A DNA stretch of 64,000 nt, from contig NZ_JABBGG010000001.1 in the NCBI RefSeq assembly GCF_012927275.1, positions 744,001 through 808,000 on the forward strand, written 5' to 3'. Of this stretch, positions 1-64,000 are shown piece by piece; the stretch's first letter is position 1; every line of letters starts with the position of its first letter. Under the pieces are notes generated by a model. The model ran no database searches, was not told the origin of the DNA, and saw only the letters and a list, made by a program, of their open reading frames with translations. Made by a program: the position numbers and the translations under genes. This stretch comes from Massilia polaris (GTDB lineage Bacteria; Pseudomonadota; Gammaproteobacteria; Burkholderiales; Burkholderiaceae_D).

Positions 1-333
1 CGCAAGATGGCCGCGAAGGAGGGGGCGCTGTATGTGCTGACCGGCCCAGCGTTCCTGGGCGGCAACCTGCGCAAAGTCGGCAATGTGCTGGTACCCAGCC
101 ACCTGTATAAAGTGGTCTGGAACCCGCGCCAGAAGGCGGGCGGCGCCTGGTTTATCGAGAACGCGCCGACCACGCAGTACCAGACCATGACGGTCGCGCA
201 GCTTGAGAAGACCATCGGCATCGACCTGATGCCGTCCTTGTCCGCGCGCGAAAAAGAGGCGATGCTGCGCTTGCCGCACGTCCGGCAGCGCAAGCCGCGG
301 CGCGCACGGCGATCTCAGGAGGAGCTGCAATGA
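1..333 (+). CDS. DNA/RNA non-specific endonuclease (NUC1 family), C-terminal part
   Basis: The frame is open from the first base, so the true start lies left of the window and about 110 residues are seen. The visible part matches the C-terminal half of NUC1/endonuclease G-type sugar-nonspecific nucleases: a 'LYVLTGPAFLGG' strand, the 'VLVPSHLYKVV' segment, and the closing 'LEKTIGIDLMPSL' helix that ends most family members. The catalytic DRGH motif would be upstream and is not visible, so activity cannot be judged. The last 20 residues are Arg/Lys-rich. The stop overlaps the start of the next gene (ATGA, 330-333), so the two are probably translationally coupled. Confidence 0.8.
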   Translation, partial: RKMAAKEGALYVLTGPAFLGGNLRKVGNVLVPSHLYKVVWNPRQKAGGAWFIENAPTTQYQTMTVAQLEKTIGIDLMPSLSAREKEAMLRLPHVRQRKPRRARRSQEELQ

Positions 334-584
334 AGAACGGGTTTGATCCCTACGCCAATGAAGCCGACGTCGTTATCGTCGGCAAGCTGATGATCGAGAA
401 CCGTCTTGACCGCGTGACCTTGAGCGGCGACGTCGACCTGACCGCCGACCAGGCGGGGCTGACCCGGGCGCGCGAGCTGCACGACTTGTTGGGCGCAATC
501 GTCGGCAAGCTCGAAACGCAGGCGCTGCCGGACGCGCTGCCGCCACCAAACATTCAGACGGTAAAGAATCCCTTCACCGGCTAG
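330..584 (+). CDS. Small uncharacterised protein, 84 aa
   Basis: This short acidic protein has no signal peptide, membrane segment or Cys pair. The start is supported by an AGGAGG-like Shine-Dalgarno (around 316-322) and the 4-nt ATGA overlap with the endonuclease stop. It contains a helical stretch (about residues 18-65) with evenly spaced hydrophobic residues and a Pro-rich tail. I do not recognise a family. Coupling to a nuclease suggests an immunity or accessory protein as one possibility, but nothing in the sequence proves this. Its stop overlaps by a few bases the stop of the convergent phaC gene. Confidence 0.6.
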   Translation: MKNGFDPYANEADVVIVGKLMIENRLDRVTLSGDVDLTADQAGLTRARELHDLLGAIVGKLETQALPDALPPPNIQTVKNPFTG

Positions 585-2386
585 CGTTCGAGCACGTAGC
601 GCCCTGGCGCGAGTCCGAGCGAGCCCTCGACCGGTTGCGCCGCTGCCATGCCGCCCGGCGACACGCGATCGAGCCAGGCCAGCCATTCGGGCCACCACGA
701 GCCGGGCCGCTCATCGGCCAGTTCGATCCATTTGTCGGGATCGGTGTAGCGGTCGCCGCGCCGGTGTAGCGCGGTGTAGTAGCGCCTCCCGGCGCGGCCC
801 GGCTCGCTGATGATGCCGGCGTTGTGGCCGCCGCTGGCGAGCACGAAGTTGACGTCGCAGTGCGACATCAGGTGCACCTTGTACACCGAACGCCACGGCG
901 CGACATGGTCGGTCATGGTCGCCACCGCGAACACCGGCACGTGCACGTCCGACAGCGCGACCGGCCTGCCGTTGACGCGGTAACGCCCAGAGAACAGGTC
1001 GTTGTTGAGGAACAGCTTGCGCAGGTAATCGCTGTGCATGCGGTAGGGCATGCGCGTGGTGTCGGCATTCCATGCCATCAGGTCGCTCATCGGGGCGCGC
1101 TCGCCCAGCAGGTAATGGCTGACCGCGACCGACCACACCAGGTCGTTCGAGCGCAGCAGGCGGAACGCGCCCGCCATCTGCCGGTTGTCGAGGTAGCCCT
1201 GCTGCCACATCAGGTCTTCCAGCCAGGCCACCTGGCTTTCGTCGATGAACAGCATCAGTTCGCCCGCTTCGGAGAAATCGGTCTGCGCGGCCAGCAGCGT
1301 GATCGAATTCAGGTACGCGCGCTGGTCGTGCTCGTATGCGGCGGCGGCGATCGACAGCAGCGTGCCGCCGAGGCAGTAGCCGACCGCATTGATCTTGTTG
1401 CCGGGCAGCCGCTCGCGGATCGTGTCGAAGGCGCGCATCACGCCTTCGTGCAGGTAATCGTCGAGGCCCAGATTGCGGTCCTGCTCGACCGGGTTGTGCC
1501 AGGAAATTATGAAGACCGTGTGGCCATGCCCGACCAGGTAACGCACCAGCGAGTTATGCGGCGACAGGTCCATGATGTAGAACTTCATGATCCATGCGGG
1601 CACGATCAGCACCGGCTCCGCATGGACGTCGGGCGTGGCCGGCGAATACTGGATCAGTTCGATCAGGTGGTTGCGGAATACCACTTCGCCCGGCGTCACC
1701 GCGACCTCGATGCCCGGCCGGAATGCGTCAGCGCCTTCCGGCGGCAGGCCGCGCGCGCGGCGGCTGATGTCCTCCGACAGCCTGGCCGCGCCGCGCACCA
1801 GGTTCGCGCCGCGTTCGCGCACGATGGCCGCGCCGACCTCGGGATTGGTGGCAAGGAAGTTCACTGGCGAGACCAGGTCGAGCAGCTGGCGCGCGACAAA
1901 CGACACCACTTGTTCATGGTGCCTGGTGACGCCGTCGACGCCAGTGGTGGCGTTGTGCCACCACTGCTGGTTCAGCAGGAAGGCCTGCTGCATCAGGTTG
2001 TATGGCCAGCGCTGCCATTCTTCGCTGCGGAAGCGCCGGTCCTGCGGCAGCGGGTCGATGCACGGCTCGGCGTCCTGGCCGAGCGCGCTGCGCATCGCGT
2101 AATCGAGCCAGCGCAGGTCCTTGTCCCATGCTTTCTGCGCCAGCTGCTGCCATTTGCCGGGCGACTGCGCCAGGTGCAGCATCCAGTCGGTCCACGCCAG
2201 CGCCAGGCTGGTCGGCGAGATGCCCTGCGTGGCCTGGCCCATCAGCGCATGCAGCATGCGGTCGACACTGCTCGGTGGCTCGACATCGGTCGGGCGCACG
2301 CCGCCCATGTCGGTGCGGGCCGGTGGCGGGTTGGCGACTTCGAGCGTGAGCGAGGTGTGTTCGTGCGCTGGTTTGGTCAATTGCAT
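581..2386 (-). CDS. phaC: Class I poly(3-hydroxyalkanoate) synthase PhaC
   Basis: Polymerises (R)-3-hydroxyacyl-CoA into PHA storage granules in the cytoplasm. The 601-residue product has the PhaC N-terminal domain (about 60-230) followed by an alpha/beta-hydrolase core. The lipase-like box is G-Y-C-L-G-G with nucleophile Cys338; Asp493 (in TDHVAPW) and His521 (in GGHNAG) complete the Cys-Asp-His triad. Trp residues expected near the dimer and active site are present. The ATG at 2386 was chosen because GGAGA sits 5 nt upstream; a longer in-frame extension to 2506 lacks a ribosome site and resembles no PhaC N-terminus. No phaA, phaB, phaR or phasin gene is adjacent, so it is a lone synthase, possibly one of several paralogues. 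Confidence 0.93.
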   Translation of the reverse strand: MQLTKPAHEHTSLTLEVANPPPARTDMGGVRPTDVEPPSSVDRMLHALMGQATQGISPTSLALAWTDWMLHLAQSPGKWQQLAQKAWDKDLRWLDYAMRSALGQDAEPCIDPLPQDRRFRSEEWQRWPYNLMQQAFLLNQQWWHNATTGVDGVTRHHEQVVSFVARQLLDLVSPVNFLATNPEVGAAIVRERGANLVRGAARLSEDISRRARGLPPEGADAFRPGIEVAVTPGEVVFRNHLIELIQYSPATPDVHAEPVLIVPAWIMKFYIMDLSPHNSLVRYLVGHGHTVFIISWHNPVEQDRNLGLDDYLHEGVMRAFDTIRERLPGNKINAVGYCLGGTLLSIAAAAYEHDQRAYLNSITLLAAQTDFSEAGELMLFIDESQVAWLEDLMWQQGYLDNRQMAGAFRLLRSNDLVWSVAVSHYLLGERAPMSDLMAWNADTTRMPYRMHSDYLRKLFLNNDLFSGRYRVNGRPVALSDVHVPVFAVATMTDHVAPWRSVYKVHLMSHCDVNFVLASGGHNAGIISEPGRAGRRYYTALHRRGDRYTDPDKWIELADERPGSWWPEWLAWLDRVSPGGMAAAQPVEGSLGLAPGRYVLER

Positions 2387-2602
2387 TGCGTTCTCCGGGT
2401 TGCGAAGTGCGGCGATTTTCAGCTTCCTATGCATACGAAATGCAAACTTGAGCAACGTCAATGGTGCGCAGGTTCGCGGCTGTTTGCGGTACTCTGAAAC
2501 CAGCAACTGACAGCGAATTTAGAGGGGCGACTGTAATGACAAGCGATGCCGACATCGAGGAAACGCTGATGCATGACGCGCAATAGTTGGAGGGAATTTA
2601 TC

Positions 2603-3607
2603 ATGAAACACACACTTGTAGCCGTCTTCGATAATCGAAGCGACGCCCAGAAAGCGATGGACGACCTGCTCGCATCGGGCTTCAGCCGTTCCGACCTGCG
2701 CCTGTCCGAAGGCGGCACCCAAACCGAAACCGCAGCGTCGGGCGCCGACCTGCACGAAGACGAATCGTTCAGCGACAGCATCAAGCACTTCTTCGCCGAC
2801 CTGTTCGGCAGCGACCGCAGCCGTCGCCTTGGCCAATATTCCGAAGCGATCGCGCGCGGCCATTACGTGCTGACCGTCACGGCGCCGAACGAGCCTGAAG
2901 TCGAGCGCGCGGCCGACCTGGTCGAGCGTTACGGCCCGCTCGACATCGACGAGACCTCGTCGGCCTGGCCATCGGCTTCGGCCGCTGGCAGCACCGCTGG
3001 CATGAGCGCAGGCATCCAGCAGCAATCGGCTTCGATGTCGCAGCAGTCAGGCCAGGGCCCGGCCCAGGCCAGCACCGGAAGCTCGATGCAGTTCGCCAGT
3101 ACCGAATCGCAATCGATCCCGGTTGTGCAGGAACAACCCAAGGTCGGCAAGCGCGAAGTGCAGCGCGGCGGAGTGCGCATCTTCACGTATGGGGTTGAAA
3201 CGCCGGTCGATGAAAGCGTCAACCTGCGCGAAGAGCAGGTCACGGTTCAGCGCCGCGCGACCGACAAGATGGTCGACCCGGCCGAGGTCCCGGCGTTCCA
3301 GGAGAACGTCAAGGATACCTTGCGCCGTACCGAGGTGGAGGTGGAGCAACTGTCGGACACGAAGGACGATGACTACTACCGGAGCCACTGGACCGGCAAC
3401 CTGGCCGGCACCGGCAAGACCTATGACGAATATGCCCCGGCGTATCGTTACGGCAGCGAGATGCGCCGCAGCGAGCTGTATCGCGGGCGTCCGTTCGAGG
3501 AGGTGGAGACTGACTTGCGTTCGGACTGGGCGCGTACCCATCCGGGTTCGGCGTGGGAAAGCTTCAAGGCTGCCGTACGTCATGGATGGGATCGCATGAC
3601 GAGCTAA
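2603..3607 (+). CDS. YsnF/AvaK-domain general stress protein
   Basis: A 334-residue soluble protein. Residues 1-115 form the YflT-like 'general stress protein 17M' fold (starts MKHTLVAVFDNRSDAQKAM). It is followed by a low-complexity Ser/Gln/Ala linker (about 120-180) and a YsnF/AvaK DUF2382 domain (about 185-265; 'VQRGGVRIFTYGVETPVDESVNLREE' region). The tail is rich in Tyr, Arg and Asp. DUF2382 proteins are stress- or desiccation-linked but biochemically undefined. The start at 2603 has GGAGGG 8 nt upstream; an earlier in-frame ATG (2573) has no such site. It is divergent from phaC across 216 bp and is followed by a REP-like palindrome. Confidence 0.82.
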   Translation: MKHTLVAVFDNRSDAQKAMDDLLASGFSRSDLRLSEGGTQTETAASGADLHEDESFSDSIKHFFADLFGSDRSRRLGQYSEAIARGHYVLTVTAPNEPEVERAADLVERYGPLDIDETSSAWPSASAAGSTAGMSAGIQQQSASMSQQSGQGPAQASTGSSMQFASTESQSIPVVQEQPKVGKREVQRGGVRIFTYGVETPVDESVNLREEQVTVQRRATDKMVDPAEVPAFQENVKDTLRRTEVEVEQLSDTKDDDYYRSHWTGNLAGTGKTYDEYAPAYRYGSEMRRSELYRGRPFEEVETDLRSDWARTHPGSAWESFKAAVRHGWDRMTS

Positions 3608-3633
3608 GTTTCCTCAATCTTTCGCCGCCACCG

Positions 3634-3714
3634 CGTCGTTCCCGCGAAGGCGGGAATCCAAGCTGAGTTTAAATATCTAGCTCAGCATGGGTTCCCGCCT
3701 ACGCGGGAACGACG
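3634..3714. repeat. REP/REPIN-type palindromic repeat
   Basis: Two 34-base arms (3634-3667 and 3681-3714) are inverted copies of each other with only three mismatches, and a short AT-rich centre separates them. Each arm opens with CGTCGTTCCCGCG and contains its own GTTCCCGC...GCGGGAA mini-hairpin. This is the layout of paired REP sequences (REPIN), mobilised in trans by a REP-associated tyrosine transposase (RAYT). It lies between the convergent ysnF-like and M16 protease genes and could also act as a bidirectional terminator or mRNA stabiliser. No second copy and no RAYT gene was seen in the window. Confidence 0.8.
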
Positions 3715-3726
3715 TTTTGGGGGGGC

Positions 3727-6564
3727 TTATTTTGCGAACGCTGCAGTTGCCGGCGTAATCGTCACCGCCTCCGGACGAATATTCAGCTTCATCCCGCCAA
3801 TCGCCTGGTCCTCATCCAGCAGTGTCTTTGGCTTCTCCGCGTCATACTTGATCGGCGAGAACACGTCGCTGACCAGCTTGTCCTTCAATCCAGCCGCATC
3901 CTTGGTAACCATCACCACTGACAGGTTCTTGGCGGACAAGTGCTTGCGCATCGCGGCGTTGACCTCGTCGACGCTCAGCTTCGATAAGCCGTCGCGCATC
4001 AGTTTGGTGAATTCCGGGGTGCCGTACCACTTCGAATCGAGCGCGTAACCCAGGTACTGGTCTTGCGTCGCGGTCATGACGAACACGTTCTTCATCAGGT
4101 AGTCGCGGGTGGTTTCGAACTGCTCGCGGGTCATGCCCTGAGTGATGAACTTGTCCAGTTCGGTCAGTGCGACGCGCAAGGCGAAGTGCGCGTTGTCGGG
4201 AGCGACCGGACGGATCCAGACCTCGAACAGTTGCGCCTTGCGGCCAAGGTTCGGGTTCGGGAAGAACTGGAACATCCCGCGCGGGAAGGCTTCGATATAC
4301 GCGTAGTCGCCGTAGTTCATGCCGCGCACTTCACGGATGCGCTGGTACAGGTGGGAACTCGAGGCGCGGTGCTCGCCGAGGAAGGCCTTGGCCAGCCACA
4401 GCGCAGGGAAGTCGGGATGCGAACGCGTGACAACGGTCGGCAGCCCGAACGAGATCGCCGTCGCGCGCGTGTTCTTTTCGATGATCTCCACTTCCAGCCC
4501 GTTTGGCATGCGGCCTTTCGGCTCGCCGCCGTACGACATGCCAGCACCTTGCGGCAGGGTGGCCAGCGACGCCTTCAGCGAAGCGATCTGCGCATCGGAG
4601 ACATCGCCCGCGATGCCCACTTGCAGCGCACCCTGGGTGTAAGCCTGCTTGTAGAACGCCTTGACGTCGTCCAGCGTGATCGATTCGATGCCTGCCAGCG
4701 TACCCAGTACCGGGTGGCCGTACGGCGTGCCTTCGAACACATTGGCCTGCAGGCGCTCTTTGGCGAACTCTTCCTCGTTGTTGTCCTTCATGTCCACCTG
4801 CAGCGCGTTCTTCTGCGCATCCTTCAGGCGGCGGAAGTCTTCCTCGCGGAAGCCCGGCGACATCAGCAGGGGCAGGGCGACGTCGGCATACCGGGTCCAG
4901 TTGTCCTTGTGGATCGAGCCGGTGAAGGTGGTCATTTCCTTGTCGACCTGCTCGCTGAAGCTGCCCGCCATCGGGAACAGGGCCTTGGTCACTTCGTCGA
5001 TCTTGCGCTGGCTCGAACCGGCCGACGCGACCATCGCCGCGGTCAGTGCGGCCAGGCCTTCCTTGCCCTTCGGATCATGCGCCGAGCCGGCGGTGAACAG
5101 CAGCTTGAAGCGGATCTGCGGCAACGCCGACTTCTGCACCAGCACGTCGAATTTGGGGTCGGCCAGTTGCGCGGCGAACTGGTCGAGCTTCGGCAGGGCC
5201 GCCATCGCGGCCGGCATCGGCTGGTGCGACAGGGTGGTGACGATCATGCCGTCGTCGACCAGGTATTTGCGCGCGGCCGCTTGCAGGTCGGCCGGGGTCA
5301 GCGAATCGACCAGGCGGTAGTAGCGGTTGAGCGTGCCGTACGAGCGGCTGAAGTGGACGTACGATGCCAGCGTGCTGGCGATCTGCTCGGTGTTGTCGAG
5401 CGAACGTACCAGGCCGTATTTCTGCGCCGACTTGGCGTCGGCCAGTTCGCTTGCCGATACCGGCGTGGTGCGCAGCTGCGCGACCGTCTGCATGATGGCG
5501 TCGCGTACGTACACGGCGTCTTCGGGCTTCTTGACGCGCGCGGCGATGGTGGCCAGGTTGGCGTCGACGCGGTTCGGGCTGTAGTCGAACAGCTGGTCGA
5601 CCTTCTGCTCATCCTGCACCAGGCGCTTGTACAGCGGCGAAGTGCGGCCGAACGACAGCGACAGCAATGTCGACAGCGCTGCCTGGTCCTTGGCCCTGTC
5701 GGAGAACGCCGGCGCACGGAAGGCGACGGTGACGAACGGCAGGGTCGGGCTGGTCCACGGCACGTGCTTGTAGATGGCGCCGCGCGGCGCTGGCTCGGCC
5801 GGTACTTCGGCCTTGTAGGTGCCGCGCTGCCATTTTGCCCAGTATTTTTCGACCAGCGCGATGGTCTTCTTCGGATCGACGTCGCCGGCGATGATCAGCG
5901 CGGTGCGTTCCGGACGGTACCAGCGGTCGAAGAACACCTTCGAGTACGCGTACTGGTTCGGCATGTCCTCGATGTCCTTCAGGAAGCCCATCGTGGTGTG
6001 CTTGTAGGTATGCGTGGTGAAGGCGGCGTCGCGCTGCACTTCGATCAGCTTGGAGATTGGGTTGGCGCTGTTCTTGTTGTACTCGCCCAGCACGGCGCGC
6101 GATTCGGTCTTGAACGGGCCTTCCTCGTACTCCAGGTTCTGGAAACGGTCGGCCTCGACCTTCAGGATGGTCTCGAGGTCTTCCTTGGCGAAGGTGGTGT
6201 AGTAGTTGGTCAGGTCGTCGCTGGTGTAGGCGTTCTGGCGCGCACCGGAGCGGGTGATGACTTCCTGGTACTTCTCAGGCGGATAGGCCTTGGTGCCGCG
6301 GAACATCATGTGTTCGAAGAAGTGGGCAAAACCCGACTTGCCCGGTTCGATCTCGTTGCGTGAGCCGGCCTGCACCGGGATGTGTACCGACACCAGGTTC
6401 GGGAATCCGGTCGGCACGACGATGACCTTCAGGCCGTTCGGCAAGGTCTTCTCGGTCGCGGTGAACGGCAGCACGTCGCCAGGGGCCGGCGTGCTCTTCG
6501 GCGCTGCGGCGGCGAGTACGGGAAGGCCGAGCGCGAGCAAGGTTATCGGGATGAGTTTTGACAC
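3727..6564 (-). CDS. Exported M16 (pitrilysin-family) zinc metallopeptidase, duplicated domain
   Basis: Zinc protease of 945 residues with a Sec-type signal peptide (residues 1-22, hydrophobic core ending VLAAAA), hence periplasmic. The inverted zinc site H-F-F-E-H is at 81-85 (His81, Glu84, His85), with the third ligand Glu in the 'ESRAVLGEYNKN' segment downstream. The protein carries two M16 units. The C-terminal unit (about 490-930) lacks an HxxEH motif and serves as the closing half of the clamshell, as in family members with fused active and inactive halves. The GTG start at 6564 is preceded by AAGGAGG; the TTG at 6588 is upstream of that site and is unlikely. Substrates are probably oligopeptides. 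Confidence 0.88.
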   Translation of the reverse strand: MSKLIPITLLALGLPVLAAAAPKSTPAPGDVLPFTATEKTLPNGLKVIVVPTGFPNLVSVHIPVQAGSRNEIEPGKSGFAHFFEHMMFRGTKAYPPEKYQEVITRSGARQNAYTSDDLTNYYTTFAKEDLETILKVEADRFQNLEYEEGPFKTESRAVLGEYNKNSANPISKLIEVQRDAAFTTHTYKHTTMGFLKDIEDMPNQYAYSKVFFDRWYRPERTALIIAGDVDPKKTIALVEKYWAKWQRGTYKAEVPAEPAPRGAIYKHVPWTSPTLPFVTVAFRAPAFSDRAKDQAALSTLLSLSFGRTSPLYKRLVQDEQKVDQLFDYSPNRVDANLATIAARVKKPEDAVYVRDAIMQTVAQLRTTPVSASELADAKSAQKYGLVRSLDNTEQIASTLASYVHFSRSYGTLNRYYRLVDSLTPADLQAAARKYLVDDGMIVTTLSHQPMPAAMAALPKLDQFAAQLADPKFDVLVQKSALPQIRFKLLFTAGSAHDPKGKEGLAALTAAMVASAGSSQRKIDEVTKALFPMAGSFSEQVDKEMTTFTGSIHKDNWTRYADVALPLLMSPGFREEDFRRLKDAQKNALQVDMKDNNEEEFAKERLQANVFEGTPYGHPVLGTLAGIESITLDDVKAFYKQAYTQGALQVGIAGDVSDAQIASLKASLATLPQGAGMSYGGEPKGRMPNGLEVEIIEKNTRATAISFGLPTVVTRSHPDFPALWLAKAFLGEHRASSSHLYQRIREVRGMNYGDYAYIEAFPRGMFQFFPNPNLGRKAQLFEVWIRPVAPDNAHFALRVALTELDKFITQGMTREQFETTRDYLMKNVFVMTATQDQYLGYALDSKWYGTPEFTKLMRDGLSKLSVDEVNAAMRKHLSAKNLSVVMVTKDAAGLKDKLVSDVFSPIKYDAEKPKTLLDEDQAIGGMKLNIRPEAVTITPATAAFAK

Positions 6565-6625
6565 ACTGCCTCCTTGAGTAACTGACAAGGCGGCAAGGAT
6601 AATTTAATCGTTAGATAAAGAACAG

Positions 6626-6656
6626 GAAAAAATCGGGCGGCGTGGCAAACGCCCGA
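6626..6656 (-). terminator. Rho-independent terminator after the diguanylate cyclase
   Basis: Read on the minus strand, a 7-bp GC stem (arms at 6650-6656 and 6633-6639) is followed by a run of T (complement of the A-run at 6627-6632). It lies about 40 nt past the stop of the diguanylate cyclase gene and upstream of the M16 protease gene, which is on the same strand, so it separates the two transcripts. Confidence 0.7.
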
Positions 6657-6692
6657 ATCGCGCAAGGACTGCGCGCACGCGAGGACAGGCTT

Positions 6693-7682
6693 TCAAACAG
6701 TTTCGGTGGCGGGGAGGCTGATGCGGTTGCGGCCCATGTGCTTGGCGCGGTAGAGGGCCGCGTCGGCGATCGCAACCAGCTGGGAAGCGTCGGCGTCGCT
6801 GGACGCCAGCGCCGTGGCGGCGCCGATGCTGACGGTGACCCTTCCGTCGCGGGCGAACCGGTTGGGCAGGCGCAGCTGCTCGACCCTGGCGCGGATGCGC
6901 TCTGCGACGATGGCGGCGCCCTTGAGCGACTGGTTCGGCAGGATCACGGCAAACTCCTCGCCGCCGTAGCGGGCAACCAGGTCGTTGGCGCGCATTTCCG
7001 AGGCCACCGCAACGGCGATGCGCTTCAGGCATTCATCGCCGCCGAGGTGTCCATTGGCGTCGTTGTAGGCCTTGAAGTTGTCAACGTCGACCATCAGCAG
7101 CGAAAGTGGCTGCTTCTGCCGCGTTGCCCGTGCCCACTCGGCGTGCAGGGTGTCGTCGAAGCAGCGCCGGTTTGCCAGGCCGGTGAGGCCGTCGCGGGTG
7201 GCCAGCTGTTCCAGCGCGATCTGGGCCTGCTTTTCGTCCGTCATGTCGCGCAAGGTTTCGACCACGGCGATCAGGGTATTGTTGTCGTCGAAAACCGGGC
7301 TGGCGTCGGCGGCCAGGTAGCGGCGTCCGGCGCGCGGCATGTCGCACCAGCTTTCGGCGCAAATCTGGGCGCCGGCGGGTGCCTCGGACGGTACCGAACC
7401 GTACAGCTGGCGCACTTCGCCGGGGCGGTTCTGGATGACCAGGTCGGCCAGCGTGGGACGCTGTTCCGGATAAAAGCTGCGCCAGTGGTCGCTGGTGCCG
7501 AGCACCTCTTCGGCCGGGACGCCGGTCAGGCGTTCGCAGGCGCGGTTCCAGATAATCACGCGCCGGTCGGTGTCCAGCACGAAGGCCGGTACCGCCAGCA
7601 TTTCCATCAGCTTGTTGGCGAACATCCGCTCCGGTTTTCCGCTGCTGTCGTTCAGGCATTGAATGGTAGATGCGCTCATCAT
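6693..7682 (-). CDS. PAS-GGDEF diguanylate cyclase
   Basis: Makes cyclic di-GMP from two GTP. The 329-residue soluble protein has an N-terminal PAS domain (about 22-145, with the typical 'PAFVLDTDRRVIIWNRACERLTG' start and a PAC-like 'AVVETLRDMTDEK' exit), a short coiled linker and a C-terminal GGDEF domain (about 160-325). The signature is GGEEF, and the RAND tetrapeptide five residues before it fits the RxxD inhibitory I-site, so product inhibition is expected. There is no membrane segment, so sensing is cytoplasmic. The start codon (tandem ATG) has AGGGA about 7 nt upstream. It is followed by a terminator and preceded by a histidine kinase gene on the same strand after 126 nt. Confidence 0.92.
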   Translation of the reverse strand: MMSASTIQCLNDSSGKPERMFANKLMEMLAVPAFVLDTDRRVIIWNRACERLTGVPAEEVLGTSDHWRSFYPEQRPTLADLVIQNRPGEVRQLYGSVPSEAPAGAQICAESWCDMPRAGRRYLAADASPVFDDNNTLIAVVETLRDMTDEKQAQIALEQLATRDGLTGLANRRCFDDTLHAEWARATRQKQPLSLLMVDVDNFKAYNDANGHLGGDECLKRIAVAVASEMRANDLVARYGGEEFAVILPNQSLKGAAIVAERIRARVEQLRLPNRFARDGRVTVSIGAATALASSDADASQLVAIADAALYRAKHMGRNRISLPATETV

Positions 7683-7808
7683 GTGCCGTTCCCTGTTTTT
7701 AAAAACTGGCTGCCGTTGGGCAAGTAATTGACTGCCTGCAAGTCTTGATTTTCCTACCGGAACTAATCGCCTCGCTTGATTTAGAGCAAGGCAACCGATG
7801 ACGGGACT

Positions 7809-8732
7809 TCAGTGCACAGCGATTGGCTGGCCCAGCGGGATGATGAGAGAAAGCTGGCATCCACCACCCGGCTTGCTGTCGATGGCAAACGATCCACCGA
7901 GCGCGGCAACGCGGTCGCGGATGCCGTCCAGTCCGCATCCCTGGGCCGCATCCGCGGCCGCGAGGCCGATTCCGTTGTCCCGGATTGTCAGGTTGAGCTG
8001 GCCGTCGTCGCGGGTCAGCGCCACCCGCACATCGGTCGCCTGGGAGTGGCGCGCCACGTTCGACAGCGACTCTTGCAGGATGCGGAACAGCATCGCATCG
8101 AAGGCCTTGTCGGTGTCGAAGGCGGCCGGGTCCGCGGTGAAATGGTGGCGAATGCCGTTCAGCCGGGTGAATTCGCTGAGCTGGCATTCCATCGCGTAGC
8201 GCAGTCCAGCGTCCAGGGCCAGCGGGCGCAGGTCATTGATAATTCCGCGCAGTGACTTGATCGCCAGGTCGAGATTGCGGATCATGACATCAATACGGGC
8301 GTTCAGTTGCGGGCTGGCGGCGCGCGTGGCGTGCTGCAGCAATGTCAGTTCGATCTTCAGCGCCATCAGGTTCTGTCCAAGGTCGTCGTGGATGTCGCGC
8401 GCGATGCGGCGCCGTTCGGTGTCGCGCACGCCTTCCTGCTGCTCGACCAGCCGGCACAGTACCTTGTGCGTTTCGGCCAGGGCGCGCTCGGCAAGCGCGC
8501 GTGCATGGCGCTCGACTCCGAGCTGGGCCTGGGCGTCGCACAGGCGGTCGTCGGAGCGCAGGTGATGGCGCAGCAGGGTGTGGAATCCCCATCCGATCAC
8601 CAGCAGCCAGATGGTGGCCAGCAACAGGCCAGGCGTCGGGGTTGCCCAGTCGGCAGGGGCGAATGCGAGGCAAGGCGCGCTCGTGACGCCAAGGACAAGG
8701 GCGGCGGATAGGGAACGGGGGGCGCGTTTCAT
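7809..8732 (-). CDS. Orphan sensor histidine kinase, NarL/HisKA_3 type
   Basis: A 307-residue kinase. The N-terminus has a signal-like hydrophobic stretch (10-25) and a second membrane segment (about 34-52), then a coiled region (60-105). The HisKA_3 dimerisation domain has phospho-acceptor His115 in 'RRRIARDIHDDLGQ'. The HATPase domain shows the N-box 'SLSNVARH', G1 'DNGIGL' and a G2-like 'GCGLDGIRDRV'. Kinases of this class normally pair with a LuxR/NarL response regulator, but none is adjacent, and no periplasmic sensor domain larger than about 10 residues exists. It may sense within the membrane. The diguanylate cyclase downstream lacks a receiver domain, so a direct phosphorelay to it is not supported. 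Confidence 0.88.
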   Translation of the reverse strand: MKRAPRSLSAALVLGVTSAPCLAFAPADWATPTPGLLLATIWLLVIGWGFHTLLRHHLRSDDRLCDAQAQLGVERHARALAERALAETHKVLCRLVEQQEGVRDTERRRIARDIHDDLGQNLMALKIELTLLQHATRAASPQLNARIDVMIRNLDLAIKSLRGIINDLRPLALDAGLRYAMECQLSEFTRLNGIRHHFTADPAAFDTDKAFDAMLFRILQESLSNVARHSQATDVRVALTRDDGQLNLTIRDNGIGLAAADAAQGCGLDGIRDRVAALGGSFAIDSKPGGGCQLSLIIPLGQPIAVH

Positions 8733-8882
8733 GGCATCCTTCCTGCGGGGCTGAATCGACCTATGTCAAGGTACAGTGGGCCGCAGTTGAGCTCCTTGTG
8801 CGCGATCAAAAACTTGCGCAGCGGGAAGAAATCATGCCGGCCACATGATTGCGGGGTTTACTCGGTTTCGGCCGGGTCGCGG

Positions 8883-8888
8883 TATAAT
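8883..8888 (+). promoter_or_regulatory. Candidate -10 element for queE operon
   Basis: A perfect TATAAT lies 28 nt before the GTG start of queE. The best -35-like hexamer (TTTACT, 8857-8862) would give a 20-nt spacer, so only the -10 is convincing. No preQ1 riboswitch-like pseudoknot was recognised between it and the gene. Confidence 0.45.
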
Positions 8889-8916
8889 GGAAGGTTGACG
8901 ATTGAGGCAATTCCCC

Positions 8917-9552
8917 GTGACTTACAGCATTAAAGAGATTTTCTACACCCTGCAAGGCGAAGGCGCGCACGCCGGACGCCCGGCCGTGTTCTGCCGTTTT
9001 TCCGGCTGCAACCTGTGGACCGGCCGCGAGATCGACCGCGCGACTGCCGTTTGCCAGTTCTGCGATACCGACTTTGTCGGCACCGACGGCGAACTGGGTG
9101 GGAAATTCCCGACGGCGGCGGAACTCGCCGCGCGCATCGACAGCCTGTGGCCGTCCACGCACCGCGCCAGTAAATATGTCGTGTTTACCGGCGGCGAGCC
9201 CTTGCTCCAGCTCGACGCGGCCCTGATCGACGCCATGCACGCGGCCGGCTTCATGATCGCCATCGAAACCAACGGCACCTTGCCGGTGCCGCCTGGCGTA
9301 GACTGGATTTGCGTCAGCCCGAAGATGGGCTCGAAGCTGGTGGTGGGGAAGGGCAATGAGATCAAGGTCGTCATCCCGCAGGCCAACCAGGACCTCGGCG
9401 CCTACGAACAGCTCGATTTCGAGAACTTTTTCGTGCAGCCGATGGATGGCCCGCTGGCCGAATTCAATACCCGTCTCGCCATCGAGACCTGCAAGCGCAA
9501 TCCCAAGTGGAAATTGAGCCTGCAAACCCATAAACTCCTCCAGATACCCTGA
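8917..9552 (+). CDS. queE: 7-carboxy-7-deazaguanine synthase QueE (radical SAM)
   Basis: Converts 6-carboxytetrahydropterin to 7-carboxy-7-deazaguanine in queuosine biosynthesis. The 211-residue protein has the compact radical-SAM fold. The cluster-binding cysteines are Cys31, Cys46 and Cys49, giving a C-x14-C-x2-C spacing rather than the canonical CxxxCxxC, which is characteristic of proteobacterial QueE. 'TGGEPLLQ' is the SAM-binding GGE motif. The GTG at 8917 gives the standard MTYSIKEIFYTLQGEG start, with GAGG 9 nt upstream; the TTG five codons earlier overlaps that site. queD follows after 4 nt, so they form an operon. Confidence 0.93.
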   Translation: MTYSIKEIFYTLQGEGAHAGRPAVFCRFSGCNLWTGREIDRATAVCQFCDTDFVGTDGELGGKFPTAAELAARIDSLWPSTHRASKYVVFTGGEPLLQLDAALIDAMHAAGFMIAIETNGTLPVPPGVDWICVSPKMGSKLVVGKGNEIKVVIPQANQDLGAYEQLDFENFFVQPMDGPLAEFNTRLAIETCKRNPKWKLSLQTHKLLQIP

Positions 9553-9556
9553 ACGC

Positions 9557-10472
<916 letters not shown>

Positions 10473-10579
10473 GCGCCGGCGCCGCCTTGGCGCCGCTCAT
10501 GAAAAAAGGGTGCCGCGCGCACACCCTGGCCACGCAAAAATGGTATGCTAAACCAGGACAATTCAGCGCGACCGACACC

Positions 10580-11506
10580 ATGCCTACCTTGAAGTCGAAC
10601 GGCATCCGACTCGCCTATGAAACCGCAGGGGACCCGAAAGACGTCCCGATCCTGCTGATCATGGGCCTCGGCATGCAACTGATTGCCTGGCCCGACGACT
10701 TCGTCGAGGGGCTGGTCGACCAGGGCTTCTACGTCATCCGCTTCGACAACCGCGACTGCGGGGAGTCCACCAAGTTCGATCACGCCGGCACCCCGAATCT
10801 CTGGCTTACCTACCTCAAGTCGCTGGTGCACTGGCCGATCAGGGCCGCGTACACGCTCGACGACATGGCGGAGGACGCGCGCGGCGTCTTGCGCGCGCTG
10901 GGCGTCGCCAAGGCGCACGTGGTGGGCGCTTCGATGGGCGGGATGATCGCGCAGATCATGGCGGCCAAGTACCCTGAGCGCATACTCAGCCTGACCGCGA
11001 TCATGTCCAGCAGCGGCCGTCGCGGACTGCCGGGACCGACGCGCGAGGCGCGCGCCGTGCTGATGCGGCGTCCGCGCAATGCGCGCGATATGGAAAGCAT
11101 CATCGAGCACACCGCAAACATCTACCGCGTGATCGGCAGCCCGGCGTACCCGACCCCGGAGAGGCATCTGCGCGCTAACATCGCGCGCGCCATGCGCCGC
11201 AACGTCAGTGGCGCCGGCGTGGCGCGCCAGATGGTGGCGGTCGCCGCGGCCGGCGACCTGAGTCCGCGGCTCGGGGGCATTAGCGTGCCCACGCTGGTGA
11301 TCCACGGTGCGGCCGACCCGCTGGTCCCGGTCGCCTGCGGCATCGACGTCGCCCGCCGCATCGCCGGTTCGCGGCTTGAGATCATCGAGGGTATGGGACA
11401 CGATCTGCCCGACCAGCTGATCGAACGGCTGCTCGCCTTGATCGACGCGCACGCGCACGGTAAGATGGAAGCCGACCCAACACCACGGCTTTTCGAAAAA
11501 CAGTGA
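10580..11506 (+). CDS. Alpha/beta-fold hydrolase
   Basis: A 308-residue soluble alpha/beta hydrolase. The nucleophile is Ser118 in G-A-S-M-G-G, and Asp246 (HGAADPLVP) and His274 (GMGHDLP) complete the triad. The oxyanion-region motif reads 'MGLGMQ' and the N-terminus 'GIRLAYETAGDP' resembles esterase, haloperoxidase and aclacinomycin-methylesterase-type members. The substrate cannot be told from sequence. The ATG at 10580 fits the family start; an upstream in-frame extension to 10487 looks like leader sequence. Its stop overlaps the GTG of the next gene (GTGA, 11503-11506), placing it first in a four-gene operon. Confidence 0.82.
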   Translation: MPTLKSNGIRLAYETAGDPKDVPILLIMGLGMQLIAWPDDFVEGLVDQGFYVIRFDNRDCGESTKFDHAGTPNLWLTYLKSLVHWPIRAAYTLDDMAEDARGVLRALGVAKAHVVGASMGGMIAQIMAAKYPERILSLTAIMSSSGRRGLPGPTREARAVLMRRPRNARDMESIIEHTANIYRVIGSPAYPTPERHLRANIARAMRRNVSGAGVARQMVAVAAAGDLSPRLGGISVPTLVIHGAADPLVPVACGIDVARRIAGSRLEIIEGMGHDLPDQLIERLLALIDAHAHGKMEADPTPRLFEKQ

Positions 11507-12420
11507 TCACATCAAAACCAGGCATCGGCATCGTCGCGCCCAGCGGATACACCCTCGACGACGCTGCGGTCCAGCGCGGCATCAAACTGCTTGAGGCGCG
11601 CGGCCACGTCGTCCACAACTACTTCGACACGGCCAAGGTATTCCAGCGTTTCGGCGGCACCGATGAGGCGCGCCTTGCGCAGCTGCAGGCCGCGGCGTGC
11701 GACCCGGACATCGACGTCGTGATCGCCCTGCGCGGCCAGTACGGGCTCACGCGCCTGCTGCCGCGCATCGACTTCGACACCATGGCCGCCAGCGGCAAGA
11801 TATTCGTCGGCTTCTCCGACTTCACCGCTTTCCAGATGGGCTTGATGGCGAAGACGGGCGCGAAGAGCTATGCGGGCCCGATGCTGTACGCGGACTTTGG
11901 CGCCATCGAACCGGTCGACTTCACGCTCGACGACTTCTGGAAGTGCCTGGCCGGGCCAACGCACAGGATCGACGTCACGGCCGCAGGCAATCCATCGGTT
12001 GATGCGAGCGGCACGATCTGGGGCGGCAACCTGGCGATGGTGATGTCGGTGCTCGGCACCAGCTACTTCCCGAGTATCGACGACGGCATCCTGTTCTTCG
12101 AGGACGTCAACGAACATCCATACCGCGTCGAGCGCATGCTGCTGCAACTGCTGCATGCCGGCGTCATCGAACGCCAGACGGCGATCGTGCTGGGCGATTT
12201 CTCGTCGTACGGGATCACCCCCGCCGACAACGGCTACAACTTCGAGGTGATGGTCGACTACCTGCGCCGCGTGATGCCGGTGCCCGTATTGACCGGGCTG
12301 CCGTTCGGGCACGGCCGCACGCGTGTGACGATTCCGTTTGGCGCGCAGGCGCGGCTCGTTTCGCACGATGCCGGCTTCACGCTGACCATGAGCGACTACC
12401 CGACGGTAGCGCATGGCTGA
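11503..12420 (+). CDS. ldcA: LD-carboxypeptidase, peptidase family S66
   Basis: Cytoplasmic serine peptidase that removes the terminal D-Ala from murein tetrapeptides during peptidoglycan recycling. The 305-residue protein has nucleophile Ser105 in G-F-S-D, the catalytic Glu in 'FFEDVNEHPYRVERML', and His in 'LPFGHG'. The first two residues of a Walker-like 'ALRGQYG' loop match LdcA rather than the microcin-resistance MccF branch, though MccF-like activity cannot be excluded. It starts with GTG overlapping the previous stop and overlaps the next gene by 8 nt. Confidence 0.87.
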   Translation: MITSKPGIGIVAPSGYTLDDAAVQRGIKLLEARGHVVHNYFDTAKVFQRFGGTDEARLAQLQAAACDPDIDVVIALRGQYGLTRLLPRIDFDTMAASGKIFVGFSDFTAFQMGLMAKTGAKSYAGPMLYADFGAIEPVDFTLDDFWKCLAGPTHRIDVTAAGNPSVDASGTIWGGNLAMVMSVLGTSYFPSIDDGILFFEDVNEHPYRVERMLLQLLHAGVIERQTAIVLGDFSSYGITPADNGYNFEVMVDYLRRVMPVPVLTGLPFGHGRTRVTIPFGAQARLVSHDAGFTLTMSDYPTVAHG

Positions 12421-13690
12421 ACCGCTGCCGGCGCAGAGCTTTTACCAGGCTACGTCGGCAGGCGATTCATATCCATCACTTGAAGGGGGCGTCGAGACGG
12501 CGGTCTGCATCATCGGCGGCGGCTTCGCAGGACTGGCGACCGCGCTGTCGCTGGCCGAACGCGGCGAGACCAACATCGTGCTGCTTGAGGGCGAGACGAT
12601 CGGACATGGCGCCTCCGGCCGCAATGGCGGCTTTGTGTTCGGCGGTTTCTCGCTGGGCGAACGCGCCTTGCTTGGCAGTGCGGGCGACGAGGCCGGAAGG
12701 GCGCTGTACCGGCTAACCCTCGCCGCCGTCGAACAGATCCGCGACCGAATTCAGCGCTACGCCATCGACTGCGACGCGCGCTACGAAGGCGTCATCCTTG
12801 CCAACTGGTTCGACGACGACCGCATCCTCGATGAACAGCAGCGCTTCATGGTGGACCGCCTCGGCGTCGAATGGCAGCGCATCAGCCGCGCCGGCCTGGC
12901 GGACCAGCTGCGCACGCAGCGTTACTTCGGCGGGCTGTTCGAACCCTCCGCATTCCACTTTCATCCGCTGAAGTATGCGCAGGGCCTGGCGCGCGTGCTG
13001 GCCGCGCAAGGCGTCGCGGTGCATGAGCGAAGCCGGGTCACGCGCATTTCACCGGACGGCCACGGCTGGCTGGTGCAAACCGCTGGCGGCCAGGTGCGCG
13101 CAAAGGACGTCGTGGTCTGCTGCGGCGGCTACATCGAACGACTGTATCCGCGCCTTGGCGGTGCGGTCCTGCCTATTGCCACATATGTGATGGCGACCGA
13201 GCCGCTCGGCGATCGCCTGCAGGAATCGGTGCGCACCGGCGCTGCCGTCTACGACACGCGCTTCGCGTTCGACTACTACCGGCCATTGGCCGATACGCGG
13301 CTTCTGTGGGGCGGCCGCATCGCGATACGCGACCGCGGCCAGGCCGAGGTCGCGCGGCTGCTTCAGCAGGATATGGTCAAGGTCTATCCGCAACTGGCGG
13401 GGACGCGGGTCGATTACGCCTGGAGCGGCATGATGAGCTACGGCCGCCACCGCATGCCGCAGGTCGGGCGCCTGCCTGAAGGACTCTGGTACGGCATGGG
13501 TTTCGGCGGTCACGGTGTGGGCCCGACCACCCTGGCAGGGGAGCTGCTTGCGGCAGCGCTGCGCGGAGACGGCAGCGTGCTGGCGAGCTTCAGTGCATGG
13601 GGATTGCCGCACGCGGGCGGTCCCGCAGGCCTGTTCGCGGCGCAACTCACCTACTGGTACTACGAACTGCGCGACTGGATGCGCCAATAG
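12413..13690 (+). CDS. FAD-dependent oxidoreductase, PuuB/OrdL-like (DAO family)
   Basis: A 425-residue DAO-fold flavoprotein with the dinucleotide-binding motif G-G-G-F-A-G-L (about residues 35-41) and the 'GASGRNGGFVFGG' stretch seen in gamma-glutamylputrescine oxidase (PuuB) and related amine oxidases. The C-terminal 'YGMGFGGHGVGPTTLAGEL' is the typical FAD-closing segment. The likely reaction is oxidative deamination of a secondary amine or a gamma-glutamyl-polyamine. No puuA, puuC or puuD is adjacent, so the putrescine role is an inference from family resemblance. It overlaps ldcA by 8 nt and its stop shares a base with the next start. Confidence 0.8.
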   Translation: MAEPLPAQSFYQATSAGDSYPSLEGGVETAVCIIGGGFAGLATALSLAERGETNIVLLEGETIGHGASGRNGGFVFGGFSLGERALLGSAGDEAGRALYRLTLAAVEQIRDRIQRYAIDCDARYEGVILANWFDDDRILDEQQRFMVDRLGVEWQRISRAGLADQLRTQRYFGGLFEPSAFHFHPLKYAQGLARVLAAQGVAVHERSRVTRISPDGHGWLVQTAGGQVRAKDVVVCCGGYIERLYPRLGGAVLPIATYVMATEPLGDRLQESVRTGAAVYDTRFAFDYYRPLADTRLLWGGRIAIRDRGQAEVARLLQQDMVKVYPQLAGTRVDYAWSGMMSYGRHRMPQVGRLPEGLWYGMGFGGHGVGPTTLAGELLAAALRGDGSVLASFSAWGLPHAGGPAGLFAAQLTYWYYELRDWMRQ

Positions 13691-14874
13691 TGGCTGCGCC
13701 TTCGTCAACAAGATCGGCGCGCATCGACGCGCTGCGCGGGCTTGCCGTGTTCGGCATCCTGCTGATTAATGTATGGGGATTCGTCTACGGCTATACCGCA
13801 CTGCGCTACGGGGTCATCGACGCCTCGGCGACCAGCGCCGACCGCCTCGCGGTTTTCTTCGCTGCGGCGTTCGCTGAGCAGAAGTTCTATCCGATCTTTG
13901 CATTCCTGTTCGGCGCCGGATTCTCGCTCCAGATGCGGTCATTGGCGGAGAAGTCGGGCATGGACGATGCGCGCGCGATCTACCTGCGCAGGCTGAAATG
14001 GCTGCTGGTGGTGGGCCTGCTGCACGGTACCTTGCTGTGGTTCGGCGACATTCTGGCTGCGTATGCGCTGACAGGATTCTGGCTGCTGCGCCACGCGGGA
14101 GAATCGTGGCCCGAACTGCGCCGGTCGCTAAGACTGGCCGTTATCGTCAACGTGGGCGTTTTGCTGCTGACGGCGATCATCATGGCGACGATTGCCACCA
14201 TGGCGGATTACGGCGCGGAGACCGCAGATGAAGCGCTGCTTGCGAACGACATTTATACGCATGGCCGGTGGATGGAGGTCACGAAAGCGAGGATCGGGGA
14301 CTTCGGCATGAACATCGGCGGCTTCTGGCTATTCGTGCCGCGCATCGCGCTGCTGTTCCTGCTCGGTGTGACAGCGGTGCAGCTGGGATGGCTGACGCAC
14401 CCCGAACGCCATCGCGCGCTGTGGCGCCGCATCCTGCTTGTTGGCGCCTTCATTGCGCTGCCGCTGAACGTGTGGTGGGGATATGAGGCGCTTGGCTGGG
14501 CGCTGGAGCCGGAGACGTCATCACGCTTGGTGCATATGGCCTCGTTCCTGCTCGAACTCGCGGGGCCTGCGCTGGCTGCGGCTTATGTCGCACTGTTCAT
14601 GCTGGCTGGCGAGCGTGTGATGAACGTCCTGGCTGCATGGCTCGCGCCTGTCGGGCGGATGGCGCTGACCAACTACCTGGTGCAGTCGGTGGCGTGCGGT
14701 TTGCTGTTGCAGGCTTACGGGCTGGGACTTGGTGCGGTCCTGTCGCGCGCTCAGTTGATGCTGGTAGTCGCGGGGATCGTGCTCGCCCAGGTCGCGTTGA
14801 GCCGCTGGTGGCTGTCCGGTCACGACCAGGGGCCTGTAGAAGCGCTGTGGCGACGATATACCTACCGGCGGTAA
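13690..14874 (+). CDS. YeiB-family membrane protein (DUF418)
   Basis: A polytopic inner-membrane protein of 394 residues with about nine to ten hydrophobic segments. The N-terminus '[22 protein letters not shown]' is the hallmark of the HGSNAT/YeiB type (heparan-alpha-glucosaminide acetyltransferase-like fold), and the C-terminal third contains the DUF418 region ('[16 protein letters not shown]'). Such proteins may acylate exported molecules, but the function is unknown. The GTG at 13690 shares its G with the preceding TAG stop and yields the family-like N-terminus; no good Shine-Dalgarno is visible, so coupling is assumed. Confidence 0.83.
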
Positions 14875-14914
14875 GGCGGCGCGGTATACTTGCCTCTTTT
14901 CGCCAGGATTCAAG

Positions 14915-15256
14915 ATGACCGCCTTACCACCATGCCCGAAGTGCAATTCCGAATTCACCTACGAAGACGGCACCCAGCTGGTCTGCCCGGAATGCGGCAA
15001 TGAGTGGACGGCGCAGGCTGCCGGTGCGCAGGAAGAGGGCGCCAGGGTCTACCGCGACGCATCCGGCACCGTGCTGCAGGACGGCGACACCGTCACCGTC
15101 ATCAAGGACCTGAAGCTCAAAGGCTCGGGCGGCACCGTCAAGATGGGCACCAAGGTCAAGAACATCCGCCTGGTCGACAGCGACCACGATATCGACTGCA
15201 AGATCGACGGTTTCGGCGCGATGAGCCTGAAGACGGAGTTCGTCAGGAAGGTGTGA
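14915..15256 (+). CDS. yjdM: PhnA/YjdM-family zinc-ribbon protein
   Basis: A 113-residue cytosolic protein. The N-terminal zinc ribbon has Cys7, Cys10, Cys24 and Cys27; the C-terminal PhnA domain ('[27 protein letters not shown]') is intact. The family was once linked to phosphonate use, but that role is not supported for YjdM and the true function is unknown. The ATG has AGGA 8 nt upstream. The last 14 nt overlap the 3' end of the convergent MBL-fold gene. Confidence 0.9.
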
Positions 15257-16592
15257 CGCCTAAGCGGCGAAGCTGCGCTGCCTGGTAAGCGCCGAAGACA
15301 TCGTTGAACAGGCAGCGGATCAGCGGATCGTCGACGCTCTCCGCCGAGTCGATCTCCTCGTCGATGTCTGCGTCGAAAACCGTGTCGTTGATCCGCATGT
15401 ACATCGACGTCAGCGCCTCACCTTGGGTCAGGGCGGTGTGGAGTTTCGAGGCGGGGACCTCCGTCGTCCACCCGAGCGGGGCGGCGGCGCCGTCGAGCAG
15501 CGCGATGCTGTCGCCTTCAACGCGGTAGTGGAAATCCGTTCTCGCTCCCGCTTTGTCGTAGATCGACAGCCGCCAAATGCGCGGCTTTTCGAAGAAACTA
15601 TCTTCCGGCAGTTCCATCGTTTCGTACTTCTCAAGCAAGCCTGTTCGGCAATAGTCAAGCACCAACCTCGCTTCGTCAGGCGTCAGGGCATGGAAGTGGG
15701 CCGCTATCTCAGCGGTATGCGGAGGCTGGACAGTGCTGTCGTAGCGATAGTCGACGTCCTGCTCGCCGACGGGCAGCACCCAGGGCAGCGATTCAGCCGC
15801 TTGAAGCGAGTTCTGGTCCAGCACCACCGATACCGACGGGTTCAGCCGGACGACGCTGGCGCCGGGGAGGGCGCGCTCGATCTCAAGCTGGAACCGGGCG
15901 TAGGTGATCGGGAAAAACCTGTGCCGATACCACGACCACGGTTCCTGGGTGAACTGGCACGAACTCGGCACGACAAAGCGTGGATTGAGCACCTTCAGCT
16001 GGTCGAGCCATTCTGTCGGCAGCTCCGGCGAGGCGGCGTCCGCCCGCGATGGCGCGAGCACTTCAATCTCGCGCATCGTTTGAAACGGCCACAGCACCAT
16101 ATCCCAGGGAGATTCGTTCGCCAGATCGGCAAGCGCGACCGGGGAAATCCACGAGTCGACGACATTTAGTACGTTCATGCCGCCGGCCCTGACCTGGAAC
16201 ATCGAGTCGACATCCGAGTCCAACGCCTCGCGCGGGATCACCTCAAACGGGCCTACCGTTACCGCGAGATTCGTTTCCAGCTTGTGCAGATTGACGAAAC
16301 CCAATGCCTTGACCATGTCGAACAGCTCGTCGAAGAGGCAATACATGTGAATCTGCGTGGACCGGTCGAGCAGGTCGAGGCTTTCGAGCGAGCAGTGATC
16401 GTCGTGGAAGTGAGAAATGAAAACGGCGTCGAAGCGCTCCTGCCGGATCTGCTCGTGATCGAACCGCACGTCCGGGAATGCATGGCAGTTTTTGCTGAAC
16501 GGATTCTCGAAAATCGGGTCGAAGGCGATCCGTGTTCCGTCGCACTCGAAGACGTAACCGGCGTGGAGGATCCTCGAGATTCTTAGGGACAT
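15243..16592 (-). CDS. MBL-fold metallohydrolase with C-terminal extension
   Basis: A 449-residue protein. The N-terminal half is a metallo-beta-lactamase fold with H-F-H-D-D-H at residues 61-66, resembling the UlaG / CMP-Neu5Ac-hydroxylase-like branch. The C-terminal 180 residues are an acidic domain ('[21 protein letters not shown]' at the end) that I cannot name; it may resemble a sterol-carrier-like or substrate-holding module. No Rieske motif is visible, so a hydroxylase role is not supported. It is convergent with yjdM and divergent from ybiT. The substrate is unknown. Confidence 0.75.
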
Positions 16593-16781
16593 GGCTTCAG
16601 GCGAAAGTGGGGGCGCACAAGGAGCGAGATTATCGCATGCGGGTCAAGTTCCATAAGTCGTACCGTTTTTCTGACCTTTTTCATAAGTTTTACATATGAA
16701 TCGGCCCGCCCGCCGCAGGGGGAGGCTGCACAATGGTAAAATACGCGGTTAATCAAATCATCGCATGCAAGGGCTTTACCA

Positions 16782-18380
16782 GTGCTATCTACAGCTAATA
16801 TCACAATGCAATTCGGCGCCAAGCCGCTGTTCGAAAACATCTCCGTCAAGTTCGGCGATGGCAACCGCTACGGCCTGATCGGCGCAAACGGTTGCGGCAA
16901 GTCGACGTTCATGAAAATCCTCGGTGGCGACCTCGAACCGTCGGGCGGCAATGTCATGCTCGACACCAACGAGCGCCTGGGCAAGCTGCGCCAGGACCAG
17001 TTCGCCTATGAAGACAAGCGCGTCCTCGACGTGGTAATGATGGGCCACACCGAGCTCTGGAACGCGATCAGCGAACGCGACGCGATCTACGCGAACCCGG
17101 AAGCGACCGACGACGACTACATGCACGCGGCCGAACTGGAAGCGAAAGTCGCCGAGTACGACGGCTACTCGGCCGAAGCGCGCGCCGGCGAACTGCTGCT
17201 GGGCGCGGGCGTGTCGATCGACCAGCACCAGGGCCCGATGAGCAACGTGGCGCCCGGCTGGAAGCTGCGCGTGCTGCTGGCGCAGGCGCTGTTCTCGAAC
17301 CCGGACATCCTGCTGCTCGACGAACCGACCAACAACCTGGACATCGATACGATTCGCTGGCTCGAAGACGTGCTTAACCAGCGCAACTCGACCATGATCA
17401 TCATTTCGCACGATCGTCACTTCCTGAACCAGGTCTGCACCCACGTCGCCGACATGGACTACGGCACCCTGAAGGTCTACCCGGGTAACTACGACGAGTA
17501 CATGCTGGCGTCGACGCAAGCGCGCAACCAGCTGCTGTCGAACAATGCCAAGGCCAAGGAAAAGGTCGCGGAACTGCAGGACTTCGTGCGCCGCTTCTCG
17601 GCTAATAAATCCAAGGCGCGCCAGGCGACTTCGCGCGCCAAGCAGATCGACAAGATCAAGGTCGAGGACCTCAAACCGTCCTCGCGCGCTTATCCATTCG
17701 TTCGCTTCGAAGGCGAGAAGAAGCTGCACCGCCTTGCGGTGGAAGCGGAAAACATCTCGAAGAAGTACGACGAACAGCTGTTCAAGAATTTCAGCATCAT
17801 GGTTGAAGCGGGCGAGCGCATCGCGATCATCGGCCCTAACGGCGCCGGTAAGACCACCTTGCTGCGTTCGATCTGCGGCGAGATGTGCGGCATGGCGACC
17901 GATACCGGACGCATCAAGTGGGCCGAGAATGCGAACGTCGGCTACATGCCGCAGGATCCGACCGAAGAATTCATGGACGACCTGACCCTGACCGACTGGA
18001 TGGGCCGCTGGACCAAAGAAGGCGACGACGACCAGGCCGTGCGCTCGATCCTGGGCCGCCTGCTGTTCGGCGGCGACGAGGTGAAGAAGTCGGTCAAGGT
18101 GCTGTCGGGTGGCGAGAAGGGCCGCATGATGTACGGTAAGCTGATGCTGGGCCGTCACAACGTCATGATGCTCGACGAGCCGACCAACCACATGGACATG
18201 GAATCGATCGAGTCGCTCAACATCGCACTGGATAAATACGCAGGCACCCTCATCTTCGTATCGCACGACCGCGAATTCGTGTCGTCGCTGGCCAACCGCG
18301 TCCTGGAAATCAAGGACGGGCAGATCATCGACTTCCGCGGCAACTACGAAGACTACCTGCAAAGCCAGGGTATTAACTAA
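16782..18380 (+). CDS. ybiT: ABC-F family ATPase, YbiT subgroup
   Basis: A ribosome-associated translation factor of the ABC-F class, 532 residues with two ABC domains. Walker A motifs are 'GANGCGKS' and 'GPNGAGKT'; Walker B/D-loops are '[13 protein letters not shown]' and '[13 protein letters not shown]'; the second signature is LSGGE, whereas the first is the divergent 'MSNVAPGWK' typical of YbiT. The inter-domain linker (about 245-320) is basic, as expected for the P-site tRNA interaction motif. The GTG start has AAGGG 8 nt upstream. It precedes nadA on the same strand by 38 nt. Confidence 0.93.
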
Positions 18381-18418
18381 GCCGCGCCTTCTGGCCTAAC
18401 ATTGATGGGGTTATCACC

Positions 18419-19552
18419 ATGAGAGTCCTTCCGATCAAGACCGTCGAGTATGACCATCCGCAGGGTGGCCTGAGCTGCACCGCGCAGGCTTGGGCACGTG
18501 CGCCCGCGACGCCTTCGCCAGAAGAGAAGGCCGCGCTCAAGGAGCGCATCCGCAAGCTGCTGAAGGAGCGCGAGGCCGTGCTGGTCGCGCACTACTACGT
18601 TGATGGCGACCTCCAGGACCTGGCCGAAGAAACAGGCGGCTGCGTGTCCGATTCGCTGGAGATGGCGCGCTTCGGCCGCGATCATCCGGCCAAGACGCTG
18701 GTTGTCGCTGGCGTGCGCTTCATGGGCGAGACGGCGAAAATCCTGAGCCCTGAAAAGACCATCCTGATGCCGGACCTGGACGCGACCTGTTCGCTCGACC
18801 TGGGCTGCCCGGCCGACGAATTCGCGGCCTTCTGCGACCAGCATCCCGATCGCACCGTGGTCGTGTACGCGAACACCAGCGCGGCCGTGAAGGCGCGCGC
18901 CGACTGGATGGTGACGTCCTCGATCGGCCTCGATATCGTGGCCCACCTGCACGCGCAGGGCAAGAAGATACTGTGGGCGCCTGACAAGCACCTCGGCGGC
19001 TATATCCAGAAGAAGACCGGTGCGGACATGCTGCTGTGGCAGGGTTCGTGCATCGTCCACGACGAATTCAAAGGCGTCGAACTTGAGCTGCTGAAGGCCG
19101 AACATCCCAACGCCAAGGTGCTTGTGCATCCTGAATCGCCGGCCAGCGTGGTGGCGATGGCGGACGTCGTCGGTTCGACGACGCAGCTGATCAACGCGGC
19201 GCAGACGCTGGACGCGAGCGAATTCATCGTCGCTACCGACAACGGCATCCTGCACAAGATGCGGATGGCGGCGCCCGGCAAACACTTCATCGAAGCGCCG
19301 ACCGCTGGCAACAGCGCGACGTGCAAGAGCTGCGCGCATTGCCCATGGATGGCGATGAACGGCCTGCAGAACCTGGCCGACGTGCTCGAAAGCGGCAAAA
19401 ACGAGATCTTCGTCGACCCTGAAATCGGCAAGCAGGCGGTGCGCGCAATCGACCGCATGCTCGACTTCGCGGCAGCGAAAAAGGCCAAGGCGCTGCCGAC
19501 CGGCGACCTGGCGACCGAATCCACACTGTTCTCCGGAGTTGGCCCTGCATGA
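18419..19552 (+). CDS. nadA: Quinolinate synthase NadA
   Basis: Condenses iminoaspartate with dihydroxyacetone phosphate to quinolinate in de novo NAD synthesis. The 377-residue three-domain protein binds a [4Fe-4S] cluster. Conserved cysteines are seen in '[10 protein letters not shown]', '[13 protein letters not shown]' and the C-terminal '[10 protein letters not shown]' region, and '[12 protein letters not shown]' and 'DKHLGGYI' are diagnostic. Its ATGA stop overlap with nadC (19549-19552) indicates an operon. nadB, which supplies iminoaspartate, lies about 3 kb downstream on the opposite strand. Confidence 0.95.
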
Positions 19553-20412
19553 CGACCTTGCGTAATCCGTACGACCAATTTGACGAGAACCTGCAGGCGT
19601 CGTTCGAGCAGAACCTGCTGGCGGCACTGCTGGAAGACGTCGGTGCCGGGGACCTGACCGGAAAGCTGGTGCCTGACGATCAGCGCGTGCGCGCGCGCGT
19701 GATCGTCCGCGAAGATGCAGTGCTGTGCGGCGCGCCGTGGTTCGAAGGCGTGATGGTCGCGCTGGACCAGTCGATCGAGATCGACTGGCAGTATGCCGAA
19801 GGCGACATGATGACGGCGAACAGCGTCGTCTGCACCATCGAAGGGCCGCCGCGCGCTTTGCTGACGGCGGAGCGCAGCGCGTTGAACTTCCTTCAAATGA
19901 TGTCCGGCGTCGCGAGCGCGACGCGCAAGTACGTCAAGCTGATCGAAGGCACCAACGCAGCGATCCTCGATACGCGCAAGACCTTGCCCGGTCTGCGCCA
20001 GGCGCAGAAGTATGCGGTGCGTGTCGGCGGGGGCAAGAACCAGCGCATGGCGCTGTATGACGGCATCCTGATCAAGGAAAATCATATCGCTGCTGCTGGC
20101 GGCGTGCGTCCGGCGCTGGCTGCCGCGCAGGCGCTCGATGCTGGCGTGTCGATCCAGATCGAGGTCGAGAACCTGGCGCAGCTTGACGAGGCGCTGTCGG
20201 CTGGCGCGGTGTCGGTGTTGCTGGATAATTTTGACTTGCAGATGATGCGTGATGCGGTGAAGCTGAATGCAGGCCGTGCGCTGCTTGAGGCATCGGGCGG
20301 CGTCAATATGGACAGCGTGCGCGCGATCGCGGAGACGGGCGTCGACCGGATTTCGATCGGCAGCCTGACCAAGGATGTGCGGGCGACCGATTACTCGCTG
20401 CGTATCCTCTGA
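19549..20412 (+). CDS. nadC: Quinolinate phosphoribosyltransferase NadC
   Basis: Converts quinolinate and PRPP to nicotinate mononucleotide, releasing CO2. At 287 residues it has the full family length. Recognisable blocks are '[14 protein letters not shown]', '[16 protein letters not shown]', '[12 protein letters not shown]', '[23 protein letters not shown]', and the C-terminal '[23 protein letters not shown]'. It is translationally coupled to nadA. No terminator is evident in the 29 nt before the convergent sirtuin gene. Confidence 0.95.
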
Positions 20413-20441
20413 TCTATGAACACTCACCTTGAGCCACGGCC

Positions 20442-21272
20442 TTAGTCCAGATAATCCCGCAATTGCGGCAATATCCGTTCAGCCGGCGCCTCGAGCTTGA
20501 GAGATAGCAGCTCGTCGGCGCGCGTTTTCCCCAGGTTGACGGCGGCGATTGGCTTCCCCGCGGCGGCGGCCATCCGGCAGAAACGGTAGCCGGAAAATAC
20601 CATCAGCGACGATCCGACCACGAGTAGCGCATCCGCGTCGTCCATCAGGGCGAGCGCGCGGCGGCTGCGCTCCGCTGGCACGCCGTCGCCGAAAAACACG
20701 ACATCTGGCTTCAGCATGCCGCCGCAGTGTACGCAGAACGGTTCGTGGAAGCTTGCCGGCGCTTCCGGTTCGAGCTGCGCGTCGCCATCGGGCAGCGGCC
20801 TTGCCGTCGCGCCGAGCATGGCCGGATTGGCCTCGTCGAGCAGGCCCTGGACGAACGCGCGGGTGTAGCGCGCGTGGCAGTCGAGACACACTACCGAATG
20901 GATGTTACCGTGCAGCTCAAGCACGCCGGTGCTGCCCGCACGCTGGTGCAGGCCATCGACATTCTGGGTCATCAAGGCGCCGATGGCGCCGTTCGCCGCG
21001 AGATCCGCTAGCGCGCGGTGGCCTGCATTCGGCTCGGCGCGCGCCAGCGTCGGGTAACCGACCATGCTGCGCGCCCAATAACGTCGCCGTGTGGCCTCAA
21101 ACTTGCGGAATTCGGGACCCTGCACTGGCGTTGGGCCACGCCGCGTGCCGTCCTTGTCGCGGTAATCCGGGATGCCGGAGCCAGTGCTGATGCCGGCGCC
21201 GGTCAGCACCAGTACCCGGCGATGGCCCGTCAGGAAGTGGGCCAGATGGTCGATCGTCAGGTCGTCGGCCAT
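20442..21272 (-). CDS. Sir2-family NAD-dependent protein deacylase
   Basis: A 276-residue sirtuin with the SIRT4/class II look. The NAD-binding G-A-G-I-S is at 25-29, 'TQNVDGLH' at 102-109 supplies the Asn and Asp, and catalytic His121 is in HGN. The zinc pair CLDC (129-132) is matched by a distal CVHC after a roughly 50-residue insertion that includes a Gly/Pro-rich loop. The Tyr/Arg pair of desuccinylase CobB is not evident, so the acyl preference is open. It sits 12 nt downstream of an EamA exporter gene and converges on nadC. Confidence 0.9.
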
Positions 21273-21284
21273 GGCTGAATTGCG

Positions 21285-22184
21285 TTAGCGGCGCGCCGAC
21301 ACCACGATGCCGCCGACGATAAGGGCAAACGCGGCGACGTGGAACAGGTGCGGCGTCTCGCCCAGCATGGCCGCGGACAGCACGGCGGTGAACAGCGGGG
21401 TGAGGTTGACAAAGAAAGCGGCGATGCTCGGACCGGCACGCTGCACGCCCGCGTCCCAGCATTGCAGCGCGATGATCGCCGGGCCGATCGCAACGTACAA
21501 CAGGCAGGCGACGAGCGGCCAGCTCCAGACAATCGGCGCGGCTCCGGCCGCATACTCCACGCCTGCGAATGCGCCCGACCACATTACGCCGTAAATGACT
21601 TGCCCAAGCAGGAAGGCGGCCCAGTTGGCGCGCAACTGCGGTGGGTCTTTCGGCTGCATCAGCAGCCAGCTGTAGAACGCCCACGCTATCGTCGCGAGGA
21701 TCATGTACAAGTCGCCAGCTACAAGCCGCAGCGCGAGCAGCTGGTTCCATTCGCCGCGCGACAGCACGATCAGCACGCCGACGATCGACAGCGCCGCCCC
21801 GGCCAACTGGCGCCGGCGCGCCTTCACGCCGAAGAACAGCGAACCGACCAGCAGCATCCAGACCGGCATGCCTGACGCGACGAGGGTGACGTTGATTGGC
21901 GTGGAGGTTTGCAGTGCGAGGTACTGAAGGGAGTTGTACAGGCCGATGCCGAGCAGGCCAAGCATCGAGAAACGGCGCCAGTTGGCGAGCAGTCCCGAAC
22001 CTTCGCGCAAAGCCATGCGGCCGAGCGGCAGCAGGATCGCCAGTGCAATCGCCCAGCGCAGCAGATTAAGCGTCATCGGGGGCACCGCGTCGCGGACCAG
22101 GCGCCCGACGATGGCGTTACCCGCCCAGAGCAGCGGCGGGATCGTCAGCAAGGCCGCCGTTGAGGGTGTCAGTTTGTGGTTCAT
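21285..22184 (-). CDS. EamA/DMT-family inner-membrane transporter
   Basis: A 299-residue protein with ten predicted helices in two EamA repeats (first about 12-140, second about 155-295). Landmarks are 'LLWAGNAIVGRLV', 'MTLNLLRWAIALAIL' and 'LTPLFTAVLSAAMLGE'. It is a probable metabolite exporter, substrate unknown. The start codon is directly preceded by a 12-bp tandem repeat instead of a recognisable Shine-Dalgarno. It lies between nadB (upstream, 43 nt) and the sirtuin gene (12 nt downstream), all on the minus strand, so these three may be one transcript. Confidence 0.88.
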   Translation of the reverse strand: MNHKLTPSTAALLTIPPLLWAGNAIVGRLVRDAVPPMTLNLLRWAIALAILLPLGRMALREGSGLLANWRRFSMLGLLGIGLYNSLQYLALQTSTPINVTLVASGMPVWMLLVGSLFFGVKARRRQLAGAALSIVGVLIVLSRGEWNQLLALRLVAGDLYMILATIAWAFYSWLLMQPKDPPQLRANWAAFLLGQVIYGVMWSGAFAGVEYAAGAAPIVWSWPLVACLLYVAIGPAIIALQCWDAGVQRAGPSIAAFFVNLTPLFTAVLSAAMLGETPHLFHVAAFALIVGGIVVSARR

Positions 22185-22220
22185 GTGTGCTGGCCGGTGT
22201 GCTGGCCGGTGTGCCGGCCT
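22185..22220. repeat. 12-bp tandem repeat, three copies, at the EamA start
   Basis: The plus strand reads GTGTGCTGGCCG twice without a change and a third copy with two changes (GTGTGCCGGCCT). It occupies the space between the nadB stop and the EamA-gene start, exactly where that gene's ribosome binding site should be. Replication slippage here would change the spacing upstream of the start codon. Confidence 0.8.
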
Positions 22221-22227
22221 TGTCAGT

Positions 22228-23841
22228 CTATCGTCGCGGCGGCGTCAGCACGCTTGGCAGCGCCTTCGGCAGCGTGTCCGGGTAGTCGCGGCTGAAATGC
22301 AGGCCGCGGCTTTCACGCCGGGTCAGCGCGCTGTTGACGATCAGCTCCGCCACGTCGACCAGGTTGCGCAGTTCGAGCAGGTCGGGCGTGATGCGGAAGT
22401 TGCGGTAGTACTCGTCGATTTCTTCCTTGAGCAGCGCGATGCGGTGCTGCGCGCGCTGCAGCCGCTTGGTGGTACGCACGATGCCGACGTAGTTCCACAT
22501 GAAGCGGCGCAGTTCGTCCCAGTTGTGGGCGATGACCACTTCTTCGTCGGCGTTGGTGACGCGGCTTTCGTCCCACGCGGGCAGCGATGGCGTCTCCAGC
22601 GCGGCCAGCGCGGCGATCTCCATCGCGCACGATCGCCCGATTACCAGGCATTCCAGCAGCGAGTTGCTGGCCAGGCGGTTGGCGCCATGCAGGCCGGTGC
22701 AGGCGGTTTCGCCTACCGCATACAGTCCCGGGATATCGGTGCGGCCTGCCAGGTCGGTGACGATGCCGCCGCAGGTGAAGTGCACGGCAGGTACCACCGG
22801 GATCGGCTCCTTGGTGATGTCGATCCCAAGTTCGAGGCAGCGCGCGTAGATGGTCGGGAAGTGCTCGACCAAAAAGTCGGCGGGCAGGTGGCTGATGTCG
22901 AGGTTGACGTAGTCAAGCCCGCGCTTTTTCATTTCGAAGTCGATCGCGCGCGCCACCACGTCGCGCGGAGCCAGTTCGCCGCGCTGGTCGTGCATCGGCA
23001 TGAAGCGCGTACCGGCAGCGGCGCCGGCTTCCGGCGGCAGCAGCAGGCGTCCGCCTTCACCGCGGATCGCCTCGGTGATCAGGAAGGACTTGGCGAACGG
23101 GTGGTACAGGCAGGTCGGGTGGAACTGGATGAACTCCATGTTCGACACCCGGCAGCCGGCGCGCCACGCCATCGCGATGCCGTCGCCGGTCGCGGTGTCG
23201 GGGTTGGTGGTGTACAGGTAGACCTTGCCGGCGCCGCCAGTCGCCAGCACCGTGTGGTCGGCCTCGAAGGTCAGCACGCGGCCGGTTTTTTCGTCTTGCA
23301 CGTACAGGCCGTGGCAGCGCGGCTGGCTTGACACGGGCGCGCCTTGCGCCGCCAGCTTGCCGGAGGTGATGACGTCGATGGCGAAGTGCTGTTCGAACAG
23401 GCTGATGTTCGGATGCGCGCGCACTTTCTGTTCGAGCGTGACCTGCACCGCGTGGCCGGTGGCGTCGGCGGCATGGATGATGCGGCGCTCGCTGTGGCCG
23501 CCTTCGCGGGTCAGGTGGAATCCCATTTCCGCGGTCGGGTCGCGCGTGAACGGCACGCCCTGCGCGATCAGCCATTCGATCGCCGCGCGTCCGTGTTCGA
23601 CGATGTAGCGCGTGGCCGCCTCGTCGCACAGGCCTGCGCCGGCGACCAAGGTGTCTTCAATGTGCTTCTGGTGGCTGTCGCCCGAATCGAGGACGGCGGC
23701 GATGCCGCCCTGCGCCCAGTTACTGGCGCCATCGAGCAGGGCGCGCTTGGAGATGATTGCAACTTTGCGGGTTTCGGCCAGGTGCAGGGCGACCGACAAA
23801 CCGGCCAGGCCACTGCCGACGATAGCGACATCAAATTTCAT
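22228..23841 (-). CDS. nadB: L-aspartate oxidase NadB
   Basis: FAD enzyme that oxidises L-aspartate to iminoaspartate, first step of de novo NAD synthesis. The 537-residue protein opens with [16 protein letters not shown] (GxGxxG nucleotide fold). It carries '[14 protein letters not shown]', 'HTTCGGI'-type and '[28 protein letters not shown]' blocks typical of NadB over succinate dehydrogenase, plus the C-terminal helical cap. I prefer the ATG at 23841, which gives the family N-terminus; an in-frame ATG 14 codons upstream (23883) is possible since neither has a strong ribosome site. Confidence 0.93.
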
Positions 23842-24018
23842 GACATTGTTTGGGTTTTGTACAGAAGCATCACTATAGTCCATTTACCCGGCGCTTGCCT
23901 CGCGCCCTGTTTGGGGGGCGGTGCTTGTCCATAGTCAATGCACTAAATGCAAGATTCGGCAATGATGCAAATGCCTGCGCGCCACGTGGCAGGCGCCTTC
24001 CATTTGCCGGGAGAAGAT

Positions 24019-25410
24019 GTGATACGGATCTTCAATCACTACGTTTCCAAAATGGCGTTCATCCTGCTGTTCCTTGAGCTGCTGATGTTGCTGGCGTCGG
24101 CCAGCGTCGCCTCGGTCCTGTGGTTTTCCGACGGCCGCGGCCACTTCCGCGCCGATAGCCTTTACCTGTCTTCGCTCACGTTCGCGCTGGTGATCATCTT
24201 CAGCATGAGCGCGCTCGGCATGTACCAGCACAGCTCGCGCGAGGGCCTGCGCACCACGCTGATTCGCATCATGCCGTCGTTCGGGCTTGGGTTCACGCTG
24301 CTGTCGGCACTGATCGCTGTGCGGCCGGACCTGTACTTCGGGCGCGGGATCAGCATCCTGGTTTTTGCGGTCGGCGCGACCGGAGTGGTGATCACGCGGC
24401 TGGTGGTGTTCAAGTCGGCGGAGTCGGCGCTGCTGGAGGCGCGCCTGCTGTTCGTCGGCGGCGGCCAGCTCGCGCATGAGTGCATCGAGCTCGCGTCGAA
24501 CAAGTTCGGCTTCCATCAGTTCCACGTGATCGGCTGCGTGCCTGTAGCGGGCGAAGAAAACTGCGTGCCCGACTCCAGCCTGCTGCCGATCGGCGAATCG
24601 CTGCTGGCGATGGCGCGCAAGTACGAGGCGAGCGAAATCGTGGTCGCCGTCGCCAACCGGCGCAGCAGCGGCTTCCCGGTGCGCCAGCTGCTCGAATGCG
24701 CGCTCGGCGGGGTTCGCGTCATCGACGCCGCGACATTCTTCGAGCGCGAGGCCTGCCAGATCCGCATGGACTCGCTGCAGCCGAGCTACTTGATTTTCGG
24801 CGGCGGCTTCGACCAAAGCTTCGTACGTGCGGCCACCAAGCGTGCGTTCGACCTGGCCGCGAGCGGCTCCATTACCGCGCTGTCGCTGCCGGTGATGCTG
24901 GTTGCTGCGGCCGCCATCGTGCTGGAGGACGGCGGCCCGGTGTTCTACCGCCAGGAGCGCGTCGGTCTCGATGGCCGGGTTTTCAGCGTGCTCAAATTCC
25001 GCAGCATGCGCAAGGACGCGGAGCAGGATGGCACCCCGACCTGGGCCGCGCATGACGATCCGCGCATCACCAGGATCGGACGGATCATCCGAAAGCTGCG
25101 CATCGACGAACTGCCGCAGATGTTCAATGTCTTCCGCGGCGAGATGAGCTTCGTCGGGCCGCGTCCGGAGCGCGCCTTCTTCGTGCGTCAGCTGGAGCGC
25201 GACATCGCCTACTACGGCGTCCGGCACAGCATCAAGCCCGGCATCACGGGACTCGCGCAGGTACGCTATCAGTACGGCGCGTCGGTCGAAGACGCCATCG
25301 AGAAACTGCAGTACGACCTGTACTACGTGAAGAACAACAGCCTGTTCCTCGACCTGCTGATCCTGATCGATACCGTGCAGGTGGTCCTGTTCGGCAAAGG
25401 CAGCAGGTAG
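24019..25410 (+). CDS. XrtA/PEP-CTERM-type undecaprenyl-phosphate sugar-1-phosphate transferase
   Basis: Membrane phosphoglycosyltransferase that primes exopolysaccharide repeat synthesis on undecaprenyl phosphate. In the 463-residue protein the N-terminal half has four to five hydrophobic helices, a CoA-binding-like middle domain ('LLFVGGGQLAHE'), and a C-terminal bacterial sugar-transferase domain (about 265-463) with 'GGPVFYRQERVG', 'VLKFRSM', 'LRIDELPQMFNVFRGEMSFVGPRPER' and 'PGITGLAQV'. The GTG at 24019 with GGGAG just upstream gives the VIRIFNHYVSK start seen in the exosortase-associated branch (TIGR03013-like). prsR follows after 32 nt. Confidence 0.87.
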   Translation: MIRIFNHYVSKMAFILLFLELLMLLASASVASVLWFSDGRGHFRADSLYLSSLTFALVIIFSMSALGMYQHSSREGLRTTLIRIMPSFGLGFTLLSALIAVRPDLYFGRGISILVFAVGATGVVITRLVVFKSAESALLEARLLFVGGGQLAHECIELASNKFGFHQFHVIGCVPVAGEENCVPDSSLLPIGESLLAMARKYEASEIVVAVANRRSSGFPVRQLLECALGGVRVIDAATFFEREACQIRMDSLQPSYLIFGGGFDQSFVRAATKRAFDLAASGSITALSLPVMLVAAAAIVLEDGGPVFYRQERVGLDGRVFSVLKFRSMRKDAEQDGTPTWAAHDDPRITRIGRIIRKLRIDELPQMFNVFRGEMSFVGPRPERAFFVRQLERDIAYYGVRHSIKPGITGLAQVRYQYGASVEDAIEKLQYDLYYVKNNSLFLDLLILIDTVQVVLFGKGSR

Positions 25411-25442
25411 GAAGCGGCCAATCCATATTGACGGAGGACCCG

Positions 25443-26801
25443 ATGGGCAAGACGAAGCTGCTGGTTGTCGAGGATGACGCGGGCTTGCAAAAACAGCTGC
25501 GCTGGAGTTTCGACGAGTACGAGGTAATCGTCGCCGGCGACCGCGAAACCGCGCTCGCGCAACTGCATCGGCATCAGCCGCCCATCGTGACGCTCGACCT
25601 CGGCCTGCCGCCCGATCCGGATGGCGCCAACGAGGGCCTGGCGACACTCCAGCAGATCCTCGCGCTGGCGCCGGATACCAAGGTGATTATCGTGTCAGGG
25701 AACCAGCAGCGCTCGAATGCATTGAAGGCGGTGTCGCTGGGCGCCTACGATTTCCACCAGAAGCCGTTCGAACCCGCCACGCTTGCGCTGGTGGTAGCGC
25801 GCGCGTGCAAGCTGCACGGCATGCAGCAGGAGAACCGGCGCATGCTGCAGATCGAGGCGGAGTCCCCGCTGGCCGGCATCGTCACGCGCGACCCGGGCAT
25901 GCTCAGGCTTTGCCGGGGCGTCGAGAAGGTCGCCCCGTCGTCGGCTACGGTAATGCTGCTCGGCGAGTCAGGCAGCGGCAAGGAGCTGGTCGCGCGCGGA
26001 CTGCACAGGCTGGGCGCGCGCCATGAGCGGCGCTTCGTCGCGATCAACTGCGCGGCCATTCCGGCCGACCTGCTCGAGAGCGAATTGTTCGGCCACGAAA
26101 AGGGCGCATTCACCGGCGCCGGCCAGCAAACCCTCGGCAAGATCGAACTGGCTGACGGCGGCACCTTTTTCCTCGATGAGATCGGCGACATGGCGCCCTC
26201 GCTGCAGGCCAAGCTTCTGCGCTTCCTGCAGGAGCGCGTGATCGAGCGCATTGGAGGGCGGCGCGAGATTCCCATCGATGTGCGGGTGGTGTGCGCCACG
26301 CACCAGGACCTTGCCGCGATGGTGAGCGACGGCCGCTTCCGCGAGGACCTGATGTACCGGCTGCGCGAGATCGTGCTGGAGATCCCGCCGCTGCGCAAAC
26401 GGGTGGGAGACCCGGCGCTGCTGGCGCACCATTTCCGGAACCGTTTCTGCCAGGCCGAGGGCCGTCCGCTGATGGCGTTCAGCGTGGATGCCATCGCGGC
26501 GATCGAGGAGTACCAGTGGCCCGGCAACGTGCGCGAACTGGAGAACTGCATCAAGCGCTCGGTGATCATGTCCGACGGTCCGCAGATCGGTGTCGATGAC
26601 CTTGGCCTGCCGGTAATGGAGAACACCGATGCCGCCATCAACCTGCGCGAGGTGCGCGATGCGGCCGAGTACAAGGTCATGGTGATGGCGCTTGCGCGCT
26701 CGGATGGGAATATTGTCAAGGCCGCCCACCTGCTCGGGGTCAGCCGTCCGACGCTGTACGACCTGATGCATCACCACGGCGTCAAGGCGCAGCTGCCTTA
26801 G
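25443..26801 (+). CDS. prsR: PrsR, PEP-CTERM-box sigma-54-dependent response regulator
   Basis: NtrC-family activator, 452 residues. The receiver domain (about 1-125) has phospho-acceptor Asp52 in 'TLDLGLP'. The AAA+ domain (about 145-380) has Walker A 'GESGSGKE' and the sigma-54 contact loop 'EKGAFTGA'. The C-terminal Fis-type helix-turn-helix reads 'NIVKAAHLLGVSRPTLYDLMHHHG'. The whole resembles the TIGR02915 regulator found only with PEP-CTERM systems. The ATG at 25443 has GGAGG 5 nt upstream. Its usual partner kinase PrsK is not in the window. A strong sigma-54 site is present before the PEP-CTERM gene at 38.4 kb. Confidence 0.92.
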   Translation: MGKTKLLVVEDDAGLQKQLRWSFDEYEVIVAGDRETALAQLHRHQPPIVTLDLGLPPDPDGANEGLATLQQILALAPDTKVIIVSGNQQRSNALKAVSLGAYDFHQKPFEPATLALVVARACKLHGMQQENRRMLQIEAESPLAGIVTRDPGMLRLCRGVEKVAPSSATVMLLGESGSGKELVARGLHRLGARHERRFVAINCAAIPADLLESELFGHEKGAFTGAGQQTLGKIELADGGTFFLDEIGDMAPSLQAKLLRFLQERVIERIGGRREIPIDVRVVCATHQDLAAMVSDGRFREDLMYRLREIVLEIPPLRKRVGDPALLAHHFRNRFCQAEGRPLMAFSVDAIAAIEEYQWPGNVRELENCIKRSVIMSDGPQIGVDDLGLPVMENTDAAINLREVRDAAEYKVMVMALARSDGNIVKAAHLLGVSRPTLYDLMHHHGVKAQLP

Positions 26802-26876
26802 TCGCCGTCCTTCCACTGGCCGGCCTCGAGCAGCTTGTTGTTGGGGCCGCCAGCACGGCTCGCAGCAGGGTTGCGC

Positions 26877-27677
26877 TCACCATGTGACGATCCAGTGCGC
26901 GGTGACCTGCGCAACTTCGTCGCGCCATTTGCGGCTGGCGAAGGTGTCGTCGGCGAGCGGGATCTCGACGCGCCGGCAGCGTAGTCCGTGTTTGCCGATC
27001 AGCTGGTCGAACTCGCGCGCGCTGTCGCCGGCGCCGCCAAGTATTACCAGGGTCTGGCCTTCGAAGCAGGACAGCGCGGCGATTACGCGCTCGGGCAGCT
27101 CCATCGTCTTGTCGGCGGCGGCCTCGCGCAGGTGCTGGCGCAGCGCCGCCGCGCTGGCTGCGAAATCGACGTTGCCGGTGGCGACCTTTTTCCAGAAACC
27201 CAGCTCGCCGAGCCGTCCAAGGTAGTACTGGCGCGGACCCGGGCGCAAAGCCGGCGCCGGCATCCCGACGCGGGGATTCAGCAAGATCAGGCCGCGCACG
27301 CGTGGGTCGGTATGGGCGTAGAGGGCGGCGGCAGTGGCAGCTTCGCCGAGGCCCCAGACGACGATCTCCTTCATGTCGGGTATCTGCATGAAGAACTCGG
27401 CGATCGCGCTGCGTACATCGTCGTCGATGCTATCGCAGCTGCGCGCTTTACCCTCGCTGTCGCCGCAACCGCGGTGGTCGAAGCGCATCACCGGGATGCC
27501 GCGCCCGGCCAGGGTGCGCGACAGCAGCGCGAACTGGCGGTGGCCGCCGACCCGATACTGGGCGGCGTCGGTGACGACCAGCAGGCCGCGTTCGATCGGG
27601 CGTTCGGGCACGTCGATGATGCCGACCAGGCAGCTGCCGACGCAGTGGAAACGCAGCGCGCGCTGGCCGAACTTCAT
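26877..27677 (-). CDS. Exosortase A system-associated hydrolase 1
   Basis: A 266-residue alpha/beta-hydrolase-fold protein resembling the TIGR03100 family, seen only next to XrtA loci. The N-terminal 'GIIDVPERPIERGLLVVTDAAQYRVGGHRQFALLSR' and 'VMRFDHRGCGDSEG' segments are typical. The usual nucleophile elbow G-x-S-x-G is replaced by 'VWGLGEAATAA', in which the Ser position is Gly or Glu, so ordinary esterase chemistry is doubtful. The ATG at 27677 overlaps the stop of hydrolase 2 (27674-27677). An apparent longer frame runs antisense-like through the neighbour and is rejected. Confidence 0.84.
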   Translation of the reverse strand: MKFGQRALRFHCVGSCLVGIIDVPERPIERGLLVVTDAAQYRVGGHRQFALLSRTLAGRGIPVMRFDHRGCGDSEGKARSCDSIDDDVRSAIAEFFMQIPDMKEIVVWGLGEAATAAALYAHTDPRVRGLILLNPRVGMPAPALRPGPRQYYLGRLGELGFWKKVATGNVDFAASAAALRQHLREAAADKTMELPERVIAALSCFEGQTLVILGGAGDSAREFDQLIGKHGLRCRRVEIPLADDTFASRKWRDEVAQVTAHWIVTW

Positions 27678-28519
27678 GGTCCGGCTCCAAACACGGCGCT
27701 GGTGGCGGCTAGCAGGGCCGGACATTCGGCGTCCACGATCGGGGTCCAGAAGGGGGCGCCGTCGACCTGGTGGAAGCGGACCGTGGCGCCGCGCTCGCCC
27801 CAGCGCCGGGTCAGGCGCGCCGCGCTGGCGGCAAGCCGGATCGGCGCTGGCGCACCGCTGGCGAACCAATGGATCGGGCAGGCCGGCACTTCCAGCACGG
27901 CGGCGTCGCAAGCGTCGATCGCCTGCGCCAGTTCGCGCGTGAGCGCATAGCCGGCCACCTCGATGCTGCCGTGCGCCGCAAGGTGGGCGCGCATGGCCGC
28001 AGTGCTGCGCGGGGATCCGTCCGGCGGATTGTCGCCCTGCGCGGCCAGCTGCCGGCGCAGGAACTGGTTGATGCAGGTGCGTCCGTGCATGAAGGGCTGC
28101 CACAGGATGATGCCGTCTACCGGCCTGCCGCACGCGAAGTCGAGCGCCAGCAGGCCGCCGAGGCGCAGGCCCCACAGCTGCACCGGGCCGGCGCTGCGCT
28201 GGCGCAGCCAGTCGAGCGCCAGGCCGAGGTCATGGCGCCAGACGTCCCAGCGCGCCGCGGAAAAATCGCCGCAGCTGTCGCCGCAGCCGAACAGGTCGAT
28301 CTGGAGTACCGCGTAGCCCAGCGCGGCGAAGTGGCGCGCCTGCAGCAGCGCCATGCGGCGCGTGCGATTGAGTTCCTCGGCAAACGGGTGCACGTACAGG
28401 ATTGCGCCGCGCTCCGGCCGGTTTGGATCGGGGGCGTGGTACAGGCTGAAACGGGTGCCGGGATCGGCATCGAAGAAAAACGCTTCCACGCGCGGGGTGG
28501 ATACCAGCGGGGCGTTCAT
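27674..28519 (-). CDS. Exosortase A system-associated hydrolase 2
   Basis: A 281-residue alpha/beta-hydrolase-fold protein matching the second XrtA-associated hydrolase family (TIGR03101-like). 'FFFDADPGTRFSLYHAPDP' and 'ILYVHPFAEELNRTRRM' are characteristic, and 'VLQIDLFGCGDSCGDFSAARWDVW' follows. The nucleophile-elbow position reads 'LWGLRLGG', so Ser is replaced by Arg, as with the partner protein. The two overlapping genes probably make an interacting pair. Their role in polysaccharide decoration or release is unknown. Transcribed away from the acyl-CoA ligase gene across 297 bp. Confidence 0.84.
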   Translation of the reverse strand: MNAPLVSTPRVEAFFFDADPGTRFSLYHAPDPNRPERGAILYVHPFAEELNRTRRMALLQARHFAALGYAVLQIDLFGCGDSCGDFSAARWDVWRHDLGLALDWLRQRSAGPVQLWGLRLGGLLALDFACGRPVDGIILWQPFMHGRTCINQFLRRQLAAQGDNPPDGSPRSTAAMRAHLAAHGSIEVAGYALTRELAQAIDACDAAVLEVPACPIHWFASGAPAPIRLAASAARLTRRWGERGATVRFHQVDGAPFWTPIVDAECPALLAATSAVFGAGP

Positions 28520-28816
28520 GGGTCTGGCCTCTCTTGCACATCTTTCGCACGACGCTCTACTGGGGCTGCCGCCAGCCCGGGCCAGGTGCGAACGGGATGC
28601 AGGACGTTGTCGGTTGGTCGCATGGCGGCTCCAGGTGGTCGCGTGATGGAAAGCGTTGTCATGCCTTCTACCCCTGATTCATTAGACACCCCCGAAAAAC
28701 CGCTCATCTTGAGGGGGAACAAGCTCATGCGGGCCGTTCAATAGTTGACCCCAATCAAAAAGGCCGCCGCGGTTTTTCACAATGATGGATTGGGTAGCGC
28801 TCATAGAGGGGACGAC

Positions 28817-30394
28817 ATGGCTGAACTGATTCATGAACTGATCGCGGAAAGCGCGGACCGGCGCCCGCTGGCCGAAGCGCTGGTCGACGGCGAATTGCGC
28901 CTGACTTACCGCGAGCTCGCCGACCGCGTCGAGGAGGCCGCGCACGGCTTTGCCGCGCTCGGGCTGGCGCGCTTCGACCGCATCGCGATCTTTATCGAGA
29001 AGCGCCACGAAGCGGTGGTGGCGATGTTCGCGGCGGCTGCGGCGGGATGCGTTTTCGTCCCCGTCAATCCGCTGCTCAAGCCCGCGCAGGTAGCGCACGT
29101 CCTGCGCGACAGTAATGCGTGCGTGCTGGTCACGACAAGCGCGCGGCTCGACATGCTTGTGGGCGTGGCTGGCGACTGTCCCGAACTCCGGCATGTGCTT
29201 GTGACGGACGCGAAAGCGCCGCACATCGCCGGCCTGGCGGTCACCGAGTGGCGCGAGTTCCTGGCGCGCGGCCGCGGCGCCGCGCTGCACCGGACCATCG
29301 AGACCGACATGGCCGCGCTGCTGTACACCTCGGGCAGCAGCGGCCCACCGAAGGGCGTGGTGCTGTCGCACCGCAACGTGGTGGCCGGCGCCTGCAGCGT
29401 CGCGCGCTACCTCGGCAACAGCCCGGCCGACCGCATCCTCGCGATCCTTCCCCTGAGCTTCGATTACGGCATGAGCCAGCTGACGACGGCGTTCGCCAGC
29501 GGCGCCGCCGTGGTCCTGATGAACCAAGTCCTGACGCGCGATATCCCGGCGATGATCGACCGCGAGCGCATCACCGGCCTGGCCGCCGTGCCGACTTTGT
29601 GGATCCAGCTTGCCAACCTCGATTGGCGCGGGCGCCACCGGCTGCGCTACATCACCAGTTCCGGCGGCTGCATGCCGCGTCCAACGCTCGCCACGCTGCG
29701 CCAGGCGTTGCCGCGCACCCGCATCTACCTGATGTACGGCCTGACCGAGGCGTTCCGCTCGACCTACCTGGCTCCCGAACAGGTCGACGCCAGGCCGGAC
29801 TCGATCGGCAAGGCGATACCGAATGCGGAAGTGCTGGTGCTCGACCCCGAAGGACGTCCGTGCGGTCCGGGCGAACCAGGGGAGCTGGTGCACCGCGGGC
29901 CGCTGGTCTCGCTGGGCTACTGGAGCGATCCGGAACAGACGGCGCAACGCTTCCGGCCACTGCCACCGTGCGCCGGCCAGCCGCGTCCCGGCGCTGTCGT
30001 ATGGTCCGGCGATACCGTCCGCATGGACGAGGAAGGCTACCTGTACTTCATCTGCCGCACCGATGAAATGATCAAGACGTCCGGCTACCGCATCAGCCCC
30101 ACCGAGATCGAGGACGTGCTGTATGCGACCGGGATGGTGGGCGAGGCGGTTGCGCTGGGCGTCGCGCACCCGGTGCTGGGGCAGGCGATCGCGGTCGTGG
30201 CGACACCGGGCGACAGCGGCGTTCCCGATTCGGCCGCGCTGCTGGCCGCGTGCAAAGCGCGGCTGCCGTCGTACATGCTGCCGGCACTGGTGGAACTGCG
30301 TCCGGGACCGCTGCCGCGCAACCCGAACGGCAAGTTCGACCGGCGCATGCTGGCCAGCGAACTGGCGCATCTGTTCGCCGAGCTTGTCCCGTGA
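28817..30394 (+). CDS. Exosortase A system-associated acyl-CoA ligase (AMP-forming)
   Basis: A 525-residue adenylate-forming enzyme of the ANL superfamily. The P-loop-like A3 motif is 'LLYTSGSSGPPKGV', A5 'YGLTEAFRST', A7 'YFICRTDEMIKTSGYRIS', and the A10 catalytic lysine lies in 'PRNPNGKFDRRM'. It resembles the TIGR03098 ligase of XrtA loci. That ligase normally neighbours a PLP-dependent decarboxylase and an acyl carrier protein, neither of which is present here. The ATG at 28817 has GAGGGG 6 nt upstream; an upstream in-frame ATG at 28745 lacks a site. It is convergent with the NodB-like gene (15 nt apart). Confidence 0.86.
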   Translation: MAELIHELIAESADRRPLAEALVDGELRLTYRELADRVEEAAHGFAALGLARFDRIAIFIEKRHEAVVAMFAAAAAGCVFVPVNPLLKPAQVAHVLRDSNACVLVTTSARLDMLVGVAGDCPELRHVLVTDAKAPHIAGLAVTEWREFLARGRGAALHRTIETDMAALLYTSGSSGPPKGVVLSHRNVVAGACSVARYLGNSPADRILAILPLSFDYGMSQLTTAFASGAAVVLMNQVLTRDIPAMIDRERITGLAAVPTLWIQLANLDWRGRHRLRYITSSGGCMPRPTLATLRQALPRTRIYLMYGLTEAFRSTYLAPEQVDARPDSIGKAIPNAEVLVLDPEGRPCGPGEPGELVHRGPLVSLGYWSDPEQTAQRFRPLPPCAGQPRPGAVVWSGDTVRMDEEGYLYFICRTDEMIKTSGYRISPTEIEDVLYATGMVGEAVALGVAHPVLGQAIAVVATPGDSGVPDSAALLAACKARLPSYMLPALVELRPGPLPRNPNGKFDRRMLASELAHLFAELVP

Positions 30395-30409
30395 CCGGAA
30401 CGTTGGCCG

Positions 30410-31306
30410 TCAAGCCGGTGTACTGGCAAGATTGCATGCCATGCGCAGCAGCAGGCCCGCCGCGCCCCTTTCCGATGGCATAAAGCGCGGCAGCAGCATT
30501 GGATCGGTGTCGTGGCGGGCGGCGCCGTGAGCGCTGGTGATCGCCGCGTCGAAGCCCTGGCTGCGCAGCATGCGCACATGGCGCATTTCGAAGTCCTGTC
30601 CCGGTTTGCCGTTCGGGTAGGCGAACAGGCGTACCGGCGCCTGGATGATCTCCTGCAGCCTGGCGCGTCCGTTGGCGATTTCGAGGCGCGCATCGGCGTT
30701 CGAGATCGATGTCAGCACAGGATGGCTGACAGTCTGCGCGCCGATCTCCATGCCGGATCGGTGCAGGGCCAGCACTTCGTCCGAAGTCATCATCGTCGGC
30801 GCGAAGCTGCGCGCCATGCCGCGGATGCGCTCGAGCCGCTCGCCGTGCGGCAGCCGTCCCAGGGTATCGATCAGCATGTCGATCACCGCGCGCCGGCGCA
30901 ACGGGCAAGCCAGGTCGTAGGTCGCGAAGCCACTAGCGGTCAGGTTCAGGCGGTCGCCGATCGCGCTGCGGACCACGTCGATCACGGCGTCCTTCCACAT
31001 GCAGCCGCCATCGAGAAAGCCGCTGGCCACAAAAAAGGTCGCGCGCACACGGTAGCGCTGCAGGATGGGCAGCGCCACTGAAGCATTGTCGGCGTAGCCG
31101 TTTTCGAAGCAGATGCAGGCGGCGCATCCCGGCAGCGTGCGTTCGCGCAGCCGGCGCACCGCATCCGACAGCGGCAGCAGCTTGAACCAGCGGGTCAGCA
31201 GCCTGACCTGCTGCTCGAAGCGCAGCGCGTCGATCTGTTCAGGGAACAGCGCGTCGGGCCTGGCGAGCACACGGCGGTAGAGCACAATCGAAAGCGGTAC
31301 TTGCAT
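30410..31306 (-). CDS. NodB-fold polysaccharide deacetylase-like protein with substituted active-site residues
   Basis: A 298-residue protein with the NodB barrel order of motifs, no signal peptide and no membrane segment. Motif 1, normally T-F-D-D-G, reads C-F-E-N-G, so the catalytic base is Glu68 and the metal-binding Asp is replaced by Asn69. Motif 2, normally H-x3-H, reads Q-T-V-S-H, so the first His is Gln191 and only His195 remains. Motif 3 'RLFAYPNG' is intact. Loss of two of three metal ligands suggests a non-hydrolytic or altered role. The ATG at 31306 was chosen for family fit. Divergent from the adjacent glycosyltransferase. Confidence 0.8.
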   Translation of the reverse strand: MQVPLSIVLYRRVLARPDALFPEQIDALRFEQQVRLLTRWFKLLPLSDAVRRLRERTLPGCAACICFENGYADNASVALPILQRYRVRATFFVASGFLDGGCMWKDAVIDVVRSAIGDRLNLTASGFATYDLACPLRRRAVIDMLIDTLGRLPHGERLERIRGMARSFAPTMMTSDEVLALHRSGMEIGAQTVSHPVLTSISNADARLEIANGRARLQEIIQAPVRLFAYPNGKPGQDFEMRHVRMLRSQGFDAAITSAHGAARHDTDPMLLPRFMPSERGAAGLLLRMACNLASTPA

Positions 31307-31441
31307 GGATTGACACCTGTCAACGTTGCACCGGAGCTGGCCACTACACTCACACAATCAGGTGCATCGAATATAGACCGGCGCCGTTGCATGACTGTTG
31401 CGCCGAGTCATGCCGCAAACCCTTTCAAGGTGGAGAACTTT

Positions 31442-32566
31442 ATGCGTATCGGAATCCTGTCTTACCCGATGCTGTTCCAGCGCGAGGGCGGCCTGCAGAT
31501 ACAGATACGCGAGACCATCCGCGCGCTGAATCGCATCGAAAGCGTCGATGGCGAGACAATTACGGTTGAGCTGGCCGACCCGTGCCGCGGCAGGCTGGAT
31601 GCGTATGACCTGATCCACGTATTCGCGGCGGTGCATGGCAATCACCGCATGGTCGAAGCGGCGTCGGAACTGGGCGTGCCGGTTATCCTGTCGCCGCTGA
31701 TCTCGCCGGGGTGGAACCGCTCCAGCGGCACGCGGGCGCGCGTCGCCGACCGCGTGCTCGGCAACCTCACCGCCTGGAACGTCGAGACCAGCTATGCGCA
31801 GACCCGGCGCGCGCTGCAGCTGGCGACCCTCATCGTCGCACTCGGCGAAGCCGAAAAGCGCGCGATTGGCGAAGCCTTCCTCGTTTCGCCTGCGCGGGTG
31901 CGCGTGTTCCCGAACGGGATATCGCCGCAGTTCTTCAATGCCGACGGCGCGCTGTTCCGCGCGCGCACCGGCCTCGACGGTCCCTTTGTGCTGATGGTCG
32001 GGGCGATCGCGCCTCACAAAGACCAGCTGGGCATGGCGCGCGCGCTGGCCGAGATGGCGCTGCCTTTCGTATTGGTGGGCGAAGCGCAGGAGCGCGACCA
32101 GGATTACCTTGCGCAGGTCAGGCAGGTGCGCGGCGTGACCTGCATGGGCAAGCTGCGCCATGACGACCCGCTGCTGGCCAGCGCGTTCGCGGCCGCCGCG
32201 GTATTCGCGCTGCCGGGGCAGGCCGAGGTGCAGCCGATGCCGGCGCTCGAAGCGCTGGCCGCCGGCACCCCGGTCGTCAACAGTTCGGGCAGCGAACTGA
32301 CGATTCCGGACTCCGGCTTCGCGCTGAGGACCATCACGCCCGGCGATACGAGCGGCATCAAGCGCGCGGTGCTGGGCTTCATCGACGAGCCGCCTGGACG
32401 CGCCGCAGTGCGCTCGCTCGTCAGCGACCTGACCTGGGACCGTATCGCCCGGCAGATTGCGCGCTGCTATGTTGAAGTGGCTGGCGGCTATCCGCGCCAC
32501 GAAGCGCCGGCCGGCATATTTCATCGCCCAACGCATTCGAGCAGCCGCTTGTACACAGGCCCGTAA
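31442..32566 (+). CDS. GT-B fold glycosyltransferase (GT4-like)
   Basis: A 374-residue cytoplasmic or membrane-associated glycosyltransferase. The N-terminal Rossmann half begins 'MRIGILSYPMLFQREGGLQIQ'. The C-terminal half contains 'RVRVFPNGISPQFF', 'LMVGAIAPHKDQLGMARAL' and the retaining E-x7-E motif (EVQPMPALE). It is probably one of the transferases building the exopolysaccharide repeat. The ATG at 31442 has GGAG 6 nt upstream. The last 46 nt overlap the 3' end of the convergent glycosyltransferase gene, so its final 15 residues come from the antisense of that gene. Confidence 0.83.
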   Translation: MRIGILSYPMLFQREGGLQIQIRETIRALNRIESVDGETITVELADPCRGRLDAYDLIHVFAAVHGNHRMVEAASELGVPVILSPLISPGWNRSSGTRARVADRVLGNLTAWNVETSYAQTRRALQLATLIVALGEAEKRAIGEAFLVSPARVRVFPNGISPQFFNADGALFRARTGLDGPFVLMVGAIAPHKDQLGMARALAEMALPFVLVGEAQERDQDYLAQVRQVRGVTCMGKLRHDDPLLASAFAAAAVFALPGQAEVQPMPALEALAAGTPVVNSSGSELTIPDSGFALRTITPGDTSGIKRAVLGFIDEPPGRAAVRSLVSDLTWDRIARQIARCYVEVAGGYPRHEAPAGIFHRPTHSSSRLYTGP

Positions 32567-33639
32567 CTGCGCGCCGCGGTTTCCCAGCCGCGCTCGACCT
32601 CTGCGAACGTACGCGCGCGTTCGCGCAGCGGCTGCATACAGCCCGGCTCCGCCAGCAGCGCCAATACCGATTCCACCAGGCTGTCCACGCTTCCCGCTTC
32701 GAACAGGATACCGTTGCGGCCGTGATCGACCAGCTCGCGGTGCGGCCCGATGTCCGACGCCAGCACCAGCGCCCCATGCGCCATCGCTTCAAGCGGCTTG
32801 CGCGCCACCATGAAGGAGCGCGTCGGCAAGGCGGGGAACAGCACAAGGTCGGCCGCTGCGTATATCGCCGTAAGGCTTTCGCGTTCCGGTTGACCGGGGA
32901 ACAGCACCGCGGCGCCATGGACGCCAGCGAGTTGCATCAGCTGCGCCTGCGCCTGCGCCGGGCCGGCGCCGGCCAGTACCAGCCGCAGCGCCGGATGCAC
33001 CCGCAGCAGCGGCGCCATTGCAGCAATCAGCAGGTGTACGCCGTCGCGCTGTCCGAACGGTCCCGCATAGGCGAGCAAAGGCCCGCCCTGGCCGGGCAGG
33101 TACGCGGGCCACGGACCGGCAGGCTGGCGCGCCGGGTCAATCGCGGGTGGAATGACGCTGATGCGTCCCTCGGCGGCGCCACCCGCCAGCAGGCCGGCAC
33201 GCAGCGCGAAGCTGTCGGTGACGACCGCCGCAGCGGCGCGGGCGATGTAATTGTCCGCCGCACTCCTGGTCCCGCCATGCATCTCGACCAGCACAGGCAC
33301 ATCGCTGCGCCAGCCGGCCCACAGCGCCGCGATCGCGTTCAGCGCCGGCGGATGGGCGTGCAGGAGGTCCGGGCGCGACAGCCGTATTGCGTGGCGCAGG
33401 CGGCGCGCCATGCGCCGCGCCAGCAACGACGGCGGCAGCCATTCCGGGCCGGGCCGGGTGCGGATGAAGTGCCAGCCGTCGCGGTTGCGGTCCTCGGTCT
33501 CGACCTTGCCCTGGGCCGGGCCGGTCAGCTGTATCGTGTGCCAGCCGAGCGCGCGCTGCTGGCGAAGCAGCGACAGCGTACGGTGGGAGTAGGCGGTATG
33601 GACCGGGATCGAATGATCGAGCACGTGCAGGATGCGCAT
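32521..33639 (-). CDS. PEP-CTERM/XrtA-associated glycosyltransferase (Daro_2409/TIGR04063-like)
   Basis: A 372-residue GT-B enzyme whose start 'MRILHVLDHSIPVHTAYSHRT' is typical of the exosortase-associated GT4 subgroup. It also shows 'HAHPPALNAIAAL' and 'LVEMHGGTRSAADNYIARAAAAVVTDS', and the C-terminal nucleotide-sugar site 'FMVARKPLEAMAHGALVLASDIGPHRELV'. The usual first Glu of E-x7-E is absent, as I recall for this subgroup. It is the last gene of a minus-strand series (chain-length protein, BY-kinase, two glycosyltransferases), 15 nt after the TIGR03088-like gene. Confidence 0.84.
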   Translation of the reverse strand: MRILHVLDHSIPVHTAYSHRTLSLLRQQRALGWHTIQLTGPAQGKVETEDRNRDGWHFIRTRPGPEWLPPSLLARRMARRLRHAIRLSRPDLLHAHPPALNAIAALWAGWRSDVPVLVEMHGGTRSAADNYIARAAAAVVTDSFALRAGLLAGGAAEGRISVIPPAIDPARQPAGPWPAYLPGQGGPLLAYAGPFGQRDGVHLLIAAMAPLLRVHPALRLVLAGAGPAQAQAQLMQLAGVHGAAVLFPGQPERESLTAIYAAADLVLFPALPTRSFMVARKPLEAMAHGALVLASDIGPHRELVDHGRNGILFEAGSVDSLVESVLALLAEPGCMQPLRERARTFAEVERGWETAARSYGPVYKRLLECVGR

Positions 33640-33654
33640 GCGGCCGGTCCCGGG

Positions 33655-34839
33655 TCAGGCGCGGTTGGCGAGGGTGTGCGGGCAGGGCGGCGGCTGGGTC
33701 AGCGAATCGTAAACGGCCAAGTAGCCGCGCGCCATCGCCGGAAGGCTGTGCTGGGCGATGACCTGGCTGCGCGCGCGCATGCCGTGACGCGCGCCCATTT
33801 CGGGAATCCGGCAGTAGTCGGCGATCGCCGCCGCCATCAGCTCCGGCGACTTGGGCGGCACCAGGATGCCGGTGAAGCCCGCGCGCACCAGTTCCGTATT
33901 GCCGCCGACTGCGGTGGCCACGACCGGCAGGCCGGTCGCCATCGCCTCGAGGATGGTGTTCGAACTGCCTTCCGCCAGCGACGGCAGGACGAACAGGTCC
34001 ATCGCGCGCAGCAGTTGCGCGATGTCGCCGCGCTCGCCCGGCAGCCAGGCGCGGTGCGAGGCGCCGGCGCGTGTCAGCATGTCGATGCATTCGGCGCGCG
34101 CCGGGCCATCGCCCACGATCATCAGGCGCAGGCGCTGGTGTGCGGGATGGGGCGAGGCGATCAGCCGCAGGAAGGCCTCGACCAGTGTGACATGGTTCTT
34201 GAGGTCGACCATGCGCCCGACGCTGCCGATGACGAAGGCATTGTCCTGCATGAATCCGGCCGGGCCGATCGCAGCCGGCGGACCGAGGCGCGGGTGGAAC
34301 TGGATGCTGTCGACGCCATTGGCGATCTGGGACACGCGTTCGGGTTGGGCGCCGACGCTGTCGATCAGCCAGTGTTCGAGGTCGGCGCTGACGGCGATGA
34401 AATGGCCGATCAAGGGCCGCAGACAGCGCCGCAGCAGCTGGTACTTGAGGCGTTTTCCAAACAGGTCGAACATGTCGCGCCCGTGCTCGCCGTGCACGCG
34501 CAGCTTGACTCCGGCCAGCGCGGCGACCAGCTGCCCTTCCAGGCCGCACAGGTTGCGGGTGTGGATCAGGTCGGGCTGCAGTGCGCGCAGGGCCTTGAAC
34601 ATGCGCAGGTAGTGGCCGAAGTCCTTGCCTTCGCGTTTGTTCAGGCTGATGATCTCGACGCCGCGCGTTTGCAGCTGCGACTCGAAGTCCGAGTAGTCCT
34701 TGAGGCAGACGATCGCGTGCCGGTAGCGGTCGGGCGGCATGTGCTTGATCAGGTTGATGAGGCCATTCTCAAAGCCGCCAGCATCGAGCTGGTGGATCAG
34801 GTGCACCACCAGCCTTGGCTGTTCAAGAAATACTGTCAT
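33655..34839 (-). CDS. PEP-CTERM/XrtA-associated glycosyltransferase (TIGR03088-like)
   Basis: A 394-residue GT4 enzyme. The opening 'LVVHLIHQLDAGGFENGLINLI' and 'LIHTRNLCGLEGQLVAAL', 'HGEHGRDMFDLFGKR' blocks match the sugar transferase that accompanies XrtA. The donor site has 'IGSVGRMVDLKNH' and a complete E-x7-E (EGSSNTILE). It should add one sugar of the exopolysaccharide repeat at the cytoplasmic membrane. It follows the BY-kinase gene by 107 nt on the same strand. In many genomes xrtA is adjacent to this gene; here it is not. Confidence 0.86.
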   Translation of the reverse strand: MTVFLEQPRLVVHLIHQLDAGGFENGLINLIKHMPPDRYRHAIVCLKDYSDFESQLQTRGVEIISLNKREGKDFGHYLRMFKALRALQPDLIHTRNLCGLEGQLVAALAGVKLRVHGEHGRDMFDLFGKRLKYQLLRRCLRPLIGHFIAVSADLEHWLIDSVGAQPERVSQIANGVDSIQFHPRLGPPAAIGPAGFMQDNAFVIGSVGRMVDLKNHVTLVEAFLRLIASPHPAHQRLRLMIVGDGPARAECIDMLTRAGASHRAWLPGERGDIAQLLRAMDLFVLPSLAEGSSNTILEAMATGLPVVATAVGGNTELVRAGFTGILVPPKSPELMAAAIADYCRIPEMGARHGMRARSQVIAQHSLPAMARGYLAVYDSLTQPPPCPHTLANRA

Positions 34840-34946
34840 GATCGACTCCGCACGGATTGGACGGCCGCTTCACTGCCGCTAAAGCCTGCCAGCGCGGCCG
34901 CGGCTGGCTTCGGAGCTCGTCGGCCGTCATCGCATGGCGGATGCGC

Positions 34947-35729
34947 TCAGTCGTAGTAACCATAATAGTCGCCCCCGGGGAAAGACCGTGCCTTGTTGCA
35001 GATAAGGCTGATATGGGGGCAGTGATCCAGCCGGCGCAGGGCCTCCTTGACGGCGCCCTGGGTGGTCGATTCGGCCTCGATCACCATTACCACCTGGCCC
35101 ATTTGCGCGGCCAGCACGCTGGCCTCGGTGGTCAGGAGCAGCGGCGGTGAGTCAAAGATCACGATCCGGTCGGGGTAGCGGTTGCTGATCTCGACCAGCA
35201 GGGCGCTCATGGACTGGCTGGCCAGCAGCTCGGTCGCATGCTTGTTGTTGCGGCCCGCCGGCAGCAGGCTGAGGGTGTCGATGTTGGTCTTCAGGATGAC
35301 GTCGGCCACGCTCAGTTTTTCGCTGAGAAGGAGATCCATCAGGCCCGGCGCCGCGGCCAGGCCGAGCACCTTCAGCACCGAAGGGCGCGCGACGTCGGCG
35401 TCGACCAGCAGCACGGTGTGGTCCTTCTCCATGGCGATGCTCATGGCGAGGTTGATCGCGCAATAGGTCTTGCCTTCGCCCGGCAGCGCGCTGGTGACGA
35501 CGATCAGGTTGCGGTTGCTGCTTCCGCCGCCGGCGTGCAGCGCGTTGCGCAGCAGCGGGCGCTTGATGATGCGGAAGTCCTCCGCGGCGCTGGTGCGGCC
35601 GCCGTCGTGCGTGACCATGCCCATCTGGTGCAGGCGCGCCAGGTTGATGTCGACATAGCGGCGCGCATCGGCGCCGCCGTCCGGGGCGGCCAGCGCCGCG
35701 CCGTGGTCGTGCGTGTCCAGGGTATCCAT
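34947..35729 (-). CDS. BY-kinase (CpsD/TIGR03018-like) of the exopolysaccharide locus
   Basis: A 260-residue cytoplasmic bacterial tyrosine kinase. Walker A 'ALPGEGKT' is at about 81-88, Walker A' is 'VLLVDADVARP', and Walker B is 'IVIFDSPPLL'. The C-terminal tail has a Tyr cluster (GGDYYGYYD), the autophosphorylation site in this class. It works with the chain-length determinant, whose gene lies 19 nt upstream on the same strand, to regulate polymer length and export. The first 70 residues include the usual exosortase-locus prefix ('RPLLRNA'). Confidence 0.9.
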   Translation of the reverse strand: MDTLDTHDHGAALAAPDGGADARRYVDINLARLHQMGMVTHDGGRTSAAEDFRIIKRPLLRNALHAGGGSSNRNLIVVTSALPGEGKTYCAINLAMSIAMEKDHTVLLVDADVARPSVLKVLGLAAAPGLMDLLLSEKLSVADVILKTNIDTLSLLPAGRNNKHATELLASQSMSALLVEISNRYPDRIVIFDSPPLLLTTEASVLAAQMGQVVMVIEAESTTQGAVKEALRRLDHCPHISLICNKARSFPGGDYYGYYD

Positions 35730-35748
35730 GTGTGTCCTTCGCTGCGTG

Positions 35749-37278
35749 TCAGCTTCTCAGGAGTGCCGATGCCATCATCACGGCGTACACCGCGGCCAGT
35801 CCCGCGATCGACATGCCGAACAGGTGCTGGCCGCGGCGCCGTTTGACCTTCTCGGGTTCGGTCCAGTTCATCGAGACGGTGCCCAGCACGGGCAGTCCCG
35901 TAATCTCGCGCATCACGCCCGGTCCAAGGAAGGCAGGGCGGCTCTGGCTGATCAGGAGCGCGATGCCGGGTCCGGCGCCGAGCGCCATCAGGAACGCGAC
36001 GGTGTAGAACAGCAGGCGGTTCGGGCCGATTGGGGCGATCGGCATGGTCGGCGGATCGATGATCTTGAACGACATCATCTCGGTGGTCGACGACAAGTCG
36101 CCCGACAGTTTGGCCGCCTCGCGCCGGCCGATCAGCTTTTCGTAGTTGTCCTTGTTGATCTCGTAATCGCGGTTCAGCTGCGCCAGCTGCGACTCGACCT
36201 CCGGCACCGCATTGCTCTGCGCGAGAAGGCGCGCATGGCGCGCGGTGTACTCGTTGACGCGCGCCGCCATCGCCGCGACCCGTCCATCGGCTTCAGTCAA
36301 CGCGACCTTCAGCTGCTGCAGCATGGGGCTGTAGTTCCTGCCAGGGTCGCCATCGTTCATCTTCAGCTTGTTGTCTTCGATCTTGCGCGCCTCGAGCTGC
36401 GCAAGCAGGCGGCGGGCGGCGAGGATGTCGGGATGCTGCTCGGTGTACTGAAGGTGCAGCGCATCGAGGTTCTTGTTAACTGCGGCGATGCGGGTGTCGA
36501 TTTCGGGATTTGGCAGCGATGCGGGACGCTGCTCGATGCCCGTTAAAAGCGCATCGCCGCTGACCTGGGCCTTGATGGCGGCGCGCGCCTGTTCGGCTTC
36601 CAGCAGTTCGAGCCTGGCGGCGCTCAGGTGATCGGCGGCGATCGCGAGCTGCGCGCCGTAGTCGACGCCCTGGCGCGGCAGCAGCGTGCTGTTGCGCAGC
36701 TTGAACTCCTTGACCATGTTCTCGGCCGCCACCAGGCGGTCTTCGTAGTTCTTGATCTGTTCATCGAGGAACTGGACCGCCTTCTGCGAGTCGCCGAGCT
36801 TGCCCTTGAAGCTGCCCTCGACGAAGATCGTCAGCAGCGACTGCACGACGTCGCGCACCAGCTTAGGATTCCTGTCCTGGTAGCTGATCGCGTAAATATC
36901 GTAGGCAGCGGTGCCGCCGATCTTAATCTTCGACATCAGCCTTTCGACCTGCTGCTCGTGCTCGCGCGCGGTGGTGGCGCGCACGTCCAGGTCGACCATG
37001 CGCATCACTCTTTCGACGTTCGGGCGGCTGAGCAGGGTGCGGCTCATGATGGCCACCTGCTGCTCGACGTTCGGCACACTGGTCATGTTCGACAGCAGCG
37101 GTTTGAGGATGGTCTGGGTGTCGACGAACACGCGGGCGGTGGTCTGGTACTCGTCCGGCATCGAATACGCCTTGATCCAGCCAGCCACGCCGACCAGCCA
37201 GGCGATGGCGACGGCGTGCCAGCGGTACTTCCAGATGCCTCGCACGCTCGACAGCAACTGGCTGATTATGTCCTCCAT
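35749..37278 (-). CDS. XrtA-type polysaccharide chain-length determinant (Wzz/PCP family)
   Basis: A 509-residue inner-membrane polysaccharide co-polymerase. One transmembrane helix lies near residues 20-36 and another at about 425-445, flanking a large periplasmic, strongly helical domain (coiled-coil-rich about 150-370). The opening 'MEDIISQLLSSVRGIWKYRWHA' and 'DEYQTTARVFVDTQTILKPLL' match the exosortase-associated family. The ATG at 37278 has GGAG 9 nt upstream; a longer in-frame start at 37398 would add a basic, non-family N-terminus. A perfect TATAAT (minus strand, 37339-37344) lies 61 nt before the start. Confidence 0.88.
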   Translation of the reverse strand: MEDIISQLLSSVRGIWKYRWHAVAIAWLVGVAGWIKAYSMPDEYQTTARVFVDTQTILKPLLSNMTSVPNVEQQVAIMSRTLLSRPNVERVMRMVDLDVRATTAREHEQQVERLMSKIKIGGTAAYDIYAISYQDRNPKLVRDVVQSLLTIFVEGSFKGKLGDSQKAVQFLDEQIKNYEDRLVAAENMVKEFKLRNSTLLPRQGVDYGAQLAIAADHLSAARLELLEAEQARAAIKAQVSGDALLTGIEQRPASLPNPEIDTRIAAVNKNLDALHLQYTEQHPDILAARRLLAQLEARKIEDNKLKMNDGDPGRNYSPMLQQLKVALTEADGRVAAMAARVNEYTARHARLLAQSNAVPEVESQLAQLNRDYEINKDNYEKLIGRREAAKLSGDLSSTTEMMSFKIIDPPTMPIAPIGPNRLLFYTVAFLMALGAGPGIALLISQSRPAFLGPGVMREITGLPVLGTVSMNWTEPEKVKRRRGQHLFGMSIAGLAAVYAVMMASALLRS

Positions 37279-37338
37279 TCTGTCGATCTCCGTAGTCGTG
37301 CGACCGGAAGCGCATGCCTCGCTCCGCACATATTTTCG

Positions 37339-37344
37339 ATTATA
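37339..37344 (-). promoter_or_regulatory. Candidate -10 box of the chain-length/BY-kinase/glycosyltransferase operon
   Basis: TATAAT on the minus strand, 61 nt before the chain-length start. No good -35 is found at 16-18 nt (AAAATT-like), so the call rests on the -10 alone. Confidence 0.35.
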
Positions 37345-37467
37345 TGGCGTGTGGGCAACCAAATTTTGCCTACCTCGGCCGCCGTTGATTCGAATCAAAA
37401 CTGTCGAGCCTGGCAGAAAAAATGGGGCCGGCCAGTTGCGCGGCTGACCGGCAAATGCGCATTCCAG

Positions 37468-38418
37468 CTATTCCACTGCCTGCCTGCGGCGCCGGCCAAT
37501 CGCGGTGATGCCGAGCAGGCCAATACCGAAGATGGCCAGGGTGGCCGGTTCCGGTACTGCCTGCGTCGCCTGCAACGCGTTGGCCAGCGTGTTGTGCTGG
37601 ATGGTGATCTGATACGTGCTGGCGGTGCTGAGCATGCCGGTCGTCGAACTGAACGACATCTCGCCCGGGTTGTAGGTCGTGGTGCCGGGGAAGCCGTCGG
37701 TGCGGCTGACGTTGCTGAAGGCGTTCAGCTCGTTCGGCGCGTACGTAAACACCGTCATGCCGGTAGTCATGTCGATGATGTTGATGCTCCACGACAGCCG
37801 GGCATTGGCGTTGGTGGTCGGCGCGCCATCGGCCGATACGTAGGCCTGGGTGAATGGCGTGGCGTCGAAGGCGATCGTCATTGAATCGGCCGCACCGAGG
37901 GTGAAGCTGAAGGTGGTGGAAGTTCCGACATCCGAGTTACCGGATGCCATGCCGTTCATCGCCAGCGACGCATCGGCGCGGGTCGATGCCGTCGCACCGG
38001 CCGGGGTCGTGCCGATCGTGATCGAGCTGCCGGACAGGTTCTGGTCGGCATAGCCGAAGGTGCCTGGCACCGGAGGTGCGCCGCTGAATGGGGCGAAGTT
38101 ATTCTCGGGCCGGGCTGGGTTTGGCGTGCCAACCGTCTGGTGCGCGACGTCCGGGTTGACGCCGCTCAAAATGCCAAACGACTGTGCGCCGTTCGCGAAT
38201 ACGCCGTTCAGCGAAGCGGTAGCGTGCGCATCGTTGGTTCCGGTCAGCATGCCAAAGTCGGTCACGCTGAACGGCGTACCCGACGAATGCAGCAAGCGGA
38301 AGTTATCGATGACGAGGATGGACTGGGCGAACGCATCGGCTCGCGCGCTGCCCATCCCACCGATGGCGATGCTGGCGGCCATGGCCGTCAGCAGCATGGT
38401 TTTGCGGACGATCTTCAT
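37468..38418 (-). CDS. PEP-CTERM sorting-domain protein
   Basis: A 316-residue secreted protein, a substrate for exosortase. The signal peptide (about 1-27, ending ARA) is followed by a Ser/Thr/Gly/Asn-rich, Cys-free extracellular region with low Lys content. The C-terminal sorting signal begins at residue 288: V-P-E-P, a hydrophobic helix (LAIFGIGLLGITAIG) and a terminal Arg cluster (RRRR). No enzymatic domain is seen; it may be a matrix or floc protein. The ATG at 38418 has AGGAG 6 nt upstream. A near-consensus sigma-54 promoter lies 67 nt upstream, matching control by PrsR. Confidence 0.93.
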   Translation of the reverse strand: MKIVRKTMLLTAMAASIAIGGMGSARADAFAQSILVIDNFRLLHSSGTPFSVTDFGMLTGTNDAHATASLNGVFANGAQSFGILSGVNPDVAHQTVGTPNPARPENNFAPFSGAPPVPGTFGYADQNLSGSSITIGTTPAGATASTRADASLAMNGMASGNSDVGTSTTFSFTLGAADSMTIAFDATPFTQAYVSADGAPTTNANARLSWSINIIDMTTGMTVFTYAPNELNAFSNVSRTDGFPGTTTYNPGEMSFSSTTGMLSTASTYQITIQHNTLANALQATQAVPEPATLAIFGIGLLGITAIGRRRRQAVE

Positions 38419-38484
38419 GTCAATCTCCTGTTGGGGATGAAACTGGATTGCTGGGGCGACAACTTGCCGCCTTGCCATCTGTAA

Positions 38485-38500
38485 TGCAGCTTCCGTGCCA
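38485..38500 (-). promoter_or_regulatory. Sigma-54 (RpoN) promoter of the PEP-CTERM gene
   Basis: The minus strand reads TGGCACGGAAGCTGCA. This has the -24 TGGCACG block in full and the -12 TGC core at exact sigma-54 spacing, with one change (C for T) from the TGGCACG-N4-TTGCA consensus. It sits 67 nt upstream of the PEP-CTERM start and would place transcription start about 55 nt before the ATG. PrsR, encoded 12 kb away, is the obvious activator. Confidence 0.8.
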
Positions 38501-38725
38501 CACCGTTTTCCCCTATCAAATCAAGACCTTGACCTTCGTACCGTCGAGTTGACGAGCCTACCCGGACCGCGGTGGCAAAAAATCCGACGCTGTCCGCAGG
38601 ATTGAACTTGCGCTATGGCTGCTCAGTTCGCGGGAACTATCTTATGCATGAGCATGTCAGACAGGCACAACTTTTCGTTCGCGCCGGCAACCGGTGGCGA
38701 CGGTTCCTGTGGAGGACGACCAACC
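38501..38725. promoter_or_regulatory. Intergenic control region between PEP-CTERM gene and N-acyltransferase gene
   Basis: This 225-bp stretch lies between divergent genes. It should hold the PrsR upstream activating site for the sigma-54 promoter; an A-tract element at about 38571-38590 (GGCAAAAAATCCGAC) 75-95 bp upstream of the -24 box is a candidate but unproven. The right end carries the GGAGG (38711-38715) of the acyltransferase gene. An in-frame ATG at 38615 extends the acyltransferase frame but lacks a ribosome site. I found no sigma-54 match toward the acyltransferase. Confidence 0.4.
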
Positions 38726-39469
38726 ATGCTTAAAGATGAGCTGCCAATTGCTACATTCGTATGTCCGACCGGACTGCGCGACCTGTGTATCGGTGAACAA
38801 GGAACGGACGCAAGCCTGGACCACCCGCTGGATGTCCAGGTATTCCATATACGCCTTGCCAACTCGGCGGGCCGGCGCGAAGCGGCCAGCCTGCTGATCC
38901 GCAAGATGTACGGCTGGCGCGGCTACGCGGTCGCGACCGAAGAAGACCTCGAGCCGAACAAGATCACGCTGTACGCGGAAACGGGCGGGGTGGTGGTCGG
39001 CACCATGAGCCTGTGCCTCGACCGCGACACCAGCCTGCCAGCGGACGAGAACTTCCGCGACAAGCTCGACGCGCTGCGCAACCAGGGACGGCGCTTATGC
39101 GAACCGTCGCGGCTGGCAATCGACAAGGGCGTGACCAAGCGTGTGTTCGCGTCGTTGATCCACATCTCCTATATTTACGCGCGCAACATCCACGGTTTTA
39201 CCGACTACATCATCGAAGTGAATCCACGCCACGTCATGTTTTACAAGCGCATGCTGGGTTTCCGCGATTTCGGCGGCGAACGGCCCTGCACGCGGGTCGG
39301 CGCGCCTGCCGTGCTGCTGCGGCTCGAGCTGGACTACATGGGCGAGCGGATCCGCCGCTGGGGCGGCTTGATGGAAGCGCATGGCGAGGAGCGCTCCTTC
39401 TACCCGTATTTCTTCCCGACCTGGGACGAGCCCGGCATCACCGCGCGCCTTGTGGGCGGGCGTAGCTAA
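38726..39469 (+). CDS. PEP-CTERM-associated acyltransferase, FeeM-like N-acyl amino acid synthase
   Basis: A 247-residue GNAT-fold protein of the exosortase-associated acyltransferase type (TIGR03694-like), related to FeeM N-acyl amino acid synthases that join a long fatty acyl group from acyl-ACP to an amino acid. Recognisable blocks are 'IRKMYGWRGYAV', 'ETGGVVVGTMSLCLDRDTSLPADE', 'LCEPSRLAIDKGVTKRVFASLIH', 'YIIEVNPRHVMFYKRMLGF'. The ATG at 38726 is chosen because GGAGG lies 10 nt upstream; earlier ATGs at 38615 and 38648 lack one. The next gene's ribosome site overlaps its stop, indicating coupling to a flavoenzyme. Confidence 0.83.
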   Translation: MLKDELPIATFVCPTGLRDLCIGEQGTDASLDHPLDVQVFHIRLANSAGRREAASLLIRKMYGWRGYAVATEEDLEPNKITLYAETGGVVVGTMSLCLDRDTSLPADENFRDKLDALRNQGRRLCEPSRLAIDKGVTKRVFASLIHISYIYARNIHGFTDYIIEVNPRHVMFYKRMLGFRDFGGERPCTRVGAPAVLLRLELDYMGERIRRWGGLMEAHGEERSFYPYFFPTWDEPGITARLVGGRS

Positions 39470-39480
39470 TGGAGGCCGCC

Positions 39481-41154
39481 ATGACAGCCACAGACGAACC
39501 GGACCAAGGTGCCGGCACGGCCGCGATGGCGGGTGCGGAGCGCCGCGCGCTGCTGCTGCGCGAACTGCGCGATGTGGTGGGGGTCGAGCAGGTGCGCGAC
39601 GACGACATCACGATAGAACGCTATGCGCGCAGCACGTCCTCGCGCAGTACGCGTGCACTGGCCGTGATCACGCCCGGCAGCGCCGATCAGGTCGCTGAAC
39701 TGGTAAGAGTCGCCAGGCGCCACAAAGTACCCTTGTACCCGATCAGTACCGGGAAAAACTGGGGCTACGGCGACGCCTGCCCGGTCATGGACGGGCAGGT
39801 GATCGTCGAACTGTCGCGGATGAACCGTATCATCACCGTCGACCCGACGCTGGCGTATGCCGTGATCGAGCCGGGCGTGACGCAGCAGCAATTGTCGGAC
39901 TACCTGATCGAGCACAAGCTCAACTTCTGGATCGACTGCACCGGCGCCGGACCCGACACCAGCTTCATGGGCAATATCCTGGAGCGCGGCTTCGGCCATT
40001 CCCCATACGGGAATCGCCTGCAGCATGTGGCCGGCATGCAGGTCGTGCTGGCGTCGGGTGAGGTGCTCAATACCGGCTTCGGCCACTATCCGAATGCCAA
40101 AGCGACCCATTTGTTCCCTTACGGCGTCGGTCCCTTCCTCGATGGCCTGTTCACCCAGTCGAATTTCGGCATCGTCACGCGCATCGGCCTCTGGCTGATG
40201 CCGAAAGCGGAATGCATCAACCATTTCTTCTGCACGGTGGACAGGCACGAAGACATCGGTCCCGTGGTCGACGCGTTGCGGCCGCTGCGCATGAACGGCA
40301 CGCTGCGCAGCATCCTCCATATCGGCAACGACCTGCGCGTGATATCGGGCGGCGCCGTGTACCCGCGTGAGCGTGCCGGCAACGCCTTCCCTCTGCCGGA
40401 AGCGCTGCGCGCGGCAATGCGTGACGGGGCCGGGGTGGGCGCCTGGACGGTATCGGGCGCGATGTATGGCAGCACGCGGCAGGTCGCTGCCGCGCGGCAC
40501 GCGCTGAAGCAGGCGCTGAAAGGCACGGCGGCGAAGACGACCGTCCTGACCGAAGGCAAGCTGCGCATGGCTGCGATGCTGGCGCGACTGTTTGGCGACA
40601 GCGCAGCGGGCAAACGCCTGCGCGCGAAAGTGGACCTTGGCGTATCCTTGTTCGCGATGAACCGGGGCGTCCCTAGCGGCAGGTTCCTGGCGGGAGCGTA
40701 CTGGCGGCGGCGCGGTGGATTGCCAGCCGGATTTCCGAAGCAGGCCAATCCAGCGGCCGACAACTGCGGGTTGCTGTGGGTATCGCCGATCCTGCCGATG
40801 CGGGGCGAAGACCTGCTCGAGCTTCACCGCATGGTCGAGCCGGTCTTCAAGGAATATCGCTTCGACCTGTTCGTCACTTTCAGCATGATCAATGAACGCT
40901 CGCTCGGCGGCGTCATTACGGTCGCCTACGACAAGGACGACCAAGAAGAGGTGGCGCGGGCCATGGCTTGCTACCAGGCCGTGTTCGACCTGGTGATGGC
41001 GGCCGGCTACATTCCCTACCGCGTAGGCAACCAGTCGATGGCGCAGCTCGATCCGAACGCCGACGTGTTCTGGTCGACCGTGCGGCAGATCAAGGCCGCG
41101 CTCGATCCCGACGGCCTCATCTCTCCAGGCCGCTACGAGCCTTGGCGCCTGTAA
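39481..41154 (+). CDS. FAD-binding oxidoreductase, VAO / 4-cresol dehydrogenase type
   Basis: A 557-residue flavoenzyme of the PCMH superfamily. The FAD-binding loop 'YPISTGKNWGYGDACPV' (about 86-101) is very close to that of 4-cresol dehydrogenase and vanillyl-alcohol oxidase. 'RMNRIITVDPTLAYAVIEPGVTQQQL' and 'FGIVTRIGLWLMPK' are further family blocks, and 'SPGRYEPWR' closes the protein. These enzymes oxidise para-substituted phenols, often with covalent FAD. The ATG at 39481 has GGAGG 5 nt upstream; a start at 39469 would overlap that site. Coupling to a FeeM-like synthase suggests it modifies the N-acyl amino acid, perhaps an N-acyltyrosine; this is inference. Confidence 0.84.
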   Translation: MTATDEPDQGAGTAAMAGAERRALLLRELRDVVGVEQVRDDDITIERYARSTSSRSTRALAVITPGSADQVAELVRVARRHKVPLYPISTGKNWGYGDACPVMDGQVIVELSRMNRIITVDPTLAYAVIEPGVTQQQLSDYLIEHKLNFWIDCTGAGPDTSFMGNILERGFGHSPYGNRLQHVAGMQVVLASGEVLNTGFGHYPNAKATHLFPYGVGPFLDGLFTQSNFGIVTRIGLWLMPKAECINHFFCTVDRHEDIGPVVDALRPLRMNGTLRSILHIGNDLRVISGGAVYPRERAGNAFPLPEALRAAMRDGAGVGAWTVSGAMYGSTRQVAAARHALKQALKGTAAKTTVLTEGKLRMAAMLARLFGDSAAGKRLRAKVDLGVSLFAMNRGVPSGRFLAGAYWRRRGGLPAGFPKQANPAADNCGLLWVSPILPMRGEDLLELHRMVEPVFKEYRFDLFVTFSMINERSLGGVITVAYDKDDQEEVARAMACYQAVFDLVMAAGYIPYRVGNQSMAQLDPNADVFWSTVRQIKAALDPDGLISPGRYEPWRL

Positions 41155-41172
41155 AAATATCCGACACCGGCC

Positions 41173-43950
41173 TCAGAGCGTTGCAAGCAGCGCCCTGGCT
41201 TCGTCGCGGCGGGTGAAGTCCTTGGCCGAAAGAGCGCGCTCGAGCTCGCGGCGGGCCGATGCCTTATCGCCGGATTTCGCCAGCACCATGCCGTAGTGAT
41301 AGCGGATTTCGGCGGCGTCCGGCGCGAGGGCGCTGGCCTTCTGCAAGAGCGGCAGCGCGCGTCCGAGGTTGCCGGTCTCGAGGTGGATCCAGCCAAGCGT
41401 GTCCATGATCGCGGGGCTGTTGGGCGCGAGCTTGTGCGCGCGCTCGGCGTGATGCAGCGCTTCCTTGCGGTTCATCCGCTGGTAGGCCCAGGCCAGGTCA
41501 TTGAGCGCGATGACGTTGTCGGGATCGCTCTTGAGCACGGCGTGCAGATGCCCCGCGGCCGCTTCGTAATCCCTGGCCACCACCATGCTGCTGGCGTAGT
41601 ACAGCCGCGTCGGGATGTCGTCGGGGCGATTCCGGAACCATTCGTTCATGCGCGCCTGCGCGTCGGCGGCTTTGCCATTTTTAATCAATGCGCCGTGAAG
41701 CTGGATCAGCAAGGCGCCGTTTTGTTGCAGGTCAAACGCGCGCTCGTACGCTTTCAGCGCTTCCGGGTGCTTGTTCTGCGTGCTCAGGACGTCGCCCTCC
41801 AGCTTATGCCCTCGCGCCGATTCCGGCCGCCGGTTCTGCACCGACCGCGCCAGGCTCAGGGCCTCGGCGAACTTTTTTTGGCCGATGTGGACGTTGAGGA
41901 GGTTCACCTGGGCGTCGGCCAGGTCGGGGTCGAGCGCCAGCGCCTTGTTGAGGGACGCGAGCGCGCCGGCTTCGTCCTTCAGTTTCATCTGCACGGTCGC
42001 GTAGCGTGCATGCAGTCCGGCATTGCGCGGCGCCATGGCGACCAGCCTGGCGTAGCCTTCCGCGGCAGCCGCGAAGTCTTCGTTCATGTAGGACACCTGC
42101 GCCAGCATCGCAAGCGCATCCGGGTTGGCCGGATGAGTGGCGACCAGCTTTTGCGCGAGCACCAGCGCTTTTTGCCTTTCGCTGGCGCGGGCATAGAAGT
42201 CGACCAGCCGCAGTGCGACGCGCAGGTTCGCGGGATTGTCCGCGCTGGCCCGTTCCAGCCACGTCATCGCTTCAGCACGCTTGCCTTCGGCCGCCGCCAG
42301 CCTTCCCAGCGCTTCCATCAATGCGGCGTCGCCTGGAGCCTTGGCGAGGGCGTTCCGGTAGCGTTTGCGGGCGTCGGCTGGGCGGCCTTCGAGCGTGTCG
42401 AGCTGCGCCAGGTTGTCGAGCGCCGGCAGGTAGGACGGATCGAGCTTGAGCGCCGCTTCGAAACTGGCACGCGCCGCACCGAGGTCATGCTTCGCGAGCC
42501 AGATGCCGCCCTTGAGATTCTGTACCAGCGGATTGTTGGCCTGGTTCTCCATGCGCTGGACGGTTGCCATCGCTTTATCCGGCGCTTTCGCGCGCAAGTA
42601 GCTCATGGCGAGCAGCATCCCGGCGCGGTCGCCGGCGTTATCCAGCGATGCGGCGCGCTCAAGTTCCGCGACAGCGCGGCCGTTGTCGCCATTGCCGAGG
42701 CGGCTCAACGCGACGCCGGTGCGCAGGCCCGGGGCGGCGGGCCGCAGCGCCGCGGCCTTTTCAAAGAATTCGGCAGCCTGGGTGAAGTGGCGGCCGCGCA
42801 GCTTGGCTTCGCCGGCGAGCGCGAGCAGCTCGACATCGTCGGGGTGGGCGAGGATCAGCGGGCGCAGCAGGACGAGCGCCTCGTCCGGTGCGTTGCGGCG
42901 CAAATGAAGCGCCGACATCAGCTTGGACGCGTACAGGTGGCGCGGATACGATTCGAGGAACTTTTGCAGGTACTGCTCCGCCTGCTGTGTGGAGCCGAGG
43001 GCCGACTGTATCGCGCCCGCCAGCAGCACGCTCGGCAGGTGGTCGGGGATTTCGCGCAGGATTTTCTGTACCGATTCGAGCGCCGCCTTGTGCTTGCCTT
43101 CGCGATAGTCCAGCATGGCTTGCGAATGGAATACGGCGATCGCTCCCGGCGCCGCTGTCCTGGCCTGGGCGATGGTCTCGCGTGCTTGCCTCAGGTTGCC
43201 GCTGTCGATGTGCAGGTTGCTCACGTCGACCAGCGCCTGCATGTTGGCGGGACGCAGCGCCAGGATGCCGCGGTACGCACTCATCGCTTCAGCCGGCTTG
43301 CCCGAGGCGCGATGCAGGTCGCCGCGCAGGCGCAGCGCATCGATGCTGGACGGGCTGGCCTTGAGCGCCTGGTCGAGGTACGCATGGGCCTGGGCGGTAT
43401 CCTGCGCACCAATCGCCAGGCGCGCCATGCCAACCAGCGCGTCGGGCGAGGCCGGATTGAGTTTGAGCGCGTCGGCGAAGGCCTCGCGAGCCGCGTCCGG
43501 TTTGCCAAGGCCGAGCAGGGCGCTGCCGCGCAGGGCGAGGATCAGCGGCCGGCGCGCCGGTTCGGCGGCCGGCTGGATCTCGCCCAGCAGCCGGTCGTAC
43601 TGCCCCTGCATCAGCATTGCCTTGCCGAGCAGGGGCGCGATCTGTCCGGCGTCGCCACCGAGCGCCATCGCGCGGCGCAGCTCTTTTTCCGCCGAGACCG
43701 CGTCGCCATCCTCGACGTACAGCTCGCCGAGCAGGATGCGGGCGGCACTGTTGGCGCCATCCTGCTGGATCACGATCTTAAGCTGGATCACGGCCGCGCG
43801 GCTCTCGCCCTGGTCGCGGTATTTCCGCGCCTCAGCGATCATCGCGCCGATCTCCTTGTCGCCACGGCATCCGACGGCGGAAATGCCGAGCGCTACGGCA
43901 AGCGCCGCGGCAACGGATCGGGACCACAAGGGTTGTTTTTGCTCGAACAT
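41173..43950 (-). CDS. prsT: PrsT, PEP-CTERM-system TPR-repeat lipoprotein
   Basis: A 925-residue lipoprotein. The signal peptide ends in a lipobox-like A-V-G-C with Cys28 as lipidation site. From about residue 40 to the end it consists of some 20-23 TPR repeats, as in the very long TIGR02917 proteins found only with exosortase systems. It is likely periplasmic, anchored in the inner or outer membrane, as a scaffold for export or sorting. The ATG has GGAG 6 nt upstream. prsT usually stands beside prsK and prsR; here it is separated from prsR by 14 kb and converges on the flavoenzyme gene (18 nt). Confidence 0.92.
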   Translation of the reverse strand: MFEQKQPLWSRSVAAALAVALGISAVGCRGDKEIGAMIAEARKYRDQGESRAAVIQLKIVIQQDGANSAARILLGELYVEDGDAVSAEKELRRAMALGGDAGQIAPLLGKAMLMQGQYDRLLGEIQPAAEPARRPLILALRGSALLGLGKPDAAREAFADALKLNPASPDALVGMARLAIGAQDTAQAHAYLDQALKASPSSIDALRLRGDLHRASGKPAEAMSAYRGILALRPANMQALVDVSNLHIDSGNLRQARETIAQARTAAPGAIAVFHSQAMLDYREGKHKAALESVQKILREIPDHLPSVLLAGAIQSALGSTQQAEQYLQKFLESYPRHLYASKLMSALHLRRNAPDEALVLLRPLILAHPDDVELLALAGEAKLRGRHFTQAAEFFEKAAALRPAAPGLRTGVALSRLGNGDNGRAVAELERAASLDNAGDRAGMLLAMSYLRAKAPDKAMATVQRMENQANNPLVQNLKGGIWLAKHDLGAARASFEAALKLDPSYLPALDNLAQLDTLEGRPADARKRYRNALAKAPGDAALMEALGRLAAAEGKRAEAMTWLERASADNPANLRVALRLVDFYARASERQKALVLAQKLVATHPANPDALAMLAQVSYMNEDFAAAAEGYARLVAMAPRNAGLHARYATVQMKLKDEAGALASLNKALALDPDLADAQVNLLNVHIGQKKFAEALSLARSVQNRRPESARGHKLEGDVLSTQNKHPEALKAYERAFDLQQNGALLIQLHGALIKNGKAADAQARMNEWFRNRPDDIPTRLYYASSMVVARDYEAAAGHLHAVLKSDPDNVIALNDLAWAYQRMNRKEALHHAERAHKLAPNSPAIMDTLGWIHLETGNLGRALPLLQKASALAPDAAEIRYHYGMVLAKSGDKASARRELERALSAKDFTRRDEARALLATL

Positions 43951-44045
43951 GGCGCTCTCCGGTCAGGTCTACCGACTAGAGTAGAGAGTCCATGCAGCAA
44001 CTTGTTGACCGCCATCAACGACACGCCAGACGTCGCGGGATCGGC

Positions 44046-45428
44046 TCAGGAAGGCGGCTTTTTACCAGTCAGGACGCGAACGACGCCGCGGAAGTCGACC
44101 GTGTGAAGCGACACGGGCCGGCGCCAGATGCGGCCCACGTATTCCATCACACGCTCGGCCTGTCCAAGCTCGAGGCCACGGCCATCGTGCAGGTAGTCGT
44201 GGCGAAGATCGAGGCTGCCGTCCGGTCCGACCTGGGCGATCGTGATCGCCGGCGAGCCGTAATTGAATTTTGGCGCCAGGATGGCTTCGCGGATCGCATG
44301 GATGTCGCGGCTGGAGATACGGGTTTCGCCGTCGCGCCGCCCTTCGTAGACGAACAGGTCGAGCTTGTCGGCGATTTCCTGGTCAAGATAGTTGCGGATG
44401 AATCCGAAATCGTCTTCTTCACGGCAAATCTGGCGCGCCTTCTCCATGCCGTGCTGGTCGATGATGTGTTCCCACAACGAGAAGCCCAGGTGGTAAGGGT
44501 TGAGCGACAGCGCCAGCTGCTGGCCGCTTGCGAACGGTCGCACCACGTCCGAGTGCGACTTGATCGCGGCCAGGTACAGCTCGTGCGGCAGGAAAGCCGC
44601 CTCGCGCAGCAGCCGCGCGTGCCAGTACGAGGCCCAGCCCTCATTCATGATCTGGCAGGCGTAAATCGGGTGGAAATAATACGCTTCCTCGCGCACCGCA
44701 AGGAAGATGTCGCGCTCCCAGTCCTCCAGTGCCGGCGCGTAGTTAGCGATGAACCATAGCAGGTCGGTCTCGGGCTGCGGGGGCAGGTGTGCGCGTTGCG
44801 GCGGTCCTTGCACCGCAGCGATGGATTCACCAGGCAGGCGCGTGAAGCGGTCGCGAAACAGGTCCGGCCCCGGTTCGGCGCGCGGCGCGACAAACTCCGG
44901 ATAGCGCGGCCGGTGCAGTGGCTGGTCGACGTCGATATGCGTCTCCAGCGCGAGCGCGGCGTCGAGCACGGCCTCGACGCGCTCCTGTCCGTGCGCCTGC
45001 AGCGCCAGTTCGAGCCGGTGCGCCCTGGCGGCGCTCTGCTCCAGGATATGGCCGCCGGCCATCGCCATGAAGCGCGTGAACAGCTGATTGCTCTTGGCGA
45101 AGTCGGCGTGTCCGAGCACGTGCGCGGTGACCAGCGTATTTTCCGCGAGCGAGTTGTGGTCCTGCATGAAGGCGTGGCAGGGGTCGCCCGGAAACATCAC
45201 CTCGAAGATGCGGGAGTGGCCCATGTGCTGGCGCACCAGCTGGTGGATGTAGCGCACGCCGAACGACCAGTGCCGCATGCGCACCGGCAGGCCATAGACG
45301 GCGATCTCGACCATGAAATTGGCGGGGACGAGGTCGCAATCGACCTGATAGAAGTCCAGCCCCAATTCCACCGCCAGCGCCTCGATGCGCTCGCTGTAGC
45401 CTGCCAGCTGCCGCTGGGCGTCGTTCAT
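44046..45428 (-). CDS. ycgB: SpoVR-family protein YcgB
   Basis: A 460-residue cytoplasmic protein of the SpoVR family. Characteristic blocks are 'GLDFYQVDCDLVPANFMVEIAVYGLPVRMRHWSFG', 'HNSLAENTLVTAHVLGHADFAKSN', and 'CQIMNEGWASYWH'. The latter resembles an HExxH-less hydrolase-like centre. The function is unknown; in Bacillus it affects spore cortex, and in proteobacteria it travels with PrkA and DUF444 genes as a stress set. Its ATG overlaps the yeaH stop (45425-45428). The 3' end is 95 nt from the prsT start on the same strand. Confidence 0.93.
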   Translation of the reverse strand: MNDAQRQLAGYSERIEALAVELGLDFYQVDCDLVPANFMVEIAVYGLPVRMRHWSFGVRYIHQLVRQHMGHSRIFEVMFPGDPCHAFMQDHNSLAENTLVTAHVLGHADFAKSNQLFTRFMAMAGGHILEQSAARAHRLELALQAHGQERVEAVLDAALALETHIDVDQPLHRPRYPEFVAPRAEPGPDLFRDRFTRLPGESIAAVQGPPQRAHLPPQPETDLLWFIANYAPALEDWERDIFLAVREEAYYFHPIYACQIMNEGWASYWHARLLREAAFLPHELYLAAIKSHSDVVRPFASGQQLALSLNPYHLGFSLWEHIIDQHGMEKARQICREEDDFGFIRNYLDQEIADKLDLFVYEGRRDGETRISSRDIHAIREAILAPKFNYGSPAITIAQVGPDGSLDLRHDYLHDGRGLELGQAERVMEYVGRIWRRPVSLHTVDFRGVVRVLTGKKPPS

Positions 45429-46585
45429 GCGAACGCCACCTTGCCGGCGCCGGATTCCTGCATGAAGAACTTGCGCAGCGCGCGCCAGACGTCGTCCGGA
45501 TTCGACAAGACGCTGCTGCCGATCGGCACGCCGCGTCGTTCCAGCTCACTGCACAGGCGGCGCATCTCGGTTTCCAGCGAGCGCGATATGCCGGGAAGCG
45601 TCTCCACATAGCCAATGTAGTTGAGCGATCCGGCGAGTGCCGTCAGCGCTTCGGTCGCCGCGATGCGGTCCTCGGTGAAGTTTTCGCCATCCGATGCGTA
45701 GAACAGGTAGACGTTATGCTGCGCCGCGATGTACTCGCTGCGCACCAACTCCAGCGCCAGCTTGAAGGCGCTCGATGCGATGGTGCCGCCCATGCCTGTG
45801 ACCTGAAAGAACTCGCTCTCCGAGAATTCCCAGGCGTGCGTGGTATGCGCGATGAACCTGGTTTCAACCTTGGCGTAGTTGCGGCGGATGCCTTGCAACG
45901 CGAAGAAGAAAAACGATTTCGCGAGCTTGCGTTCGAGCCGGGTCATGCTCGCGGACACATCGATGACGAACAGGATCACGGCGCTGGTGCTCGGCTTCGG
46001 GCGCGTCACCAGCTGGCGGAAGCGCAAGTCATCGTTGGTGAAGGGCACCGGGTTCTCCTGCACCGCACGGCGCTTGATGGCCTCCTTGATGGTGCGGCGG
46101 CGGTCAAGCCGCGAGCGCGCGCCGCGCTTGTCCCACCCTTCGCGCACCAGCTGCACCTCATCGATGCGGGCCGATGGCTTCGGTTTCAGGTCGGGCAGTT
46201 TCAGCTCTTCCCATACCCAGTCCATCAGGTCGTCGATCGAGAATTCGAGCAGCAGCCTGACGTCGCCGTCTTCCTGGCCGCCTTTGCCGTCGTCACCCTC
46301 AAAGGGCTCGGGCAGGGCATGCTGCAACACGTCGCCCGGCTGGCCTTCACCCTGGCCGGCGCCGTTCTGGCTGCGCCCGTCGGCGAGCTTGAAGCGCGCG
46401 TGCTCAAGCAGGCGCACCGGAATCCGCACCGTGCGCTCCTGCGGCCCGGTGATGAGGTCCGGGCCGGCGATCAGCTCGGGCAAGTGCTGCTGGACCGCGT
46501 CGCGCACCTTGTCGTTATGGCGCAGCCAGTCGCGCGCACCGCGCGAGAACAGGTCGTACCAGGCCGTGTTAATCGTTGCCGCCAC
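45425..46585 (-). CDS. yeaH: YeaH/YhbH family protein (DUF444)
   Basis: A 386-residue soluble protein. The C-terminal half is a von Willebrand A-like fold with the MIDAS-like 'VIFVIDVSASM' and a 'GGT' loop ('VTGMGGTIASSAFKLALELV'). The middle carries a low-complexity Asp/Glu/Gly region (about 85-115). The start is GTG with GGAGGTGG upstream, and it overlaps ycgB by 4 nt. With yeaG and ycgB it forms the conserved PrkA-DUF444-SpoVR block, linked elsewhere to RpoS and nitrogen-starvation responses. Confidence 0.93.
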   Translation of the reverse strand: MAATINTAWYDLFSRGARDWLRHNDKVRDAVQQHLPELIAGPDLITGPQERTVRIPVRLLEHARFKLADGRSQNGAGQGEGQPGDVLQHALPEPFEGDDGKGGQEDGDVRLLLEFSIDDLMDWVWEELKLPDLKPKPSARIDEVQLVREGWDKRGARSRLDRRRTIKEAIKRRAVQENPVPFTNDDLRFRQLVTRPKPSTSAVILFVIDVSASMTRLERKLAKSFFFFALQGIRRNYAKVETRFIAHTTHAWEFSESEFFQVTGMGGTIASSAFKLALELVRSEYIAAQHNVYLFYASDGENFTEDRIAATEALTALAGSLNYIGYVETLPGISRSLETEMRRLCSELERRGVPIGSSVLSNPDDVWRALRKFFMQESGAGKVAFA

Positions 46586-46607
46586 TGTCCACCTCCAGGG
46601 AAGGGTG

Positions 46608-48572
46608 CTACTCCTGTGCCAGCAGGGTGGTCACGTAGTTCAGCGCCTCGCGCGCGCTGTGGCTGTCGTAACCGTATTCATCGACCAGGCGCTTCTCGAC
46701 CGCCGATATCTTGGTGCGGATTTCTTCGTCGGGCCGTTTGGCGGAACTAACCAGCCTCAGCACGTCGCGGCGCTGCTCGAACAGGTACTGCTGGACCGCA
46801 TCGTTCAGTTGCATGTGGCTTTCCAGCCCGAACCTGACGCCGCGCTTGTAGGCGCCCATCGCCTTGCGTACGACTTCCTGCCGGAACGACTGCTTCCCGG
46901 ATTCCGAGATGTGGATTTTCTCCTCGACCGCGCGCAGGAAGCGCTCGTCCGGGCGCCTTTCCTCGCTGGTGATCGGGTCCTTGATCTGGCGGTTGTCGAG
47001 CATCGCTTCGACCTCGTCGAGGTACTTGTTCAGCAAGTCCTGCGCCTCCTGCTCGAACGACACGAACAAAGCCCTGTGCACGTCTTCCTTGACCCAGCGG
47101 TTGTAAAAATCCTTGCGCGTCAGCACCAGGTAATCGACCCACCGGCGCTTTTTCTTTGCGTCGATGCGGGCATCGCTCTCGATGCCGTCCTTCAGCGCCA
47201 GCAGCACGTCCATTGTCGACAGGCTCTGCTGGTTGGACTGGATAATGGCGTTGGACAGGGCGTTGATGACGAAACGCGGCGACACGCCGGCCAGCCCCTC
47301 CTCAGGCGCCTTCTCCTTCTCTTTGACACGGCGGACGTCCGTGCGGTTCACGCCGTCGACCTCCTCATCGGCGTGGATGCGGACTTTCCTGACCAGTTCC
47401 ACCTCCTTGTCCTCACCGTCCTGGATGCGCGACAAAATGGCGAACACGGCAGCGGCATGCAGCACGTGCGGGTCGAGGTGGACATCGCGGAACGCTGGCG
47501 CGGCCGACGAAATGAGCTTCTTGTAGATCCGCGCTTCCTCCTTGTAGTTCAGGGTGTAGGGCACCTGGACGATCACCATGCGGTCGAGCAGCGCCTCGTT
47601 TTCGCTCTCCTGCAAGAACTTGCGGAACTCGGCCAGGTTGGTGTGCGCGAGGATGGTCTCGTCGAGGTAGATGAGCGGAAAGCGCGACACCTTGACGTTT
47701 TTCTCCTGCGTCAGCGTCAGCAGCAGATAAAGGAACTCGCGCTTGACCTTGAGGATTTCGATCATCTCGAGCACGCCGCGGCTGGCCGCGTACACGGCGC
47801 CCGACCATGACCACGCGCGCGGATCGCCCTCGTCGCCGTACTGCGCCACTTTCGACAGGTCCACCGAACCGACCAGGTCGGCCAGGTCCGCGGTGGTCGG
47901 GTCGTGCGGCGCGTAGGTGCCGATGCCGCTGCGGCCGGACTCCGAAATGAAAAAGCGCTCCACCGGCATCTGCATGAAGTCGCCGCCGAACTGGTCTTCC
48001 AGCCGCGCGCGGCAGTGCGGACAGACCTCGCCGGCGATGTCGATGCCGTAGGTATTGCGGCAGGAAGCGCGCATCGTGTGCGGCACCAGGTGCAGGGGAG
48101 ACTCGTGCACCGGACAGCCGCCGATGGCGTACAGCGCGCCGTCATCGGTGTGGCTGTATTCCTCCAACCCGCGCTTGAGCAGGATGACCAGGCTCGATTT
48201 GCCGCCCGAGGGCGGCCCGAGCAGAAGCAGCAGGCGCCGCCCGACTTCCGATCCGGCTGCGGCGGCCTTGAAATAGTCGACCACGCGGACGATTGCCTCG
48301 TCGATGCCGAACAGGTCGTCGTCGAACAGCCTACAGCGGAATTTGCCTTCGCCGGCATCGACGCAGGTGCTGCGGATCATGTCCCACACATACTGGTGCG
48401 AACTGCGCCCGACCTGGTGCGGGGAGGCAGGCCAGACCTTTTCCATGAACTCCGAGAAGGTTCCCGACCAGTGGCCGGCCCGATGCTGCCTCGTGAACAG
48501 GGCCAGGCTGTCGAGAAAATTGCCTTGCTGGTCCGATTGCTGCGGCTCCAGCGCGTCGCCGGGTAATGTCAC
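46608..48572 (-). CDS. yeaG: PrkA-family serine protein kinase YeaG
   Basis: A 654-residue protein with an N-terminal AAA+ domain (Walker A 'GPPSGGKSS' at about 119-127) and a C-terminal PrkA kinase-like domain. A zinc-knuckle-like 'CRNTYGIDIAGEVCPHCRARL' lies in the AAA+ part. It phosphorylates proteins or acts as an AAA+ protease regulator in stress; the exact reaction is debated. The GTG at 48572 has GGAGG 4-5 nt upstream and gives family length; the frame's 61-residue upstream extension is not family-like. First gene of the yeaG-yeaH-ycgB operon, 22 nt before yeaH. Confidence 0.93.
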   Translation of the reverse strand: MTLPGDALEPQQSDQQGNFLDSLALFTRQHRAGHWSGTFSEFMEKVWPASPHQVGRSSHQYVWDMIRSTCVDAGEGKFRCRLFDDDLFGIDEAIVRVVDYFKAAAAGSEVGRRLLLLLGPPSGGKSSLVILLKRGLEEYSHTDDGALYAIGGCPVHESPLHLVPHTMRASCRNTYGIDIAGEVCPHCRARLEDQFGGDFMQMPVERFFISESGRSGIGTYAPHDPTTADLADLVGSVDLSKVAQYGDEGDPRAWSWSGAVYAASRGVLEMIEILKVKREFLYLLLTLTQEKNVKVSRFPLIYLDETILAHTNLAEFRKFLQESENEALLDRMVIVQVPYTLNYKEEARIYKKLISSAAPAFRDVHLDPHVLHAAAVFAILSRIQDGEDKEVELVRKVRIHADEEVDGVNRTDVRRVKEKEKAPEEGLAGVSPRFVINALSNAIIQSNQQSLSTMDVLLALKDGIESDARIDAKKKRRWVDYLVLTRKDFYNRWVKEDVHRALFVSFEQEAQDLLNKYLDEVEAMLDNRQIKDPITSEERRPDERFLRAVEEKIHISESGKQSFRQEVVRKAMGAYKRGVRFGLESHMQLNDAVQQYLFEQRRDVLRLVSSAKRPDEEIRTKISAVEKRLVDEYGYDSHSAREALNYVTTLLAQE

Positions 48573-48818
48573 GTTTCCTCCGTCGTGAAATGGGTGTGGC
48601 AAGCGCTTGGCGTTCGCTGCCCGGAGCTCAAGTATCGGTCCCGGCACAATGTGGCGGATGACCGGCCTCAATGTGGAGGACCGAACCAATGTCGAGTTTT
48701 CATGCGGAAATGTGGCTCCAGCGGCGAATGGTGCGGCGAACGTTGGGCGGCGCACAGATGAAAGTTCGGGGCAGGATCAGGATAGAGGCTTGTCCAAGCT
48801 AAATCCGAAGGAGTGTTC

Positions 48819-49322
48819 ATGTATCCAACCAATTCCGCCCATAACGTCAAAGAGCTATCCGACAAAATCAATTCGGTGCGCTTCGCGATGTTTACGACAA
48901 GCGACAAACATGGCCACCTCGTCGCCACGCCCATGACCAACCAGGAAATGGACAAGGAAGGCCACCTGTGGTTTTTCACGTCGATCAACACGGGCTTATG
49001 GGAAGACATCGCCGCCACGCCCGAAGTGAACGTCAGCTTTGCCGAGCCGAAGGATGGACTGTATGTGTCGGTCAGCGGGCGCGCCGAGCGGGTGGTTGAG
49101 CGCGCCAAGATCCACGAACTGTGGAACCCGTTCGTCGCGGCCTGGTTCCCGAACGGCCCTGACGACATCCACGTGGCGCTGGTGCGCGTGGTGCCGCACA
49201 GCGCCGAATTCTGGGACACCGCATCGAGCAGGATGGTGTCGCTGTTCGCAATGGCCAAGGCGGCCATCACCGGCGAACCGCCAAAGGTCGATCCCGCCGA
49301 ACACGGCAAGATCGACCTGTAA
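48819..49322 (+). CDS. PPOX-fold general stress protein 26-like
   Basis: A 167-residue split-barrel flavin-binding protein of the pyridoxamine 5'-phosphate oxidase-related family ('KINSVRFAMFTTSDKHGHLVATPM', 'LWFFTSINTG', 'YVSVSGRAERV'). Relatives bind FMN or F420 and are stress induced; the substrate is unknown. The ATG at 48819 has AAGGAG 5 nt upstream. Divergent from the yeaG operon across 246 nt, which fits a shared stress-response region. Confidence 0.87.
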   Translation: MYPTNSAHNVKELSDKINSVRFAMFTTSDKHGHLVATPMTNQEMDKEGHLWFFTSINTGLWEDIAATPEVNVSFAEPKDGLYVSVSGRAERVVERAKIHELWNPFVAAWFPNGPDDIHVALVRVVPHSAEFWDTASSRMVSLFAMAKAAITGEPPKVDPAEHGKIDL

Positions 49323-49458
49323 GACCCAAGCGCAACCGCTTTGGAATTTGTCCCTGGATTACATATTCCCGACACTCTGCCGACACAACACCCATGGAAA
49401 GCGCCGGGCGAACGCCCGAGAATAGCGCCATCTTTCCAACTACGCATGCAGGGGTCAT

Positions 49459-50655
49459 ATGAATCGGCGCAGGAATATTCTTTCAACAGGGACTTTGATT
49501 GCAAGCGCGCTGCTGGCCGGCTGCGGCGGAGAAGCGATTTTCGTGGCCGATCCGGTAACCCGCATCGACGTTTTGGCAAGCCACGCGCGCGGCATGGAGA
49601 ACATCGCCTTCCACAAAGGCAGCGCCTACATCGGCATGTCCAATTCCACTACCGAGGGAACGGCGGTGGTGCGCACCGGCCTGCCGGTGACGGCGGCATC
49701 GCAATGGAACACGGTCGCCCTCGGCAACTGCGGCCTTGGCGCATTCAACGACATGGCGCCGCAGCGCGCTCCGACCCTGCGCCCGCTGGGCGACACGCTG
49801 TGGATGTTCCAGCCCTGGTATGAAGCCCCCGGCGCGCAGGAACATGCGCTGTGCGCACTGAACCAGGCCGGCACCAGCTTCGCGCCGCAGGACCAGAGCC
49901 TGCGCGCCTGTTACGAGCAATGGTGCTACACGCTGTGGATGGACGAGTTGAAGATGGTTGGGACGCGCCTGTACAGCAACGCCGGCGCTGGCCCGAACCT
50001 GTTCGTCTCCGACAACAAGGCCGCCAGCTGGCGCGTGCTGCTGGGCCAGTTCGATTCGATGACCTGCTACCACCAGTCCTTCCACATCGTCGGCACGCGC
50101 CTGCTGGTGGGCGGCGAATGTCCGCTCGACGACGCTTTCATCCGGGCCTACCAGCTGAGTGCGGACGGTTCGCGCCTCGAATCGCAGGCCGAGCTGCCGG
50201 TCGACGTGCCGGACCTGGAAAACCGCAACATCCAGTTCATCGACTCAATTGATGGCACGCAACGCGTATTTGCGGGCGTGGAGGGCGGCTTGCTGCGCAG
50301 CGATGACGGCGGCCGGTCGTTCAAGTTCGTCATCAGGCACCCGATCGAGGGAGGCAACATGTATCCGTACGTGACGAGCTTCCTGTCGCTGAAAAACAAG
50401 CCGAACGTGATTGTGGTGGGAGGTTTCGACAAGGCCAACGCGCGGCCCTACCTGGCGTGGTCGGCCAATGGCGGCGACAACTGGACCAACCTTTCCGCGA
50501 TGCTGCCCGGCTACAACCGCGGGGCGGGCGATACCGGTCTTTCCGGGCAAGTGACGTCGCTGGTCGAGGATCCGCAAGGGCGCATCCTGCTGACCCTGAA
50601 CGAAGATGCAACGGCCAAGGGCAAGCTGATCCAGCTCACCCTCGGCAAGCCCTAG
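49459..50655 (+). CDS. Beta-propeller-like lipoprotein of unknown function
   Basis: A 398-residue lipoprotein. The signal peptide ends in L-A-G-C with Cys22, and Gly-Gly follows, which would favour outer-membrane transfer. The mature part has repeated beta-strand units with Asp/Gly turns ('SDDGGRSFKFV', 'SANGGDNWTNLS') that look like BNR/sialidase-type Asp boxes, suggesting a six- or seven-bladed propeller. Cysteines near 'CYEQWCYTLW' and 'MTCYHQS' may form disulphides. No catalytic residues were recognised. It stands alone on its strand and converges on the copper operon. Confidence 0.72.
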   Translation: MNRRRNILSTGTLIASALLAGCGGEAIFVADPVTRIDVLASHARGMENIAFHKGSAYIGMSNSTTEGTAVVRTGLPVTAASQWNTVALGNCGLGAFNDMAPQRAPTLRPLGDTLWMFQPWYEAPGAQEHALCALNQAGTSFAPQDQSLRACYEQWCYTLWMDELKMVGTRLYSNAGAGPNLFVSDNKAASWRVLLGQFDSMTCYHQSFHIVGTRLLVGGECPLDDAFIRAYQLSADGSRLESQAELPVDVPDLENRNIQFIDSIDGTQRVFAGVEGGLLRSDDGGRSFKFVIRHPIEGGNMYPYVTSFLSLKNKPNVIVVGGFDKANARPYLAWSANGGDNWTNLSAMLPGYNRGAGDTGLSGQVTSLVEDPQGRILLTLNEDATAKGKLIQLTLGKP

Positions 50656-50688
50656 CGCGGCTGTGCCAGCGGCCCGGGACGGTGATGC

Positions 50689-51006
50689 TTACTTGGCGAT
50701 GTCGAGCTGGATCACCGTGATGGCGCCGTTGGCGCGCTCGGCGGCGAAGTTGATCTTGTCGCCGGCTTTTACTTTCTCAAGCATCGCCGGGTCCTTGACG
50801 CGGAACACCATCGTCATCGGCGGCATGTCGAGGTTCGCCAGCGCGCCATGCTTGATGGTCATCTTGCCCGCTTCCTTGTCGACCTTCTTGACTTCGCCAG
50901 CGACCAGCGTCACCGGCGCGGCAGGCGCCGGCGTCGGCTGGGCCATCGCCATGCCGGCGATTGGAAGGGCCAGTGCGGCGGTGATAACGAATGTAGATAA
51001 TTTCAT
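50689..51006 (-). CDS. cusF: CusF-like periplasmic copper-binding protein
   Basis: A 105-residue protein with signal peptide (1-22, ending AMA). The small OB-fold carries the copper motif 'LDMPPMTMVFRV' with His53, Met61, Met64 and Met66 as probable ligands. The Trp that caps copper in the E. coli protein is not present; a Met occupies that region. It should carry Cu(I) in the periplasm. It is the last gene of the minus-strand copper operon, 39 nt after the multicopper oxidase. No CusA/CusB pump is encoded nearby. Confidence 0.85.
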   Translation of the reverse strand: MKLSTFVITAALALPIAGMAMAQPTPAPAAPVTLVAGEVKKVDKEAGKMTIKHGALANLDMPPMTMVFRVKDPAMLEKVKAGDKINFAAERANGAITVIQLDIAK

Positions 51007-51045
51007 CAGTATTCCTCTTCTAGTTCAATTAATTTAGCTAACGGC

Positions 51046-52440
51046 TTAATGGCCGCTGTGGTGGACCGGCTTTACAACCTGCAACACTTTCTCGCCCGGC
51101 CTGGCTGCCATCTGCTTGGTGTCCGGCGCGCGCACCGGCTCCGGCATGGCTGCGGCGCCATCCTTCCATTCGTACGCAACCGTGCCTGCCGGGTGCTTGT
51201 ACCAGCCCGGATCCTGGTAATCGTTACGCGCCAGGCCCTTGCGCACCTTGAGGGTCGTGAACATCCCGCCCATGCCGATGCCGCCGAACGGGCCAGTGCC
51301 AGTCATCATCGGCAAGGTATTGTCCGGCAGCGGCATTTCCATTTCGGCCATGTCGGCCATACCCTTGTCGCCCATGATCATGTAGTCGGGCACGAGCTTG
51401 TTGATCTTTTCGACCACGTCGCGCTGTTCCACGCCGATCAGCGTCGGCACGTCATGGCCCATCGCGTTCATCGTGTGGTGCGACTTGTGGCAGTGCAAGC
51501 TCCAGTCGCCGGGCTCGTTGGCGATAAACTCGATCGCGCGCATCTGTCCGACCGCGATATCGGTCGTCACTTCCGGCCAGCGCGACGCCGGCGGCGTCCA
51601 TCCGCCATCGGTGCCGGTCACAACGAACTCGTGGCCATGCAGGTGGATCGGGTGGTTGGTCATGGTCAGGTTGCCAACCCGGATGCGCACCTTGTCGTTC
51701 AGGCCGACCACCATCGGGTCGATGCCCGGGAAGGCGCGGCTGTTGAAGGTCCAGAGGTTGAAGTCGAGCATCGTGTTGACCTTGGGCGTATAGCTGCCCG
51801 GGTCGATGTCGTAGGCGTTGAGCAGGAAGCAGAAATCGCGGTCGACTTTCTGGAACGACGGATTTTTCGGATGCGTGACCCAGAAGCCCATCATGCCCAT
51901 CGCCATCTGCGTCATTTCATCCGCGTGCGGGTGGTACATGAAGGTGCCCGGCCGGCGCGCCACGAATTCATAGACGAAGGTTTTGCCGACCGGAATAGCC
52001 GGCTGGGTCAGGCCGGTGACGCCGTCCATGCCGTTCGGCAGGCGCTGGCCATGCCAGTGGATGCTGGTGTGCTCGGGCAGTTTGTTGGTGACAAAGATGC
52101 GCACGCGATCGCCCTCGACCACCTCGATGGTCGGCCCCGGCGACTGGCCGTTGTAGCCCCACAGGTTGGCCTTCATTCCCGGCGCAATCTCGCGCACAAC
52201 CGGTTCGGCGACCAGGTGGAACTCCTTGACGCCATCCTTCATGCGCCATGGCAGCGTCCAGCCGTTCAGGGTGACGACTGGATGGTACGGGCGGCCGTTC
52301 GGCGGCGCCAGCGGAGCCTGGGTGGCGGCCTTGTCCATGATGACAGCCTCGGGGAGCGATGCCGCTCCGACCCGGCTGACGACGGCGGTCGTGACCGCGG
52401 CAGCGCCTGCGCCGCGGAAGAAATCTCTACGTGAAACCAT
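51046..52440 (-). CDS. Periplasmic multicopper oxidase (copper tolerance)
   Basis: A 464-residue three-cupredoxin oxidase, probably oxidising Cu(I) in the periplasm. The N-terminus has a Tat signal (SRRDFFRGAG). Copper motifs are all present: HWHG, HPHAD, HPIHLHGHE and the type 1/trinuclear HCHKSHHTMNAM (H-C-H-x3-H-x4-M). A Met-rich segment near the C-terminus ('MADMAEMEM') likely binds Cu(I) as in CueO/CopA oxidases. The order TolC-like, oxidase, CusF-like suggests a copper export and detoxification unit. The start has AGGT about 6 nt upstream. Confidence 0.92.
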   Translation of the reverse strand: MVSRRDFFRGAGAAAVTTAVVSRVGAASLPEAVIMDKAATQAPLAPPNGRPYHPVVTLNGWTLPWRMKDGVKEFHLVAEPVVREIAPGMKANLWGYNGQSPGPTIEVVEGDRVRIFVTNKLPEHTSIHWHGQRLPNGMDGVTGLTQPAIPVGKTFVYEFVARRPGTFMYHPHADEMTQMAMGMMGFWVTHPKNPSFQKVDRDFCFLLNAYDIDPGSYTPKVNTMLDFNLWTFNSRAFPGIDPMVVGLNDKVRIRVGNLTMTNHPIHLHGHEFVVTGTDGGWTPPASRWPEVTTDIAVGQMRAIEFIANEPGDWSLHCHKSHHTMNAMGHDVPTLIGVEQRDVVEKINKLVPDYMIMGDKGMADMAEMEMPLPDNTLPMMTGTGPFGGIGMGGMFTTLKVRKGLARNDYQDPGWYKHPAGTVAYEWKDGAAAMPEPVRAPDTKQMAARPGEKVLQVVKPVHHSGH

Positions 52441-52454
52441 TCTGATTACCTCGA

Positions 52455-53837
52455 TTAGTGTTGTGCCGCGGCGGCGGGGGCTGGCGCGCTGCTTGCGCGC
52501 GCGGCGGGGCGACTGCCGCCGGCGCCGGTCATTGCTGCATGCAGGGCCGAATCGGCCACCCAGTAGTCGCGCTGCGCTTCGATTGCCGCGTTGACGCTCA
52601 TGATCTGGTCGCGCGCGTCGGCCAGCAGCTCGAACACGCTGATCAGCATGCCGTTGTAACGCAGCAGTTGCTCGTCTGAGATGCGTTTCTTGAGCGGCAC
52701 GATCTCGTCACGGTAGTGGCGCGCCAGGTCATAGGCGGTGCGATAAGCAAGGTAGGATTCACGCACTTCGGAACGCGCATCGACGGCGGATGCCGCGGCG
52801 CGCTGCACCGCCTGCATGTACAGCGATTCGGCTTTCGCCACGCGCGCAGTGCCCCAGTCGAACAGCGGGATCTGGAATTCGATCTCGTAGCCTTTCTCGC
52901 GCTCGCCACCCGGTGTGGTGTTGTGCAGGTAGGACAAGTCGAGCAGGTTGACGAAGCGGGTCGCGCGCGTCAGGCCCAGCGACGACGCAAGGCCGGCGAG
53001 TTCCTTCTGCGCCATCAGCATGTCGAGGCGATTCGTCATCGCCTGCGCTTCGGCATCGTTGACCTCGCGTGGCGCCGCCGGGAGGTCGGGCAAGCGGTCG
53101 GGCAGCTGGAACCGGGTGTTGTTACCCCACAGTCCCATCAGTCGGGTCAGGCGTTCGCGTTCGGCCACCATTGCCTGGCGTGCGCGTGCAAGCTGGGCAA
53201 CGGTGTCGGCGTAGAACGCTTGTTCGCGAGCTTGCTGCAGCTTGCTCCAGTTGCCTGCCGCCGCCATCCGGCGCGCCAGTTCCGCGCTGGCGTCGGCAGC
53301 GTCCTTCACCTGCTCCATGTAGGCAGCGCTTTGCTGGGCGGCGATTGCGCTGTAATAGGCGCGGCGCGTTTCGTCGGCCACGCGCAGCAGTTCGCCTGCC
53401 GCGCGCATCTGGGCTTGCTCAAAGCGGCGCCTTTCCAGCGGCAGCGTAAATGGCATCGTCAGCAGGCCCATGATCGGGACAGTCAGCGTGCGCTCAAGCT
53501 CGACACCTTCATGGCCCTTCAGGCGGCCGAAGCTGAAGACCGGATTGGCGATGCGGCCAGCCTGCACCAGGTCGGCTTCGGCGACGCCGAGTTCCGCGTA
53601 GGATGCCTGCAGGCCGCGGTTGTTGATCAACGCAAGCTGGACAGCGTTGTCAACCGTCAATGGCTTGGCGAGCAAGCCGGCCAGTTGGTGCTCGACCGTT
53701 TCCGGCTTGTTCGGGGGAATGGCCTGCGCGCTGCGCGCCTGCGCCAGGGCCTGCACTGCGCCGACACCGCCGTCAGCGGAGAAGGAAGCGCAACCGGAAA
53801 GGAGCAGGGCGATCGCTGAGGGAATCAATGCACGCAT
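52455..53837 (-). CDS. TolC-family outer-membrane efflux lipoprotein
   Basis: A 460-residue outer-membrane factor. The signal peptide ends in L-S-G-C with Cys16, as in CusC/NodT-type lipoproteins. Two OEP repeats (about 70-260 and 270-440) are helical and rich in Ala/Arg/Gln. It should form the exit channel of a tripartite pump, but no inner-membrane pump or fusion protein lies in the window. The ATG at 53837 follows AAGGA and is one base from the stop of the small upstream gene. An extended frame reading to 54005 is antisense-like and rejected. Confidence 0.9.
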   Translation of the reverse strand: MRALIPSAIALLLSGCASFSADGGVGAVQALAQARSAQAIPPNKPETVEHQLAGLLAKPLTVDNAVQLALINNRGLQASYAELGVAEADLVQAGRIANPVFSFGRLKGHEGVELERTLTVPIMGLLTMPFTLPLERRRFEQAQMRAAGELLRVADETRRAYYSAIAAQQSAAYMEQVKDAADASAELARRMAAAGNWSKLQQAREQAFYADTVAQLARARQAMVAERERLTRLMGLWGNNTRFQLPDRLPDLPAAPREVNDAEAQAMTNRLDMLMAQKELAGLASSLGLTRATRFVNLLDLSYLHNTTPGGEREKGYEIEFQIPLFDWGTARVAKAESLYMQAVQRAAASAVDARSEVRESYLAYRTAYDLARHYRDEIVPLKKRISDEQLLRYNGMLISVFELLADARDQIMSVNAAIEAQRDYWVADSALHAAMTGAGGSRPAARASSAPAPAAAAQH

Positions 53838-53838
53838 G

Positions 53839-54129
53839 TCATTCCTTGTGTTGGTGCCCGTGGTGCGGGTGTTTTTTCTCGGGGCTCGCGCCCATGTCGT
53901 GGCCGGCATGCTCGTCGCGCGGCTGGGCCACGCGCTCATTGCTATCCTTCCAGCCGACCGGCGGGGTGTCCGTGTCGGCGCGGTAGTCGGCAAACGCGGA
54001 CTCATAGACTAATGGCGCGGCGGCGGCAGTAGGGTTCATTGGGGCGAGGCCTGGCTGGTCCTGCGCGAGGGCAGCGACGGGCGACAGTGCGCAGCCAGTC
54101 ACCAAGGCGAAACGGATCAGGGTTTTCAT
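53839..54129 (-). CDS. Small exported His-rich protein, copper operon
   Basis: A 96-residue protein with a signal peptide (1-22, ending ALA). The mature part is acidic, then ends in a His/Met-rich tail with about eight His (pattern HAGHDM, then HPHHGHQH), suited to binding copper. No known family is recognised. The stop is one base from the TolC-like start (TGA-C-ATG), so the two are co-translated. It may be a periplasmic copper buffer. Confidence 0.75.
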   Translation of the reverse strand: MKTLIRFALVTGCALSPVAALAQDQPGLAPMNPTAAAAPLVYESAFADYRADTDTPPVGWKDSNERVAQPRDEHAGHDMGASPEKKHPHHGHQHKE

Positions 54130-54214
54130 GCAAATCTTTCGTCGGTCTGCGACACCCGGCGTTCGCAGGGCATCGAATCAAAAGCGAAGGCGGGGTCGCC
54201 GCCCGCATCGGATA

Positions 54215-54601
54215 TCAGGCGACGGTGTGCGGCGGCCGCTCGAGCGCGCCGACTATGCAGGCGGTGTCGTAGGCAGCAACGTAGGGAATGCGCTCGGCGC
54301 CGTGGGAATTGATCTGGGGAAGGGGAATCAGGACGGTGACGATGGCCGCGCCCACCGGGCACGAGGCACAGGTGCCGCACTTTGCCAGGCTGCCTGGCTT
54401 ATCGTCGCCGGGCGCCTGTTTGGCCTTGTGATGTTCGCAGCCCGCTGGCATGCCCGAGGCGGCGTCATCGGCGACCGCTGTCGCGGCGGCAACTACTTTC
54501 GCGGCGCCCGAATCGCACATGAACATCGATACCGCGGCGAATCCCTGGAGAGGGAGCGCGAGCAGCAATATCCAGACGAAAATAGACTTCAGCGATTTCA
54601 T
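54215..54601 (-). CDS. Small exported Cys/His-containing protein, copper operon
   Basis: A 128-residue protein with an N-terminal hydrophobic signal or anchor (6-24, 'FVWILLLALPLQGFAA'). Potential metal ligands are Cys in MFMCDSG, GCEHH, and a CGTCASC cluster followed by a second hydrophobic stretch. It resembles in layout the short DUF2946-type proteins seen in copper loci, but I cannot confirm membership. The ATG at 54601 has no strong ribosome site. First gene of the minus-strand copper operon and divergent from copA (136 nt). A longer frame to 55054 runs antisense through copA and is rejected. Confidence 0.65.
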   Translation of the reverse strand: MKSLKSIFVWILLLALPLQGFAAVSMFMCDSGAAKVVAAATAVADDAASGMPAGCEHHKAKQAPGDDKPGSLAKCGTCASCPVGAAIVTVLIPLPQINSHGAERIPYVAAYDTACIVGALERPPHTVA

Positions 54602-54677
54602 GGTGGCGAAGTGTAGCATGAGTCGATACGGGTTTAGTGTTGCGACTGCGGTAGCGAAATAAACAAGCGACAGGGTC

Positions 54678-54708
54678 TTGACCTTACAATGATGGGAAGG
54701 TCGATGAT
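54678..54708 (+). promoter_or_regulatory. CueR-type copper-responsive promoter of copA
   Basis: A -35 TTGACC (54678-54683) and -10 GATGAT (54703-54708) are separated by 19 bp, the over-long spacer of MerR-family promoters. The spacer is centred on a dyad ACCTTAC-N7-GGAAGGT (54681-54687 and 54695-54701), matching the CueR consensus ACCTTCC-N7-GGAAGGT except for one base. CueR bound to Cu(I) should twist this DNA to start copA-cueR transcription. The copA start codon is at 54738. Confidence 0.88.
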
Positions 54709-54737
54709 GGTGAAAATGGACCACAGGGAGAATCGCG

Positions 54738-56909
54738 ATGGTAACAAATACTGGTAAGGAACTGGACTTGCCGATCGAGGGGATGAGTTGCACCTCCTGC
54801 GCGGGCAGGGTCGAAAAGGCGCTGCGTGCCGTTCCCGGCGTGCTGGAAGCCACGGTCAACCTTGCAACAGAGCGCGCCACGGTGAGGACAGCGGGCAAAC
54901 CGGATGCCGCGGCACTGGTGCAGGCGGTAGAACGGGCTGGGTACAAGGCCACGCCCGGCCTCGGCGATGCGCCTGCGCTTGCGGGAACCGACCCGGTGGC
55001 GCGCGATGCGTGGCAAATCGGCATTGCCGCCGCTTTGACCCTGCCGCTGGCCATGCCGATGGCCGCCGAACTGTTTGGCCTTCACCTGATGTTACCCGCC
55101 TGGGTCCAATGGCTGCTGGCCACCCCGGTGCAGTTCTGGATCGGCGCGCGCTTCTACCGCGCAGGCTGGAAAGCGCTGCTGGCAAAGACCGGGAATATGG
55201 ACCTGCTGGTCGCCCTCGGCACCTCGGCGGCGTACGGCCTGAGCGTGTTCGAATGGCTGGGCGGCGGCGGGCACTTGTACTTCGAGGCCGCCGCTGTCGT
55301 CATCACGCTGGTCCGTCTCGGCAAATGGCTGGAAGCACGCGCCAAGCGCCAGACCACGGAAGCGATACGCGCGCTGCAGGCACTGCGTCCGGCAACCGCC
55401 CGCGTGCGCAAAAATGGCGAGGTGCGTGAAGTCCGCATTGAGAGGCTGCGCATCGGCGATGAAGTGGTGATCCGCCCGGGCGAGCGCATGCCGATGGACG
55501 GCGTCGTCATCGAAGGGACGACGCATGCCGACGAATCGATGCTGACCGGCGAGAGCATGCCGGTGACCAAGGGCACCGGCGACAAGGTGATTGGCGGCGC
55601 GGTCAACGGCGACGGCGCGATCGTCGCGCGCGCCGCCGCGCTTGGCGCCGAATCGACGCTGGCGCGCATCATCCGCGCGGTCGAGGACGCGCAGGCGGCC
55701 AAGGCGCCGGTGCAGCGGCTGGTCGACAAGGTGAGCGCCGTGTTCGTCCCGGCCGTCATCGTGATCGCGTTCGCGGCGTTCGCCGGCTGGTGGCTGTACA
55801 ACGGCGACTGGAGCGCCGCGCTGCTCAACGCCGTCGCGGTGCTGGTGATCGCTTGCCCATGTGCGCTCGGACTGGCGACGCCGACGGCCATCATGGCGGG
55901 CACCGGCGTCGCCGCGCGCCACGGCATCCTGATCAAGGATGCGGAAGCGCTCGAACTGCTGCACGGTGTGAATGTGGTCGCATTCGACAAGACCGGGACG
56001 CTCACGGCCGGCAAGCCGCGCCTGACGGCGCATATCGCAGCGAACGGCGACCATGGCGAACTGCTGGCCCTCTCGGCCGCTATACAACAAGGAAGCGAAC
56101 ATCCGCTGGCACGCGCGGTTGGCGAAGCAACTGCCGGCGTTGCAAGCGCGTCCGCCGTTGATGTGCGGGCGGTGCCCGGACACGGCGTCACGGCCAGCGT
56201 GGCAGGCGTGGGCTATGCGCTTGGCAACGCACGCCTGCTCGAACGTTTTGGCGTATCGCCCGGGGAGCTGGCTAAGGTCGCGCGGAGGCACGAAGACGCT
56301 GGCGCAACGGTGTCCTGGCTGGCGCAAACCGCGCCCGGGCCAAAGCTGGTCGGCATGCTGGCTTTCGGCGACGCGATCAAGCCGGAAAGCCGCGCTGCCG
56401 TGAACGGCCTGAAGGCGGCAGGAATCCGCACAGTCATGCTCACAGGCGACAACCAGGGCAGCGCCAGCCACATCGCAGGCCAGCTTGGCATCGACGAAGT
56501 CCATGCGCAGGTGCTCCCCGAGGGGAAGGCGGAAATCATCGTGCGGCTGCGCGCGAATGGCGCGCGCGTGGCGATGGTCGGTGACGGCATCAACGACGCA
56601 CCCGCGCTGGCTGCGGCAGATATCGGCATCGCGATGGGCGGCGGCACCGACGTGGCGATGCATACCGCCGGCGTCACGCTGATGCGCGGCGATCCGCGCC
56701 TGCTCGCCGACGCCATCGACATCTCGCGCCGAACCTACGCGAAGATCCGCCAGAACCTGTTCTGGGCTTTTGTATTCAATGCGGTTGGCGTGCCGCTGGC
56801 GGCCTTCGGCCTGCTCAATCCGATGATCGCGGGCGCGGCGATGGCGTTTTCGAGCGTCTCGGTGGTGAGTAACGCGCTGCTGTTGCGGCGCTGGCGGGGT
56901 GCGGAATGA
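54738..56909 (+). CDS. copA: Cu(I)-exporting P1B-type ATPase CopA
   Basis: A 723-residue inner-membrane pump moving Cu(I) to the periplasm. One N-terminal heavy-metal domain has G-M-S-C-T-S-C (residues 15-21). It is followed by eight membrane helices, the actuator 'TGES' motif, the ion-binding C-P-C in helix 6, the phosphorylation site DKTGT, 'SEHPLA' (the P1B His-Pro motif), and GDGIND. Asn/Met/Ser residues in helices 7 and 8 ('[12 protein letters not shown]', '[15 protein letters not shown]') are typical of Cu(I) specificity. Copper-induced through the CueR promoter upstream. cueR overlaps its stop. Confidence 0.95.
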
Positions 56910-57304
56910 ATATCGGCGAAGCGGCAAAGGCCTCGGGCGTCTCGGCCAAGATGATCCGGCATTACGAGGCGATCGGGCTGACCGGCGAAGCGAAACGCAG
57001 CGATTCGGGTTACCGCGTGTATTCGGTGCGCGAGGTCCAGATGCTGCAGTTTATCCATCGCGGGCGCGAGCTGGGCTTCTCGCTGGAGCAGATCCGCGCG
57101 CTGCTCGCGCTGTGGCGGGACAAGCACCGCGCCAGCCAGGATGTATGCGCACTCGCCAACCAGCACATTGCGGAACTTGACCGCAAGATCGCGGAGATGC
57201 AGGCGATGCGGCGCACGCTGGAGAGCCTGGCGACCGCCTGCCATGGCGACGAGCGTCCCGATTGCCCTATCCTGGATGACCTGGCCACTGCGGGCGGCAG
57301 CTAA
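56906..57304 (+). CDS. cueR: Cu(I)-responsive MerR-family regulator CueR
   Basis: A 132-residue regulator. The N-terminal winged helix ('[21 protein letters not shown]') is followed by a dimerisation helix and the metal-binding loop with Cys112 and Cys120 in [11 protein letters not shown], the exact CueR spacing; Ser77 replaces the Cys used by divalent-metal homologues. It should repress and activate the promoter at 54678-54708. The ATG overlaps copA's TGA (56906-56909), so it is auto-regulated as part of the copA transcript. The 3' end overlaps the convergent ligase gene by 4 nt. Confidence 0.94.
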
Positions 57305-58518
57305 GGCGTCACCCTGGTGACCCGTTCATCGGGCAGGTCGAACATCTCGCTCGCCACGCGGGCAATGTCATTCACGCCGGACCCGGCCTCCATGTGCGCG
57401 GTCAGCCAGCGCGCCTGGCCGCCCTTGGCCATCAACTCGCGGATCACCTCGCACGCCGTGCCGAAACCGGGATCGAGCGAGGCGGCCGACAGCCGCTGCA
57501 GGTCGTTCTCGACCACCTGGCAGACAGGCAGCCGCGCGCCGTTTTCCGGATCGATCCAGATCGCGCTGACGCCATCCTTGGCCGCGTTGAAGCGGTTCCA
57601 CGCGTACAGCTCGCGGCTGCTGTCGGAGGGCCATTCGCCGCGCCGCCCGTATGCTTCGATGCACAGTTCGCGCGCGTAGCTCGCCAGTGCGGCGGCATAC
57701 GCAGGGCGCAGCGGCGTATCGAGCACCCGGAGTTCGACGGTCCCGTATTCCGGCTTTGGCCGCACGTCCCAGTAGAAGTCCTTGATCGAGCCGACGATGC
57801 CGTGGCCTGCCAGCCGCTCGAAATACTCTTCGAATCCTTTCCAGCTGCGGATATCGGAAGGCATTGTGCCGCTCATCGGGAAAGCGCCGACGACGTTGCT
57901 GCGCGAGCTGCAGAAGCCCGAATCCTCGCCTTGCCAGCACGGCGAGTTGGCCGACAGCGCGATGAACAGGGGCGCGCGCTGCGTCAGCCACGCCGCGATG
58001 CGGATCGCTTCATCCGCGTCCGGCACGCCGATATGCACGTGCATGCCGAATACCGTGAACAGTTTGGCGAGATAGCCGAATTTACGCGCCGATGCACGGT
58101 AGCGTTCCTTCGGATAGATGCGCTGTTCCGCCCACTTCTGGAACGGATGCGCGCCGCCGCCAGAAATGGCGGCGCCCACCTGGAACGCGGCGCTGCGCAC
58201 CGCCTCGCGGATCTCTTCGACCTGCGCCGCGGCCTGGTCGTAGCCGCCGAGGATGGAGGTGGCCACTTCCAGCATCGAGGTGGTGATTTCGGGCGTGGCC
58301 ACCCATTCCTTCTTGCGCTGGTCCAGCAATCGAAGGATGTCCGGCGCGGCGGGCAGCAGGTCGTAGGTCAGGCGGTCGAGCACCATCAGTTCCAGCTCGA
58401 TGCCCATCGATCCCATGCGCGAGTGCGCGAACGGCGGCAGGTAGGCGGGCCCGGTACCGGAGACCGCCCGTGCCTGCGCTTCTTCCAGCGAGATGATCTG
58501 TTCGGCCTTTTCGGTCAT
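57301..58518 (-). CDS. YbdK-family carboxylate-amine ligase (GCS2)
   Basis: A 405-residue protein with the glutamate-cysteine-ligase type 2 fold ('MGIELELMVLDRLTYDL' near the start with conserved Glu metal ligands, 'HPFQKWAEQRIYPKERY', 'HVHIGVPDADEAIRI'). Such enzymes join an amino acid to glutamate via an acyl phosphate, but YbdK-like members have weak or unknown natural activity. It directly follows the antiporter gene (stop and start abut) on the minus strand. Together with the exported protein upstream it forms a three-gene unit of unclear purpose. Confidence 0.88.
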   Translation of the reverse strand: MTEKAEQIISLEEAQARAVSGTGPAYLPPFAHSRMGSMGIELELMVLDRLTYDLLPAAPDILRLLDQRKKEWVATPEITTSMLEVATSILGGYDQAAAQVEEIREAVRSAAFQVGAAISGGGAHPFQKWAEQRIYPKERYRASARKFGYLAKLFTVFGMHVHIGVPDADEAIRIAAWLTQRAPLFIALSANSPCWQGEDSGFCSSRSNVVGAFPMSGTMPSDIRSWKGFEEYFERLAGHGIVGSIKDFYWDVRPKPEYGTVELRVLDTPLRPAYAAALASYARELCIEAYGRRGEWPSDSSRELYAWNRFNAAKDGVSAIWIDPENGARLPVCQVVENDLQRLSAASLDPGFGTACEVIRELMAKGGQARWLTAHMEAGSGVNDIARVASEMFDLPDERVTRVTP

Positions 58519-59724
58519 TTAATCCTCCTCCTCGTGCGTTTCGCCCGCGATCTTCAGTCCCCACCAGGTGAGGGCAGGGGCGATCAGGACATTCAATGCG
58601 AGCAGCGAAGCGATCACCTGCGCCGCCGCGGGTCCAAGGCCGGAATAGGTGCCGAGGGAGTTGTCGACCATCAGTGTGCCGAAGCTGACCAGGGAGCACA
58701 TCGACACCGCCATCGCGTTCTTCTTGTGTGCGCTCCATGCTCCGCTGCCGATGAATGCGATGCGGGTGACGCCGATGCGCACCATGAATATCAGTAGCGC
58801 CAGCGCGAGGACGGCGGGATTCATCAGCTGCTGGATCTCGACCAGCGCCGCCGACATCATGAACAGCAGCGCGTAGCCGATGTCCTGGCCGGTCTTGAGC
58901 TGGGCCTGGAACACGTTGTCGCGCTTTTCCGCGTTACGCAGCAGGAGTCCCATCAACAGCAGCGACAGCAGCGCGCTGGACCCGGTGACAGAACACAGTC
59001 CCAGGTCCATCAGCAGCGCGGCCAGCAGCATGCCGGGCCGCTGGCGTGCCGGCGCACGCGTGACGCGGGTGGCGACCGCATACAAGCCGTAGCAGGCCAC
59101 GGCGATGACCGCGCCCAGCGCGAGCTTGGAGAGCTCGCCCCCGAGTTCCGCGCCAAAGCCGTTGGAAGCGGGATCTTGCATCTTCATCCAGGCCAGCGCG
59201 GGCCCGAGCGCCAGCAAGGCGATCACATTGCCGATGCCGACCATGTTCGCGCCGGCGAAGGTCGCCACGCCGCTGGCGTTGGAATCGGCCGCCATCGACG
59301 CGAAGATGATCGGGCTGGCGGCGATCAGCACCACCGCGATGAACGCGGCTTCGCCGCTCGGAATGCCGAATGCGGCCAGGCAGGCGAAGCTGGCGAATCC
59401 ACGCAGCAGGCTGGCGAGCACCAGGCTGGCGCCTTCACGCCCGCTGTTCCACAGCCATTGCAGGTCCATCTTGCGCCCGACTTCAAACAGCACCAGCGCG
59501 GTGGCGGCATTGAACAGTTCCTGGAACTGCGACAGCAAAGGCGCGTCGACCAATCCGAGCCCGCTGACGCCGACCAGCAGGCCGGCGATCACGGCGCCAT
59601 ACAGCTTCGGCAGGCCGCGCGACGCCAGCCCGAGGCCGATCAGCTGGGCCAGCAGCAGGCCGGCACCGATGATCGCCAGCGGCGAAAACAGCCACGGCGC
59701 GAGTTCGAAAATCCTATCGCTCAT
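58519..59724 (-). CDS. CPA-type cation:proton antiporter
   Basis: A 401-residue inner-membrane protein with about 12 helices and the Na+/H+ exchanger fold. Landmarks are 'LPKLYGAVIAGLLVGVSGL', 'ATALVLFEVGRKMDLQWLW' and 'AAFIAVVLIAASPIIFASMA'. It lacks the C-terminal TrkA-N/RCK regulatory domain common in KefB/KefC. The ATG at 59724 has GGAG 8 nt upstream. It overlaps the upstream exported-protein gene by 11 nt and abuts the ligase gene. A glutathione-like ligand made by the ligase could gate it, by analogy with Kef systems; this is speculation. Confidence 0.84.
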   Translation of the reverse strand: MSDRIFELAPWLFSPLAIIGAGLLLAQLIGLGLASRGLPKLYGAVIAGLLVGVSGLGLVDAPLLSQFQELFNAATALVLFEVGRKMDLQWLWNSGREGASLVLASLLRGFASFACLAAFGIPSGEAAFIAVVLIAASPIIFASMAADSNASGVATFAGANMVGIGNVIALLALGPALAWMKMQDPASNGFGAELGGELSKLALGAVIAVACYGLYAVATRVTRAPARQRPGMLLAALLMDLGLCSVTGSSALLSLLLMGLLLRNAEKRDNVFQAQLKTGQDIGYALLFMMSAALVEIQQLMNPAVLALALLIFMVRIGVTRIAFIGSGAWSAHKKNAMAVSMCSLVSFGTLMVDNSLGTYSGLGPAAAQVIASLLALNVLIAPALTWWGLKIAGETHEEED

Positions 59725-60808
59725 GGTTGGCACTCCAGGTATCGGCAATGCCGGTCATCTCGCGCTCGATGGCGCGCAGCGTGCCGCTGCCGGCCGCGAG
59801 CCCGGATGGCGTGTCGTAGCGCGCCGGAAGCGTGGCGCCGACCTGGGCGCGGATCGGCGCCTCGCCGGATTTTTGCGGGATCCAGAGCTGGCCGGTGACG
59901 TTGCTGCGCTCGGTCCAGATGGCGGCATATTTGGCGCCGGAACGTGGCGCGGCGGCTGGCGCGTCCAACAGGCGGAACGGCATCAGGAAGGTGGCGCCAG
60001 GGTAGCGCCGCGCCAGCTGGATCTGCATCGCGGCCCGTTGTTCAAGGCGCGCATCCTCACGTGCACGCGGCAGGGGCAAGGGAGCGCTGGCCGGCGGCAA
60101 TGGCGCCATGCGCAGGCACTTGCCGTCGCTGTTCCAGCGCCAGCCGTCGTGCGCGATTTCGCCAGCCCGGCCTTTCAGGTTCGTTTCCCACGCCTTGCGC
60201 AGGGGTGTCGCGGGGCCCGTGTCGCCAGCGCGGACTTTCGATGCTGCTTCCCCGATCAGCTTCCAGCGGCCCTCCTGCCAGGTACGCGTGGCGGCGCGCG
60301 TGGAGGGCGACCAGGTCCATTCCGTGGCCGTCCAAACGCCGGGCTCGCGCATTTCGACAGTTGCGATGCGCTCTGTTCCGTTGTCGCCCGGCCCGCCAAG
60401 ATAGTGCGACTTCCAGCCGCTGTGCCAGGCCGCGCCAGGCGCCGCTGGCTGCCCGCCGAGGCGCGGGCGCTGCCACGCCAGCCACGCGGCCGGCGGCGCG
60501 ATGCAGGCGCCGGGAACAGCGCTGGCCTGCCAGCGCCGCATCTCGAGGCGGCCCTGCCAGACGCACATCGGCGGCGCCTCCTTCCATCCGGCCGGGCCCG
60601 CAACGACGCCGGTGTCGGGCCCGCACTTGCTCGGGCGATGTTGGGCCAGCCTGGCGAAATCGACGGTTTCCGGTTCGGCTTTTTTACGCGATCTGCCGGG
60701 TGCGGCCGTAGCCGGCAGGTGGGTCACGATGACTGCGGCAAGCAGGAGCGCGGGGCCAGTCATGAAGGCCGGGCGCGGCATGCGCCTGTGTCGGGGGCTC
60801 ATCGCCAT
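59714..60808 (-). CDS. Exported protein of unknown function, 364 aa
   Basis: A secreted or periplasmic protein with a signal peptide after a basic start ('MAMSPRHRRMPRPAFMTGPALLLAAVIVTHLPATAA', i.e. about residues 1-36). The mature part is Trp-rich (about 17 Trp), contains four Cys (e.g. 'SKCGPDTG', 'PPMCVWQG'), and has a Lys/Arg-rich N-terminal stretch. No family is recognised. The ATG at 60808 has GGAG 8 nt upstream; a longer reading to 61108 is not supported. It is the first gene of a minus-strand operon and overlaps the antiporter gene by 11 nt. Confidence 0.72.
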   Translation of the reverse strand: MAMSPRHRRMPRPAFMTGPALLLAAVIVTHLPATAAPGRSRKKAEPETVDFARLAQHRPSKCGPDTGVVAGPAGWKEAPPMCVWQGRLEMRRWQASAVPGACIAPPAAWLAWQRPRLGGQPAAPGAAWHSGWKSHYLGGPGDNGTERIATVEMREPGVWTATEWTWSPSTRAATRTWQEGRWKLIGEAASKVRAGDTGPATPLRKAWETNLKGRAGEIAHDGWRWNSDGKCLRMAPLPPASAPLPLPRAREDARLEQRAAMQIQLARRYPGATFLMPFRLLDAPAAAPRSGAKYAAIWTERSNVTGQLWIPQKSGEAPIRAQVGATLPARYDTPSGLAAGSGTLRAIEREMTGIADTWSANHER

Positions 60809-61173
60809 CAGTTGTTCTCCGGTGGTTTTCTGAAGACGAAAGCATCGGCAGACTGGCGCGCTTTCATGGTCGTCTTCGAGTGAATAAGGCTGCTGCCCCC
60901 GATCAGGTTGCATTTTTCGGTAAGGTAGCGGCGGCGTGCAAGCTGTACGGCGTCCCACGACAGCTTGGGCGCCGCGAAGCAGCAGCAAGGCTTCGAGGAA
61001 GGGGACAGAGGGGATCGCGAGCAGGACGAATCGCCGCGTTTCTTCAGGAATTTGGGCCGGCCCGGTCAAAGTCATCGGTGCGGCGGCCGCGCGTTCAGGC
61101 ATCGCCATCGCGCGCGCTGCGCAATGTCTTTACCTGTGGGACGGACTGAATAGTAAAAGAAATGCATCGCCGC

Positions 61174-61202
61174 ATTATACATTTTGACAATGATGGCCAC
61201 AA
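61174..61202 (-). promoter_or_regulatory. Candidate sigma-70 promoter for the exported-protein operon
   Basis: On the minus strand TTGTGG and a perfect TATAAT (complement of 61174-61179) are 17 bp apart. The nearest gene downstream starts at 60808, implying a leader of about 360 nt. The -35 is a weak match (three of six). Confidence 0.4.
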
Positions 61203-61215
61203 ATATGTGTATAAG
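61184..61215 (+). promoter_or_regulatory. Possible plus-strand promoter upstream of a terminator
   Basis: A perfect -35 TTGACA (61184-61189) is followed by TATAAG (61210-61215). The spacer is 20 bp, longer than the usual 17, so strength or need for an activator is uncertain. Transcription from here would run into the hairpin at 61291. Confidence 0.35.
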
Positions 61216-61290
61216 GCACAATGAGTTGGTGGGCAATTCAGGCGTATCGATTGCTACGGCACTGCGATGAGGTGTGATACCGGGTCTCCT

Positions 61291-61318
61291 GCCCCCGGCA
61301 TTGGCCGGGGGCTTTTTT
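61291..61318 (+). terminator. Rho-independent terminator (leader attenuator or small-RNA end)
   Basis: A perfect 9-bp stem (GCCCCCGGC at 61291-61299 with GCCGGGGGC at 61304-61312), a 4-base loop and six T form a strong intrinsic terminator. No coding gene ends just before it on the plus strand; the upstream segment (about 61220-61290) is non-coding. An alternative helix, CCGGG (61280-61284) with CCCGG (61294-61298), would break the stem and act as an antiterminator. Confidence 0.8.
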
Positions 61319-61422
61319 ATGCTTGAAGGAAAAGCTGGTCCGCGCCGTGGGAGCCTACCGTTGACGTACAATCAATGGTTCCGGGCGCGCGCTTTGGCAC
61401 AGGCTCATCTTCAGGATTCACC

Positions 61423-62730
61423 ATGGAAATCACGCTGTTGTTCGGCCTTATCATTCTGAATGGCATGTTCGCCATGTCGGAAATCGCCCTGGTCACGGCC
61501 CGCAAGGGGCGGCTGGTGCGGCTGGCAAACGCGGGCGACGGCGCGGCGCAGGTCGCCATCGAACTGGGCGAGGAACCGACCAAGTTCCTGTCGACGGTGC
61601 AGATCGGCATTACATCAATCGGCGTACTGAACGGCATGGTCGGCGAAGCAACGCTGGCCGCCCCGCTCGCCATGTGGCTGCAATCGCTGGGCACGCCGCT
61701 GGGCGCGTCCGAATTCACGGCAAGCGCACTGGTCGTCGTGGCAATTACATATTTCACGATCGTGCTGGGCGAACTGGTGCCGAAGCGTCTCGCCCAGATC
61801 AATCCGGAACCGCTGGCGCGCGCTGTGGCGCGGCCGATGCGTTTCCTGGCCATCGTCGCGAAACCTTTCGTCATGCTGTTGTCGTCGTCGACCAGGCTGA
61901 TCCTGCGGCTGTTTGGCGTGAAGGATTCCGGTCAGCAGCCAATCACCGAGGACGACCTGCACATGATCCTCGAGGAAGGATCCGAGGCGGGCATCATCGA
62001 ACACCAGGAGCACCGCATGGTGCGCAACCTGTTCCGCCTCGACGACCGCCAGATCTCGTCGTTCATGGTGCCGCGCGGCGAGGTGGTGTGCCTGAATGTC
62101 GAGGATGATTTCGAGGTCAACCTGAAACGGCTGGAAGCGAGTCCGCATTCGCGCTTTCCGGTCATCCGCGGCGGCTGGGGCGATATCCTCGGGGTCGCCA
62201 CCGCGCGCCAGATGCTGGCGCAGCTGCTGCGCGGCGAGCGGCCTGAGCTCGCGGGCAACCTGGAGGAGCCGGTCTACCTGCCGGAGTCGCTGACCGGCAT
62301 GGAATTACTGGAGAACTTCAAGAGTTCAGGGACGCAGCTGGCGTTTATTGTCGATGAATACGGGCAGGTGCAAGGCATCGTGACCCTGCAGGATGTGCTC
62401 GAATCGATCACCGGAGAGTTCAAGACCCACCACGCCGAAGACGCGTGGGCCGTGCGCCGCGAGGACGGTTCATGGCTGCTCGATGGCCTGATACCGATCC
62501 CGGAACTGAAGGACTGCCTGGCGCTGAGTGACTTGCCCGAGGAAAGCCGCGGCCGCTACAACACGCTCAGCGGCATGCTGCTGCTGTTGCTTGGCGACAT
62601 ACCGAAGACGGGTGAGATTTGTACCTGGGGCAGCTGGAAGTTCGAAATCGTCGACCTCGATGGCCTGCGTATCGATAAGGTGCTGGCGTCGCCGCTGGCG
62701 CGGCAAACGGGCAATGGCGGGGCGCGCTAG
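61423..62730 (+). CDS. CNNM/CorC-HlyC-type transporter with CBS domains
   Basis: A 435-residue membrane protein of the hemolysin-like CNNM family. The N-terminal CNNM domain (about 1-190, three to four helices, 'LNGMFAMSEIALVTARKGRL') is followed by two CBS domains (about 205-335; 'VPRGEVVCLNVED', 'FIVDEYGQVQGIVTLQDVLESITGE') and the C-terminal CorC_HlyC domain ('YNTLSGMLLLLLGDIPKTGE'). Relatives move Mg2+ or other divalent ions, gated by nucleotide binding to CBS. The ATG has AGGA 8 nt upstream. An upstream terminator with possible antiterminator may control it. Confidence 0.88.
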   Translation: MEITLLFGLIILNGMFAMSEIALVTARKGRLVRLANAGDGAAQVAIELGEEPTKFLSTVQIGITSIGVLNGMVGEATLAAPLAMWLQSLGTPLGASEFTASALVVVAITYFTIVLGELVPKRLAQINPEPLARAVARPMRFLAIVAKPFVMLLSSSTRLILRLFGVKDSGQQPITEDDLHMILEEGSEAGIIEHQEHRMVRNLFRLDDRQISSFMVPRGEVVCLNVEDDFEVNLKRLEASPHSRFPVIRGGWGDILGVATARQMLAQLLRGERPELAGNLEEPVYLPESLTGMELLENFKSSGTQLAFIVDEYGQVQGIVTLQDVLESITGEFKTHHAEDAWAVRREDGSWLLDGLIPIPELKDCLALSDLPEESRGRYNTLSGMLLLLLGDIPKTGEICTWGSWKFEIVDLDGLRIDKVLASPLARQTGNGGAR

Positions 62731-63254
62731 CTTTCCGCCAGCAGCACCTTGGCACTGGCCGGGTCGGCATTGAGCAGCGATATCACGCTGGCGAGATCGG
62801 TTTCGAGGCGGTTCAGCGTGGCCAGGTCGAGGCCTGCGAGCGCTCCCGGCAGCACGCCTGCAAACGGGGCCGGCGCCGAATCGAGCACCGCCGCGCCCGC
62901 CGGCAGCAGCGCCAGCAGCACGATGCGGCGATCGCGGTCGCTGCGCTCGGCCGCCACCAGCCTGCGGTCAAGCAGGCTCTTGACCAGGTTGCTTGCGGTC
63001 GACTGATGGACGTCGAGCGCGCGCGCGAGGTCGTTGACGCCGATGCCGGGCGTGGCGCGGATCTCGCTCAGCGCCCATAACATGGCGCCGCCAATGCCGG
63101 TGTCGCGTTCGACCTGGCGGAAGTGGCTTTTCACGGTGTTAAAAACGATCCGGAACTGGCGCAGCACACGCACGGCAGCGGCCTCGTCTGCTATGAGGCT
63201 AGCCGCGCCGGTTGCCGGGCTTTCTGCACTGGGATCAGGAGTCGTGCTTGTCAT
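62727..63254 (-). CDS. MarR-family transcriptional regulator
   Basis: A 175-residue winged-helix protein. The DNA-binding part is 'MLWALSEIRATPGIGVNDLARALDVHQSTASNLVKSLLDRRLV', with the wing 'ERSDRDRRIVLLAL'. The N-terminal 25 residues are extended and Ala/Ser-rich compared with typical MarR proteins. The effector is unknown. It converges on the transporter gene with a 4-nt overlap. A palindrome with 9-bp half-sites 38 nt upstream of its start may be its operator. Confidence 0.88.
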   Translation of the reverse strand: MTSTTPDPSAESPATGAASLIADEAAAVRVLRQFRIVFNTVKSHFRQVERDTGIGGAMLWALSEIRATPGIGVNDLARALDVHQSTASNLVKSLLDRRLVAAERSDRDRRIVLLALLPAGAAVLDSAPAPFAGVLPGALAGLDLATLNRLETDLASVISLLNADPASAKVLLAES

Positions 63255-63292
63255 TTCGAAATCATAGCTGAAAAGCCACCGGGAGAGAAACG

Positions 63293-63324
63293 GTCAATAC
63301 GGCGGAGGCTCCGCGCGTATTGAC
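63293..63324. promoter_or_regulatory. Palindrome upstream of the MarR-type gene
   Basis: Half-sites GTCAATACG (63293-63301) and CGTATTGAC (63316-63324) are perfect inverted repeats; the inner bases also pair (GCGGAG with CTCCGC). It lies 38 nt before the start of the MarR gene and overlaps where its promoter is expected (a TATGAT on the minus strand is at 63261-63266). It is a candidate autoregulatory operator. Confidence 0.5.
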
Positions 63325-63856
63325 TGGAACGGCTTCGATGAGGACTAATAGAAGCGACACTGATCCTGCCTTCGCGCCTGCGCTTTATCGACTCGTAAAA
63401 ATCGGGCTCGCCGCGACGCATCGCATGCTCCGCCTTGACCGGCATTGGCATTGGCAATGATTGCACTCTGCAGATGATGCAGGCATTTGTCGTGCCGACT
63501 TCCAGGAGAACGACTGAACCAGGCAAGGATGCCCTGCTCCTGCTGTCGTTATTAATCCCGAAGTTGGTGGCGCCAGCGTGTACGGCGACTTGACTTCATG
63601 ATACCCTCCGGGCGTAGAAAGCTGCGACGTTGTTGGCCGGTTGCGCGGTCGCGCACGGCGCTTCCTGCTCTGCGTTTGTTAACGCAGGGAGGCTAGGCGA
63701 CAATGGCTGAATGTTTTCCTTGAAATCGATATAGCTGAGCAGTCGAGACTGCAAGCGCCCCCAGAACATGAATCCATATACCTTCGAACCCTTGGATGAT
63801 CGTCGTGCGGCACGTGAAGCATGAGCTGTGCGTGGGTACGACACGACGATCGGCTA
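63325..63856. other. 532-bp stretch with no convincing gene
   Basis: This segment has weak coding signal and lower GC than the rest. A minus-strand frame at 63596-63844 (82 codons, ending at GGAGG-ATCATGA) is followed at 63599 by a tiny 15-codon frame. Neither has recognisable homology or strong third-position GC bias. The segment looks like degraded or accessory DNA at the edge of the window. Confidence 0.4.
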
Positions 63857-64000
63857 TCAAACAGGACGTCGCTCGACACGGGACTGCAGCCAGCCTGCCA
63901 TTGCAGCACCTGCTGCTCCAATGATGCCAGCCGCTGCCAGCATCCCCAGCAAAGAGGCCGACGGTGCCTGGGCAGAAGCGAAGAAGCTAATATGTCCAAG
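63857..64000 (-). CDS. C-terminal part of a probable membrane protein
   Basis: Read from the right edge on the minus strand, 47 codons stay open until TGA at 63857-63859. They contain a 20-residue Ala/Gly/Ile-rich hydrophobic helix (LLGMLAAAGIIGAAGAAMAG) followed by WLQSRVERR, a positively charged tail. The start lies beyond the window. This is a single transmembrane anchor near a C-terminus; no family can be named. Confidence 0.4.
   Translation of the reverse strand, partial: LGHISFFASAQAPSASLLGMLAAAGIIGAAGAAMAGWLQSRVERRPV

Follow-up and report, generated by a model that had tools for sequence, protein, structure and literature searches.

The window, the whole 64,000-nucleotide stretch of Massilia polaris DNA analysed here, contains two adjacent genes on the forward strand, encoding a FeeM-type N-acyl amino acid synthase (NAS, 38726..39469) and a VAO/PCMH-type FAD oxidase resembling 4-cresol dehydrogenase (39469..41154), which we denoted as VAO-A. 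The NAS open reading frame matched the Pfam FeeM family (PF21926; 1.1e-56, 191.5 bits) above its gathering cut-off of 27 bits, and the FeeM structure PDB 2g0b (9e-12), with which a putative active-site glutamate was aligned. The glutamate of the CEPSR motif was kept in 93/93 NAS of the bacterial family. The initial annotation had likened this acyltransferase both to FeeM and to the exosortase-associated acyltransferases, and only the former likeness stood: the exosort_acyl profile TIGR03694 (cut-off 111.95 bits) did not match the window acyltransferase even at E ≤ 10. FeeM-like enzymes and metagenome-derived NAS expressed in E. coli yield N-acyltyrosines (PMC4897644). A second in-frame ATG for the NAS lies at 38615, but the start at 38726 is favoured because it is preceded by GGAGG, its likely ribosome-binding site, at 38711..38715 (+). 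No sigma-70-like promoter was found between 38300 and 41400.

The oxidase open reading frame contained a FAD_binding_4 domain (5.9e-30) and matched PDB 9fge (1.5e-85) and 4-cresol dehydrogenase 1dii (3.3e-81), and within the VAO/PCMH family it was closest to the branch of 4-cresol dehydrogenase. Together with the phenolate-binding residues described below, the domain and the 1dii match bear out the earlier assignment of a VAO-type, 4-cresol-dehydrogenase-like oxidase. The stop codon TAA of the NAS gene (39467-39469) and the start codon ATG of the oxidase gene (39469-39471) overlap by one base in the motif TAATG (39467..39471, +). A further GGAGG at 39471..39475 (+) is a possible ribosome-binding site for the ATG at 39481, which we therefore regard as an alternative oxidase start. 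No gene for a cytochrome c subunit, as accompanies 4-cresol dehydrogenase, was found beside the oxidase gene, whose neighbours were the NAS gene and prsT, and inspection by eye revealed no obvious signal sequence in either protein.

The pair is surrounded by genes of the XrtA/PEP-CTERM system. Divergent from the NAS gene is a gene for an EDSAP-1 family PEP-CTERM protein (37468..38478, -; NF041538, 295 bits, cut-off 100), and convergent with the oxidase gene is that for the XrtA/PEP-CTERM TPR protein PrsT (41173..43950, -; TIGR02917, 798 bits, cut-off 312). Farther away lie genes for the XrtA-system polysaccharide chain-length determinant pepcterm_ChnLen (35749..37398, -; TIGR03007, 573 bits) and the XrtA-associated tyrosine autokinase pepcterm_TyrKin (34947..35729, -; TIGR03018, 276 bits). 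Genes of the ligase_PEP_1, hydr2_PEP and EpsB_2 families were also found around the pair, and all XrtA/PEP-CTERM genes scored over their curated cut-offs, confirming that this is a PEP-CTERM locus as first proposed. Exosortase XrtA itself is encoded on another contig of the same genome (C12:141931-142707). The window itself is part of a 0.8 Mb contig; the assembly was rated 100% complete, and the closest named relatives found for the genome were Massilia soli and M. agrisoli. A sigma-54-like site with one mismatch, TGGCACGGAAGCTGCA (38485-38500, -), lies immediately ahead of the gene for the EDSAP-1 PEP-CTERM protein; sigma-54-like matches with up to two mismatches occurred over the window at chance frequency.

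Adjacency of the two genes was conserved within the bacterial family. Among 195 family genomes, oxidases sharing at least 56% identity (VAO-A) were found at 25 loci, two of which were at contig ends and were left out, leaving 23 testable for the upstream gene. The initial annotation held that the proposal would fall if related genomes did not keep the two genes together; we looked for such loss, and a FeeM-type NAS gene lay directly upstream on the same strand in 23/23 testable loci, an arrangement therefore beyond chance. In the orthologues, the in-frame oxidase start closest to the NAS stop was located -26 to +12 bases from it, so the view of the pair as a translationally coupled unit holds both for the TAATG overlap in the window and for its orthologues. 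The chain-length determinant and PrsT genes were kept at most VAO-A loci, and so was the EDSAP-1 gene, which adjoins the pair there. In several other genera, an orthologous NAS gene without the oxidase was located between the chain-length determinant and PrsT genes, implying that the oxidase is accessory and was gained or lost there. At three loci (L067, L071, L084) VAO-A was absent, and genes for a trypsin-like protease and a large membrane protein lay between the NAS and PrsT genes. In one case (L072 5358-6886, genome G113) the VAO-A gene, close to the end of its contig, was broken into two overlapping frames, reflecting a frameshift or an assembly error.

The association extended beyond VAO-A. 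A distant oxidase subfamily (32-36% identity), denoted as VAO-B, adjoined other FeeM-type NAS genes at nine family loci. Most of these pairs were convergent, with one co-directional (G151) and one having a PEP-CTERM gene in between (G106); the link therefore recurs in a different arrangement. Some family genomes (L081, L091, L124, L125, L131) carried tandem NAS-PrsT-NAS-PrsT arrays ending in VAO-B. Searches at the class, phylum and order levels recovered 22 further clade members outside the family. An NAS or TIGR03694 acyltransferase gene was found within 1.5 kb of nine of these 22, three of the nine being from one genus, compared with 0/40 ordinary PCMH/VAO homologues (Fisher P 2.5e-5). Chance co-location of the oxidase and NAS genes was rejected on the latter count. 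The nine loci comprised eight TIGR03694 genes and one FeeM NAS gene, and every TIGR03694 gene tested at clade loci exceeded the curated cut-off. No acyltransferase gene was found within 1.5 kb of the other 13 members; an acyltransferase gene was located at about 2-5 kb in L225, L226 and L228, and PrsT about 3 kb away in L231 and L232. In the phylogenetic tree, the clade of the window oxidase was separated from PCMH/VAO/EUGO-type enzymes with a support of 0.96. The functional link to NAS enzymes recurs in several oxidase lineages and involves two families of acyltransferase.

One clade member (L230) directly follows and overlaps a gene for a single-module NRPS (TubC_N-C-A-T-TE, L230 1777-7669). 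The adenylation domain code, read against a GrsA reference for which the known GrsA code served as a check, was DASTVAAVCK, which we take to be a tyrosine signature. The NRPS and the clade gene together are a candidate for an NRPS-based counterpart of this chemistry.

In VAO, phenol binding and deprotonation are the task of Tyr108, Tyr503 and Arg504 (PMC5646868). By alignment, Tyr100 of the window oxidase (codon 39766..39768, +) corresponds to the phenolate-binding Tyr95 of PCMH, and Tyr517-Arg518 (codons 41017..41022, +) to Tyr473-Arg474. The Tyr/Tyr/Arg triad was invariant in 24/24 VAO-A and 9/9 VAO-B, complete in 19/22 clade members outside the family, and kept in every NAS-linked copy. Neither an NAS nor a TIGR03694 gene was found beside the three exceptions (L170, L171, L230), a suggestive loss of the triad in clade members without NAS, although these number only three. 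The initial annotation had proposed comparing the residues of the oxidase pocket with those of 4-cresol dehydrogenase; the likeness held for the phenolate triad but not for PCMH Glu380, Glu427 and His436, which are replaced by Phe406, Phe471 and Gly480 in the alignment. The two glutamate positions are occupied by Phe in nearly all VAO-A and are hydrophobic or otherwise replaced across the clade. Glu427 of PCMH activates water, and its loss would therefore disfavour hydroxylation. At the column of the covalent-FAD Tyr384 of PCMH, the window oxidase has Ala410, with Tyr411 next to it. The covalent histidines of VAO (His422) and eugenol oxidase (His390) were not matched either: a Leu occupies the column of a His in 8s7p that we took as the equivalent of VAO His422. 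The oxidase also has a cap insertion. Thus, the oxidase shares its fold, FAD domain and phenolate triad with PchF, VAO and eugenol oxidase, but differs in its separate clade, the insertion, the three missing PCMH residues and the missing VAO-type covalent His. Its clade, its residues and the missing cytochrome gene led us to reject the reading as an ordinary 4-cresol dehydrogenase. An AlphaFold2 model of the oxidase built from three sequences had a pLDDT of 36.

The NAS and the oxidase very probably act in the same pathway. The oxidase substrate is likely an N-acyl tyrosine, tyrosine being the amino acid that we infer, and by analogy with known systems we lean towards a two-step route in which the NAS acylates tyrosine and the oxidase oxidises the product via a quinone methide. 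The FeeM-type synthase would use acyl-ACP as donor and place its long acyl chain on the tyrosine amino group. The oxidase would hold the phenolate with Tyr100, Tyr517 and Arg518, and a hydride would pass from the benzylic carbon to FAD, forming a p-quinone methide. Since N-acyl tyrosine has an unblocked carboxyl, this intermediate would most likely lose CO2 and rearomatise to N-acyl-4-hydroxystyrylamine, in line with reports on FeeG and CndG; as a close second, loss of the alpha-proton would give N-acyl-2,3-dehydrotyrosine. Benzylic oxidation of acyl tyrosine gives a quinone methide that is described as being converted to a dehydrotyramine by CO2 loss when the carboxyl is free and to dehydrotyrosine when it is blocked (PMC3039461). 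FeeG was credited with converting N-acyl-L-tyrosine to N-acyl-4-[(E)-2-aminovinyl]phenol (PMC8762209). On the basis of the FeeG conversion and the free-carboxyl CO2 loss (PMC8762209, PMC3039461), oxidative decarboxylation was favoured and desaturation placed second. Should the substrate be N-acyl tyrosine, we marginally expect decarboxylation, see desaturation as a real but lesser prospect, and consider beta-hydroxylation improbable. We infer the oxidation product, the electron acceptor and the purpose of the pathway. Counting against this route are the NAS loci with no nearby tailoring gene, the genera that retain the orthologous NAS but not the oxidase, and the 13 clade members outside the family that had no acyltransferase gene within 1.5 kb.

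FeeM and FeeG of the eDNA fee cluster likewise combine a FeeM-family N-acyl tyrosine synthase with an oxidative decarboxylase of N-acyl tyrosine (PMC8762209), and are by analogy a functional precedent for NAS plus oxidase. In contrast to the window pair, an exosortase/PEP-CTERM setting was not described for the fee cluster in the literature searched. CndG of the chondrochloren pathway is FAD-dependent and similarly oxidises an acylated tyrosine via a quinone methide (PMC3039461), but its substrate is NRPS-derived. FeeG is likened to the window oxidase by its reported function and CndG by its description, rather than by sequence, and none of the PDB matches of the window oxidase was named FeeG or CndG. 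The pair probably yields an oxidised fatty-acid–tyrosine lipid.

Three other roles for the oxidase were considered. Because the fold and the phenol triad are common to PCMH/VAO enzymes, the gene might encode an ordinary 4-alkylphenol oxidase located in the PEP-CTERM locus by chance or for regulation. The recurrent pairing with NAS or exosortase-associated acyltransferases across lineages and orientations, unmatched among the 40 ordinary homologues, makes this very unlikely, as do the separate clade, the lost PCMH residues, the cap insertion and the absence of a cytochrome subunit gene beside the oxidase in the window. The NAS might instead use a non-tyrosine amino acid, with the oxidase acting on a different phenolic partner, such as a polysaccharide phenol or a tyrosine within the neighbouring PEP-CTERM protein, which would suit the EDSAP-1-type PEP-CTERM genes flanking VAO-A and some VAO-B loci. 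However, the lack of an obvious signal sequence in both proteins, as judged by eye, speaks against such a partner, and the clade member behind the predicted tyrosine-activating NRPS and the FeeG and CndG precedents point to acyl tyrosine, so that we hold this reading improbable. Hydroxylation of the benzylic carbon to N-acyl-beta-hydroxytyrosine would follow from the ability of PCMH and VAO to add water to quinone methides (PMC5646868), but with both PCMH glutamates replaced in the clade we give it very little weight.

Desaturation of N-acyl tyrosine to N-acyl-2,3-dehydrotyrosine, with the oxidase in place of the nitroreductase (TyzC-like) desaturase, is conceivable but doubtful. Massilia makes dehydrotyrosine lipids, the kyonggic acids, for which ThiF and nitroreductase genes beside an NAS gene are the proposed desaturase genes, and this NAS-ThiF-nitroreductase set has been published as the candidate source of N-acyl dehydrotyrosines in Massilia and other bacteria (PMC12479983), which lends weight to an analogous tailoring role for the oxidase. 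Within 1.5 kb of the 93 NAS genes at family loci, the neighbours were VAO-A in 23 cases, VAO-B in nine, ThiF (usually with a nitroreductase) in 29 and neither in 32, and about a third of the loci lacked a tailoring gene within this distance. Oxidase and ThiF genes never lay within this distance of the same NAS gene (0/93; 32 versus 29 NAS), consistent with desaturation, as is the finding that VAO, given alkylphenols whose side chains are hydrophobic, carries out dehydrogenation and not hydroxylation (PMC5646868). However, for free-carboxyl acyl tyrosines the quinone methide is said to undergo decarboxylation (PMC3039461), and the window genome already has a cassette of NAS, ThiF-like and nitroreductase genes on contig C12 (L176 16179-19039), which adjoins a PrsT-like gene and lies about 17 kb from XrtA. 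Massilia umbonata makes only saturated kyonggic acids. The NasY-ThiF-nitroreductase (TyzB/TyzC-like) systems of stieleriacines, thalassotalic acids and kyonggic acids resemble the window pair in that an NAS is followed by oxidative tailoring and that family cassettes, including that of the window genome, often lie beside a PrsT gene, but they use ThiF and a nitroreductase in place of a VAO-type flavoenzyme.

We suggest tentatively, and at somewhat less than even confidence, that in several lineages of the phylum a distinct VAO/PCMH clade has become specialised in the oxidative tailoring of exosortase-linked N-acyl tyrosines, separately from ThiF/nitroreductase, so that an oxidised phenolic lipid (hydroxystyrylamide or dehydrotyrosine) would be a regular part of the exosortase/exopolysaccharide system. 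The genomic association of NAS with PEP-CTERM/exosortase was described by Craig, Cherry and Brady 2011, as cited in PMC4897644 and PMC7293339; neither an oxidase partner in that association nor the NAS-oxidase pairing across PEP-CTERM loci was found in the literature searched, which covered few subscription papers. The initial annotation had singled out the pairing as noteworthy, which is justified for the conserved coupled unit but less so for the combination of tyrosine synthase and side-chain oxidase, given the precedents of FeeM/FeeG and of CndG for chondrochloren. The pairing bears on the presence of N-acyl amino acid synthases in exosortase/PEP-CTERM loci, since a conserved oxidase of a phenol-specific family accompanies NAS in many lineages, which suggests that tyrosine is acylated and that the pathway ends in a defined oxidised lipid, recognisable by its exact mass shift. 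It also gives a predicted function to a flavoenzyme clade whose members would otherwise be labelled simply as FAD-binding oxidoreductases, and suggests that one bacterial family uses two non-homologous solutions, VAO and ThiF/nitroreductase.

The NAS, ThiF and nitroreductase proteins matched consecutive segments of the 989-aa model NCBIfam NF011425 (PRK14852), a pattern that suggests a natural three-part fusion.
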